This document shows, piece after piece, positions 1 to 43,821 of a DNA stretch of 43,821 nucleotides. This stretch comes from Gammaproteobacteria bacterium (GTDB lineage: Bacteria; Pseudomonadota; Gammaproteobacteria; JAADJB01). The DNA lies in contig JAADJB010000026.1 in NCBI GenBank assembly GCA_013151035.1, positions 1 to 43,821 of the forward strand, given 5' to 3'. Position 1 is the stretch's first letter; the number at the start of each line of letters is the position of its first letter. The notes under the pieces were generated by a model that worked only from the letters and a program-made list of their open reading frames with translations, searched no databases and was not told the origin of the DNA. A program made the position numbers and the translations under genes.

Positions 1-117
1 GGGGCAGGATGCTCTACCCTAATCCCCTGAAAAACGATCTCTCTTGTTACGAATCCGCTATATTTTACCCACTAATTTTCCTGAAGAGCCATTAATTGCT
101 TGTGCTCTTAAAAAGTC

Positions 118-177
118 TTGATCAATGTCAGGTTAACCCTTTTGGGAGAGTGTAAGCTGTTGGAAGTAGCGTATAAT
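118..177 (+). promoter_or_regulatory. Candidate promoter of the CBS gene with an FNR-like site
   Basis: A -10 hexamer TATAAT lies at 172-177. TTGATCAATGTCAG at 118-131 matches the FNR/Anr consensus TTGAT-N4-ATCAA in the left half but poorly in the right half. Its centre is about 60 bp before the predicted start point, the usual class I FNR position. No good -35 box is visible. The -10 is clear; FNR control is a weak inference. Confidence 0.3.
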
Positions 178-210
178 GTGCTTTTTTAGATAGCCTGAGG
201 AGAATAGCCA

Positions 211-669
211 ATGCATGTTGAGGATATTATGACCCGCCATTGTCGTACAGTTAATGCGGATACCCCACTGCGTGAAGTGGTGTCGACCATGACACTGTAT
301 CGTATAAGTGGTCTTCCCGTGATTGATGACGATGAAACAATGCTTGGCTTTATTGCTGAAAAAGATGTGCTTCACTATCTCTTCCCGTCGCTGGAAGATT
401 CTATGAATAGTATGGTGACTATGGATTTTGAAGGTATGGAAAATACTTACTCATCCGTTATTAACCTGAAGGTGAGTGACCTGATGAGTGGCGGTGTTAT
501 TAGTGTATCTGCCGATATGCCTATTCTTAAGGCAACCTCTATTATGGTACGACATCGTTTTCGTCGTATCCCGGTGACAGATGGGAAACAGTTGGTGGGT
601 ATGCTGAGCATGGGTGATGTACACAAGGCTCTTTTCAAGAAAAATATTGCCGATGTTAGTGTCGGCTGA
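211..669 (+). CDS. Tandem CBS-domain protein
   Basis: The 152-residue protein is almost entirely two CBS motifs, at about residues 1-60 (VEDIMTRHCRTVNADTPL then GLPVIDDD) and 88-145 (VSDLMSGGVISVSAD then RRIPVTDG and LVGMLSMGDV). CBS pairs bind adenine nucleotides and usually report energy status. No catalytic domain is attached, so this is a stand-alone cytoplasmic regulatory module of unknown partner. The ATG follows GAGGAG (196-201) at good spacing. The gene converges with the histidine kinase, whose stop is two bases away. A stress or redox role is plausible but not shown. Confidence 0.85.
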   Translation: MHVEDIMTRHCRTVNADTPLREVVSTMTLYRISGLPVIDDDETMLGFIAEKDVLHYLFPSLEDSMNSMVTMDFEGMENTYSSVINLKVSDLMSGGVISVSADMPILKATSIMVRHRFRRIPVTDGKQLVGMLSMGDVHKALFKKNIADVSVG

Positions 670-671
670 CT

Positions 672-2978
672 TTAGCTATTATTGTTTTTAAGTGAACACA
701 TCGCATTGACCGGTATAGTAAATTGAAATAATGCTCCACCATCAGGCTTGTTATCTGCCCATATCTTACCGCTATGAGCCTCAATGATCTGTTGGCAAAT
801 AGGTAATCCAAGTCCTGTTCCCCCGGTGCCTGTCGTTGTTCGACTACTTTGGTTAAATTTTCCAAAGATAGTTTCTATCTCGTCCTCAGGTATGCCATCA
901 CCTTCATCATAGATGCTGAAGTGCAACATGTCGTATTGCCCGGAGAATTGCTGTTCGATATGAATATGTATATTGCTACCAGACGGAGTAAATTTGATGG
1001 CATTGGATAGCAAGTTGGTGATAACCTGAGCGATCCTCTCCTTGTCAAATATCCCGTCACCAGCCGAGTTATCATCGGCCCAGATAATATTGATATCCAT
1101 TTCGTCCAGTCGTGCGCGTTGTTCGTTGATGGCGATCTCGGTTACTGTTTGCAGGCTTTGGGATGAGGATGACATCTCCATTTTTCCTGCCTCTAGTTTG
1201 GCCAGGTCAAGCAGATCGTTTAGCAGGTTGAGCAGACGATCACCACTATTGCTGATCTGCTGGAAATACATTTCGATTTTTTCTGTTGATAAGGAGTCAA
1301 TACGCCTCAGACCCAAATTGGCGAAGCTGAGAATACCGTGCATGGGCGTACGGAGTTCGTGAGACATATTGGCTAGAAACTCTGATTTTGCCTGGTTGGC
1401 ACGTTCAGCCTCATTTTTCGTGGCAATGAGTTTTTTCTCGGCATCCTGTTGCTGGGTGACATCGTTGATAAAGGCAGTAAAATACCACTGATGATTAATA
1501 CGTGCCTTGGATAGATTCACACGGGCTGGAAATGTTGTTCCATCGCGGTGCTGACCGGCTAACAAGAGGGTTCGTTCGTTTGTTTTTCGTTCCTTTGAGT
1601 CTCTAAATTGATGCACATACTGCAGGTGTTTATCATGCACATATCGGGGTAACAGGATATTCATATTCTTGCCAAGCACTTCTTTAGCTGAATAACCAAA
1701 TTGCCGTTCTGCCTCCGGGTTAAACAAGGTTATTTTCTGTTCCTCATCAACAGTCAGTATGCCCTCGGATGCATTATTAATTAAGGTGTCCAGTCTGATA
1801 TGGTTGTTCTTCATATCCATATCATATTTATTTCGCATCTCTGCCATTTGATTAAAGCTGTTTGATAGTTCAATAATTTCATTTTTGCTATCGGTGTTAT
1901 CGATAGGGATGTGCACAGAAAAGTCACCTCTTGCCATCTTGCGGGTGATAGCAATCAGTTTGTGTATGGGGGCAATCATGTGTCTGGAAAACAGGGAAGT
2001 TACTATTGCCATGATGATGAGCAAGGCAATGACAATAATAATGGTTTTTTGAGTCAATTCGTGTATGGGTTGTTGTGCTTCATCGATATCAATCTTGGTG
2101 ATGATGCCCCAGTTTGCTGAATCCAGATGAGACCAACTGGCAATGACCTCCTTATTGCGATAGTCAATGAATCGCCCCATACCCGAATGGCCTTTGGCCG
2201 CATTGATGAGTGTTTGTGCCTGTCTTGTGTCCAGGTAGTCTTTGTTTTTCTGCGCTTCTTGCGCATGTCTTGGCGGGGTAATAAATTCAAGTTTCTGGTT
2301 GTGCCAGGATACAATCAGGATCTCACCACTATCGCCCAGACCGCTATAGTCATTGCTTAGATTGATGAGTTCGTCTGGCATAAGTTGTATGGCGACATAG
2401 GCAATGATATTGCCCTGGCTAGTCATGGGCAGGGTAATCAGGTTTATTTTTTCATCGGGATTAATATACAGATAATAACCCTGTTCTTCTTGGGTTTTAC
2501 CCGCATGTTTCAGCGACAAGCTATGAATAAATTGCTTATAGGGGAGAGTGTGAATCCTGTCCCATAGCTTATTATCCTTGCGGGTGTTGCGTATGATCTC
2601 TTTACCGGGAGTGATTATAAAAATATCATAAAGGTCGGTAATATCCCGGTATTGTTGCAGGTGCTGGATAATAGCATCGGATAATGGGTGGACATAGTGA
2701 TGTTCCTCACCATGATTGTAATAATGTAAGAATTCCTGGATTAATTCAGGATTAATACTTAATGAATAGGCCTGTTTGATACGCTCACGAATATGTGCGT
2801 TGATATAGCGTGCCTTTTCCTGTGCGATGATTTGCAGTTTGTTTTCAATGGTTTGTTCTATGGCTCGGGTAGAGAAGTAATAACTGAATGAGGCACCAAT
2901 AAACAAGGGTATCAGTGCGATAACAGTAAACCAGAAGAATAACTGTTGTTGTACCGGTCGATCCCTGAGTTTTGTCAT
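672..2978 (-). CDS. Membrane sensor histidine kinase (Cache-like sensor, HAMP, PAS, HisKA, HATPase)
   Basis: The 768-residue protein has a first membrane helix at about 12-35, a roughly 270-residue extracytoplasmic region of double-Cache type, a second helix at about 310-330, HAMP, and a PAS domain (TLINNASEGILTVDEEQ). HisKA follows with ANMSHELRTP (phospho-acceptor His near residue 540), then an ATPase domain with NLLSNAIKF (N box), DEGDGIP (G1) and GTGLGLP (G2). There is no receiver domain, so it must phosphorylate a separate protein. The obvious candidates are the two response regulators transcribed divergently from about 240 bp away. The extracytoplasmic ligand cannot be read from the sequence. 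Confidence 0.9.
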   Translation of the reverse strand: MTKLRDRPVQQQLFFWFTVIALIPLFIGASFSYYFSTRAIEQTIENKLQIIAQEKARYINAHIRERIKQAYSLSINPELIQEFLHYYNHGEEHHYVHPLSDAIIQHLQQYRDITDLYDIFIITPGKEIIRNTRKDNKLWDRIHTLPYKQFIHSLSLKHAGKTQEEQGYYLYINPDEKINLITLPMTSQGNIIAYVAIQLMPDELINLSNDYSGLGDSGEILIVSWHNQKLEFITPPRHAQEAQKNKDYLDTRQAQTLINAAKGHSGMGRFIDYRNKEVIASWSHLDSANWGIITKIDIDEAQQPIHELTQKTIIIVIALLIIMAIVTSLFSRHMIAPIHKLIAITRKMARGDFSVHIPIDNTDSKNEIIELSNSFNQMAEMRNKYDMDMKNNHIRLDTLINNASEGILTVDEEQKITLFNPEAERQFGYSAKEVLGKNMNILLPRYVHDKHLQYVHQFRDSKERKTNERTLLLAGQHRDGTTFPARVNLSKARINHQWYFTAFINDVTQQQDAEKKLIATKNEAERANQAKSEFLANMSHELRTPMHGILSFANLGLRRIDSLSTEKIEMYFQQISNSGDRLLNLLNDLLDLAKLEAGKMEMSSSSQSLQTVTEIAINEQRARLDEMDINIIWADDNSAGDGIFDKERIAQVITNLLSNAIKFTPSGSNIHIHIEQQFSGQYDMLHFSIYDEGDGIPEDEIETIFGKFNQSSRTTTGTGGTGLGLPICQQIIEAHSGKIWADNKPDGGALFQFTIPVNAMCSLKNNNS

Positions 2979-3215
2979 GTTTCCAGGCCTTAAAGTAACA
3001 AAGTGGACAGGGAGATCATAACCTATGGCTGACCCTGAGTAATAGCACAGATTTTATCAGGTTTTACCCGGTGAGCGATTTTGTCGGTTTTATTTCCTGT
3101 TATCCTGTTCTGTCTGTATATACTGCTAGGAATAAGTTGTATTTTTTGCTATGTTGTTTTGATCTGACACGGTCATGGAGAACCTGGTCAATGAAATGGA
3201 ATGTGAGAGGGATTT

Positions 3216-4130
3216 ATGAATTTACCTGTGGCACAAATTCTGGCTGTTGATGATGAAGGATTGAATTTGATGATTATCTGCGACCTGTTTGAGGAGGTTG
3301 GGTCGCCTTATCATTATGAAATCACTACTATTGGTAATGGAATGGAGGCATGGAAGATGCTGGAAGCAGACCCGGAGAGGTTTGATGTGATACTGCTTGA
3401 TCGAATGATGCCGGATATGGGCGGTATGGAAGTTCTTGCCAGAATTTATTCTCATCCGGTTCTGATGCATATTCCTGTTATTATGCAAACCGCATGTGCC
3501 AGTGATGACGAGATTCGGGAAGGGATCTCGGCAGGTGCCTATTATTATTTGACAAAACCATTCAATGGTGACTCCCTGATATCGATTGTGCAGACAGCTG
3601 CGCGCGATCATTTTCTGTACAATAATTTGCGTAAGGATTTGCAAGCGCATAAGCCTGACCAGTCCACTATAACAGCAGAATCCTTTACCATTCATTCCCT
3701 GGAGGAGGTGCATAATCTGGCAATTAATATTGTGAGTCAGTATCCAGGGCTGGACAGGATACTGCTGGCACTCTATGAATTATTACTCAATGCCATTGAA
3801 CATGGTGTGGCGCGTATCGGCTATGAAGCAAAGACAAAATTAATTGAGGCAGGTGGCTGGGAGGAAGAGGTTAATCATCGCCTGCAGCAACTTGATAAAG
3901 ATCAGAAGTCAGTTGCCGTTGAGTGTAAGCGTGATGGCAATAGCATTGCGATTGAGATTAATGATCACGGGGATGGTTTTGACTGGAGGAAGTATACAGA
4001 GATGTCACCCGAACGGATCTACGATAATCATGGCCGTGGTATAGCGCTCGCTTATCTGTTTGCCGATTTGATTGAGTACTCGGGGAACGGGAATTGTGTG
4101 CGTATTGTATCGGATATTCAAGGAAACTAA
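3216..4130 (+). CDS. Response regulator: REC domain plus RsbW-like ATPase domain
   Basis: Residues 1-125 are a receiver domain: acidic VDDE at 11-14, phospho-acceptor Asp62 in ILLDRMMP, and the conserved Lys in LTKPF. About residues 170-300 form a GHKL ATPase domain of the anti-sigma/RsbW type (ELLLNAIEHG, INDHGDGFDW, NHGRGIAL). No helix-turn-helix is present, so output is probably protein phosphorylation or partner binding rather than DNA binding. The gene follows GAGAGGGATTT and ends just before the next response-regulator gene, with which it is likely co-transcribed. REC-HATPase proteins are usual partners of PP2C/STAS partner-switching proteins, but none is visible here. Confidence 0.85.
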   Translation: MNLPVAQILAVDDEGLNLMIICDLFEEVGSPYHYEITTIGNGMEAWKMLEADPERFDVILLDRMMPDMGGMEVLARIYSHPVLMHIPVIMQTACASDDEIREGISAGAYYYLTKPFNGDSLISIVQTAARDHFLYNNLRKDLQAHKPDQSTITAESFTIHSLEEVHNLAINIVSQYPGLDRILLALYELLLNAIEHGVARIGYEAKTKLIEAGGWEEEVNHRLQQLDKDQKSVAVECKRDGNSIAIEINDHGDGFDWRKYTEMSPERIYDNHGRGIALAYLFADLIEYSGNGNCVRIVSDIQGN

Positions 4131-4141
4131 AGGAGCGGGTT

Positions 4142-5257
4142 GTGGGTGATAAGGCATATATTCTGGGTGTGGATGATGAACCTGTTAATCAGGTTATTCT
4201 GGAAGAATTACTGGGTGAACAGTATGAATTGATCTGTGTTGATAATGGGCGGGCGTGTCTGGATGCAGTAAAGGAACGTAAACCGGATTTGATCTTGCTG
4301 GATATTAATATGCCGCTAATGAATGGCTTGGATACCTGTATTGCATTACGGGAGGTTCCTGAATACAAGCAGTTACCCATTATCTTTGTCTCTGCCCTAG
4401 CATCCTATGACGAACGTATGGCAGGCTATGATGCGGGTGGGGATGATTATATAACCAAACCTTTTAATGAACGTGAGTTGCTTATCAAGATTAACCTGAT
4501 GCTGGAGAATACCCAGGAGAAGGCTCAGTTAAAGGATATGTCCGATTTTGCCTCAAAAACGGCAATGACGGCAATGACCAGTACTAGTGAGCTCGGTCTG
4601 GTATTACGCTTTTTACAGGAAAGTTTTAGCTGTAATAGCTATCAAGAGGTTGCGCAGAAGGCGTTTGAATGTAGTCTGGCGTATGGTCTGAGTGCGACCC
4701 TGGTGGTATATAAGGGTGAAGGTGGTGAACGGGTGGGTGTGTTTACCAGTGATACTAAACATCGCCCGCTGGAAGCAACCGTGCTGGAACAACTCAGGGA
4801 TAAGGGACGCATCTATACGATTAATGAAAAGGTGATCTATAACGGCAGGCTTGTTTCCTTGTTAACCAAGGATAATCCCATTGGTGATGAAGATCGATTT
4901 GGGCGTATCAAGGACAATATTGCTATCCTGGTTGATGGCATTGATGCACGAATAAGGGCGATTAATACCCAGCTGGCACTGGTTGATACGATTGAAATCG
5001 CACAGACTGAGATGCAGGACCTTGATCTTGAACAGAGGCGTATACAGGGTAATGTGGCGCAGGAATTATCACACTTGGCAGGTGAGATCGAGGCATCTTT
5101 TATGAATCTGGGGCTGACGGCCGAGCAGGAAACGGCTTTGATGACGCTGGTGAATCAGGCAGAGAAAAATACCGACGCGATGCATGCAGAAGGTGTTGCC
5201 ATGGATGAACGTTTTGGTTTGATTATTAGTCAATTAAAGCAGGCTATCGGTGAATGA
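4142..5257 (+). CDS. Response regulator with GAF-like region and C-terminal coiled coil
   Basis: The frame is open from further upstream, but the GTG at 4142 follows AAAGGAG (4129-4135) by six bases and gives a normal receiver start (MGDKAYILGVDDEP). I therefore use it: 371 residues. The receiver has Asp54 in ILLDINMP and Lys in ITKPF. Residues of about 140-270 look like a small GAF-type fold, and about 280-371 are a charged, coiled-coil-like tail. No DNA-binding, GGDEF, EAL or phosphatase motif is present. It directly follows the REC-ATPase gene, and the two together probably serve the divergent kinase. Output function is unknown. Confidence 0.8.
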   Translation: MGDKAYILGVDDEPVNQVILEELLGEQYELICVDNGRACLDAVKERKPDLILLDINMPLMNGLDTCIALREVPEYKQLPIIFVSALASYDERMAGYDAGGDDYITKPFNERELLIKINLMLENTQEKAQLKDMSDFASKTAMTAMTSTSELGLVLRFLQESFSCNSYQEVAQKAFECSLAYGLSATLVVYKGEGGERVGVFTSDTKHRPLEATVLEQLRDKGRIYTINEKVIYNGRLVSLLTKDNPIGDEDRFGRIKDNIAILVDGIDARIRAINTQLALVDTIEIAQTEMQDLDLEQRRIQGNVAQELSHLAGEIEASFMNLGLTAEQETALMTLVNQAEKNTDAMHAEGVAMDERFGLIISQLKQAIGE

Positions 5258-5278
5258 TTCCGGTATGTTTATTGTGTT

Positions 5279-6100
5279 ATGAAGTATTCCGGTAATCTGG
5301 GAAAGATGCACACCCACCTGGGTGATGTGGTTCAGTATCAACTCCCCATTGGTGATGATCGGGTTGATATTAATGATCTGATGGGTAAAGAGATCACCTT
5401 GCACCATGATGGGCGAATTAATTGTATCGCTTGTGATCGCCCGATCAACAAGAGTTTTAACCAAGGTTATTGTTATCCCTGCCTGCGTTCTTTGGCGCAA
5501 TGTGATTCCTGTATTATTAAACCTGAGCTATGCCATTACGCTGAGGGCAGTTGCCGAGAGCCTACCTGGGGTGAGCAGTATTGTCTACAGGATCATTATG
5601 TCTATCTGGCAAATTCATCGGGTATCAAGGTAGGCATTACCCGGGGGACTCAGATCCCTGTACGCTGGATGGATCAGGGCGCCGTACAGGCATTGCCGAT
5701 ATTTCGCGTTAAAGATCGTTTGACCTCGGGTCTGGTAGAAGTGGCATTGAAAGCTCATGTGGCCGACAAGACCCATTGGCAACGGATGTTGAAGGGCGTT
5801 CCTGATCCTGTTGATCTGTCTGCTAAACGAGATGAACTGTATGCCCTGTGTCAGCAGGAATTGGCGGCTATCGAACAGCGGCAGGGTGCAAGCTCTATTA
5901 CTTATCTGAGGCAAGAGAGCCCCGTTGATATTTGTTTTCCTGTTGCTCAATATCCGCTCAAGGTTAAGTCATTGAACCTGGACAAGACACCCGAAGTTAA
6001 AGGAATACTGCAAGGTATTAAGGGGCAGTACCTTATATTGGATAGTGGTGTGATTAATATTCGGAAGTTTGCTGGTTATAATGTGGTGTTTGGCTGTTAG
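5279..6100 (+). CDS. DUF2797 family protein
   Basis: The 273-residue soluble protein has the DUF2797 pattern. There are four or more Cys-rich motifs near the N terminus (CIACDRPI at about 42-49, CYPCLRSLAQCDSC at about 61-74), then CREPTWGEQYC, the segment VGITRGTQIPVRWMDQGA, and an HWQRMLKG region. The paired cysteines suggest zinc binding. The family function is not established. It follows the second response regulator by about 20 bases and may be read through from it. The start has only a weak ribosome site; a downstream ATG at 5306 is an alternative. Confidence 0.8.
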   Translation: MKYSGNLGKMHTHLGDVVQYQLPIGDDRVDINDLMGKEITLHHDGRINCIACDRPINKSFNQGYCYPCLRSLAQCDSCIIKPELCHYAEGSCREPTWGEQYCLQDHYVYLANSSGIKVGITRGTQIPVRWMDQGAVQALPIFRVKDRLTSGLVEVALKAHVADKTHWQRMLKGVPDPVDLSAKRDELYALCQQELAAIEQRQGASSITYLRQESPVDICFPVAQYPLKVKSLNLDKTPEVKGILQGIKGQYLILDSGVINIRKFAGYNVVFGC

Positions 6101-6239
6101 CATATTTTATATCTAGCTTGTTGGTTTTTACGGTTTTTTGATATTTGTCACTTTCATCACAAGCCCATGATATTTAAGTATTAAATTGCGTGTTTTCGGT
6201 TTATTTCTAGGTATTATCATTATTAACCATGCTTAATTC

Positions 6240-6255
6240 GACGGTTTTTTTTACA
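6240..6255 (+). promoter_or_regulatory. Candidate upstream activator site for the first VPxPA-CTERM gene
   Basis: GACGGTTTTTTTTACA lies 63 bp upstream of the sigma-54 box at 6319. The identical 16-mer occurs in inverted orientation at 16313-16328, upstream of another PEP-CTERM operon. Related sites precede the other sigma-54 promoters here. The repeated placement suggests an enhancer-binding-protein site. This is inference from motif recurrence only. Confidence 0.45.
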
Positions 6256-6318
6256 CACCCCAAATTTTCGAGAGTGCTTATTTTTATAACCTATTGATTT
6301 TAAGTGTTATTTCATTAT

Positions 6319-6335
6319 TGGCATGACATCTGCAT
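6319..6335 (+). promoter_or_regulatory. Sigma-54 promoter of the first VPxPA-CTERM gene
   Basis: TGGCATGACATCTGCAT has the invariant GG and GC dinucleotides 12 bp apart, as required for RpoN (-24/-12) promoters (consensus TGGCACG-N4-TTGC). The predicted start point is near 6346, giving a short leader to the ATG at 6397. The same arrangement recurs before three other PEP-CTERM transcription units. RpoN with the PrsK/PrsR two-component system is known to control PEP-CTERM genes in other bacteria. Confidence 0.7.
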
Positions 6336-6396
6336 ATTGTTTCACTACGAACAATCAAATAACGAATTTATTAACAGGGTGGAACAGGAAATGACA

Positions 6397-7074
6397 ATGA
6401 ATAGGAAATCAATATTAGGTCGGGCTTTGATCTTGGCAGGTGTGATGGCAATCTCTGGCAATGCCAGTGCAGCGGTTGTCTCATTTAGTGATTCAAGCGT
6501 ATTACAGCCAACCAACTGGACGGATACACTGAGTTTTTCCAAGTTTGATCCTTCTTTGGGTACACTGGACTCTGTGGATTTTTCATTAACAGGTAATGTA
6601 TCGGGTTCAGCGGGTTATGAAAGCACAGATACATCTGCAGCGATGGTATATCTGGATTTATCTGCCTTGTTGACCTTGATTCGTCCAGATAGCTCAACGG
6701 TAGTGACATCATTACCAGTGACTACTGTGTCAGAATTAGCTAGTGCATCGGATGGTAATCCTGATTATGATGGTCCCTCAGGATCAACCTTTGGTGGTCT
6801 AAGTGCCAATTTGACCGAGACAGCAAGCAGTAGTTCTGCTGGTGATCTTGCCTTATTCACAGGTCCAGGTACTATTAATCTGGGTGTGTTTTCTATGGGT
6901 AAGTCCTCGGGTAGTGGTCCAGGTAACTTGGCTACCTTGTTTACTTCCAATGCTTCTGCTGATGTGACAGTGACCTACAATTATACGACAGCCGTTCCTG
7001 TCCCTGCTGCGGTATGGTTATTCGGTTCAGGTCTGTTAGGTCTGGTCGGTGTGGCACGACGTAAAAAGAGCTGA
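6397..7074 (+). CDS. VPxPA-CTERM sorting-domain exported protein (paralogue 1)
   Basis: The 225-residue exported protein has a Sec signal peptide (ALILAGVMAISGNASA) and a low-complexity Ser/Thr/Gly-rich body with no cysteine. Its C-terminal sorting signal is VPVPAAVWLFGSGLLGLVG followed by ARRKK: motif, hydrophobic helix, basic tail. Such proteins are handled by an exosortase (cleavage at the VPxPA/PEP motif) and are usually tied to extracellular matrix or floc formation; no exosortase gene lies in this window. The ATG at 6397 is preferred because AGGA (6386-6389) sits seven bases before it; 6391 is also possible. A strong terminator follows. It is clearly paralogous to the next gene. Confidence 0.85.
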   Translation: MNRKSILGRALILAGVMAISGNASAAVVSFSDSSVLQPTNWTDTLSFSKFDPSLGTLDSVDFSLTGNVSGSAGYESTDTSAAMVYLDLSALLTLIRPDSSTVVTSLPVTTVSELASASDGNPDYDGPSGSTFGGLSANLTETASSSSAGDLALFTGPGTINLGVFSMGKSSGSGPGNLATLFTSNASADVTVTYNYTTAVPVPAAVWLFGSGLLGLVGVARRKKS

Positions 7075-7092
7075 TAGCCAGTCTTTTTTAAT

Positions 7093-7122
7093 AAAAAACC
7101 CTGCCTAATGGCGGGGTTTTTT
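7093..7122 (+). terminator. Rho-independent terminator after VPxPA-CTERM gene 1
   Basis: CCCTGCC and GGCGGGG pair across a TAAT loop, with an A-run before and a T-run after. It lies about 20 bases after the stop codon and separates the gene from its downstream paralogue, which has its own promoter. Confidence 0.9.
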
Positions 7123-7140
7123 ATTGCCTGAATAATGCGT

Positions 7141-7156
7141 GTCGAAATATTTTACA
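7141..7156 (+). promoter_or_regulatory. Distal candidate activator site for VPxPA-CTERM gene 2
   Basis: GTCGAAATATTTTACA is, on the opposite strand, a 13/16 match to the TGTAATATTATTCGAC site upstream of the 12029-12631 gene. Relative to its gene it has the same orientation as the other copies. It lies 184 bp before the sigma-54 box. The 7075-7397 gap otherwise holds a terminator, a proximal activator site, the sigma-54 promoter and AT-rich DNA. Confidence 0.35.
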
Positions 7157-7250
7157 TTCATGTAATTTATGTATCTAATTGATATTAAAGTATAAATGTT
7201 ATTTTTATTTGTTTTATTTACACTTTTCATTCATTTTTTTATCGGGTTGT

Positions 7251-7266
7251 AGCGGTATATTTTACA
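7251..7266 (+). promoter_or_regulatory. Proximal candidate activator site for VPxPA-CTERM gene 2
   Basis: AGCGGTATATTTTACA matches the 6240-6255 site at 13 of 16 positions. It sits 74 bp before the sigma-54 box, the same distance as at 12787 and 16212. Confidence 0.4.
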
Positions 7267-7340
7267 AAAACACCTTTAATACCTGTTTTTTTTATGACTA
7301 TATAGCTTTATCTCATTGATATTAATTAGAATTTAATTAT

Positions 7341-7357
7341 TGGCATGCTCTGTGCAT
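7341..7357 (+). promoter_or_regulatory. Sigma-54 promoter of VPxPA-CTERM gene 2
   Basis: TGGCATGCTCTGTGCAT carries GG and GC at the obligatory 12-bp spacing. It shares TGGCATG-N5-TGCAT with the promoter at 6319-6335. The predicted start point near 7368 gives a leader of about 30 bases. Confidence 0.7.
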
Positions 7358-7397
7358 ACATAAAGTAAATGAGTTAATAAATGATAGGTGAACAAAC

Positions 7398-8087
7398 ATG
7401 TTTAATCAGCACAATAATAAGACCTCAGCATTGGTAGGAGCTTTGATTCTGGCGGGGGCTATGACTTTATCCAGTAATGTTAATGCAGCAGTTATTTCGC
7501 AAAGTGATGCTATTGCAATGTCCAATACTAATTGGAGTAATACACTGAGTTTTAATCAGTTTGATAGCTCGCTCGGTACTCTGGATTCGGTCTCCTTTGA
7601 AATTACAGGTGTGGTAGCAGGTGATGCAAGGTATGAGAGTATGGATAGCGCACCTTCAACGGTCACCTTGAGTCTGGAAGCGATGCTTGAGTTGGCGCGT
7701 CCATCCGGAGCTCCTTTGGTTGTTGTCTTTCCTGTTGTGAGTGTCGTTGCTACACCGGGTCCTTTTGATACTGTTATTGATTGGAGCGGGACTTCAGGTG
7801 GTGCATATATAGGTTTGACGGCAACGCTGTCGAACTCGGCAAGCACGACCTCAGCCGCTGATCTGGCACTCTTTACCGGTGCTGGTACGATTGATCTGGG
7901 CGTGAGTGCAAGCGCACAGTCCATGGGTACGGGTTCAGGTAACTTAGTTACCTGGTTTACTACCGATGCCAGTGCTGATGTGACGGTGATCTATAATTAT
8001 TCAACGGTACCTGTTCCTGCTGCGGCATGGTTGTTTGGTTCAGGTCTGTTGGGACTGGTGGGTATGGCTCGACATAAAAAGAGATAA
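7398..8087 (+). CDS. VPxPA-CTERM sorting-domain exported protein (paralogue 2)
   Basis: The 229-residue exported protein has a signal peptide (ALVGALILAGAMTLSSNVNA), a Ser/Thr/Ala-rich body, and the C-terminal signal VPVPAAAWLFGSGLLGLVG with basic tail ARHKKR. It aligns along its length with the preceding gene (shared NW..TLSF..FD.SLGTLDSV and ADLALFTG.GTI.LGV). The pair is therefore a tandem duplication that has diverged while keeping its own promoter copy. AGGTG (7385-7389) precedes the ATG. Expected to be exported and processed by an exosortase encoded elsewhere; role probably matrix or cell surface. Confidence 0.85.
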   Translation: MFNQHNNKTSALVGALILAGAMTLSSNVNAAVISQSDAIAMSNTNWSNTLSFNQFDSSLGTLDSVSFEITGVVAGDARYESMDSAPSTVTLSLEAMLELARPSGAPLVVVFPVVSVVATPGPFDTVIDWSGTSGGAYIGLTATLSNSASTTSAADLALFTGAGTIDLGVSASAQSMGTGSGNLVTWFTTDASADVTVIYNYSTVPVPAAAWLFGSGLLGLVGMARHKKR

Positions 8088-8103
8088 GGTGTGTGGTAGG
8101 TTC

Positions 8104-8200
8104 GAGACACGCCGTGAATACATCCGTGTAGGCTCCACGCCCGCGTCCATGCGGGCAAGGGTCTCTGATAGAGAAACGCAATCTCTGTCTCTTGAGTTAA
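8104..8200. repeat. Palindromic intergenic repeat, copy 1 (left arm lost)
   Basis: The core GAGACACGCCGTGAATACAT, followed by the GCCCGC/GCGGGC hairpin, is shared with copies at 27128 and 38151. The right arm (8161-8191) is intact and begins GTCTCTGATAGAG. The matching left arm is absent: the flank runs straight from GGTTC into GAGACACGCC. In copy 2 the arm begins GAGACA and ends at another GAGACA, so slippage or recombination between these would give this structure. Confidence 0.8.
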
Positions 8201-8224
8201 AAGAATAGCGATGTAATCGCAGAC

Positions 8225-8252
8225 AAAAAAAGGCGGCACAAAAGCGCCGCCT
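8225..8252 (-). terminator. Rho-independent terminator of the metallophosphoesterase gene
   Basis: On the minus strand AGGCGGC pairs with GCCGCCT across a short loop and is followed by a run of seven T. It lies about 33 bases after the stop codon at 8285. Confidence 0.85.
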
Positions 8253-8284
8253 AAATCAGTAACTATCGTTACTGTAGAGAAGTT

Positions 8285-10447
8285 TTAACGAACGGCAAAG
8301 AAGTTAGGTCCCATGCCTTCTGGCGGCTGAATGAACAGCGGATCAATTGTTGATGCTGGTGCAGGTGATGCTGGATTACCCACGGTGGTGGAATCAACAT
8401 TCTGTACTCGACCAACTGCAAAGTCTGCCTCATAGATGGTTCCATTCTCATCCAGGAAGCGTCTCAGTACTTGTACTGGATGTACGAAACGATCCGGTGC
8501 AACCTGCTTAACGATAGGTACACGTCTGCCTGTTACAGGGTGAGTAATAAAGCGGATGATATTGGTGGTGTTTAACGGCGGTACAACGGTGATTGCGCTG
8601 TTGTAATCGTCGGCATTAGCCAGTTCAAAGAACTGATGTTTTTCGCCACCATTGGTGCGACAGATTCGATCCAGTGGTTCGCCATGCGGGAAACATGAAG
8701 CGAATACATAACGCTTGCTCGGATCTAAAGGTACACCACCAACCATAGTCTCTACAATACGGCCACTGGATGTGCCGAATGGACGATTGTCCAGATCAAC
8801 CTTTTGTGTAATGTTGGACAGACCAACATACCAGCCACCTCGTTGCAGGAAGGGGTTGCGATTAAACACAGCAGATAATACCGATTCCAGATCTCTTTCA
8901 ATGCTTAAACCAGAGAATTCAGCAACAGCAACAGCCGGGCTGATAGGGAATTGCGTATAAAGATCACGTAGAGTGATTTCACCACTGCCACCCTCATTAC
9001 TGGATAGAATCACATTGCCAAAGCGGAAGCCATTGGTCATGGATAGATCGACACCATTTGTCCAGTCGGTCTGACTGGATACAATTGGATCGGTAATGCT
9101 ACGCATGGCATCAGCGATGACATTGTTGATTACATCTTCCAATACGTGACTACGCTTGAGTAACACATCGGTATAACCAACAACGGTATCCAGATCTTCG
9201 GTTAATTGATGACCGCGTACGGTTACATCACCACAGTTATTTGCCGGGCAGTAACCACCAGGCATAAAGCTGTGACGCGCAACGGCATTGTCAGCACCAG
9301 CAATAAAAGGTTCCTCTGCTGCATCGGCAATGATCTTCATGGCTGGATCTTCAATGACATCATCATCTACCGGTATGGCTGTCCATTTGAAGTCTCTGAC
9401 ATGACCGTTTCTAACCCGTAGATCCAGGCGACCAAGATACAAGTCTTCGGTGGTCTCAACCACGATAGCGGCACCCTTGGCAAGCATATGTCTTTCATAA
9501 CCACTCAGATTGGAACCTGGTGTGGTTGCTATTGTTTCATGTTGGTTTACCAACAAAGCACCCAGGGTTAATTCATGGGTATGTGCGGATAATACAACAT
9601 CGACATCCTTGAACATCTTACCGATCTGGATGTTTTGGGGAAGCCCCAATTCAGATTGAACCACGATCATATCAATGCCTTGATCCTTGATTTCATCAAT
9701 GATGCCAGGTAGTTCTTCGATGCCCTGAGTAAAGCGGAAACCGATATTAAAGACATTGGCTTGTTGCGGCACAATCGACGCGGTGATACCGATAACAGCA
9801 ACCGGTTCTCCACCCATGTCGAATACCTTATAAGCAGGCAGAACACGACGGTTACGTCCAGGTGCAGGGATTGGCTCACCGTTGGCATTGTAGATATTAA
9901 CAGCCAGTGTCGGGAAGGTTGCCTTGGTGACGCCAGGGCCATCATAGGCATTTGCCATAACTCGGAGGTTAGCCGGGAGTGGTCCTGTTGGTGCTGTAAA
10001 GCGATTGCGGAATACAGCAGGGCCGTAGCCAAATTCCCAGTTACCTGGGGTGTAGGCATCAATGCCAAAGGCATTCAGCGCAGGCATAATAGCATCACCA
10101 ATGGTAAACATGGTCTCAGCGGTACCGTGAGTCGAGTCGCCAACGGCCAGTAACAGGCTGTTGTTGCTGCTGGCGCGAACCTCATTGACCAGGGTCTTGA
10201 GTTTAGCTACGCCACCGGCGTTTTGTACATAACGCGTTGTGCCATCCGGATTATGGATAACACCGGCATGGGGAATGATATTTCCGTGAACATCAGATAA
10301 TTGCATCAGGGTGATGTTAAAACGGTTGTTGTCATGGTGTTCATGCTCATGTCGGGCATAAGCAGATGATGTGGCTATACCGAGGGTTAGCAGTGTTGTT
10401 ATGCTTGCCCCCAGATATTTTTTAATGAAAGCGCGTGGCTTATTCAT
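8285..10447 (-). CDS. Secreted 5'-nucleotidase/SoxB-like metallophosphoesterase with altered active site
   Basis: The 720-residue protein has a signal peptide (to about residue 31) and a His-rich stretch (RHEHEHHD). It has the two-domain layout of the UshA/5'-nucleotidase family, to which the thiosulfohydrolase SoxB also belongs. Metal-site motifs visible are SDVHG (Asp52, His54), GDSTHG (Asp104), GNWEFGYG (Asn136) and AHTHE (His289, His291). The usual GNHE-F-D catalytic His and Asp are Trp137 and Gly140, and the usual SHxG ligand is Glu266. SoxB, as I recall it, also has Trp after the metal-site residue, so this is probably not a simple nucleotidase. ATG 10447 follows GGAGG. The gene is divergent from an ECF sigma gene with which it appears co-regulated. 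Confidence 0.8.
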   Translation of the reverse strand: MNKPRAFIKKYLGASITTLLTLGIATSSAYARHEHEHHDNNRFNITLMQLSDVHGNIIPHAGVIHNPDGTTRYVQNAGGVAKLKTLVNEVRASSNNSLLLAVGDSTHGTAETMFTIGDAIMPALNAFGIDAYTPGNWEFGYGPAVFRNRFTAPTGPLPANLRVMANAYDGPGVTKATFPTLAVNIYNANGEPIPAPGRNRRVLPAYKVFDMGGEPVAVIGITASIVPQQANVFNIGFRFTQGIEELPGIIDEIKDQGIDMIVVQSELGLPQNIQIGKMFKDVDVVLSAHTHELTLGALLVNQHETIATTPGSNLSGYERHMLAKGAAIVVETTEDLYLGRLDLRVRNGHVRDFKWTAIPVDDDVIEDPAMKIIADAAEEPFIAGADNAVARHSFMPGGYCPANNCGDVTVRGHQLTEDLDTVVGYTDVLLKRSHVLEDVINNVIADAMRSITDPIVSSQTDWTNGVDLSMTNGFRFGNVILSSNEGGSGEITLRDLYTQFPISPAVAVAEFSGLSIERDLESVLSAVFNRNPFLQRGGWYVGLSNITQKVDLDNRPFGTSSGRIVETMVGGVPLDPSKRYVFASCFPHGEPLDRICRTNGGEKHQFFELANADDYNSAITVVPPLNTTNIIRFITHPVTGRRVPIVKQVAPDRFVHPVQVLRRFLDENGTIYEADFAVGRVQNVDSTTVGNPASPAPASTIDPLFIQPPEGMGPNFFAVR

Positions 10448-10508
10448 GTGATCCTCCAAGATTATTGTTTAACAGGCGATATAGTTATTATTCGCCTTAA
10501 CATTTATT

Positions 10509-10536
10509 AAGACGTTATAGGCGAGCGTTTTATTCC
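10509..10536 (-). promoter_or_regulatory. Candidate ECF-sigma promoter of the metallophosphoesterase gene
   Basis: On the minus strand GGAATAA (10536-10530) is followed after exactly 16 bases by GTCTT (10513-10509). This resembles RpoE-type promoters (GGAACTT-N16-GTC). The sigma gene itself has GGAATAT-N16-GTCTA on the opposite strand, which strongly suggests both are read by the neighbouring sigma factor. An inverted repeat, AGGCGA/TCGCCT, lies in the leader at about 10470-10495. Confidence 0.5.
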
Positions 10537-10596
10537 CTTCTTTGAAAAAAACATGACAATAATCAATAAATAGTATGTATTAAAATACTAATAGAG

Positions 10597-10624
10597 GGAA
10601 TATTTCCTCATCTTCTTGCGTCTA
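10597..10624 (+). promoter_or_regulatory. Candidate autoregulated ECF-sigma promoter
   Basis: GGAATAT (10597-10603), a 16-base spacer and GTCTA (10620-10624) precede the sigma gene. They match the divergent promoter in both boxes and in spacing. Autoregulation is the rule for ECF sigma factors. The -35 box also lies within the near-palindrome GAGGGAATATTTCCTC. Confidence 0.5.
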
Positions 10625-10657
10625 TATAGAAGGAAGGGGAAATGTTAAGATGTTGCG

Positions 10658-11230
10658 GTGAATATTTTAAAACAGCTGTGTAACAAAAGGCGATTGGGTC
10701 AGATTGATCTGACGCGTAGCCGTGTGCGTCTTTACCGTATCGCCTATGCCTGGTCACATAGTCAGAGCATTGCGGATGACCTCACCCAGGAGGCGATGGA
10801 AAAGGCCTTGAAGAAGATTGATCAGTTAAAGGAACACGCTGCCCTGGATGGTTGGTTATACAAGATACTCGCCAACTGTTGGCGCGATTATTGTCGACAA
10901 CAGCGTGAGATGGATGATATTCAGGACTATAGCCTGTCTGAGGAAGATCATCCCGAAACACAATATGCGCGGCGGCGTGTTAATGATCTTGTGCATCAGG
11001 CGATTAGCGATTTGCCTGAGGATCAACGCCAGATCGTCACGCTGATTGATATTGGTGGTGCCAGTTATATTGATGTTTCGGAGATTCTGGAGATCCCGAT
11101 GGGCACGGTCATGAGTCGTTTGAGTCGAGCAAGAAAAAAATTGGCAGTATTGTTATTGCCGCAACGCAGTCAACTTGATGTCTATGATGTTAAGGCTACG
11201 AATGTATATTCAATAAGAGAGAAGCAATGA
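10658..11230 (+). CDS. ECF-type RNA polymerase sigma factor
   Basis: The 190-residue sigma-70-family protein contains only regions 2 and 4. Region 2 spans about residues 20-85 (RLYRIAYAW, ADDLTQEAMEKALKK, LDGWLYKILANCWRDYCR). Region 4 spans about 105-160 (AISDLPEDQRQIVTLIDIGG, then MGTVMSRLSRARKKL, the DNA-recognition helix). The GTG at 10658 is the only reasonable early start in frame, though its ribosome site is poor. Its stop overlaps the start of the anti-sigma gene in ATGA, implying translational coupling. Likely targets are its own promoter and the divergent phosphoesterase promoter. Confidence 0.9.
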   Translation: MNILKQLCNKRRLGQIDLTRSRVRLYRIAYAWSHSQSIADDLTQEAMEKALKKIDQLKEHAALDGWLYKILANCWRDYCRQQREMDDIQDYSLSEEDHPETQYARRRVNDLVHQAISDLPEDQRQIVTLIDIGGASYIDVSEILEIPMGTVMSRLSRARKKLAVLLLPQRSQLDVYDVKATNVYSIREKQ

Positions 11231-11955
11231 GTCAGAATGAATTTTCAGATGATTTTATCAATGCCTATATTGATAATGAATTAGGTGTTGATGATAGAGC
11301 CAGGCTGCTGGATCAGATCCGGGATGATGAGTCCCTGGCGGGTCGTGTCTGTCAGTTGCAGAAGGTTAAGGAAATGACTAAAAATGCCTATGATTGTATT
11401 GAGGTGCCAACCGCTACAGTCGTTTATAAATTAAAGACCCCCTGGACAGAATGGGCAACTACAGCACTGGCAGCAAGCGTATTATTGAGTGTGGGTGTGC
11501 TGGGTGGCTGGTATACACAGTCTCTTAATCATTCTCCTAATTTACTGGAGTTTGCCGAGACGGTAGAGGTGAATCATGGCTTACATGATAATCCGCGTCT
11601 GGTACTTCATGTCACAACGAATGATCCGGTAAAACTGGCGACAGTGTTGGAAGAAACAGAATCCTTATTGAAGCGTTATGAAGGGCGTGCAAATCAACCT
11701 GAGGTTGAGATCCTTGCCAATGGCCAGGGGCTCGGTTTGTTAAGAGTGGGGGGTGCAGACTTTGCTGAACGGATTAATGCACTACAATCACGTTATGATA
11801 ATCTTGCTTTTCTTGCCTGTAAGAAAACGATTGATCGTTTGAAGTCACAGTATAAGACGGATGTTAATCTATTGCCGGGTGTGAAGATAGTACCTTCTGC
11901 CTTAGGTGAGATGATTGATAAGAAACAGCAGGGCTGGGCTTATATCAAGATCTAG
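11227..11955 (+). CDS. Membrane anti-sigma factor with C-terminal DsrE-like domain
   Basis: Residues 1-65 resemble a short anti-sigma domain (FINAYIDNELGVDDRARLLDQI) but lack the HxxxCxxC zinc motif. One membrane helix spans about 75-97. Residues of about 123-242 look like a DsrE/DsrF-family fold: RLVLHVTTNDPVKLATVLEE, EVEILANGQGLGLL, a cysteine at 198 (LACKKTIDRL), and LLPGVKIVPSALGEMIDKKQ. Topology places this domain in the periplasm. DsrE-like proteins handle sulfur or bind small ligands, so it may be the signal-sensing part. It is coupled to the sigma gene by an ATGA overlap. The domain assignment is by eye and should be tested by profile search. Confidence 0.75.
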   Translation: MSQNEFSDDFINAYIDNELGVDDRARLLDQIRDDESLAGRVCQLQKVKEMTKNAYDCIEVPTATVVYKLKTPWTEWATTALAASVLLSVGVLGGWYTQSLNHSPNLLEFAETVEVNHGLHDNPRLVLHVTTNDPVKLATVLEETESLLKRYEGRANQPEVEILANGQGLGLLRVGGADFAERINALQSRYDNLAFLACKKTIDRLKSQYKTDVNLLPGVKIVPSALGEMIDKKQQGWAYIKI

Positions 11956-11967
11956 GGTTTAGCGGGT

Positions 11968-12001
11968 AAAAAAATCCGGGACAGACATTAAGTCTGTCCC
12001 G
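11968..12001 (-). terminator. Terminator of the 12029-12631 PEP-CTERM gene
   Basis: CGGGACAGAC and GTCTGTCCCG form a perfect 10-bp stem with a five-base loop. On the minus strand the stem is followed by seven T, so it ends the minus-strand gene. It may also slow the convergent sigma/anti-sigma transcript, though the plus side lacks a T-run. Confidence 0.85.
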
Positions 12002-12028
12002 AAATTAAGATAAAGCAGCGCTTATTTT

Positions 12029-12631
12029 TTATTTTCGTCGTCTTGCTATTGCAAATAAGCCTATCAGACCTGAACCAAACAACCACATAGCAGCCGGTAT
12101 AGGTACCGCTGTAGGTGGTGTTACAGTAGCTTCTATTGCTGATGCATCTAGCGTTGCTTTTTTAAATTCGATCTCACCTGAGGTCACCTCCAGAGTTGCG
12201 CTCAGTTCACCTGTTGCACTCAAGGTTATTATTGACGTCAGTCCCACGGTGATGGCTGTTTCACTGGTGACGCTGCTGAAGTTTTCTGTACCAACGGTAA
12301 GATTAGCGAGGGTAACCGTACCTGATTTATGTTCCTCAGGTTCATCATCCTCTCCATCGTTATCAGTGTCATGGCTCTTATCGTCATCCTCATCTTCTTC
12401 CCACTCTAATATGATAGTGGCGGATGATACGTCTTGAGAAACCGGATTAAAACCATCGGTGGTAATGTTAAATATCCATGAGTCGTTATTAGTGCCACTG
12501 GTGCTTAATGTGATCTCTCCAGCATTATAGACATCGCTGTAGTGTGTAACAGTGGTGGCTGCTGCTGAGCCTGCTGTTAATAAGCTGAGCGCAGCAACGA
12601 GTGATGACGCTAATTTTTTTATGTCTTTCAT
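12029..12631 (-). CDS. VPxPA-CTERM exported protein with acidic segment
   Basis: The 200-residue protein has a signal peptide (LASSLVAALSLLTAGSAAA) and a beta-rich body. A highly acidic insert at about 77-102 (EWEEDEDDD, then repeated D/E) resembles calcium-binding acidic loops. The C-terminal exosortase signal is VPIPAAMWLFGSGLIGLFA with tail RRRK. A sigma-54 promoter lies about 65 bp upstream and a terminator follows. The acidic stretch distinguishes it from the two tandem paralogues. Confidence 0.85.
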   Translation of the reverse strand: MKDIKKLASSLVAALSLLTAGSAAATTVTHYSDVYNAGEITLSTSGTNNDSWIFNITTDGFNPVSQDVSSATIILEWEEDEDDDKSHDTDNDGEDDEPEEHKSGTVTLANLTVGTENFSSVTSETAITVGLTSIITLSATGELSATLEVTSGEIEFKKATLDASAIEATVTPPTAVPIPAAMWLFGSGLIGLFAIARRRK

Positions 12632-12696
12632 TGTCTATTCCCTTTGTCTATTTAGTATTCTTATTGAAGCATTTATTATTCTTCGAATACAACCAG

Positions 12697-12712
12697 AGCA
12701 AAATCCATGCCT
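12697..12712 (-). promoter_or_regulatory. Sigma-54 promoter of the acidic VPxPA-CTERM gene
   Basis: The minus strand reads AGGCATGGATTTTGCT, with GG and GC 12 bp apart and TTGC at -12. It is one of four such promoters in front of PEP-CTERM units. Confidence 0.65.
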
Positions 12713-12786
12713 ATTAATAATTGACATTGATTTTCAATCACTTATCAGTGATTGTTGGTTTTTTATCAGGTTGCTTAAGGGGGATG

Positions 12787-12802
12787 TGTAATATTATTCG
12801 AC
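12787..12802 (-). promoter_or_regulatory. Proximal candidate activator site
   Basis: TGTAATATTATTCGAC (plus-strand reading) lies 74 bp upstream of the sigma-54 box. The sites at 16212 (14/16 or better) and 13153 (14/16) are near-identical. Confidence 0.5.
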
Positions 12803-12810
12803 ACAAAGGC

Positions 12811-12850
12811 AAGGGTGTTTATCCTCTTAAATGAAGATAAACCCTTTTTT
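12811..12850 (+). terminator. Orphan terminator-like hairpin
   Basis: AAGGG-TG-TTTATC pairs with GATAAACCCTT (11 bp with a two-base bulge), followed by a T-run on the plus strand. No plus-strand gene precedes it in the 12632-12810 gap. It could end an unannotated small transcript or be fortuitous. Confidence 0.4.
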
Positions 12851-12881
12851 ATCAAATAGTTGGAGTTATTTGATGGATGAT

Positions 12882-12935
12882 ACGCCAGCTGTAAAGAATA
12901 ATGAATAGCTTTTCATTATTCTTTACAGCTGGCGT
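12882..12935. repeat. 24-bp perfect inverted repeat
   Basis: The arms 12882-12905 and 12912-12935 are perfect reverse complements around a six-base loop (TAGCTT). The stem begins ACGCCAGCTGTAAAGAATAA and the right arm is followed by TTATTTTAT. The 12632-13293 gap holds no gene: it contains the sigma-54 promoter, two activator-site copies, the orphan hairpin and this palindrome. Confidence 0.85.
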
Positions 12936-13152
12936 TATTTTATACGTTTATTTATTAATAATCAGTCACTTATGTTTGTTTGCCCGTGTAATTTAAAGTG
13001 TAAGTTCTTCCGGCTATCAGAGTGGTTTATTAAAACCAGCATCAATATTTAATTAATACTATGCAGTATTGATGCCAACAAATAATTTCACTTTATTTAC
13101 AATGAGTTATGAGTAATTATGGTTTGATCCCTTAAGGAGTTTAATAGTGGGT

Positions 13153-13168
13153 TGTAAAGTTATTCGAC
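13153..13168 (-). promoter_or_regulatory. Distal copy of the candidate activator site
   Basis: TGTAAAGTTATTCGAC matches the 12787 site at 14 of 16 positions in the same orientation. It is about 440 bp from the nearest sigma-54 promoter. A weaker relative, TGTAATTTTTTCTGAC, occurs at 13275-13290. Confidence 0.4.
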
Positions 13169-13293
13169 ATATAAATTGATGTTGTCTTTCTTAAGATGTG
13201 ATATTAATCCTTTATTTATCAGTTTATTAGCGTTGTTTTTTGTTGCTTATATTGACTGACAGACGGTTTTTAAGTGTAATTTTTTCTGACGAT

Positions 13294-13806
13294 TTAGTAG
13301 GTCTGAACACAAAGTTTATCCCAGAAAATATCAAAGTTGATAACGTCACTTTCCAGATAGCTGGATTGTATGCCAACATAGATGAAACGTTGATAGTTGC
13401 TAATAGCGATCCCCTCCGATCTGAATTGTACCTCGCCACAGGTAACCACACGGTTTTTAAAACCTCGATGAAAGAAAGTATGCTGGAAATCGGCGGCATC
13501 TGCTGCAGGGTAATTATTTAAGGTGATGTCCTGCCCCCGGTTTATCCACATTTTTTGTATCCGGGGTTCGTCATCAAATTGTTCATTAATACCGGTGAAT
13601 TCGTCTTTAATATCGGAGGGTTTGATTTCCTTGGGCAGAGCTGGTGATGGTTTTTTATCTGACGGTTCTTTTGCTACAGATGTGCTTTCAGGGTCAAGTG
13701 TTGTCTCGTCTTGAACGGGGATATCTTTGTTATTGGGGAAAAAAAAGATGCCTGTTGTAATGAGTGTCAACAAGAGTATGGCTATCGTTAGGTATCGAGT
13801 TTTCAT
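13294..13806 (-). CDS. Hypothetical membrane-anchored or secreted protein
   Basis: The 170-residue protein begins with an uncleaved or signal-type hydrophobic helix (YLTIAILLLTLITTGIFFF), followed by a Pro/Glu/Lys/Ser-rich linker (about 25-65) and a compact C-terminal domain of about 100 residues. That domain has two cysteines that could form a disulfide (VVTCGEV and WDKLCVQ). The domain has the look of a small periplasmic protein, but I do not recognise the family. ATG 13806 is preferred over the upstream in-frame TTG. It lies downstream of a strong terminator, so it needs its own promoter or read-through. No PEP-CTERM signal. Confidence 0.6.
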   Translation of the reverse strand: MKTRYLTIAILLLTLITTGIFFFPNNKDIPVQDETTLDPESTSVAKEPSDKKPSPALPKEIKPSDIKDEFTGINEQFDDEPRIQKMWINRGQDITLNNYPAADAADFQHTFFHRGFKNRVVTCGEVQFRSEGIAISNYQRFIYVGIQSSYLESDVINFDIFWDKLCVQTY

Positions 13807-13825
13807 AAGAAAAATATTGGGCAAT

Positions 13826-13854
13826 AAAAAAGGCTCGCGTTAGCGAGCCTTTTG
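13826..13854 (-). terminator. Terminator after the 462-residue secreted protein gene
   Basis: AGGCTCGC and GCGAGCCT pair across GTTA, with A/T runs on both sides. On the minus strand it lies about 22 bases beyond the stop at 13876. It ends the two-gene PEP-CTERM operon. Confidence 0.9.
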
Positions 13855-13875
13855 TTCTCCTTAGATTAGTCTTGA

Positions 13876-15264
13876 CTAATCATTCTGGTTGTCTTCTGTG
13901 TCATCATCTTCTTCGTCTTCACTTAGCAGCGTACAAGATTGATTATTGTACTTATGCTCAATGCTAACGACTTCGAAGTTTGCGTCACTTGATCCACAGG
14001 TGACTGTGGTTAGCTTCGATGTATCGAAAGAGCCATAGTCTCCAGAGGTTGCATCATAGACCAGGCAGCTCTTGCCATACCCACCTTTGGCGCGCTGGAA
14101 GGAGTAGATCTTGCCAGAAGATTTATGACGAATCTTGATCTCATGCATGTCTGACTCTTCAGCTTCAGCAGTCGTTGAACAATCCAATGGGGTATCATTC
14201 TGGTAGTAGGAAACATTGTTATGTCCTTTCTTCCAGTAGTGATGCCCTGTTTCCTGTAGCACAACGTTGCTGGTTGCGGTTACATCACCGAGTACCAGCG
14301 TTACATCTACACCATCACTATTATCAATCTGACTGTTATCTGCCCTGGAGGCGATGAAGCTGAATTTACCCTTGGTACAGTTCAGTGTTGCGGCCAGGTG
14401 TGGAGAACCACCAATCCAGGCGCGATATTTATCCTTGTTACCGACCTTGGCAAATGAACCAATCGGGAATTCAAAGGTTTCACCATCAAGTGATAATACT
14501 ACCAGTGACTGAGTGGAATCAAAATTAGCGGGGCAACTTGTTGATAATGCAACCTTAATCTTGGATTTTGATTTTCCATAACGGCCATAGTGACGATAGT
14601 TTTTCTTGCCATCACGAACAAATATCTTTTTGACATCATAACAGGTGGCAACAGGAGGGACGACAATGGCTGGCTCAACAGCGCCGATTTGTCCTTTTGC
14701 ACCGCCATTCCAGTTTGTCAGGCAATCTCCAGTGAAATTATTGCCCTCAACATTGAGTATCATGCCGACCTCGGCACCAACAACATAGTCGCCAGCGGTT
14801 ACTAATGCACCACCAGTTATTGCAAACCTTGCATCAAAGGTCGTTCTTACTGTAGTACTGGCAGGATCCAGGCCTAATGATATAATCTCACCTGTTAGTA
14901 AGGTGCCTGAATATTCAGGGACAAAATCCTGATTCAGGTCGATATCGCCAGCTACGGTGAGATCATCACCGCCTGGATCACCACTAACCAGATTACAAGT
15001 GCTATCCAATGAGATGTTCATGGTTACAGCCGGGGCTGTTGCGAGTGGATAGATGGGTAACGCTGTACCACCCACCTGGGTGTAGTCCAGGGCCGTCGCA
15101 TTAACACTCAGTGCGCCAGTGGTTGCATCAAATACGGTCGTGCCACCAGAGTTGTAGTTGAACAGTGGTTGCCCAGGGGTAATACCCAGTAGTGCTGCAG
15201 ATACACTTCCTGCAAAAACAGGCAATGCCACCGTGGCTAATAGAAGAATCTTTTTTGTTTTCAT
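13876..15264 (-). CDS. Hypothetical secreted protein, second gene of a PEP-CTERM operon
   Basis: The 462-residue protein has a signal peptide (KKILLLATVALPVFAGSVSA). The N-terminal half is rich in Gly/Thr/Ala (about 25-205) and resembles the bodies of exported matrix proteins. The C-terminal half is basic and Cys-containing (CYDVKKIFVRDGKKNYRHYG), ending in a very acidic tail (EDEEDDDTED). It has at least seven cysteines. No sorting signal or membrane helix follows the signal peptide, so it is probably released. The ATG follows AAGGAG and lies two bases after the preceding stop, so translation is coupled to the PEP-CTERM gene. Family not recognised. Confidence 0.75.
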   Translation of the reverse strand: MKTKKILLLATVALPVFAGSVSAALLGITPGQPLFNYNSGGTTVFDATTGALSVNATALDYTQVGGTALPIYPLATAPAVTMNISLDSTCNLVSGDPGGDDLTVAGDIDLNQDFVPEYSGTLLTGEIISLGLDPASTTVRTTFDARFAITGGALVTAGDYVVGAEVGMILNVEGNNFTGDCLTNWNGGAKGQIGAVEPAIVVPPVATCYDVKKIFVRDGKKNYRHYGRYGKSKSKIKVALSTSCPANFDSTQSLVVLSLDGETFEFPIGSFAKVGNKDKYRAWIGGSPHLAATLNCTKGKFSFIASRADNSQIDNSDGVDVTLVLGDVTATSNVVLQETGHHYWKKGHNNVSYYQNDTPLDCSTTAEAEESDMHEIKIRHKSSGKIYSFQRAKGGYGKSCLVYDATSGDYGSFDTSKLTTVTCGSSDANFEVVSIEHKYNNQSCTLLSEDEEDDDTEDNQND

Positions 15265-15266
15265 TG

Positions 15267-16055
15267 TTATCTCCTTGATTTTGAGGTTGAGAAAAGTGCG
15301 ATTATACCTGATAGGAAGAGCCAGAATGCAGCAGGTACAGGTACGGCAACATCCAGCGTTGCTGATGAGACTGTCCAGCTTTCATCCCATTTGACCGTAT
15401 TTGTTGATGAGGTGATACCGCTTAGGGATAGAATACCTTCTGCGGTAGAGCCATAACCCGCTAGGCTCAGCAGGCTGGCTGAATCGATGATGGCACGAAA
15501 ATCGATAGTAGTTCCATCAAATCCCATCGCGGTTATGCTGCTACCACTGATCAAGGCACCATCTAGTACGGTGCCATTTGCTGCGGTGGCGGTATAAAGT
15601 CCAGGTGTCTGGAAGAGTGGGTTTGTATTGCTAAAGCCACCAAAATATTGAGCAACTTTACCATTCAGGCTCATTGAGCCACCGAGTAGATTGCCACTAC
15701 TATCTACCGACATTGTCATAGAGAAATCGTCATTGCCTGGCCCTGTTGCAGGGCTTACAAGGATAGAGGTATCCGGATTAGTTCCTGCGGCAATGCCTGT
15801 CATATCTGATGCATCAGGCCAAGGGCTGAGTTGATCAGGGAGGAAAGAGGTGTTGCCTGCGGTTCCGTTTACCACTAGTGTTCCCTCATTAAGACCACCA
15901 TCATAGGTATAATCAACCGTTAAACCGACTATGTTAAAGTCGGGAGCGCATCCCCCGGGGAAGGTACAGGCCCCTATGAGAGCTGCATTTGCTGAATTTA
16001 TGAGCCCACTGGACAAACCGAGCGCAAGCACCAATAAGAATCGGATTGATTTCAT
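15267..16055 (-). CDS. PEP-CTERM-type exported protein
   Basis: The 262-residue protein has a signal peptide (FLLVLALGLSSGLINSANA). The body begins with a CTFPGGCAPDF two-cysteine motif and is Gly/Ser/Thr-rich. The C-terminal signal is VPVPAAFWLFLSGIIALFS with basic tail SKSRR, another VPxPA form. A sigma-54 promoter precedes it and GGAG precedes the ATG. It is the first gene of a two-gene unit with the 462-residue secreted protein. Probably a surface or matrix protein processed by an exosortase that is not in this window. Confidence 0.85.
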   Translation of the reverse strand: MKSIRFLLVLALGLSSGLINSANAALIGACTFPGGCAPDFNIVGLTVDYTYDGGLNEGTLVVNGTAGNTSFLPDQLSPWPDASDMTGIAAGTNPDTSILVSPATGPGNDDFSMTMSVDSSGNLLGGSMSLNGKVAQYFGGFSNTNPLFQTPGLYTATAANGTVLDGALISGSSITAMGFDGTTIDFRAIIDSASLLSLAGYGSTAEGILSLSGITSSTNTVKWDESWTVSSATLDVAVPVPAAFWLFLSGIIALFSTSKSRR

Positions 16056-16120
16056 TTTATATCTCCATGTAAAACTTAATTGTTTTTCTTTAAAATTAAT
16101 TATAATTCAAAATATCCAGA

Positions 16121-16136
16121 AGCAATATTTATGCCT
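16121..16136 (-). promoter_or_regulatory. Sigma-54 promoter of the two-gene PEP-CTERM operon
   Basis: The minus strand reads AGGCATAAATATTGCT, with correct GG/GC spacing and TTGC. It closely resembles the promoter at 12697-12712. The predicted start point is near 16110. Confidence 0.65.
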
Positions 16137-16211
16137 GTTTATAATTGTTGTTATTTTTTAATAGGTTAAGTGTTTTATGTGTTCTTTATGAGGGGTATGG
16201 GTAAGAGATAG

Positions 16212-16227
16212 TGTAATTTTATTCGAC
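16212..16227 (-). promoter_or_regulatory. Proximal candidate activator site of the two-gene PEP-CTERM operon
   Basis: TGTAATTTTATTCGAC (plus reading) lies 75 bp upstream of the sigma-54 box, nearly identical in sequence and position to the site at 12787. The 16056-16516 gap is otherwise AT-rich and holds no gene. Confidence 0.5.
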
Positions 16228-16312
16228 AAAAAAATATATCATTTCTAATTAAAATTAATATAATTCATTTTTTTATCATGAAGTTAGTGCTGTTTTTTGG
16301 TTTTTTTCTTGG

Positions 16313-16328
16313 TGTAAAAAAAACCGTC
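16313..16328 (-). promoter_or_regulatory. Distal candidate activator site of the two-gene PEP-CTERM operon
   Basis: TGTAAAAAAAACCGTC is the exact reverse complement of the site at 6240-6255. It lies 176 bp upstream of the sigma-54 box, similar to the 184 bp of the distal site at 7141. Confidence 0.45.
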
Positions 16329-16516
16329 TTGTTTTGTGTGAGGATGAAAAAATCAGCTTATTTTACACATTTATTTTATTTGTTTCAATATGTTATGACT
16401 TTTTTGCGGTGTATTATAAAGTGTAAAGTATATTGCTATTTTTTAGTCATTAATTGTGTTTTGTGCTTCCTACCCTTATTCTCGGGTATTCATATGCGAT
16501 ACAGGATTGGGATATT

Positions 16517-17371
16517 ATGCATACGGCAGATAAATCAGAATTAAAGCAACGTGAACGTGACAACTGGGCCGCGGCAGCTGAAGGTTGGCGCCGACGCGAT
16601 GAATTGTTGAAAAAAGGCGCGGCTCCCGTGACCGAACGTATGCTTGATCGGGTGGCTATCACCTCGGGTAGTCGCCTGTTGGACATTGCCTCGGGTACCG
16701 GAGAACCAGCGCTATCGGCTGCACAGAGGGTCGGTGAGACGGGGCTGGTTGTTGGTACGGACCTGGTTGAAGAGATGTTGGCTGTGGCTCGGGATAAGGC
16801 GGCTCTGGCTAAGTTGGAAAATATTGAATTTCATTGCCTGGATGCGGAGACACTTGATTTTTCGGGGCGTGAGTTTGATGCAGTAACGATACGTTGGGGC
16901 TTGATGTTTATGCCTGAGCCGGAGAAATGCCTGCTCTCAGCCTGTAAGGCGTTAAAATCCGGTGGGCGTATCAGCCTTGCTTGTTGGGCTGCCCCGGATA
17001 AGAACCCCTTTGTTGGTGTACTTATGCAGACGTTGGCGCACTATATGGATATCCCCAAACCACCTCCCGGTACCCCTGGCATCTTTGCCTTTGCTGATCC
17101 GCAGCGGATACAGAACATGCTGGAGACAGCAGGTTTTCAGAATGTCGTGTTGGAAGAGTTGGTCATTGATGTGCTTGAAGTCGCTGATGGCCGAGCCTAT
17201 TGGGAGGCAATATCCGATCTGGCAGCACCGGTTATGGCGCTGGTCAGGCAACTGGATGATAGTTCCCGGGTTGCCTACATTAATGACGTGATCAAGATGG
17301 CTGATACCTTTAGTAAGGATGGAACCCTGCGTATGTCTGGTGCGACCTGGATCGCCCATGCGGATAAGTGA
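16517..17371 (+). CDS. SAM-dependent methyltransferase (UbiE-like class I)
   Basis: The 284-residue soluble protein has the class I methyltransferase signature: motif I LLDIASGTGEPAL, an acidic motif II residue in VVGTDLVEEML, DAETLDFSGREFDAVTIRWGL, and the post-motif GGRISLACWA. This resembles UbiE/COQ5-type enzymes, but substrate cannot be predicted. ATG 16517 gives a normal start (MHTADKSELKQRERDNW); the frame upstream is open but has no supporting ribosome site. It converges with the hybrid kinase, whose stop is six bases away. A second UbiE-like enzyme is encoded at 42905. Confidence 0.8.
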   Translation: MHTADKSELKQRERDNWAAAAEGWRRRDELLKKGAAPVTERMLDRVAITSGSRLLDIASGTGEPALSAAQRVGETGLVVGTDLVEEMLAVARDKAALAKLENIEFHCLDAETLDFSGREFDAVTIRWGLMFMPEPEKCLLSACKALKSGGRISLACWAAPDKNPFVGVLMQTLAHYMDIPKPPPGTPGIFAFADPQRIQNMLETAGFQNVVLEELVIDVLEVADGRAYWEAISDLAAPVMALVRQLDDSSRVAYINDVIKMADTFSKDGTLRMSGATWIAHADK

Positions 17372-17377
17372 ATATAT

Positions 17378-20350
17378 TTATGTTAGTAAATTTCTTATTT
17401 TTTTAAGCAGGGTTTGTGAATTATAAGGTTTGTGGAGTAAATTATTACTCAGGTTTTCATTGACCATGTTCCTGTGACGTTCATCATTGAAGCCGCTAGC
17501 TAATAGTATCTTTATTTCTGGGTATTTTTCTTCAACAATGGCAGCAAGCTCATAACCATCCATTTCGGGCATAATGACATCAGACAGAAGCAGGTCGATA
17601 GATTCGTTTTCAAGGATGTCTATGGCTTGTTGTCCATTGTTAGCACACAGGATTTGATAACCCTGCTGGCTCAAAATTTCACTACTTAATGCGAGTAATG
17701 CGGGTTCATCGTCAACGATAAGAATAGTTTCATTCCCTTGGATACTTGCTGGGTTATTTTCTTTCTGAGAGGTGTTGTATTGATTATTTCTCTCACAACG
17801 AGGGAAGTAGAGTTTGAATTGAGTGCCTTGATCAAGCTCGGAATAAACCTTTATTGCACCATGACTACGCGTAACAAAACCGTAGACCTGACTTAACCCC
17901 AGTCCTGTTCCCTTGTCACCTTTGGTACTGTAGAAAGGCTCAAATATCTTCTCTTTTTCAATGCTATTCATGCCGCATCCGGTATCGGTAATGCTGAGAA
18001 GGACGTAATCCCCTGTGTCTATTTGTAATAAACGGGCATCGAGTTCATTGATCTGTATGTTAGCTGTCAGGATGGTTAATAAACCCTTGTCTTCCATCGC
18101 ATGAGCGGCATTGATGCACAGGTTGACGATGGTGTCCTCCAGATCGCCCCTATCGAGGTATGTTGACCATAAATTATCGCTTAACTCGAAGGACAGTTGA
18201 ATCCGTGCTGTCAGGGTTTTTTGTAGCATATCCTGTTCTTCTTTTAACAAGACGTTCAGGTTTAATTTTTCGGTATCGCTACTTTTGTGTCGGGAGAAGG
18301 AAAGTAGTTTTCGAGTGAGCTTGGCACCACGTTCACCAGCATAATGTATTTGTTGGGCGTATTTTCTCAATTTGGGCTGTGCGCCTAACTGTTCTTCCAG
18401 GATACTGGCATAACCCATAATAACACCGAGCATATTGTTGTAGTCGTGGGCAATGCCACCCGTCAGTTTACCGAGGGCATCCATTTTCTGACTACGTTGC
18501 AGGGTTTCCTCGAGGATAACCTGTTCGGTAATATCCTGTACGGTACCGGTGGAACAGAGTGGCTTGTCATTATCATCGTAAATAGTCTTGCCACGCTCAA
18601 TGACATATTTGATGCTTCCGTCGGACATGCGTAGGCGGTGATTGATATTGTAAAAGGTTTTGTTTTTCAAGGATTCTGTGTATGCAAAGTGCACTTTCTC
18701 CCGGTCATCGGGGTGTACTGCATTAATAAATACCTCGTATGATGCTTCAAACTGCTTCGGATCAATTTCAAATATGCTATAAACTTCATCAGACCAGAGT
18801 AACTTGTTGGTTACTGGATCTAGTTTCCAACTGCCAATATGTGCCATACGTTGAGCCTCGGCCATTGCCTGCTCACTCACTAATACAGCCTCTTCAGCCT
18901 TCTTGCGATCCGTTATATCGGTGATGCTGCCAACAAAACCAACGACCTCATTATTCTCTCCTTCTTCTGCTAGAGCCTCACCGAGTACCCAACGGATATT
19001 ATTCGCATGCTGAAAACGGTATTCACATTTGAATGGTTTGTTTTGTTCAATTAATTGCCTCCATTCGGCAAGGACTCGTTCTCGGTCTTGTGGATGCAGA
19101 CCGTTCTTCCAGTTATCACCTTGTGCTTTTCCTATGGCGATACCGGTTATTTCACTCCATTTTTTATTGATGAATAAACAATCCCCCTGTCTATTGGCAT
19201 AAAAAATGCCTACGGGCGCTACTGTTGTCAGGGTCTCGTACTGTTTTTTGCTGGTGGCTGCTGCCTGACGTAATCGATACGCTTCTGTTACATCATTGAA
19301 AACCAGCACCATACCGAGGATGTTGTTTTCCTCATCACGAATGGGCGCGGCAGAATCTGCGATCTGATATTCTCTACCATTTCTTGAAATCAAGGTCGTA
19401 TGATTACTAAGATAGACGGTCTCACCGCTACTAATAACCTTTTCGACGGGATTCTCAATGGTTCTGCGGGTACTGGCATTGATGATAGGAAAAATATCTT
19501 TTACCGATAGGCCCCTGGCTTCTTTTAATGACCAGCCCGTTAGTTGTTCTGCAACTGGGTTCAGTCGTGTGATATTACCCTCGGCATCGGTGGCAATGAC
19601 GGCATCACCAATGCTATTGAGTGTTTGTAGTAGATATTGTTTTTGTTGACCAATTTCTGTTACCTGTTGCTGTAGTCTGCGTTGCATATCATTAATTGAT
19701 TTGACCACGGTATCGAATTCATCATAATTCTGGGTGTCTCTATCCAGGGTTAAAGGCGGATGGTCTGATAATGGATTATGTTCTTCTGCGAATGCTGAAA
19801 TTCTTGATAAATGCCTGGTAACTAGATGGTGAAAGAGAAAATAAATAAAGATAGCGACCAAAAAGGTCTTGAGTCCATTGGATATTAATATGACCCATAC
19901 CCTGCTAATCAGACGTTGATAAACGCCATCAAGGGTGACCACAATGCTTAGTCTACCGATATTGATATCTTTGCCTCTATGGCGATAGTTTATGGGGTAG
20001 ATGCGTTCAATGGAATTATTTCTACTGCTGTTGTCGGTTTCTATTCCTGCGCGCGCCCAAACCTGTTCAGTATCGCGTATCTCGACATATTGCATGTCCC
20101 GTATCTGTAATATGCCCTCAATACTGGTTTGAAGTAGTTGTCGATTGGATGTCCATAGGGCGGAGGCGAGACTTTCCAGGTGAACACCTTCAATCTGTTG
20201 TAGTTCACCATGGATGTGTTCAAGGTCAGAACTATAGTCACGATAGAGTTGGGCTGCGGTGGTTAACAGTGTAATGGCGGAACTAAACAGGATGATATAG
20301 ATAATCAGACGGTAAGCAATCGGTGATCGGGCAGAACGAAGGTTTAACAT
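17378..20350 (-). CDS. Hybrid sensor histidine kinase with three PAS domains and C-terminal receiver
   Basis: The 990-residue protein has membrane helices at about 12-35 and 160-180 around a small periplasmic region. A HAMP-like linker is followed by three PAS domains (about 240-355, 365-485, 490-610; the first begins LNSIGDAVIATDAEGNITRLNPVAEQLTGW). HisKA has GKLTGGIAHDYNN (His near residue 634), then HATPase motifs (NLCINAAHAM, DTGCGM, KGTGLGLSQVYG) and a receiver with LLLSDVIMP (Asp near 923). The arrangement fits a phosphorelay or self-desensitising kinase. It follows a periplasmic solute-binding protein gene by three bases, so that protein may deliver the ligand. Confidence 0.9.
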   Translation of the reverse strand: MLNLRSARSPIAYRLIIYIILFSSAITLLTTAAQLYRDYSSDLEHIHGELQQIEGVHLESLASALWTSNRQLLQTSIEGILQIRDMQYVEIRDTEQVWARAGIETDNSSRNNSIERIYPINYRHRGKDINIGRLSIVVTLDGVYQRLISRVWVILISNGLKTFLVAIFIYFLFHHLVTRHLSRISAFAEEHNPLSDHPPLTLDRDTQNYDEFDTVVKSINDMQRRLQQQVTEIGQQKQYLLQTLNSIGDAVIATDAEGNITRLNPVAEQLTGWSLKEARGLSVKDIFPIINASTRRTIENPVEKVISSGETVYLSNHTTLISRNGREYQIADSAAPIRDEENNILGMVLVFNDVTEAYRLRQAAATSKKQYETLTTVAPVGIFYANRQGDCLFINKKWSEITGIAIGKAQGDNWKNGLHPQDRERVLAEWRQLIEQNKPFKCEYRFQHANNIRWVLGEALAEEGENNEVVGFVGSITDITDRKKAEEAVLVSEQAMAEAQRMAHIGSWKLDPVTNKLLWSDEVYSIFEIDPKQFEASYEVFINAVHPDDREKVHFAYTESLKNKTFYNINHRLRMSDGSIKYVIERGKTIYDDNDKPLCSTGTVQDITEQVILEETLQRSQKMDALGKLTGGIAHDYNNMLGVIMGYASILEEQLGAQPKLRKYAQQIHYAGERGAKLTRKLLSFSRHKSSDTEKLNLNVLLKEEQDMLQKTLTARIQLSFELSDNLWSTYLDRGDLEDTIVNLCINAAHAMEDKGLLTILTANIQINELDARLLQIDTGDYVLLSITDTGCGMNSIEKEKIFEPFYSTKGDKGTGLGLSQVYGFVTRSHGAIKVYSELDQGTQFKLYFPRCERNNQYNTSQKENNPASIQGNETILIVDDEPALLALSSEILSQQGYQILCANNGQQAIDILENESIDLLLSDVIMPEMDGYELAAIVEEKYPEIKILLASGFNDERHRNMVNENLSNNLLHKPYNSQTLLKKIRNLLT

Positions 20351-20353
20351 GAC

Positions 20354-21148
20354 TTAGTTCTCTGTTTTTTTAGCCGCAGTTTGTTCCAACGGTTTTAGAA
20401 TACGTTCATAGATCGCGTGTATGCTGCCATCATACTTCATTTGTCTGATTGCTGCGGCGAGTTCAGGTACGATTTTTTTGTGTTTTATGTGTAGGTAAGT
20501 ATAAAGGGCAGGGCTAACCAGGGGCGGTGATAGTAAGGTTATGCCGTTGATACCCTGTTCTTTTAGATAAGCCAAGCCCGACCAGCGTGAATAGGCGATA
20601 AAATCGACCCGATCCTTCATCAGTAAATTCAATGATTGCTCAATATTATCGGTTTTAATAATCTCTATCTGATCACCCAGCTGACCAAAATTGGTTTCCA
20701 TAATCTTCCAGCCGGAGATAATGGCAATGGAATGGGATTTTATACTCTGCCAGCTATCGACATAAAAAGAGGGCTGGTTTTTGGTAAATAACACCATATC
20801 CATATCTATTATTTTTTCGGGTACCTGTATCAGGTTTGGATATTTACTCTGTAGACCGGCAACGCGTAACAAATCTCCATCATCAATCCCTCGGTTGGCG
20901 TTGATGAGCGCTCTTTCTGCTGGTAATTGAACGGTCTCCAGTTGATATCCGATACGATGGAATGCTTCGGTTAATACCTTGTCGGCAAAACCTGTTTGTG
21001 AAGAATTACTGATGGGTGAGGCAAAGGCGGTATTGAGAACGATAGTGGGTTGAGAAAAAGCAGGGCTAATTGGAAGAATACTAAAGGTTAATAGCAGGAT
21101 ATTTAACACTGAATAAAATGAAACGAAATTTGTTTTACTATTGATCAT
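20354..21148 (-). CDS. Periplasmic solute-binding protein (SBP_bac_3-like) paired with the kinase
   Basis: The 264-residue protein has a signal peptide (LNILLLTFSILPISPAFS) and the layout of extracellular solute-binding protein family 3: early GFADKVLTEAFHRIGYQLE, LPAERALINANRGIDDGDL, and later SLNLLMKDRVDFIAYSRW. No ABC permease or ATPase gene is nearby. The kinase gene starts three bases after its stop, so the two are one operon. The protein therefore probably serves as a sensory binding protein rather than a transporter subunit. Ligand unknown. Confidence 0.8.
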   Translation of the reverse strand: MINSKTNFVSFYSVLNILLLTFSILPISPAFSQPTIVLNTAFASPISNSSQTGFADKVLTEAFHRIGYQLETVQLPAERALINANRGIDDGDLLRVAGLQSKYPNLIQVPEKIIDMDMVLFTKNQPSFYVDSWQSIKSHSIAIISGWKIMETNFGQLGDQIEIIKTDNIEQSLNLLMKDRVDFIAYSRWSGLAYLKEQGINGITLLSPPLVSPALYTYLHIKHKKIVPELAAAIRQMKYDGSIHAIYERILKPLEQTAAKKTEN

Positions 21149-21233
21149 CCTTGCCTACCTTAATGATAATGGCTTGTGATTACCTGTTTCAGGTCATTTG
21201 ATAATACTATTATTGCCCTCTTGTTAACAACAA

Positions 21234-21275
21234 TTGATCCATATCAATATCCATAAGTATTTTCTAATATATAAA
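21234..21275 (+). promoter_or_regulatory. FNR/Anr site with class II promoter before the porin-cytochrome cluster
   Basis: TTGATCCATATCAA at 21234-21247 is a perfect match to the FNR/Anr consensus TTGAT-N4-ATCAA. A -10-like TAATATATA (21265-21273) places the start point near 21281, about 41 bp from the site centre. That is the standard class II activating geometry. The gene at 21323 and probably the porin and cytochromes downstream would be induced at low oxygen. Confidence 0.65.
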
Positions 21276-21322
21276 GTGCGCCAGAACTTTCAATTTATAG
21301 AAGAGGACGACATAATACCGCC

Positions 21323-21664
21323 ATGTTAGCAATCGGCAAACTTATTATCCATTACACGCTGGCGATGATACTGGTATCAATACCTGTAGCGGGCGCTTCA
21401 GTGGATGATCACTACAAGGCGCATGATTTGCAACACCCAGCGCTTGCTCTGGATCATTCCTATGACAGGGATGAAATGGCGATAAAGGGCCTGTGTCAAG
21501 GCGATGATGCGAGTCAGTGTTGCTGTGTTATTGATATCCCGAGCATCGTGCAAAATAAGCCTGTCGTATTGGATGATCTGTTTATTAGCCGTTTTGTGCC
21601 TTACTACCCGGATAGACATATAGAATATATCTCTACTCGTCTATTGAGACCACCAATAATATAA
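21323..21664 (+). CDS. Small secreted Cys-cluster protein
   Basis: The 113-residue protein has a signal peptide (LAMILVSIPVAGASV). The mature part contains His/Asp-rich stretches (DDHYKAHDLQHPALALDHSYDRDE) and a striking CQGDDASQCCCV cysteine cluster at about 58-69. This could bind a metal or form disulfides. I do not recognise the family. It is the first gene after the FNR-type promoter and precedes the porin by about 155 bases. No classical ribosome site is seen at good spacing; GAGGAC lies about 15 bases upstream. Confidence 0.55.
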   Translation: MLAIGKLIIHYTLAMILVSIPVAGASVDDHYKAHDLQHPALALDHSYDRDEMAIKGLCQGDDASQCCCVIDIPSIVQNKPVVLDDLFISRFVPYYPDRHIEYISTRLLRPPII

Positions 21665-21671
21665 ATTTGAA

Positions 21672-21766
21672 CAGGTGAGTGCTTCAATTTGGTTCTTTAA
21701 TCGAAAAATTACCATTGAAAAAGTAGGCTTATTAATAGCCGTGATAGATATAAGATTGCTCACCTG
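21672..21766 (+). other. Candidate structured RNA (three-way junction) in the porin leader
   Basis: P1 pairs CAGGTGAGT (21672-21680) with GCTCACCTG (21758-21766), nine pairs including one G-U. Inside it, P2 pairs TTCAAT-TT-GGT (21683-21693) with ACCATTGAA (21711-21719). P3 is a small hairpin, GGCT/AGCC (21726-21729 and 21737-21740). It lies about 50 bases before the porin ATG, whose ribosome site is GGAG. I do not recognise a known riboswitch class. The structure is inferred by hand pairing. Confidence 0.35.
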
Positions 21767-21818
21767 CTTATTCTGGATTTTAATAAATAAACAATACAAG
21801 TAACAATGGAGATATGAC

Positions 21819-23042
21819 ATGTTTAAGACAAAAAAACTATATCGTAAGACGCTACTAGCATTAACAGTGTCTGCGCTTTTGCCCATTAACAGTTTTGCGG
21901 CTACTGATCTTGAGGTTCTGAGACAAGAAATGGATCAGCTTAAAAAGCAGATTGCAGGTAGAGATGAGTGGAAGGTACCGAATACACTCGTTCATATGGC
22001 AGGTTATGCTGATGTCGGTTATTCCAACAGCGGGGCTGCGAATGATGATGGTAGCTTCAATTCAGGCAGACTAGCACCGATCTTTCATTATCAGTACCGT
22101 GATATTGTGATGCTGGAATCGGAGCTGGAATTTAAGACCATGGCCGATGGTAGTACTGCGACCGCACTGGAATACCTGACCCTGGATGTATTTCTGAATG
22201 ATTATGTCACCCTGGTAGCGGGTAAGTTCCTAAGCCCGATTGGTACCTTCCGTCAGAATATCCATCCCTCATGGATTAACAAGATGGCATCGGCAGCCCC
22301 TGGCTTTGGTCATGATGGTGCCGCACCAGTATCCGATACCGGACTTCAATTACGCGGTGGGTTTCATATCGGTGAGATGAAGGCCAATTATTCGGTCTAT
22401 ACCGGTAATGGTCCGGAGATCAAGGCTGAGTTGACACCGAATGCAATTAATAATGCGCTGGTTGATGATGTTGAATATGACGGTATTGATGCTGAAGGTT
22501 TTGGTGTAGATGCCGATGGCAATAAGGTCTTTGGTGGTCGTTTTGGTCTCTTGCCAATACCTGCCCTGGAAATTGGTGTGTCACTATTGACGGGTAAGGC
22601 TGATGTTACCAGCTTTGAAAACATTGGTGCTTATACAGGTAATACATCCACTCTGTTAAGTAGTGTCACATCCACTAATTATGATGTGGCGGGTGTTGAT
22701 GTCTCATGGCGCAACAAGGCTGTGGATGTGCGATTTGAATATGTTCAATCTAAGTTAGGTGCCGCTACCATGGGTGCTAATACCCTGGCATCAGCCAAAT
22801 GGACAACCTGGTATACCCAAGCCGCCTATAAGATCCCTGCTACCAAGTATGAGGTGGTTGCGCGTTATGGTGACTTTAATAGCCCGCATCCTGCAGCTGA
22901 TCGCAAACAGGTAGCGGTGGGTGTTAATTACCTGTTTGCCAGTAACTTTGTTGCCAAGGTTAACTATGAATTAAATAAGAACCCGAATGCTGGTTTCAAT
23001 ACTGATAATCGCCTGTTAGTTCAACTGGCTTATGGATTCTAA
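21819..23042 (+). CDS. Outer-membrane porin with N-terminal coiled coil
   Basis: The 407-residue protein has a signal peptide ending NSFAA and a short coiled coil (LEVLRQEMDQLKKQIAG, about 31-47). This is followed by a 16-strand-type beta-barrel with alternating aromatic strands, ending in a C-terminal Phe (LLVQLAYGF), the usual outer-membrane insertion signal. The segment VAGKFLSPIGTFRQNIHPSWINKM resembles phosphate-selective porin/OprO-type or similar anion porins, but selectivity cannot be read. It is followed closely by two cytochrome c genes, so it may admit a respiratory substrate or hold an electron conduit. Confidence 0.8.
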   Translation: MFKTKKLYRKTLLALTVSALLPINSFAATDLEVLRQEMDQLKKQIAGRDEWKVPNTLVHMAGYADVGYSNSGAANDDGSFNSGRLAPIFHYQYRDIVMLESELEFKTMADGSTATALEYLTLDVFLNDYVTLVAGKFLSPIGTFRQNIHPSWINKMASAAPGFGHDGAAPVSDTGLQLRGGFHIGEMKANYSVYTGNGPEIKAELTPNAINNALVDDVEYDGIDAEGFGVDADGNKVFGGRFGLLPIPALEIGVSLLTGKADVTSFENIGAYTGNTSTLLSSVTSTNYDVAGVDVSWRNKAVDVRFEYVQSKLGAATMGANTLASAKWTTWYTQAAYKIPATKYEVVARYGDFNSPHPAADRKQVAVGVNYLFASNFVAKVNYELNKNPNAGFNTDNRLLVQLAYGF

Positions 23043-23055
23043 GGAGTAATCAATC

Positions 23056-23337
23056 ATGAAATTGAATATTAAAAAAAGTGCGTTAATTGGTTTGGCTGTA
23101 TCGAGTCTGGCTATGTCCTCAACCTTGTTGCATGCGGTTGATTTTCCTGAAAAGGGTGATTTTATCGCTGGTGCCAAGGCATGGGCTGATAATTGTACCC
23201 GTTGTCATAATCTGCGTGATCCCAAGGAGTTACGGGATGATCAGTGGTTGACTACTATGTTTCACATGCGTGTACGTGGTGGACTCACCGGTCAGGAGAC
23301 ACGCGATATCTTGACCTTCCTGCAACAAAGTAATTAA
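23056..23337 (+). CDS. Small periplasmic monohaem cytochrome c
   Basis: The 93-residue protein has a signal peptide (LIGLAVSSLAMSSTLLHA) and one haem-binding CTRCH motif at about residues 47-51. Methionines in WLTTMFHMRVRGG may supply the distal ligand. The C terminus ETRDILTFLQQ is typical of class I c-type cytochromes. It starts 13 bases after the porin stop, behind AAGGAG, so they are one operon. Likely a periplasmic electron carrier. Confidence 0.85.
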   Translation: MKLNIKKSALIGLAVSSLAMSSTLLHAVDFPEKGDFIAGAKAWADNCTRCHNLRDPKELRDDQWLTTMFHMRVRGGLTGQETRDILTFLQQSN

Positions 23338-23347
23338 TCTTAACCCA

Positions 23348-23380
23348 GTTGATACCCCTTGATATACAAGGGGTATCAAC
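23348..23380 (+). other. Perfect 14-bp intercistronic hairpin between the two cytochrome genes
   Basis: GTTGATACCCCTTG pairs perfectly with CAAGGGGTATCAAC across the loop ATATA. No T-run follows, so it is more likely an mRNA-stability or processing element (or weak attenuator) than a full terminator. Confidence 0.7.
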
Positions 23381-23408
23381 CCATAAAACTAACCAGAAAG
23401 AGAATATT

Positions 23409-23756
23409 ATGAATAAGACATTTAATCCTGTAAAAGGACTGCTGATTTCATCTGTATTGGTATCAGGGCTTGCTCTGACCGCTAATGTTAGCGCAGATGG
23501 TGCAGATATCTATAGCCAGACCTGTGTAGCATGTCATGGTGCGGATGGTAAGGGTGCCTTGCCGGGTACACCTGATTTTACCGATAAGCATGGTCGTTTA
23601 TCACAAGAGGATACCATTTTGCTGGATCATATGGAGCATGGTTTCCAGAGTCCTGGATCATTTATGGCAATGCCACCTAAAGGTGGTAATAGTAGCTTGA
23701 CCCGTCATGATCTTGAGGATGTATTGAAATATATTCGTACAACCTTTGGCGGTTAA
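23409..23756 (+). CDS. Periplasmic monohaem cytochrome c
   Basis: The 115-residue protein has a signal peptide (LLISSVLVSGLALTANVSA) and haem motif CVACH in YSQTCVACHGADGKGALPGTP. A later Met in SFMAMPPKGG is the likely axial ligand, and the protein ends with the class I helix DVLKYIRTTF. Start ATG 23409 is chosen because it is preceded by AGAAAGAG and gives a clean signal peptide. It is the second cytochrome of the porin cluster. The substrate or partner reductase is not present in this window. Confidence 0.85.
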   Translation: MNKTFNPVKGLLISSVLVSGLALTANVSADGADIYSQTCVACHGADGKGALPGTPDFTDKHGRLSQEDTILLDHMEHGFQSPGSFMAMPPKGGNSSLTRHDLEDVLKYIRTTFGG

Positions 23757-23874
23757 ATGATTTTATCGAGAACAGGGATGTTTCTCAAGCAAGCTGTCAT
23801 TAGAACCAGTAGTAGCATAGAGTTGCCTCAATAAACTATAGACTTTTATCAGATGCGCCATTACTCTTTAGAGA

Positions 23875-25008
23875 ATGCGTTTACATTCTATATATGCTTG
23901 GATTTATCAATGGATGAAGGGTTCATTATCCACCCTTGGTTATCTATCATTCATTAGTGTGATAAGTCTGTTTTCATACCCTGTACGTGCTGCGGGAGAA
24001 CTGTTTATATTCCCTGAAATCCGTCTCGAACAAATGGAAGGGAACAGTTTTGACCATGCCAGCACAGTAGCCAATGTTGATCTCTTTGCCTCGGTTCAAT
24101 ACAGAAAAATAAAGTTTCTGGGTGAGCTGTTTGTATCAAAATCAGGGTCGGGTGAGATCAAGGCCGATTTTGAACGTTTGAAGATCGGTTATCAGTTATC
24201 CCCTGACAGTACCCTCTGGCTTGGTCGTGCCCATAACCCGGTCAGTTACTGGAATACCCAGTATTATCATGCCAATTATTTACAGCCATCGATTAGTCGT
24301 CCAGAGATTGAAATGCTGGATCATGATGGTGGTTTGCTTCCTAGTCATATTGTCGGGTTGCTGGTTGAGATGCGTCAACAGCTTGGTGATGGTGACTTAA
24401 ACTATACTTTTGCTATCGGTACCGGACCTCAGTTACGCCCTTCTACTAATCGACATGGTGCCAGCGGGCTGACCCTGCACCCGGTCAATGTCTTTAACCC
24501 CAATAAGGGTAATCACAAATACAGCGTTACCGCACGGGTGGGTTATCGGCCGGATATGTTGAGTGATAATCAACTCGGTGCCTTTGCTACCCATACTGTT
24601 GTTCCGATTGATGATGTTGCCTTTGATAAGGCCGTGATCTCGGCAATGGGTGTCTTTGCACGTTGGGATGTTGCCCGGTTTACTCTTAATGGTGCATTGT
24701 TTTTATTCAATGATAAGGTCAGTGCGATTGCCAATACTACGCGTGGTGATTTCAGTAGTGCTTATATACAAGTGGATTATCGTGCCAGTGATGAATGGAT
24801 ATTATTTTCTCGTTTAGAAAATACCTCTGAAAAAGAGAGTGACCCTTATCTTAAATTGATGACAGGTTTTGCTGGTAAGCGTCATGCTGCCGGGGTGCGC
24901 TGGGATATTACCTCCAGACAGGCGATAAAACTGGAGGTCTCCAGAGAGCATGAAATTGGGGGTAGTGTAAGCAATGCAATCCTGAGCTGGACGGCGGTGT
25001 TTCCATGA
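23875..25008 (+). CDS. Outer-membrane beta-barrel-like protein, first gene of a PBP/diguanylate cyclase operon
   Basis: The 377-residue protein has an N-terminal hydrophobic export signal (GYLSFISVISLFSYPVRA) and then strand-rich sequence with alternating hydrophobic and aromatic residues (LRPSTNRHGASGLTLHP, VTARVGYRPDML). It looks like a porin-type barrel but ends in Pro (WTAVFP) rather than Phe. ATG 23875 has a weak ribosome site; ATG 23914 is an alternative that still keeps the signal. Its stop overlaps the start of the next gene in ATGA. Family not recognised with certainty. Confidence 0.7.
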   Translation: MRLHSIYAWIYQWMKGSLSTLGYLSFISVISLFSYPVRAAGELFIFPEIRLEQMEGNSFDHASTVANVDLFASVQYRKIKFLGELFVSKSGSGEIKADFERLKIGYQLSPDSTLWLGRAHNPVSYWNTQYYHANYLQPSISRPEIEMLDHDGGLLPSHIVGLLVEMRQQLGDGDLNYTFAIGTGPQLRPSTNRHGASGLTLHPVNVFNPNKGNHKYSVTARVGYRPDMLSDNQLGAFATHTVVPIDDVAFDKAVISAMGVFARWDVARFTLNGALFLFNDKVSAIANTTRGDFSSAYIQVDYRASDEWILFSRLENTSEKESDPYLKLMTGFAGKRHAAGVRWDITSRQAIKLEVSREHEIGGSVSNAILSWTAVFP

Positions 25009-25466
25009 GGCAATGGTTAATGAGTATGGTTTGTCTGTTGGCTATCTTATTGCCACAGCCTGTTGTGCTCGCCTCTGATATACCCGCGCATACCTTGGTG
25101 TTGGTAACGAACAGTGATTTGGCTATAAAACGATTTCCGCCCAATGAGTTGCGTAAGCTATTTTTAGGCTTCCCCATCATTGTTGATGGAACGACTTTAA
25201 TTCCTTTGCGTAATTATAGTGATGACTTATTGAAGGAAACTTTTTTGCAAAAGGTGATGTATATGTCGGAACGGCATTATGATCGTCAATTATTGTCGCT
25301 GGCCTTTCGTACGGGCCGTTCAAGACCTCCGATCTATACCGATCACAATAGCTTGATTCAGGCACTTAAACATGAACCGGCATCAATCAGTGTCATCTGG
25401 TTTAAGGATGTTAATGAGGATAATGCGCTCAGGATAATACAGACCTTTAAGGGAAGGGTGCACTGA
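25005..25466 (+). CDS. Short PstS-like periplasmic binding-domain protein
   Basis: The 153-residue protein has a signal peptide (to about residue 24). The sequence then resembles the truncated phosphate/PBP-like domain family: LVLVTNSDLAIKRFPPNELRKLFLGF, then TLIPLRNYSDDLLKETFLQKVM, and the conserved late segment EPASISVIWF. It is only about half the size of a transport binding protein and no ABC genes are present. It sits between a barrel protein and a diguanylate cyclase with ATGA and TGATG overlaps. It probably senses a ligand for, or modulates, the cyclase. Confidence 0.7.
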   Translation: MRQWLMSMVCLLAILLPQPVVLASDIPAHTLVLVTNSDLAIKRFPPNELRKLFLGFPIIVDGTTLIPLRNYSDDLLKETFLQKVMYMSERHYDRQLLSLAFRTGRSRPPIYTDHNSLIQALKHEPASISVIWFKDVNEDNALRIIQTFKGRVH

Positions 25467-26689
25467 TGCGGCAATATTTATCGACATTGACTGCCCACTT
25501 TGCCTTGTCAGAATTTCTGCTTCACCTGCTCATGGCGCCGATATTATTTGGTGGTGTGCTCTACCTGGTGCAGGTTAATTATCAGAATCATTTTATCAAT
25601 CAGGTGCGTAATGATGCCTTTATTCTGGCATCACTGAGTCAATCACAAGATCAGGAGACTCTGCATTTTCAGGAGAGTATTTTGCAGGATGCCGTGATCG
25701 GTGGTCGTTTGCTGTATGCCGAGATTGTTGATGAGCAGGGTAATATAATTAATGTCTGGGGTGACAGGCGGGCCTCTTCCTCAATGGATGAGGATTTCTT
25801 CTTCGGGGCGCATGATGATACGGTCTATAACATCACCATCCCGCGCTATGATAATGCAGGGGATAGCATGGGGGAACTTCATCTGGGCTATGACGAGACC
25901 CCGACCCACGAATTGATTGCACAGGCCTACCAGAGTGGTTTATATCTGGCTATTGCCTATATTCTTGTTGCATTGATACTGACCCTGCTGGTGAGTAAAA
26001 AGGTGACGCGACCCATCCAGCAATTACATAAGGCATCCAGATATATATCCCAGGGGCATTATGAGCAGGCATTGAATGTGAAAACCAATGTCTTCGATAT
26101 ACAGCAATTGGCGGAGACACTGGAATTTATGCGCCATAAACTAGTGGAGCAAAACAAAAGAATGGAGCACCTGGCGACACATGACAGCTTGACCGGGCTA
26201 CCCAATCGTTTGTTATTGCGTGATCGGGTTAATGAAGTGTTCTCAGATAACATGGATCAAAAACAGAATATCGCATTGTTGCTGGTTGATCTGGATCGTT
26301 TCAAGGAGATCAATGATACCCTTGGTCATCTGACAGGTGATGAGATACTTAAACAGACAGCAACACGCATGCTGGATTGTATTCGACAATCCGATACCGT
26401 CGCCCGTCTGGGTGGGGATGAATTCGCCATTATCCTGCCTGCAACGGGCAGTGAAAGTGCCAAACAAACAGCGCAACTGGTCTCGGATCGTTTACAGCAG
26501 CATTTTATGGTTAATGATAATAAATTACAGATAGGGGCCAGTATTGGTATTGCCCTGTATCCGGAACATGGTGATAACTTTGAGACCGTGCTGCATTGTG
26601 CTGATACTGCTATGTATATCAGTAAGCGGGCTCAAGGTAGTGGTGCCGTCATGTATGATCCGGCGGTGGATGTTGATGGCAGTGATTAA
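25466..26689 (+). CDS. Membrane diguanylate cyclase (HAMP-GGDEF)
   Basis: The 407-residue protein has membrane helices at about 17-35 and 158-178 around a periplasmic sensor region, then HAMP (about 180-235) and a GGDEF domain. The active-site GGDEF is intact (about residues 316-320). The inhibitory I-site RQSD lies five residues before it, as expected for product-inhibited cyclases. It makes cyclic di-GMP from two GTP at the inner membrane. It overlaps the PBP-like gene by one base (TGATG). The FHA-like/PilZ protein at 40159 is a possible c-di-GMP reader. Confidence 0.9.
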   Translation: MRQYLSTLTAHFALSEFLLHLLMAPILFGGVLYLVQVNYQNHFINQVRNDAFILASLSQSQDQETLHFQESILQDAVIGGRLLYAEIVDEQGNIINVWGDRRASSSMDEDFFFGAHDDTVYNITIPRYDNAGDSMGELHLGYDETPTHELIAQAYQSGLYLAIAYILVALILTLLVSKKVTRPIQQLHKASRYISQGHYEQALNVKTNVFDIQQLAETLEFMRHKLVEQNKRMEHLATHDSLTGLPNRLLLRDRVNEVFSDNMDQKQNIALLLVDLDRFKEINDTLGHLTGDEILKQTATRMLDCIRQSDTVARLGGDEFAIILPATGSESAKQTAQLVSDRLQQHFMVNDNKLQIGASIGIALYPEHGDNFETVLHCADTAMYISKRAQGSGAVMYDPAVDVDGSD

Positions 26690-26717
26690 TTTTTTGCGCT
26701 GAAGTGTGGTGAGAGAG

Positions 26718-26745
26718 TTGACATATTTGGCTAGGCAAATATAAT
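26718..26745 (+). promoter_or_regulatory. arsR promoter with embedded operator
   Basis: TTGACA (26718-26723) and TATAAT (26740-26745) are both perfect, with 16-bp spacing. An inverted repeat, ATATTTG-N6-CAAATAT, at 26723-26742 fills the spacer. This is ideal for repression by the ArsR-type protein encoded immediately downstream. The predicted start point falls on the first bases of the arsR ATG. Confidence 0.75.
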
Positions 26746-26751
26746 AAGCCC

Positions 26752-27090
26752 ATGAATACGGAATCCCTCGCTATATTATTTAAAACCCTTTCCGAACCGG
26801 TTCGTTTACGGATTATCTATCTGTTGCTGAAACAAGGCGAGCTGTGTGTTTGTGATCTGGTGGATACGCTGGAGCTGTCCCAGAGTGTGGTGTCGCGTCA
26901 TCTGGCCTATCTACGCAATAACGGTTTGGTTGCGACCCGGCGTGAGGGTGTGTGGATTTATTATCGTATCGTGGGTGATTGTTGCCAGCCTTTGTTTGAG
27001 CATATTCGTCAGTGTGGTGAGGATAACGTAGAGATGCAGGCTGATGTAGCCAGGTTGAAGGCGACAGCGCGGCAGAATCTATGCGGGTGA
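26752..27090 (+). CDS. arsR: ArsR-family arsenic-responsive repressor
   Basis: The 112-residue winged-helix protein has the ArsR pattern: LFKTLSEPVRLRIIYLLL, the metalloid-binding ELCVCDL (Cys32, Cys34), and recognition helix LSQSVVSRHLAYLRNNGLV. It ends with further cysteines (GDCCQPL). No ribosome site precedes the ATG, and the perfect -10 ends only six bases upstream, so the mRNA may be leaderless. It represses itself and probably the downstream gapdh-arsJ genes until arsenite binds. Confidence 0.9.
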   Translation: MNTESLAILFKTLSEPVRLRIIYLLLKQGELCVCDLVDTLELSQSVVSRHLAYLRNNGLVATRREGVWIYYRIVGDCCQPLFEHIRQCGEDNVEMQADVARLKATARQNLCG

Positions 27091-27120
27091 TTTTTTTAGC
27101 TTTTATCACCGCTGTCCCGG

Positions 27121-27250
27121 TAAGGTCGAGACAGGAATTGCTCTCCTCTAACAGAGACACGCCGTGAATACATCCCTGTAGGCTCGATGCCCGCGTCCAT
27201 GCGGGCAACGGTCTCTGTTAGAGGAGAGCAATTCCTGTCTCTTGAGTTAA
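27121..27250. repeat. Palindromic intergenic repeat, copy 2 (complete)
   Basis: The 31-bp arms at 27128-27158 and 27211-27241 are perfect reverse complements. Between them is the conserved core with TACATCC and the GCCCGC/GCGGGC hairpin. It sits inside the ars locus between arsR and gapdh. A transcript through it would form a very long stem, so it may affect expression of the downstream genes. Confidence 0.9.
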
Positions 27251-27325
27251 CGGGGTGGTGGTTAGCTTTTATATATTTGTTTATACGGTTATACGGGTTT
27301 ATTATTAGGTAGGAGATTAGTGAAA

Positions 27326-28327
27326 ATGACAATGAAGGTAGGTATTAACGGTTTTGGGCGCATGGGTCGGCTTGGCTTGCGTGCCGCCTGGGATAAAACC
27401 GATTTTGAAATTGTGCAGATCAATGAGATTGCCACGGATGCAACCGGTTCGGCGCATCTACTCAAATTTGATTCAGTACACGGCACCTGGCCTTACGATA
27501 CCGCAGCAGAGAATGGTGATGTACTGATTGATGATAAGACTCTGGCTTATTCTTCAAATACAGCCATTGGCGATAGCGATTGGTCGGGCTGTGATATCGT
27601 GATCGAGGCGACGGGTAAACATCATAAAAGGCCAGAGATCTTAAAGGCCTATTTTGATCAGGGTGTGAAAAAGGTGATCGTTGCCGCGCCCACCGAGGGT
27701 GCGCTCAATATTGTTTACGGCATTAATGACGATCAGTACGATCCTGAACATCATCATCTACTGAGTGCCGCTTCCTGCACCACTAACTGTCTAGCCCCAG
27801 TGGTAAAGGTGATGCAGGAGAAGGTCGGTATCAAGCATGGCTGCATGACCACTATTCATGATATTACCAACACGCAGACCATTGTTGATAAGGGTCACAA
27901 TGATCTGCGTCGCGCGCGTGCTTGTGGCAATTCACTGATTCCTACCTCCACCGGATCGGCCAAGGCGATTAGCACGATATTTCCTGAATTGAAAGGCAAA
28001 CTTAATGGTCATGCAGTGCGGGTACCACTGCTTAATGCCTCACTCACCGATTTTGTCTTTGAGGCATTGCGTCCGGTAACGGCAGAAGAGATCAATGCTT
28101 ATTTTAGCGTGGCAGCGGAGGGTGAGCTAAAAGGTATCCTTGGCTACGAGGAGCGTCCACTGGTCTCGGTTGATTACCTCAATGACCCACGTTCATCCAT
28201 CATCGATGCGCTCTCTACCATGGTCATTAATGAGACTCAGGTAAAGATCTACGCCTGGTATGACAATGAATGGGGTTATGTGAATCGTATGATGGAGTTG
28301 GCAGCCAAGGTTGCCCGGAGCCTGTAA
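27326..28327 (+). CDS. ArsJ-associated glyceraldehyde-3-phosphate dehydrogenase
   Basis: The 333-residue enzyme has the GAPDH signature: N-terminal NAD-binding [11 protein letters not shown], catalytic [13 protein letters not shown], and [22 protein letters not shown] with C-terminal [12 protein letters not shown]. Linked to arsJ it is the arsenate-detoxifying type. It uses arsenate in place of phosphate to make 1-arseno-3-phosphoglycerate, which ArsJ exports. AGGAG (27311-27315) fits ATG 27326 best; GTG 27320 and ATG 27332 are alternatives. It directly abuts arsJ (stop followed at once by ATG). Confidence 0.9.
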
Positions 28328-29545
28328 ATGGAACAGGGGTTGCGCAATTACCTGACGATTACCGGTGGCTACTGGGCCTTTACCCTTACTGACGGGGCGA
28401 TTCGCATGCTGGTGGTGCTCTATTTTTATCAGTTGGGTTATTCGCCGCTTGAGGTGGCGATGTTGTTTATCTTTTACGAGTTCTTCGGCATCGTTACTAA
28501 TCTGCTGGGCGGTTGGTTGGGAGCGCGTATCGGGCTTAATCTCACCATGCACATTGGCATGGGCTTACAGGTGGCCGCGTTGGTGATGTTGGCTGTGCCA
28601 GAGGCATGGCTCAGTGTGACCTATGTCATGTTGGCGCAGGCACTCTCCGGCATCGCCAAAGACCTGAACAAGATGTCTGCCAAGGCAGGTGTAAAAATGT
28701 TGCTGCCCCACTCGTGTGAAGGGGAGGATGATTCACGCCTGTTCAAGTGGGTGGCGCGTTTGACGGGTTCTAAAAACACACTAAAGGGTGTGGGATTTTT
28801 TCTCGGTGCAACCCTGCTTGAGTTTGTCGGATTCCGCAATGCCTTGTTGATACTGGCAGGTGGTTTGTTGCTGGTGTTGACTATCACTGTCCTATTGTTA
28901 CCCCAAGGTCTGGGTAAAACTAAAACCCGAGTAAGATTTACCCGGCTATTTTCCAATACAGCTGCTATTAACAGACTCTCGGCAGCACGTTTTTTTCTGT
29001 TCGGTGCGCGGGATATTTGGTTCGTAGTGGGCTTGCCCGTGTTTCTCTCTTCAGTATTGGGCTGGCATTTTAGCGAGGTGGGTGCATTTCTGGCATTGTG
29101 GGTGATCGTCTACGGCATTGTTCAGTCCTGTGCGCCGATGATATTGCGTGGTCGTCATCCTGATGCAGGTACAGTAAGGATTGGGCTGTTTAGTTTGATG
29201 TTGATCCCCGTTGCCATCGCATGGGCTCTGCAACAGGGTATGGAACCGAATCGGGTGATTATTGTAGGATTGTTTGTCTTCGGGATGGTGTTCGCTATTA
29301 ATTCTGCTGTCCATTCCTATCTGATTATCGCCTGGTCCGAGCGCGACAAGGTGTCAATGAATGTCGGCTTTTACTATATGGCGAACGCCGGTGGACGGCT
29401 AACAGGTACCGTGCTATCGGGTTGGATCTACCAGAGCCAGGGACTGGTGGGGTGTCTGTGGTGGTCAGCAGGGTTTGTACTGGTAGCGGGTTTGTTGTCG
29501 TTGGGTTGGAAAGATGTCGGAGTGGACTGGGGTTGGCGGGAATAA
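28328..29545 (+). CDS. arsJ: Organoarsenical efflux MFS transporter ArsJ
   Basis: The 405-residue protein is a polytopic MFS-type transporter of about 10-12 helices. It has ArsJ-typical segments LRNYLTITGGYWAFTLTDGA, LSGIAKDLNKMSAKAGVK and GARDIWFVVGLPVFLSS. It exports 1-arseno-3-phosphoglycerate formed by the adjacent GAPDH. It starts on the base after the gapdh stop, so translation is coupled. Together with arsR this is a complete arsenate-resistance unit without an arsenate reductase. Confidence 0.92.
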   Translation: MEQGLRNYLTITGGYWAFTLTDGAIRMLVVLYFYQLGYSPLEVAMLFIFYEFFGIVTNLLGGWLGARIGLNLTMHIGMGLQVAALVMLAVPEAWLSVTYVMLAQALSGIAKDLNKMSAKAGVKMLLPHSCEGEDDSRLFKWVARLTGSKNTLKGVGFFLGATLLEFVGFRNALLILAGGLLLVLTITVLLLPQGLGKTKTRVRFTRLFSNTAAINRLSAARFFLFGARDIWFVVGLPVFLSSVLGWHFSEVGAFLALWVIVYGIVQSCAPMILRGRHPDAGTVRIGLFSLMLIPVAIAWALQQGMEPNRVIIVGLFVFGMVFAINSAVHSYLIIAWSERDKVSMNVGFYYMANAGGRLTGTVLSGWIYQSQGLVGCLWWSAGFVLVAGLLSLGWKDVGVDWGWRE

Positions 29546-29739
29546 GCGCTATATTCACACCATTGTGGCATTATCGGCGCTATGGTGTCGAGGCCTATGA
29601 CCGGGCGCTGGATGCGGCACTCAGCTTGAATAAGGTTGATGATGTAGCTAGTCAGATTCGGCAACTTGTCGAGTCGAAAGAGAGTGCGTCAATGCCGTTT
29701 GTTCGACAGTCTTTGCAAGCAAGGATTCGTGTGCATTGA
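29533..29739 (+). CDS. Possible small protein downstream of arsJ
   Basis: A 68-codon frame starts at TTG 29533 inside the arsJ 3' end and has plausible protein composition (IFTPLWHYRRYGVEAYDRAL, then a helical, charged C-terminal half). The frame upstream is open but overlaps arsJ in another frame. There is a weak GGGG ribosome site. No family recognised; it could be spurious. Confidence 0.3.
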   Translation: MAGISAIFTPLWHYRRYGVEAYDRALDAALSLNKVDDVASQIRQLVESKESASMPFVRQSLQARIRVH

Positions 29740-29777
29740 ATACGGTGCGTTTCGTGGTTTTTGATGGCTTTTTAAAA

Positions 29778-29864
29778 TGGTGCCGAGGAGAGGACTTGAA
29801 CCTCCACGAGCCAAAGCTCACTAGCACCTGAAGCTAGCGTGTCTACCAATTTCACCACCTCGGC
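29778..29864 (-). tRNA. tRNA-Leu, anticodon CAG
   Basis: On the minus strand acceptor GCCGAGG (from 29864) pairs with CCTCGGC. The anticodon stem CTAGC...GCTAG encloses loop TTCAGGT, giving anticodon CAG. The T arm contains GGTTCAAGTCC. The long variable arm (GTGAGCTTTGGCTCGT) is typical of tRNA-Leu, and CCA is encoded. It lies alone between arsJ and rnr. Confidence 0.95.
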
Positions 29865-29972
29865 AAAGGATATGAATTTCATGTAGAATATCAGGTTGCG
29901 AACTGTACTAGCAGTTTGAGCACTTGTCAATCCATCATCGTTTGAATGGGTTCAATATTAGTGATTTGGTGA

Positions 29973-32468
29973 ATGAAGAAAAAAAATTCGAAAGTACGTG
30001 CTGAAAAAGGACGTAAACAAGACCCCCATGCCGAGCGTGAGGCATCCCAGTATGAGCAACCGATAGCCAGCCGTGAGTTTATTATGGAGTTGTTGGATGA
30101 GGCGGGTGTTCCGCTGCGGCGTGAGAAGATTGCCGAGATGCTGCAACTTACTAGCGAGGACACCCTGGAAGGGCTGCGCCGCCGTCTGAATGCGATGGAG
30201 CGGGATGCTCAGGTGATTCGTAATCGGCGCAATGAATATGCCTTGCTGGATAAGATGGATCTGATCAGTGGTCGTGTACTCGGTCATGCCGATGGCTTTG
30301 GCTTTCTGGTGCCGGATGAGGGTGGCGATGATTTATTCCTGTCACCACGGCAGATGCGTGGGGTATTCCCGGAAGATCGGGTGGTGGCGCATGTGGTTGG
30401 AGTGGATCGGCGTGGTCGGCGTGAGGGTGCGATTGTTGAGGTAATTGAGCGTAATACCCATCATGTGGTGGGGCGGTTCAATGTGGAGGGTGGTGTCGGT
30501 TTTGTTATCCCGGATAACAAGCGCATTATCCATGATATTGTGGTGCCGAAGGATTTTCAGGGCGATGCCGAACATGGTCATATCGTTAGTGTCGAGATTA
30601 TCGAGCAACCGGGTAAACGTAATCGTCCGGTAGCAAAGGTGGATCGTATCCTGGGTGAGCACATGGCACCGGGGATGGAGATTGATATTGCTATCCTGCG
30701 GCATGAGTTGCCGGGTAGCTGGTCGGCGGCAGTTGATGATGAAATGGCGTGCTTTAGTGCTGAGGTGCCGGAGGATGCTAAACAGGGTCGTCTGGACCTG
30801 CGTGATACCCCGCTGGTTACCATTGATGGCGCCGATTCACGTGACTTTGATGATGCGGTTTTTTGTGAAAAAACCCCCAAGGGCTGGCGTTTGCTGGTGG
30901 CTATTGCCGATGTATCTCATTATGTCGCAACGGATACCGCGCTGGATAAAGAGGCGTATACCCGGGGTAATTCGGTTTATTTTCCTGAACGTGTGATACC
31001 GATGTTTCCAGAGGCGTTGTCGAATGGTCTGTGTTCGCTGAACCCCGATGTTGATCGTCTGTGCATGGTCTGTGAGATGTATGTCAACAAGGCTGGCAAG
31101 ATGACTCGATCCAGCTTTAAAGAAGGTGTGATGCGTTCACATGCACGTCTGACCTATGATGCGGTAGCAGCGATGTTGGTTGATGGTGATACCGCCTTGC
31201 GTGAGCAACATGCTGACCTGTTACCACATCTGGAGGAGCTTTATCGCCTGTATAAGGCCCTGCATGAGAGTCGGGGTGAACGCGGTGCGATTGATTTTGA
31301 TACCACCGAGACGCGCATTGTGTTTTGTGATGATCGCAAGATCGACAGTATTGTTCCGGTACACCGTAATGATGCCCATAAGCTGATTGAAGAGTGCATG
31401 ATCCTGGCAAATGTAGCCGCAGCACGTTTCCTTGAACGTCACAAAATTCCGACGCTTTATCGTGTCCATGAACAACCCAAACTGGAGAAGTTGATTGATC
31501 TGCGTGAATTTCTGAGTGAGTTGGGCCTGGGTCTAGGTGGCGGTGATAAACCGGGAGGCAAGGATTATGCAACGATCCTGTCGAGTATTAAGGATCGGCC
31601 GGATTACCACTTGATTCAAACGGTTCTGCTGCGTTCGATGAATCGGGCCAAATATCACCCGGATAATGTCGGGCATTTTGGTCTGTCGCAGGATCAGTAT
31701 CTACACTTTACCTCGCCCATTCGTCGTTATGCTGATCTATTGGTGCATCGTGGTATCCGTCATGTCCTGCGTGGTGGTAAGAAGGAGGACTTCAAGCCGG
31801 GTACGGCGATGATGTTGTCTACCGGTGAACATATATCAATGACTGAACGTCGTGCCGATGAGGCGACGCGTGATGTGGATGACTGGCTCAAGTGTGAGTA
31901 TATGAGCGACAAGGTGGGTGAGGTTTACGAAGGTATTATCACCAGCGTGACCTCGTTTGGAATCTTTGTCGAACTACAAAATATCTATGTTGAGGGTCTG
32001 GTGCATATTACCGCCCTGCGTAATGACTTCTATCACTTTGATCCAGTCGGCCATCGTCTGAGTGGTGAACGCAGTGGTAAGGTTTATCGCCTTGGTGATC
32101 GCGTTGAAGTGCGTGTAGTACGAGTGAATCTGGATGATCGTAAAATTGACTTTGAGCCGAGTGATCAGGAGCCGGGTGCAGCCGGTGGTGCGCGTAAAGG
32201 TAAACGCCCTGGTAATAAAAAGGATAAAGGACGTAGACGCTCGGGTGGCAAACCGGAACAGGTGGATGAAGCTTCGTCTGAGAAGAAGGGTAAGAAGCGT
32301 AAGCCACGTAGAAGAAAACCCAAATCAAGGCAGGCAGAGGATAATCCGGCTAATGGTAATGTCGCTAAGACTGATACCAATGAATCGGAATCATCAGGTA
32401 ATCAGGCGACAACGGTTAAAAAGAAACGTAGAAGAAGGCACCGGAAGCCGAAGGCCGCAGCAGAGTAA
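29973..32468 (+). CDS. rnr: Exoribonuclease R
   Basis: The 831-residue protein has an N-terminal winged-helix region, cold-shock/OB domains, and the RNB catalytic domain with TIDGADSRDFDDAVF (conserved Asp cluster). It has an S1 domain near residues 645-725 (VGEVYEGIITSVTSFGIFVEL) and a long Lys/Arg-rich C-terminal tail (about 730-831) that binds structured RNA. It degrades structured RNA 3' to 5' and acts in rRNA and mRNA turnover. The next gene, rlmB, starts seven bases after its stop. Confidence 0.95.
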   Translation: MKKKNSKVRAEKGRKQDPHAEREASQYEQPIASREFIMELLDEAGVPLRREKIAEMLQLTSEDTLEGLRRRLNAMERDAQVIRNRRNEYALLDKMDLISGRVLGHADGFGFLVPDEGGDDLFLSPRQMRGVFPEDRVVAHVVGVDRRGRREGAIVEVIERNTHHVVGRFNVEGGVGFVIPDNKRIIHDIVVPKDFQGDAEHGHIVSVEIIEQPGKRNRPVAKVDRILGEHMAPGMEIDIAILRHELPGSWSAAVDDEMACFSAEVPEDAKQGRLDLRDTPLVTIDGADSRDFDDAVFCEKTPKGWRLLVAIADVSHYVATDTALDKEAYTRGNSVYFPERVIPMFPEALSNGLCSLNPDVDRLCMVCEMYVNKAGKMTRSSFKEGVMRSHARLTYDAVAAMLVDGDTALREQHADLLPHLEELYRLYKALHESRGERGAIDFDTTETRIVFCDDRKIDSIVPVHRNDAHKLIEECMILANVAAARFLERHKIPTLYRVHEQPKLEKLIDLREFLSELGLGLGGGDKPGGKDYATILSSIKDRPDYHLIQTVLLRSMNRAKYHPDNVGHFGLSQDQYLHFTSPIRRYADLLVHRGIRHVLRGGKKEDFKPGTAMMLSTGEHISMTERRADEATRDVDDWLKCEYMSDKVGEVYEGIITSVTSFGIFVELQNIYVEGLVHITALRNDFYHFDPVGHRLSGERSGKVYRLGDRVEVRVVRVNLDDRKIDFEPSDQEPGAAGGARKGKRPGNKKDKGRRRSGGKPEQVDEASSEKKGKKRKPRRRKPKSRQAEDNPANGNVAKTDTNESESSGNQATTVKKKRRRRHRKPKAAAE

Positions 32469-32474
32469 ATTACC

Positions 32475-33218
32475 ATGGCAAATAAGGAATTGATCTACGG
32501 TCTGCATGCCGTGCAGAGTCTGTTGGAGAATAATGCCCATGCTGTGTGCCGGATCTGGTTACAGGATGGTCGTCGTGATAAACGTCTGAATCAATTACTT
32601 GAGCAGTTGCGAGAGCAGGATGTTCAGGTGCAGGTTCAGTCGCGCCGGGCATTGGATGATCTGGTCGATGGTCGTCGGCATCAAGGTGTCGTGGCTGAGG
32701 TGTTATTACCAGAACCCGCGACTGAGCAGGGACTAGAGGGATTGTTGGAGACCCTTGATGAACCTCCTTTTCTATTAATACTGGATGGTGTGCAAGACCC
32801 GCATAATCTGGGTGCCTGTCTGCGTAGTGCAGCAGCTGCCGGGGTGCATGCGGTGATTATTCCTAAAGACAGAGCGGTTGGCTTGACCTCGGTGGTGCGC
32901 AAGGTAGCGAGTGGTGCCGCTGAGGTGGTGCCATTGTATCTGGTGAGTAATCTGGCGCGAACTCTGCGTCAGTTGCAAGAGCGTGGTATCTGGCTCTACG
33001 GTGCTGCTGGAGAAGCGGATAAATCGGTCTATCAGGTTGATTTGAAAGGTTCGATAGCTATTGTTATGGGCGGAGAGGGTAAGGGGTTACGACGACTTAC
33101 CCGTGAACATTGCGATGTTTTGATGCATATACCAATGACTACAGCAGTGGAGAGTCTCAATGTCTCGGTGGCTGCCGGGGTGTTGTTATTTGAAGCGAAC
33201 CGTCAGCGTTTGCCTTGA
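32475..33218 (+). CDS. rlmB: 23S rRNA (guanosine-2'-O-)-methyltransferase RlmB
   Basis: The 247-residue SPOUT-class enzyme has an N-terminal L30e-like substrate domain (GLHAVQSLLE at about 6-15) and a knotted SAM-binding domain: LDGVQDPHNLGACLRSAAAAG, VMGGEGKGLRRLTREHCD and IPMTTAVESLNVSVAAGVLLFEA. It methylates 23S rRNA at the G2251 position. It is co-transcribed with rnr. Confidence 0.95.
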   Translation: MANKELIYGLHAVQSLLENNAHAVCRIWLQDGRRDKRLNQLLEQLREQDVQVQVQSRRALDDLVDGRRHQGVVAEVLLPEPATEQGLEGLLETLDEPPFLLILDGVQDPHNLGACLRSAAAAGVHAVIIPKDRAVGLTSVVRKVASGAAEVVPLYLVSNLARTLRQLQERGIWLYGAAGEADKSVYQVDLKGSIAIVMGGEGKGLRRLTREHCDVLMHIPMTTAVESLNVSVAAGVLLFEANRQRLP

Positions 33219-33232
33219 ATGATTAAAAGAAT

Positions 33233-33262
33233 TTGCCTAATGGGTACTAAATAGCATAAAAT
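33233..33262 (+). promoter_or_regulatory. Likely sigma-70 promoter of the rpsF operon
   Basis: TTGCCT (33233-33238) and TAAAAT (33257-33262) are separated by 18 bp. About 95 bases of leader follow before rpsF. The leader contains a CCG stretch that could take part in S6:S18 autoregulation, but I cannot fold it convincingly. Confidence 0.45.
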
Positions 33263-33366
33263 AGCCGACCTTTTACTGGGTATTGATCTTAATGGGTCTT
33301 ACCTTTAACTCCTTGCTTCATCGCTTGTCACGGGAAGCTTTAAAAACAAATCCATAGGGAGATTCT

Positions 33367-33828
33367 ATGAGACATTATGAAATTATATTTCTGGTTCATC
33401 CAGATCAGAGTGATCAGGTTCCGGGTATGCTGGAACGCTATCGTTCTAATATTGAGGCAGGTGGTGGTGCAATCCATCGTCTGGAGGATTGGGGCCGTCG
33501 TCAGTTGGCTTACCCTATCCAGAAGATTCACAAGGCACACTATGTGCTGATGAACATTGAATGTGGTGTGGATACATTGCGGGAACTGGAGAGTAATTTC
33601 CGTTTCAATGATGCTGTATTGCGTAATCTTATTATTAGTCGCAAAGAAGCGGTTACTGATGCCTCGATTCTTTCCCGTAAGGAAGAGAAAGAGCATAGTG
33701 ATCGTTCTACCGATGCTGCTTCAGATACTAAAGAACAGAGTGATGAGGTTGTCGCCACAGCTGATGATGCCGTTCAGGCTGACGATGCCGTTCAGGCTGA
33801 CGATGCCGTTCAGGCTGATGCTGAGTAA
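33367..33828 (+). CDS. rpsF: Ribosomal protein bS6 with repeat-containing tail
   Basis: The 153-residue protein starts with a typical bS6 body ([56 protein letters not shown]). The tail beyond about residue 105 is acidic and ends in tandem DAVQAD units, making it longer than the roughly 95-130 residues usual for the family. AGGGAG precedes the ATG. It heads the rpsF-rpsR-rplI cluster; no priB lies between rpsF and rpsR. Confidence 0.95.
33766..33819 (+). repeat. 18-bp tandem repeat at the 3' end of rpsF
   Basis: The unit GATGCCGTTCAGGCTGAC occurs three times in a row (33766-33783, 33784-33801, 33802-33819 with one base changed). It encodes DAVQAD in the acidic S6 tail. The near-perfect identity suggests recent slippage expansion and possible length variation between strains. 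Confidence 0.95.
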
Positions 33829-33865
33829 CGCAGTATACATTTTATAAGAATATAGGAATAAGATT

Positions 33866-34090
33866 ATGTCCCGTTTTTTTCGTCGTAGACGTTTTTGCCG
33901 TTTCACCGCTGATGGTGTAAAAGAGATTGATTACAAGGATATCGCAACTCTAAAGAACTATGTTTCCGAGACTGGCAAGATTGTGCCCAGCCGTATTACC
34001 GGAACCAGTGCGCGTTATCAGCGTCAGTTAACCACCGCCATCAAGCGCGCACGTTTTCTGTCTCTGTTGCCTTATTGCGATGCCCATTGA
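33866..34090 (+). CDS. rpsR: Ribosomal protein bS18
   Basis: The 74-residue basic protein has the bS18 pattern: an Arg-rich [10 protein letters not shown] start, then [48 protein letters not shown]. It binds the 30S platform with bS6. It lies 37 bases after rpsF. Confidence 0.97.
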
Positions 34091-34096
34091 TAACGT

Positions 34097-34132
34097 ATAA
34101 CCTCGTGTGTCCAAACGGACATCCGGGGTTAT
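34097..34132 (+). other. Hairpin between rpsR and the DUF2232-like gene
   Basis: ATAACCTCG pairs with CGGGGTTAT (one G-U), and inside it TGTCC pairs with GGACA around AAAC. No T-run follows, so it is probably an mRNA processing or stability element rather than a terminator. Confidence 0.6.
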
Positions 34133-34158
34133 CCATCACCTGAGGTGGTGGGTGCTGG

Positions 34159-35055
34159 ATGCAGAATTTACTCGTATTAATTATGAGTGGTCGCTGGCGG
34201 GCGACCTTGATGGTGGCATTGAGTGCGGTAATCGCATTGTTGTTTTTGCCTCTCAGTTCACCATTTAGTTATATCGGTGGTGCCATCGTGGTACTGGTGA
34301 CCCTGCGTCATGGTGCCGAGGCGCTAACAGTAATCCTGGGTGCAAGTGCGTTGTTGGCACTGGTGGGTTATCTGTTGTTTGGTCAGGTTGTTGCAATATT
34401 AATGACCGGGTTATCCTTATGGATACCGGTCTATATCCTGGCCAGGGTATTGCGTGCCTCGGTCTCGTTGGGGCTAACGGTACTGGTGACAAGCCTGATT
34501 GCATTGGCCGGGTTGCTGGTGAGTTATGCCCTGATGGATAACCCGGCGGCCTGGTGGGAGCAACGTCTGTTGCCTTTGTGGGAACAGGGACAATTTGGTG
34601 ATCCTGCTCTGCTAAAACAGATTAGTCTGTATATGATGGGGCTGATGTTGACGGCGTGGCAAGGTGGTCTGTTATTGTGCGTGTTATTAGGTCGATGGTG
34701 GCAGTCGAGATTGTATAATCCGGGTGGCTTCCAGCAGGAGTTTTATCAGCTGAGGTTGAATCAGTGGAGTTCCTGGTTGGTATTTGCCTTGTTTGCAGCT
34801 GCCGCCTGGCTTGATGAATCGTGGACTCATCTGGTCGATCAGGCATTGATTATTATGGTAGTGCCTTATTTGTTGTTGGGTCTGTCGATTATTCATGCGC
34901 TGATTGCAAAAATGAAATTGCGACGAGGCTGGTTAGTGGGTGTCTATGTGTTGTCGTTTATTCTGCCAATGCAGTTTACGATGCTGGTTATGTTGTTGGC
35001 ACTAACGGACGCATGGATAGATTACCGTGAACGGGTTCCATCAGCCAGTGCTTGA
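34159..35055 (+). CDS. DUF2232-like polytopic membrane protein
   Basis: The 298-residue protein has about eight hydrophobic helices (such as TLMVALSAVIALLFLPLSS and LGLTVLVTSLIALAGLL), with a central amphipathic loop and an ending LADALTDAWIDYRER-type segment (residues LALTDAWIDYRER). It occupies the position between rpsR and rplI where many gammaproteobacteria carry a DUF2232 (YybS-like) membrane protein of unknown function. Co-transcription with the ribosomal genes is likely. Confidence 0.75.
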   Translation: MQNLLVLIMSGRWRATLMVALSAVIALLFLPLSSPFSYIGGAIVVLVTLRHGAEALTVILGASALLALVGYLLFGQVVAILMTGLSLWIPVYILARVLRASVSLGLTVLVTSLIALAGLLVSYALMDNPAAWWEQRLLPLWEQGQFGDPALLKQISLYMMGLMLTAWQGGLLLCVLLGRWWQSRLYNPGGFQQEFYQLRLNQWSSWLVFALFAAAAWLDESWTHLVDQALIIMVVPYLLLGLSIIHALIAKMKLRRGWLVGVYVLSFILPMQFTMLVMLLALTDAWIDYRERVPSASA

Positions 35056-35100
35056 TGTGTAATACTAATTTTAGAAAATATGATGTTGAGGATGTGAACA

Positions 35101-35553
35101 ATGGAAGTAATACTTCTGGAAAAGATTGAAAATTTGGGTGGCCTGGGTGATCAGGTTAATGTGAAGGCTGGTTTTGGACGCAATTATTTATTGCCCCAGG
35201 GTAAGGCTATGCCTGCCACGACTGCAAATATTGCTCATTTTGAGGCGCGTCGTGCAGAGCTGGAGAAGGCTGCTGCTGAACTGCTGCAAGCGGCTGAGAA
35301 GCGTGCTGCTACGATTACTGAATTGGCGGGTATCACCATTACTGCCAAGGCGGGTGATGAAGGTAAGTTGTTTGGTTCCATTGGAACCTCCGATATTGCT
35401 GCTGCCATAACCACTGTGGGTGTAGAACTTGCTCGTACTGAGGTGCGCCTATCGGATGGTGCCTTCCGTGCCTTGGGTGAGTATGATGTGGTCGTACATC
35501 TGCATACTGATGTTGATGTAACCATCAAGCTGGTCATTGAAGCAGAAGAATAA
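35101..35553 (+). CDS. rplI: Ribosomal protein bL9
   Basis: The 150-residue protein begins with the bL9 N-terminal domain ([32 protein letters not shown]). The long central helix ([21 protein letters not shown]) and C-terminal domain ([13 protein letters not shown]) follow. It binds 23S rRNA and the length is typical. Confidence 0.97.
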
Positions 35554-35601
35554 GCTGGATTTGTCGGGTTGTTTTCCGTATGGGTTGGTTTTTCTGTGTA
35601 G

Positions 35602-35630
35602 GTTGGGTTAGCGTAGCGTAGTAACCCAAC
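35602..35630. repeat. Short inverted repeat of the GTTGGGTTA...TAACCCAAC type
   Basis: GTTGGGTTA and TAACCCAAC pair perfectly across GCGTAGCGTAG. Elements of this kind are widespread intergenic repeats in proteobacterial genomes. It lies between rplI and dnaB with no gene effect visible. Confidence 0.75.
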
Positions 35631-35661
35631 AGAATTTGTCGGGCTTATATGGGGTTATCTG

Positions 35662-37056
35662 GTGTCGGAGAGTTTTCAATCGATGGATCTGGGTGTTACT
35701 CATGCGGACACTTTGAAGGTGCCCCCGCATAACATCGCAGCCGAACAGGCCGTCCTGGGTGGTCTGTTGCTGGATAATGAGGCCTGGGACCGGATTGCTG
35801 ATCGTATCAGCGAAGATGATTTTTATCGTAAAGATCATCGTTTAATTTTTAACGCCATTGCCGTACTGGCATCGCAGTCTATGGCCTGTGATGTTGTCAC
35901 CCTCTCCGGCGAACTGGAAAAACATCAACAACTTGATGAGATCGGTGGTTTAGCTGCCCTTGCCTTGTTAGCCAAGAGCACACCCAGTGCGGCTAATATT
36001 AAGCATTATGCGGATCTGGTGCGTGAACAGTCGGTATTAAGACAGTTGATCCGGGTCGGTGGCGAGATTACCGAGAGTGGCTTCTTCCCCGAGGGCTGTT
36101 CCGTATCGGAATTACTGGATCGCGCCGAAAAAGATGTATTCAAGATCAAGGAGCAGGGTAGTCGTGGACAGGCCGGTTTCGTTGGTATTAATGATCTGCT
36201 AAAGAAGGCCGTGGATCGTATCGAGGAATTATTTCATCTCGATGATCCCATCACCGGTGTGTCTACCGGTTTTACTGATTTTGATGACAAAACCGCCGGT
36301 CTGCAATCGGCTGATCTGGTGATTGTTGCCGGTCGTCCCTCCATGGGAAAGACCACCTTTGCCATGAATATTGCTGAGAATGCAGCGATCAAGAACAATG
36401 TTCCAACGGCTATATTTAGTATGGAAATGCCGGGTGATCAGTTGGCCATGCGTATGATGTCATCACTGGGACGCATTGATCAGCACAAGATTCGTACCGG
36501 TAAGCTGGAAGATGATGACTGGCCGCGTCTGTCATCGGCCACCAGTTTGCTGAATAAAGCCCCCTTGTTTATTGATGATACTCCGGCACTTTCTCCCACC
36601 GAGATTCGTGCTCGTGCGCGTCGCCTGAAGCGTACACACGGTGATCTTGGGCTAATTATTATTGATTACCTGCAATTGATGCAGGTGCATGGTTCCAAAG
36701 AGAATCGTGCCACCGAGATCTCCGAAATCTCCCGTTCGTTGAAGGCGCTGGCAAAGGAACTGGAGGTGCCAGTGGTCGCCTTGTCACAGCTCAATCGTAG
36801 TCTGGAGCAACGCCCGAACAAACGTCCGGTGATGTCTGATCTGCGTGAGTCTGGTGCTATTGAGCAGGATGCCGATTTAATCGTCTTTATCTATCGTGAT
36901 GAGGTTTATAACGAGGATAGTCCTGACAAGGGGACGGCTGAGATCATTATTGGTAAGCAACGAAATGGCCCTATTGGTACCTGTAAACTGACCTTCCTGG
37001 GTAAATATACTCGCTTTGAAAATGCCGCCTTTGGTGATTATGGTGAATCCTATTGA
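35662..37056 (+). CDS. dnaB: Replicative DNA helicase DnaB
   Basis: The 464-residue protein has the DnaB N-terminal domain (VPPHNIAAEQAVLGGLLLDN) and a RecA-like helicase domain. The helicase domain has Walker A GRPSMGKTTF, Walker B LIIIDYLQLM, and RSLKALAKELEVPVVALSQLNR with late GPIGTCKLTFLGKYTRFEN. It unwinds DNA at the replication fork. The GTG at 35662 has a GGGG ribosome site; ATG 35683 is possible. Its stop overlaps the alr start codon (TTGA). Confidence 0.95.
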   Translation: MSESFQSMDLGVTHADTLKVPPHNIAAEQAVLGGLLLDNEAWDRIADRISEDDFYRKDHRLIFNAIAVLASQSMACDVVTLSGELEKHQQLDEIGGLAALALLAKSTPSAANIKHYADLVREQSVLRQLIRVGGEITESGFFPEGCSVSELLDRAEKDVFKIKEQGSRGQAGFVGINDLLKKAVDRIEELFHLDDPITGVSTGFTDFDDKTAGLQSADLVIVAGRPSMGKTTFAMNIAENAAIKNNVPTAIFSMEMPGDQLAMRMMSSLGRIDQHKIRTGKLEDDDWPRLSSATSLLNKAPLFIDDTPALSPTEIRARARRLKRTHGDLGLIIIDYLQLMQVHGSKENRATEISEISRSLKALAKELEVPVVALSQLNRSLEQRPNKRPVMSDLRESGAIEQDADLIVFIYRDEVYNEDSPDKGTAEIIIGKQRNGPIGTCKLTFLGKYTRFENAAFGDYGESY

Positions 37057-38159
37057 GCCGTCCTGTACGTGCTCGTATGGATCTGGCTGCACTGCGCAGT
37101 AATCTGGCGCAAGTTCGCCGTCTCGCCCCTGATAGTCAAATTATTGCTGTTATTAAGGCCAATGCCTATGGTCATGGCCTGTTAGCGATAGCCCATGCCC
37201 TTACTGATGTTGATGCCCTGGCAGTCGCTTGTGTGGAAGAAGCGAGGCAGTTGCGTGATGCGGGTATAGTCATGCCGATTGTCCTGCTGGAGGGGTTCTT
37301 TTCTGCGGATGAATTAACTGAGGTGATTGCTCTGGGGCTGGAGCCAGTGATTCATAATGCAGAACAGCTTGCTGTCTTGACAGCGTTTTCCGCTAGCGGA
37401 TCTATTGCTATATGGTTAAAGATCGATACGGGTATGCATCGGCTGGGTTTTTCTCCACAGCAGGCAGCAGAGATTCATCAGCAACTGAGCGCAATGGATG
37501 TCATTTCCAGTATTCGTTTGTTTTCACACCTCGCCTGTGCCGATGACCGGGGCTCTGGTTATACTCAACAGCAAGGTAGCACCTTTCAAACTGTACTTAA
37601 TGAGATCGGAGGTGAGGCCTCATTGGCCAATTCAGCAGCCATTATGGCATGGCCAGATTTACATTATGACTGGGTGCGTCCAGGTTTAATGTTGTACGGG
37701 ATATCACCTTTACTGGATGGCTGTGCGGTGGATGATGGCTTGCGACCGGTTATGCACCTGACTACCCAGTTGATTGCCGTGCATCAATTCAAACGGGGAG
37801 ACCGTGTGGGTTATGGCGGTGACTGGGAGTGTCCGCAGGATATGACGGTAGGAATTGCGGCGATTGGTTATGGCGATGGTTATCCACGCCATGCGCCGAC
37901 CGGTACACCGATATTGGTGGATCAGCAACGGACACAATTGCTGGGTCGGGTATCAATGGATATGATTGCAGTGGATCTACGTGGTCTGTCGGTGACGGTG
38001 GGGGCTGAGGTGACGCTTTGGGGTAAGGGTCTGCCGGTTGAAGAGATAGCGGCCTGTGCAATGACGATCCCCTATGAGCTGGTTTGTGGGTTGGCGGGGC
38101 GGGTAGCGGTTGAGTATGTGGGTGGAGATATGAAATCGAGATGTGAATCCGAGATATGA
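37053..38159 (+). CDS. alr: Alanine racemase with C-terminal extension from a repeat
   Basis: The 368-residue PLP enzyme has the PLP-lysine motif VIKANAYGHGL, a catalytic Tyr in RVGYGGDWE, and WLKIDTGMHRLGF. It makes D-alanine for peptidoglycan. It starts at TTG 37053, overlapping the dnaB stop, which gives the normal MSRPVRARMDLAALRSN start. The normal end would be near VEYVGGDM; the last residues (about KSRCESEI) and the stop run into the left arm of repeat copy 3. The tail is therefore probably a repeat-derived addition. RadA lies downstream. Confidence 0.93.
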   Translation: MSRPVRARMDLAALRSNLAQVRRLAPDSQIIAVIKANAYGHGLLAIAHALTDVDALAVACVEEARQLRDAGIVMPIVLLEGFFSADELTEVIALGLEPVIHNAEQLAVLTAFSASGSIAIWLKIDTGMHRLGFSPQQAAEIHQQLSAMDVISSIRLFSHLACADDRGSGYTQQQGSTFQTVLNEIGGEASLANSAAIMAWPDLHYDWVRPGLMLYGISPLLDGCAVDDGLRPVMHLTTQLIAVHQFKRGDRVGYGGDWECPQDMTVGIAAIGYGDGYPRHAPTGTPILVDQQRTQLLGRVSMDMIAVDLRGLSVTVGAEVTLWGKGLPVEEIAACAMTIPYELVCGLAGRVAVEYVGGDMKSRCESEI

Positions 38160-38264
38160 ATGACCCCTTTCTATCAGAGACGCGCCGTGAATACATCCAT
38201 GTAGGCTCCACGCCCGCGTCCATGCGGGCAAGGGTCTCTGATAGAAAGGAGCCATCCCTATCTC
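38151..38264. repeat. Palindromic intergenic repeat, copy 3 (imperfect outer arms)
   Basis: The arms 38151-38181 and 38234-38264 are 31 bases each. The inner 16 bp (CCTTTCTATCAGAGAC) pair perfectly and the outer part has four mismatches. The left arm contains the alr stop (38157-38159). The core matches copies 1 and 2, including TACATCCATGTA and the GCCCGC/GCGGGC hairpin. It lies between alr and radA. Confidence 0.85.
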
Positions 38265-38306
38265 TTGTGTTATTTCAGTGGGTTACAGTATTGGATGGGT
38301 GTGTTG

Positions 38307-39680
38307 ATGTCGGCAAAGAATAAATCAGTCTATATCTGTAGTGCCTGTGGGGTAAGTTCACCCAAGTGGGCGGGGCAATGTACGGATTGTGGGGGCTGGA
38401 ATACGCTGGAGGAGACGGTGGCTGAGGGGGCTCCGGTATCGACGCGTCTGGCGGGTTATGCGGGCAAGAGTGATGGCCGGGTGGTGTTGTTATCCAAGGT
38501 TGTCGCGGGTAAGGATATTCGTATCTCAATGGGGATGGATGAGCTGGATCGGGTGCTGGGCGGTGGTCTGGTGGCGGGCTCTGTGATCCTGTTGGGGGGT
38601 GACCCTGGTATTGGTAAGTCGACATTGTTATTGCAGGCGATGGCGGGTCTGGGGGGGCGTTTGAAGACCTTGTATGTGAGTGGTGAGGAATCGCCTGAGC
38701 AGGTGTCTCTGAGTGCGCAACGCATGGGGCTTGATGCGGACGGTATTCATCTGCTGGCGGAGACTCGGGTTGAACGTATTCTGGATGTGGCGCAGCGTGA
38801 GCGCCCACAGGTGATGGTGTTGGATTCGATCCAGACCCTGTTTTCGATGCAGCTACAATCGGTACCGGGTTCGGTGGCACAGGTCAAGGAATGTGCGGCT
38901 CAGTTGGTGCGCTATGCCAAACAGTCGGGTACGGCGTTATTCCTGATTGGTCATGTGACCAAGGAGGGTACGCTGGCAGGCCCCAGGGTGCTGGAACACA
39001 TGGTGGATACGGTGCTGTATTTTGAGGGTGATCCGGGTGGCCGTTATCGTCTGGTTCGGGCGATCAAAAATCGTTTTGGTGCAGTCAATGAACTGGGTGT
39101 GTTTGCCATGACTGACAAGGGCTTGAAGGAGGTTAATAATCCCTCTGCCCTGTTTCTGTCGCGGCATCAGGATACGGTGGCAGGCAGCGGGATTATGGTA
39201 ACGCGTGAGGGCACGCGGCCATTATTGATCGAGGTGCAGGCACTGGTGGATGAAAGTCATCTGGGGCAGCCGCGGCGTGTCACTTTGGGGCTGGAGCAGA
39301 ATCGTCTTTCCATGTTGCTGGCAGTATTACATCGACATGGGGGTATCCCAATGGTGGATCAGGATGTGTTTGTTAATGTGGTGGGCGGTGTTAAGGTGAG
39401 TGAGACGGCGGCTGACCTGGTTGTTATTCTAGCAATTCTCTCCAGTTTTCGTGATCGTCCGCTACCGCGTGATCTGATTATTTTTGGTGAGGTGGGTTTG
39501 GCAGGTGAAATTCGTCCGGTACCTAATGGTCAGGAACGTCTGAAGGAGGCGTTGAAGCATGGTTTCAAAAAGGCCATTATTCCAGCGGCCAATGCTCCGC
39601 GTGGTGGGCAATTGAAGGGAATGGAGATCCTTGCCGCTAATCGTTTGTCTGAGGTGATTGATTATTTAGCGGAGTCTTGA
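38307..39680 (+). CDS. radA: DNA repair protein RadA
   Basis: The 457-residue protein has an N-terminal C4 zinc motif (CSACG and CTDCGG), a RecA-like ATPase core with Walker A GGDPGIGKSTL and the RadA-specific AIKNRFGAVNELG, and a C-terminal Lon-protease-like domain (FVNVVGGVKVSETAADL, GEVGLAGEIRPVPNG). It promotes branch migration in recombination repair. ATG 38307 (MSAKNKSVYICSACG) is used; the in-frame extension upstream is not supported. Its 3' end overlaps the minus-strand gene by 19 bases. Confidence 0.95.
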   Translation: MSAKNKSVYICSACGVSSPKWAGQCTDCGGWNTLEETVAEGAPVSTRLAGYAGKSDGRVVLLSKVVAGKDIRISMGMDELDRVLGGGLVAGSVILLGGDPGIGKSTLLLQAMAGLGGRLKTLYVSGEESPEQVSLSAQRMGLDADGIHLLAETRVERILDVAQRERPQVMVLDSIQTLFSMQLQSVPGSVAQVKECAAQLVRYAKQSGTALFLIGHVTKEGTLAGPRVLEHMVDTVLYFEGDPGGRYRLVRAIKNRFGAVNELGVFAMTDKGLKEVNNPSALFLSRHQDTVAGSGIMVTREGTRPLLIEVQALVDESHLGQPRRVTLGLEQNRLSMLLAVLHRHGGIPMVDQDVFVNVVGGVKVSETAADLVVILAILSSFRDRPLPRDLIIFGEVGLAGEIRPVPNGQERLKEALKHGFKKAIIPAANAPRGGQLKGMEILAANRLSEVIDYLAES

Positions 39681-40150
39681 GGTGACCCCTGATTGGCGTG
39701 GATAATCCTCATGGTCTCACTAATCATAAATTTATTCTCGAGTCTTTTTCTTATCAGCTCATTTGACCTGTCAATATCATAACTCTCATTCCTGCAAAAT
39801 CGCCATATCTCAGGAAGTCTCTCGTTAATGTCGTTAAACATAACGTGCAGGCCTTGCTCTTCTTTGAGGATGAGGGCATCGTTCTCAATAAAGCTATAGT
39901 CATTTTCACCAAAGACATGAGTGAGGGATGCTATAACCTCTTCCTCTTTGCGGTGAATAATGACTTTTTTGTAGTTGGTGATGTAATCTTTTATCCCGGT
40001 GTAGCATGTTGTACTGTCACCAATGTGCTCTGACTCCATGAATAAACGGTAATCAGGATAATAGTACAGGCCTTCATGCATGCACCCCAGAAACTGACTT
40101 AACCAGTAAGTCCGGCTTCTTGGCAGACCCAGGATAAAAAACTTGTCCAT
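39662..40150 (-). CDS. Sulfotransferase-like P-loop protein
   Basis: The 162-residue protein starts FFILGLPRSRTYWLSQFL, matching the PAPS-binding 5'-phosphosulfate loop (GLPRSRTTWL) of sulfotransferases. It is much shorter than typical sulfotransferases (about 250-300 residues) and lacks a clear second PAPS-binding motif, so it may be a reduced or inactive member. It overlaps the radA end by 19 bases on the opposite strand. It follows the FHA-like/PilZ gene by about eight bases and is probably co-transcribed with it. Confidence 0.6.
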   Translation of the reverse strand: MDKFFILGLPRSRTYWLSQFLGCMHEGLYYYPDYRLFMESEHIGDSTTCYTGIKDYITNYKKVIIHRKEEEVIASLTHVFGENDYSFIENDALILKEEQGLHVMFNDINERLPEIWRFCRNESYDIDRSNELIRKRLENKFMISETMRIIHANQGSPQDSAK

Positions 40151-40158
40151 CCGGGTGA

Positions 40159-40812
40159 TTAATTTAGTTCGCCTAATTCACCCAGTTCGCGTTCGAGCAT
40201 TTCATGATCACCGAGATTAAGTTCAATGAGTCGGCGCAGGTTGGTGATGCTATCGAGGTCGATATCCTTACACACCAGTCCGATCACATTATCATTAATG
40301 CGAGTCACCCGGGTAACCATTGATATCTTTTCAGATTCACTGAGACTCAGGGTTAACAAATAATGATCATCCTCACAGCTTGAGAGTTCATCCGGGCGCT
40401 CAATCAATGCCCCACGCAGAGATATGTCAATGAGTTTGCACTCTGTTGTTGATCGACCACTACTTAGATTGACGACGGCAGAGAAGGGGATGCGACTAAA
40501 CTGGCGCTGTTGATCCTGAGAACTCTGGGTATCGTGTAGAATAAATTTTAACTGGATAGCACCGATATTAATCAGGTCATTATTGGCGAGTAGCTGACCT
40601 TCGCTATCAACATCCTGATTGTTAATGACCGGGGTATAACCGGTGCCGGTATAAGACAGATAGTAACCTTCGTCTTCACAACTGATGGTGACGTTGTGCG
40701 TACCGGGGTGCGCTAGTTGAGTTCGGTGTTGAGTGAGTTCGATATGGCGTCCGGTATGAGGGCCAATGATTACTTGTAAACTAGCGTGAGAGGTTGTGTT
40801 GGTATCGCTCAT
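40159..40812 (-). CDS. FHA-like plus PilZ domain protein (likely c-di-GMP receptor)
   Basis: The 217-residue protein has an N-terminal region (10-95) resembling a degenerate FHA beta-sandwich (GPHTGRHIEL, NDLINIGAIQLKFIL), without a clear phospho-Thr-binding Arg/Ser/His set. The C-terminal PilZ domain has both c-di-GMP-binding motifs: RxxxR at Arg103-Arg107 (RQFSR) and DxSxxG (Asp129 in DISLRGALI). A likely c-di-GMP-dependent protein-interaction switch. The ATG follows CAGGAG. The cyclase at 25466 is a possible source of the signal, though it is far away. Confidence 0.75.
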   Translation of the reverse strand: MSDTNTTSHASLQVIIGPHTGRHIELTQHRTQLAHPGTHNVTISCEDEGYYLSYTGTGYTPVINNQDVDSEGQLLANNDLINIGAIQLKFILHDTQSSQDQQRQFSRIPFSAVVNLSSGRSTTECKLIDISLRGALIERPDELSSCEDDHYLLTLSLSESEKISMVTRVTRINDNVIGLVCKDIDLDSITNLRRLIELNLGDHEMLERELGELGELN

Positions 40813-40877
40813 CTTTGCTCCTGATCAAGAATGATTAATATAGGCTGTTTCAGAGTATAGCCTTTATTAGTCGTTAC

Positions 40878-40933
40878 TTGCTATAGGGAAAAGGGTTCTA
40901 TACAATACACCTAATTAATAATCATTCTCATTT
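40878..40933 (+). promoter_or_regulatory. Promoter with Fur box before the cytochrome c-FTR1 gene
   Basis: TTGCTA (40878-40883) and TACAAT (40901-40906) are 17 bp apart. Immediately downstream, 40914-40932 reads on the minus strand AATGAGAATGATTATTAAT, an excellent Fur-box match. Fur with iron bound would block this promoter, so the gene should be induced by iron starvation. Confidence 0.75.
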
Positions 40934-40955
40934 GCGTTATTCTGGATCATTAACT

Positions 40956-42905
40956 ATGAAGTTTCTGAGGTATTTTGTTTTACAAGTTCTGCTGACTGTT
41001 TACCTGTCGTTATGCTCACCTCTTGTTATGGCGAGTGATGATGCCGATATGGCGGCACAGGATCAACAGATGATTATGCATCTATTGAACTATGTTGCCG
41101 GTGATTACCGTCGTGCAGTAGCCGATGGCATGGTATTGAATTGGGATGAATATGCTGAACAGCAGGAATTTTCCGGTAATTTGTTACAAAAGATTCGTCA
41201 GCTGCCCAATCGACCGGGCAAAAGGGTGCTGGAGCAGAAGATTACAGAACTGGTTCGATTGATTGATGCCAAGGCGGCGCCACAGCGGGTGGCTGATCTG
41301 TGTAAGGAAATTAGTCTGGGTCTGATCGAGACCTATGATGTATCCATTGCGCCACAGATTATCCCGCTATTATCGGGGGTTAAGGCACTGTATATGGAAA
41401 ACTGTGCGGCCTGTCATGGTGATAGCGGCAAAGGTAACGGTATTGTTGCCTCTCGTTATACTCCCACGCCAACCAATTTTAGTGATGCAACATGGCAGGG
41501 CGCACGTAGCCTTTACGCTATTTATAATAGTATTAGTCTGGGCGTTAATGGCACGGCGATGAGGAGTTTTAGTAATTATAGTGATGAACAACGTTGGATG
41601 CTGGCCTTTTATGTGAGTGGTTTTGCAGATAATGATATGCAGCGTCAACAGGGTCGACTGCTCTGGCAGCAACAAACGGGTGATCCATTATTTCCCGATA
41701 TTTCCAGTGTGACGAATACCTCGACGGATGAGGTGAGAGAACATTATGGTGAGGAAGGCGTTGCCCTGTTTGCCTATCTTCGTGCCAATCCCGAATCCAT
41801 GAATCGTGCGCAGCCATCAGAGCAGGATACCCTGTTGTTTAGTATTCGTGAGCTAAAGGTGAGTCGGGATCGTTATCTTGCCGGTGATGTCGAACAGGCG
41901 CAGCAATATGCAATATCGGCTTATCTGGAGGGATTTGAATTAGCCGAGAATGGTCTACGGCTGATTGATAGTGAGCTGGCATTAAAGATTGAACGTGAAA
42001 TGGCAATTTATCGTTCATTGATTAAGAAGCAGGTAGATACTGCCCAAGTGGTCGCACAGGTAGATATGTTGGAAGATCTGTTGCACCAGGCATCCAATCG
42101 TATGAGTAGTACTTCTTTGTCACCTGCTATGATTTTTTTCAGTGCCATGCTCATTTTGTTGCGTGAAGGTGTTGAGGCTATTCTGGTACTGGCGGCGATT
42201 GCAGCCTTTCTGGTCAAGACTGAACGTAGGGATGGGTTGCGTTATCTCCATGCGGGTTGGGTGATTGCATTACTCGCGGGTGGTGTCACCTGGTATGTTG
42301 CTTCGCATGTAGTGTCGATTAGCGGTGCCAGTCGTGAACTGACGGAAGGCATAGCCGCATTAGTGGCGGCAGTGATGCTGCTTTATGTGGGTTATTGGTT
42401 GCATAGTCTGGCTCATTCACGCAAGTGGCAATTATTTATTCATGAGAAGGTGAATAGTGTCCTGGGTCAGGGGACTTTGTGGGGCATTGCCTTTATTTCT
42501 TTTCTGGCTGTTTATCGTGAGGTGTTTGAGACGGTATTGTTTTATCAAACCTTGTGGTTACAGAGTGGTGAGGAGAGTCAGAGTAGCTTACTTGCCGGGA
42601 TGTCGGTGGGTGCGGTTATTTTAGTGTTTGTGGCGTGGTTGATCTTCAAATTTAGTGCGCGCTTACCACTGCGTCTATTCTTTAATGTGAATGCTGTTTT
42701 ATTGTTTGTACTGGCAGTGATCTTTTCCGGTAAGGGTATTGCTGCGATGCAGGAGGCTGGAATATTCTCCCTGACTATGGTTGATTTTCCACGTATTGAT
42801 CTGCTCGGCGTATATCCCAGTCAGGAGGGTTTATTGACCCAGGGTATTCTAGTGTTTAGTGCCCTTGCCTGGGTGTTGTATCAACGTGTTATAGCGAAAT
42901 CATAA
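40956..42905 (+). CDS. Cytochrome c-FTR1 fusion, high-affinity iron permease
   Basis: The 649-residue protein has a signal peptide (to about residue 26) and a periplasmic c-type cytochrome domain with haem motif CAACH (150-154). A helical linker leads to a C-terminal FTR1-type permease of about seven helices (from about 390). FTR1 iron motifs are REGVE in the first helix (LLREGVEAILVL) and REVFE in a later one (YREVFETVLFYQ). The cytochrome probably oxidises Fe(II) as it is passed to the permease. ATG 40956 is used. A Fur box lies at the promoter. The next gene overlaps by one base. Confidence 0.9.
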   Translation: MKFLRYFVLQVLLTVYLSLCSPLVMASDDADMAAQDQQMIMHLLNYVAGDYRRAVADGMVLNWDEYAEQQEFSGNLLQKIRQLPNRPGKRVLEQKITELVRLIDAKAAPQRVADLCKEISLGLIETYDVSIAPQIIPLLSGVKALYMENCAACHGDSGKGNGIVASRYTPTPTNFSDATWQGARSLYAIYNSISLGVNGTAMRSFSNYSDEQRWMLAFYVSGFADNDMQRQQGRLLWQQQTGDPLFPDISSVTNTSTDEVREHYGEEGVALFAYLRANPESMNRAQPSEQDTLLFSIRELKVSRDRYLAGDVEQAQQYAISAYLEGFELAENGLRLIDSELALKIEREMAIYRSLIKKQVDTAQVVAQVDMLEDLLHQASNRMSSTSLSPAMIFFSAMLILLREGVEAILVLAAIAAFLVKTERRDGLRYLHAGWVIALLAGGVTWYVASHVVSISGASRELTEGIAALVAAVMLLYVGYWLHSLAHSRKWQLFIHEKVNSVLGQGTLWGIAFISFLAVYREVFETVLFYQTLWLQSGEESQSSLLAGMSVGAVILVFVAWLIFKFSARLPLRLFFNVNAVLLFVLAVIFSGKGIAAMQEAGIFSLTMVDFPRIDLLGVYPSQEGLLTQGILVFSALAWVLYQRVIAKS

Positions 42906-43735
42906 TGAAGTTATCACCTTATCAGAAAGATGTTGCTGCCTTATTTGATCGTTTGTCTTCGGTTTATGATGGTGCGGCAACGCGTTTCTTTCCCTTTTGT
43001 GCCGATCGCATGGCCTATCGTTTCCCGCCGGGAAGAGATAGTAAGGTGTTGGATATTGCAACCGGCACCGGTGCCCTGGCATTGTCGCTAGCGCAGAATA
43101 TGGGGCGGGGTAATGGACGCGTAATTGGTATTGATTTTTCTCCCGGTATGCTGGATGTCGCCTACCATAATATGCGTAGGTTGGCGTTGCAGAATGTTGA
43201 TTTGCATGAGATGGATGCCTCGAAGCTGGAATTTCGGGATAATTATTTTGATGCGGTTTATTGTTCATTCGGCCTGTTTTTTATTGAGGATATGCAGGCA
43301 GCATTGGAAGAATGGCGGCGAGTAACTTGTTCTCAGGGTCGTCTTGTCTTGAGTTGCTTTGTTAAAGGGGCGTTTCAACCGATGGGGGCTTTGTTATCGG
43401 CACGCTTTGAAGCCCTGGGTGTTAAGCTCGCCGGTGAGAACGGAACCTATACCTGGGATAGGCTGGCAACGGCAGAGCAATGTGAAAAGTTATTACAGCA
43501 AGCCGGTTGGAGTCAGATTGAGGTGCATCAGGAGCAATGTGGTTATCATCTGATGAAGGTTGATGAATGGTGGGATGTGATCTGGAATACCGGATTTCGT
43601 CGTTATCTGGAGCAACTCACTGAACAACAACTGGAACAGTTAAAAGTCGATCATCTGGCTGAGTTGGAGCCCCTGATGACAGAGAAAGGCCTATGGCTGG
43701 ATGTCCCCGTTCATTTCGTTAGCGCAGTGAGGTAG
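42905..43735 (+). CDS. SAM-dependent methyltransferase (UbiE-like class I)
   Basis: The 276-residue protein has class I methyltransferase motifs: VLDIATGTGALALSLA (motif I), VIGIDFSPGMLDVA (motif II), FDAVYCSFGLFF and QGRLVLSCF. It overlaps the FTR1 stop in TAATG, so it is translated together with the iron permease and probably shares its Fur control. Substrate unknown; the iron-linked operon suggests a respiratory quinone or siderophore-like substrate but nothing in the sequence proves it. Confidence 0.85.
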   Translation: MKLSPYQKDVAALFDRLSSVYDGAATRFFPFCADRMAYRFPPGRDSKVLDIATGTGALALSLAQNMGRGNGRVIGIDFSPGMLDVAYHNMRRLALQNVDLHEMDASKLEFRDNYFDAVYCSFGLFFIEDMQAALEEWRRVTCSQGRLVLSCFVKGAFQPMGALLSARFEALGVKLAGENGTYTWDRLATAEQCEKLLQQAGWSQIEVHQEQCGYHLMKVDEWWDVIWNTGFRRYLEQLTEQQLEQLKVDHLAELEPLMTEKGLWLDVPVHFVSAVR

Positions 43736-43821
43736 GGTGATGAGATGGTCTCCTCCCCCTTTAATACGGCGTCGTAATGCGCCATGATGGAAGTTCAACA
43801 TACCATCAACATAAAGAAACG

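Follow-up and report, generated by a model that had tools for sequence, protein, structure and literature searches.

In Sinorhizobium meliloti, the ECF26 sigma factors RpoE1 and RpoE4 respond to sulfite, control the periplasmic sulfur-oxidizing enzyme SorT, and are activated by thiosulfate or taurine metabolism (PMC3511301). In Arcobacter butzleri, ECF sigma-2 raises sox expression, as seen by transcriptomics and phenotype (PMC3445524). These two cases show that sulfur oxidation can be placed under ECF control. SoxR and sHdrR, which repress sox and other sulfur-oxidation genes, are ArsR-type repressors that respond to sulfane sulfur through cysteine chemistry (PMC10451225, PMC12423496). SoxT import has been proposed to bring sulfur to the cytoplasmic repressors, and the sensing of external sulfur by sulfur oxidizers has been called poorly understood (PMC11582611).

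Here, we examined a module encoded on a gammaproteobacterial contig, of which the whole analyzed stretch of 43,821 nucleotides is referred to below as the window (Table 1). The module is most likely an ECF/anti-sigma switch, a known kind of system, with a new type of sensor, a DsrE domain. Like RpoE1/RpoE4, it comprises an ECF sigma gene with an adjacent anti-sigma gene and appears to be autoregulated with a sulfur-oxidation target; however, RpoE1/RpoE4 are alphaproteobacterial, no DsrE-type anti-sigma sensor is described for them in the accessible part of the report, and their target SorT differs from the predicted targets found here, namely DsrE, porin-like, sox, and SoxB-like genes (PMC3511301). 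In the A. butzleri system, an ECF/anti-sigma pair likewise affects the sox operon, but it belongs to a different phylum and no sensor was identified there (PMC3445524). SoxR and sHdrR are cytoplasmic DNA-binding repressors, SoxR with two cysteines, whereas the sensor described here is predicted to face the periplasm and has one (PMC10451225, PMC12423496). Our literature search yielded no account of an anti-sigma factor that carries a DsrE sensor, in agreement with the original prediction made from the DNA of this locus, although a mention within the ECF reclassification is possible.

Table 1. Features of the sigma/anti-sigma module and its divergent gene in the window (parts of the anti-sigma protein are numbered by residue)
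Feature	Position	Strand	Description
Secreted SoxB/UshA-like metallophosphoesterase gene, divergent target	8285..10447	-	TIGR04486; Pfam Metallophos and 5_nucleotid_C
Predicted ECF-type promoter of the divergent gene	10511..10536	-	GGAATAAAACGCTCGCCTATAACGTC, preceded by G
Predicted ECF-type promoter of the sigma/anti-sigma operon	10597..10622	+	GGAATATTTCCTCATCTTCTTGCGTC, preceded by G
ECF sigma factor gene	10658..11230	+	Sigma70_r2 and r4, TIGR02937; 190 aa, GTG start
Anti-sigma gene with predicted periplasmic DsrE sensor	11227..11955	+	242 aa; profile, AlphaFold2 model, homologue alignment
Anti-sigma protein, predicted sigma-binding domain	aa 8-56		Helices
Anti-sigma protein, transmembrane helix	~aa 73-100		
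Anti-sigma protein, DsrE domain	aa 123-242		Contains Cys198

The sigma protein contains regions 2 and 4 alone within ~190 aa, as expected of an ECF sigma factor (Pfam Sigma70_r2, 5e-13; Sigma70_r4_2, 1.5e-15), and it scored 92 bits against TIGR02937 (cut-off 42.9). Its GTG start is consistent with the homologues. The start of the anti-sigma ORF overlaps the sigma stop by 4 bp; the gene thus lies downstream of an ECF sigma gene, in the manner of class I anti-sigma factors (ASDI), and the two genes adjoin one another at nearly all of the 80 loci of the family. A mini-ORF, ATG-TTG-CGG-TGA (10650-10661), follows the good Shine-Dalgarno sequence (AAGGAAGGGG, 10630-10639) that precedes this GTG, and the overlap of its stop with the sigma start codon could provide translational coupling.

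The sensor domain was assigned from both sequence profiles and structure. The single anti-sigma sequence matched Pfam PF02635 (DsrE) below the threshold (E=4.3e-4, 20.9 vs 22.7 bits); the family profile, built from an alignment of 78 homologues, matched MTH1491 (1l1s) at 1.6e-20 and ST0148 (2pd2) at 7e-11. The AlphaFold2 model (mean pLDDT 89) has three N-terminal helices spanning aa 8-56, a single membrane helix, and an alpha/beta domain at aa 124-241. In a Foldseek search, this model matched 1l1s at 7.6e-9 (TM 0.89 by target length); DsrEFH (2hy5) and the DsrE protein Swol_2425 (3pnx) also fell below 1e-3, and each of the six PDB matches below this value was either a DsrE-type structure or a design based on such a structure. 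By fold and profile, the domain therefore belongs to the DsrE/DsrF-like group (PF02635, COG1416-like). It has the fold and the cysteine position in common with MTH1491-type proteins (1l1s, 2pd2, 2hy5), but these are soluble and carry no membrane anti-sigma domain. To our knowledge, the periplasmic parts of the anti-sigma factors RseA and RskA are unrelated to DsrE.

Lysine and arginine residues averaged 3.5 ahead of the membrane helix and 0.9 after it among the 78 homologues, which gives an N-in, C-out orientation with the DsrE domain outside. Cys198 was present in all 78 proteins, in each of them as the sole cysteine of the periplasmic part, and it aligns with the cysteine of the MTH1491 sequence FCACSNTL, the conserved sulfur-carrying position of the DsrE family. 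At the other end of the protein, the zinc motif Hx3Cx2C that defines zinc-binding anti-sigma (ZAS) factors was found in 0/78 homologues. Zinc-free anti-sigma domains are ordinary, as RskA and RseA also lack the motif, and the short N-terminal helical, putatively sigma-binding domain, one transmembrane helix, and periplasmic part resemble the build of the class I proteins RseA and RskA, with a weak sequence match (PMC7406223). Only part of the family gave N-terminal matches, all of them weak (zf-HC2, 19/78; RseA_N, 2/78; NF052375, 20/78), and a profile search against MucA (6in7) gave a weak E-value of 0.11. The build put forward in the original prediction, an ECF sigma factor paired with an anti-sigma protein that joins a short zinc-free domain, one membrane helix, and a periplasmic DsrE/DsrF-like domain, with Cys198 as the residue whose conservation should be checked, was confirmed, and every computational check proposed for it gave a supporting result. 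In a phylogenetic tree, the sensor DsrE domains formed one group separate from stand-alone DsrE proteins (support 100/99). On this basis, we rejected the idea that secreted DsrE has been fused to anti-sigma proteins repeatedly and recently, and the grouping points to a single old fusion that has been retained.

The two promoters of the window both read GGGAATA-N16-CGTC, so that the matching divergent promoters with 16-bp spacers noticed at the outset were recovered on both strands with identical spacing, and they are conserved in relatives. When the relatives were searched with GGAATA-N15/16-CGTC, the motif lay ahead of the sigma gene at 59 of 71 loci, compared with 0.085 expected by shuffling, and ahead of a divergent dsrE gene at 31 of 39. 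Across 990 kb, there were 131 matches, compared with 2 for the reversed-pattern control. Because of these differences, chance promoters were rejected. The comparison strongly supports, at the level of predicted promoters, a conserved design that combines autoregulation with a divergent target.

In the window, the divergent gene most likely starts at ATG 10447 (720 aa) and not at TTG 10459 (724 aa), because a GGAGG Shine-Dalgarno sequence precedes the former. Its best NCBIfam match was TIGR04486 SoxB, at 175 bits against a cut-off of 550, and its best PDB match was SoxB 2wdc. At the position of GNHEFD in 5'-nucleotidases it has GNWEFGYG; SoxB of the same genome has SHWE. A true SoxB identity was rejected, since the score is below the cut-off and a real SoxB (872 bits) is encoded elsewhere in the genome; by homology, the product is a predicted SoxB-like hydrolase, which the curated model does not accept as SoxB. 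The divergent phosphoesterase originally predicted was therefore confirmed, with its type narrowed to SoxB/UshA-like and its start corrected. The same arrangement with twin promoters recurred in two other genomes, G093 (76% identity) and G098, and 10 of the 13 genomes with this hydrolase have the sensor. As a general target, the hydrolase was rejected: it is divergent only in these two genomes besides the window, and unlinked copies lack the motif. The gene triplet, for which recurrence elsewhere was a proposed check, consequently recurs in this form in G093 and G098, whereas the sigma/anti-sigma module itself recurs widely, usually with a secreted DsrE as its divergent target.

The window organism is a sulfur oxidizer by gene content: besides SoxB, its genome encodes dsrA (619 bits) and several dsrE-family genes, including dsrEF-like ones. 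A strict pattern search of this genome found the two intergenic sites in the window and four further matches, all inside genes, so that a large regulon was not seen. Its sox operon showed no strict or relaxed motif. Judged by motif occurrence, the circuit in this species looks local. The idea of a closed circuit accordingly holds for the window genome under the strict search, but not for the relatives, whose predicted regulon adds secreted DsrE, porin-like, and sox genes. The window genome encodes, at a site unlinked to the module and with no strict promoter match, a secreted stand-alone DsrE whose N-terminus is signal-like (G000:C53:83793-84119).

The distribution of the family was surveyed in 369 genomes across the class, most of them metagenome-assembled and the window's own included. 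A full-length sensor homologue was found in 64 of these, belonging to many different families of the class. A separate scan of named genomes gave hosts that include Thiobacillus, Sulfuricella, Sulfuritalea, Sulfurisoma, Thiohalophilus, Thiohalobacter, Thiogranum, Guyparkeria, and Thiotrichaceae; family members are present in the culturable Guyparkeria hydrothermalis, Thiobacillus denitrificans, and Thiohalophilus thiocyanatoxydans. SoxB was encoded in 63 of the 64 sensor genomes and in 85 of the 305 genomes without the sensor (p=2e-28, with kinship ignored), and all 64 had SoxB or DsrA. The distance between the sensor gene and soxB is no more than a few kb in three genomes (G155, G266, and G166). 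When 398 genomes from the phylum were sampled, the full-length protein was confined to the window's class, where three genomes had it, the window's own among them. Taken together, these genomic comparisons strongly support the predicted circuit and its association with sulfur oxidation. One contig binned as Desulfobacterales (locus L093) carries the module beside glnE, as do the gammaproteobacterial loci L045, L071, and L073, and its placement is probably due to a binning error or to transfer. The GlnE and GroEL neighbors in some relatives seem to be ordinary chromosomal neighbors.

The commonest divergent or following gene in the relatives encodes a stand-alone DsrE protein of ~150 aa (39 divergent cases, plus downstream ones). 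These proteins have a signal-like N-terminus in 61 of 66 cases and a cysteine in 65 of 66, and the gene is often followed by one for a ~450-aa porin-like protein (weak porin match). In several relatives, the motif also stands ahead of soxX, soxB, or both, and in G082 it precedes a TsuA-like transporter gene. When the motif was sought up to 450 bp upstream of soxX/soxB, with six loci chosen for the motif left out, it was present at 14 of 56 unselected sox loci from sensor genomes (two of which, G001 and G125, gave two loci each) and at 1 of 60 from sensor-free genomes (p=1.5e-4, kinship ignored). The sole exception among the controls is G064 (locus L275), where the motif precedes soxX although no sensor was detected; since it belongs to the same family as the sensor-bearing G300 (f65), the sensor gene may have been lost recently or may lie on a contig absent from the assembly. 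At two other loci (L107:1291-2985 and L109:5361-7046, one labelled Thiotrichaceae), the motif-bearing divergent gene encodes an unrelated secreted protein of ~562 aa that is rich in cysteines and has no family match. Because ORF calling was mechanical, reverse-strand ORFs are misleading in high-GC loci, and several long "neighbor" ORFs seen there (for example, 706 aa in L064 and 666 aa in L090) were rejected as artefacts.

From these observations, we think it probable that the module is a switch for sulfur oxidation that senses sulfane sulfur (persulfide) in the periplasm. Without a signal, the zinc-free cytoplasmic helical domain (aa 1-56) would keep sigma inactive at the membrane, a role suggested by the gene pairing, the weak domain matches, and the fold. 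Periplasmic oxidation of reduced sulfur could lead to the loading of sulfane sulfur, as persulfide or polysulfide, onto Cys198 from SoxYZ or from a secreted DsrE partner; alternatively, a sulfur-loaded DsrE protein could dock on the sensor. Sigma might then be freed directly by a conformational change or through intramembrane proteolysis. Conservation strongly supports the next step, in which freed sigma would transcribe the divergent gene as well as the sigma/anti-sigma operon from the GGGAATA-N16-CGTC promoters. The predicted output in the window is the SoxB-like hydrolase, and in relatives it would be secreted DsrE, often with the porin-like gene, joined in part of them by soxX/soxB operons and in one by the TsuA-like transporter gene. 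The secreted DsrE may bring sulfur to the sensor or take it away, which would form a feedback loop.

Cys198 might serve chemistry other than sulfane-sulfur sensing. Redox-sensing anti-sigma factors are well known, and the same switch could respond to general periplasmic redox or thiol stress through an intermolecular disulfide, glutathione, or DsbA-type exchange, as a single exposed conserved cysteine could make an intermolecular disulfide and the cysteine is also kept in nearly all of the secreted DsrE targets. We regard this as unlikely, because general thiol stress would not predict a distribution that tracks SoxB/DsrA or a motif on sox genes. Moreover, as Cys198 is the lone periplasmic cysteine, an intramolecular periplasmic disulfide is excluded, and persulfidation, S-thiolation, or an intermolecular bond remains. 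Of the two signals first suggested, a sulfur compound or the periplasmic redox state, the sulfur link has thus gained support, whereas the lone cysteine argues against a redox sensor of the intramolecular disulfide type.

It is also conceivable, though we consider it improbable, that the DsrE domain is a docking site for the secreted co-regulated DsrE partner, which would itself do the actual sulfur sensing or act as an inhibitor in a feedback loop, with the sensor cysteine left unmodified. Such a partner is the commonest target and is paralogous to the sensor domain, and DsrE proteins form multimers, DsrEFH (2hy5) being a known hetero-oligomer; however, the invariance of Cys198 exceeds what docking alone requires, and the window promoter drives no DsrE partner, the secreted DsrE of that genome being encoded at another site that lacks the strict motif. 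A generic envelope-stress ECF system that is common in sulfur oxidizers through shared ancestry would suit the ordinary type of the sigma factor and N-terminal domain, the porin-like targets, and co-occurrence statistics that ignore phylogeny, but it is very improbable given that the sensor genomes are spread over many families, that the motif ahead of sox genes depends on the presence of the sensor, and that the sensor gene is close to soxB in three genomes.

If sulfane sulfur is the signal, the switch may be the long-sought route for sensing sulfur from outside the cell: the known sulfur sensors are cytoplasmic repressors, and the DsrE anti-sigma family is a concrete and widespread candidate for sensing outside. 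We see an even chance that it directly senses intermediates of sulfur oxidation in the periplasm and is the first sensor to do so; in it, a one-cysteine DsrE domain would be persulfidated outside the inner membrane and pass the signal through an ECF sigma factor to three groups of genes (sox, secreted DsrE, and porin-like) in many sulfur-oxidizing gammaproteobacterial lineages, including the former Betaproteobacteria. The DsrE fold would then gain a signalling role, and the switch could be a regulatory link that joins sox to secreted DsrE and to sulfur-related porin-like genes in genera that include Thiobacillus, Sulfuricella, Thiohalophilus, and Guyparkeria. The family offers a single cysteine and a sigma gene as points of attack, along with a sharp promoter motif and sox genes as a readout.

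The surroundings of the module in the window contain several further genes. VPLPA/PEP-CTERM surface proteins (exosortase substrates) are encoded on either side of it (7398-8087 and 12029-12631), and the ORF at 15267-16055, which has no family match, ends in a tail similar by eye to those proteins. Histidine kinase/response-regulator genes also flank the module (672-5257 and 17378-20350), encoding a dCache/HAMP/PAS kinase, two receivers, one with HATPase_c_2, and a CHASE5/PAS hybrid kinase. A Porin_O_P-type gene (21819-23042; Pfam 6.5e-6) and the porin-like gene that adjoins dsrE in the relatives are distantly similar, with 19% identity (E=5e-5).
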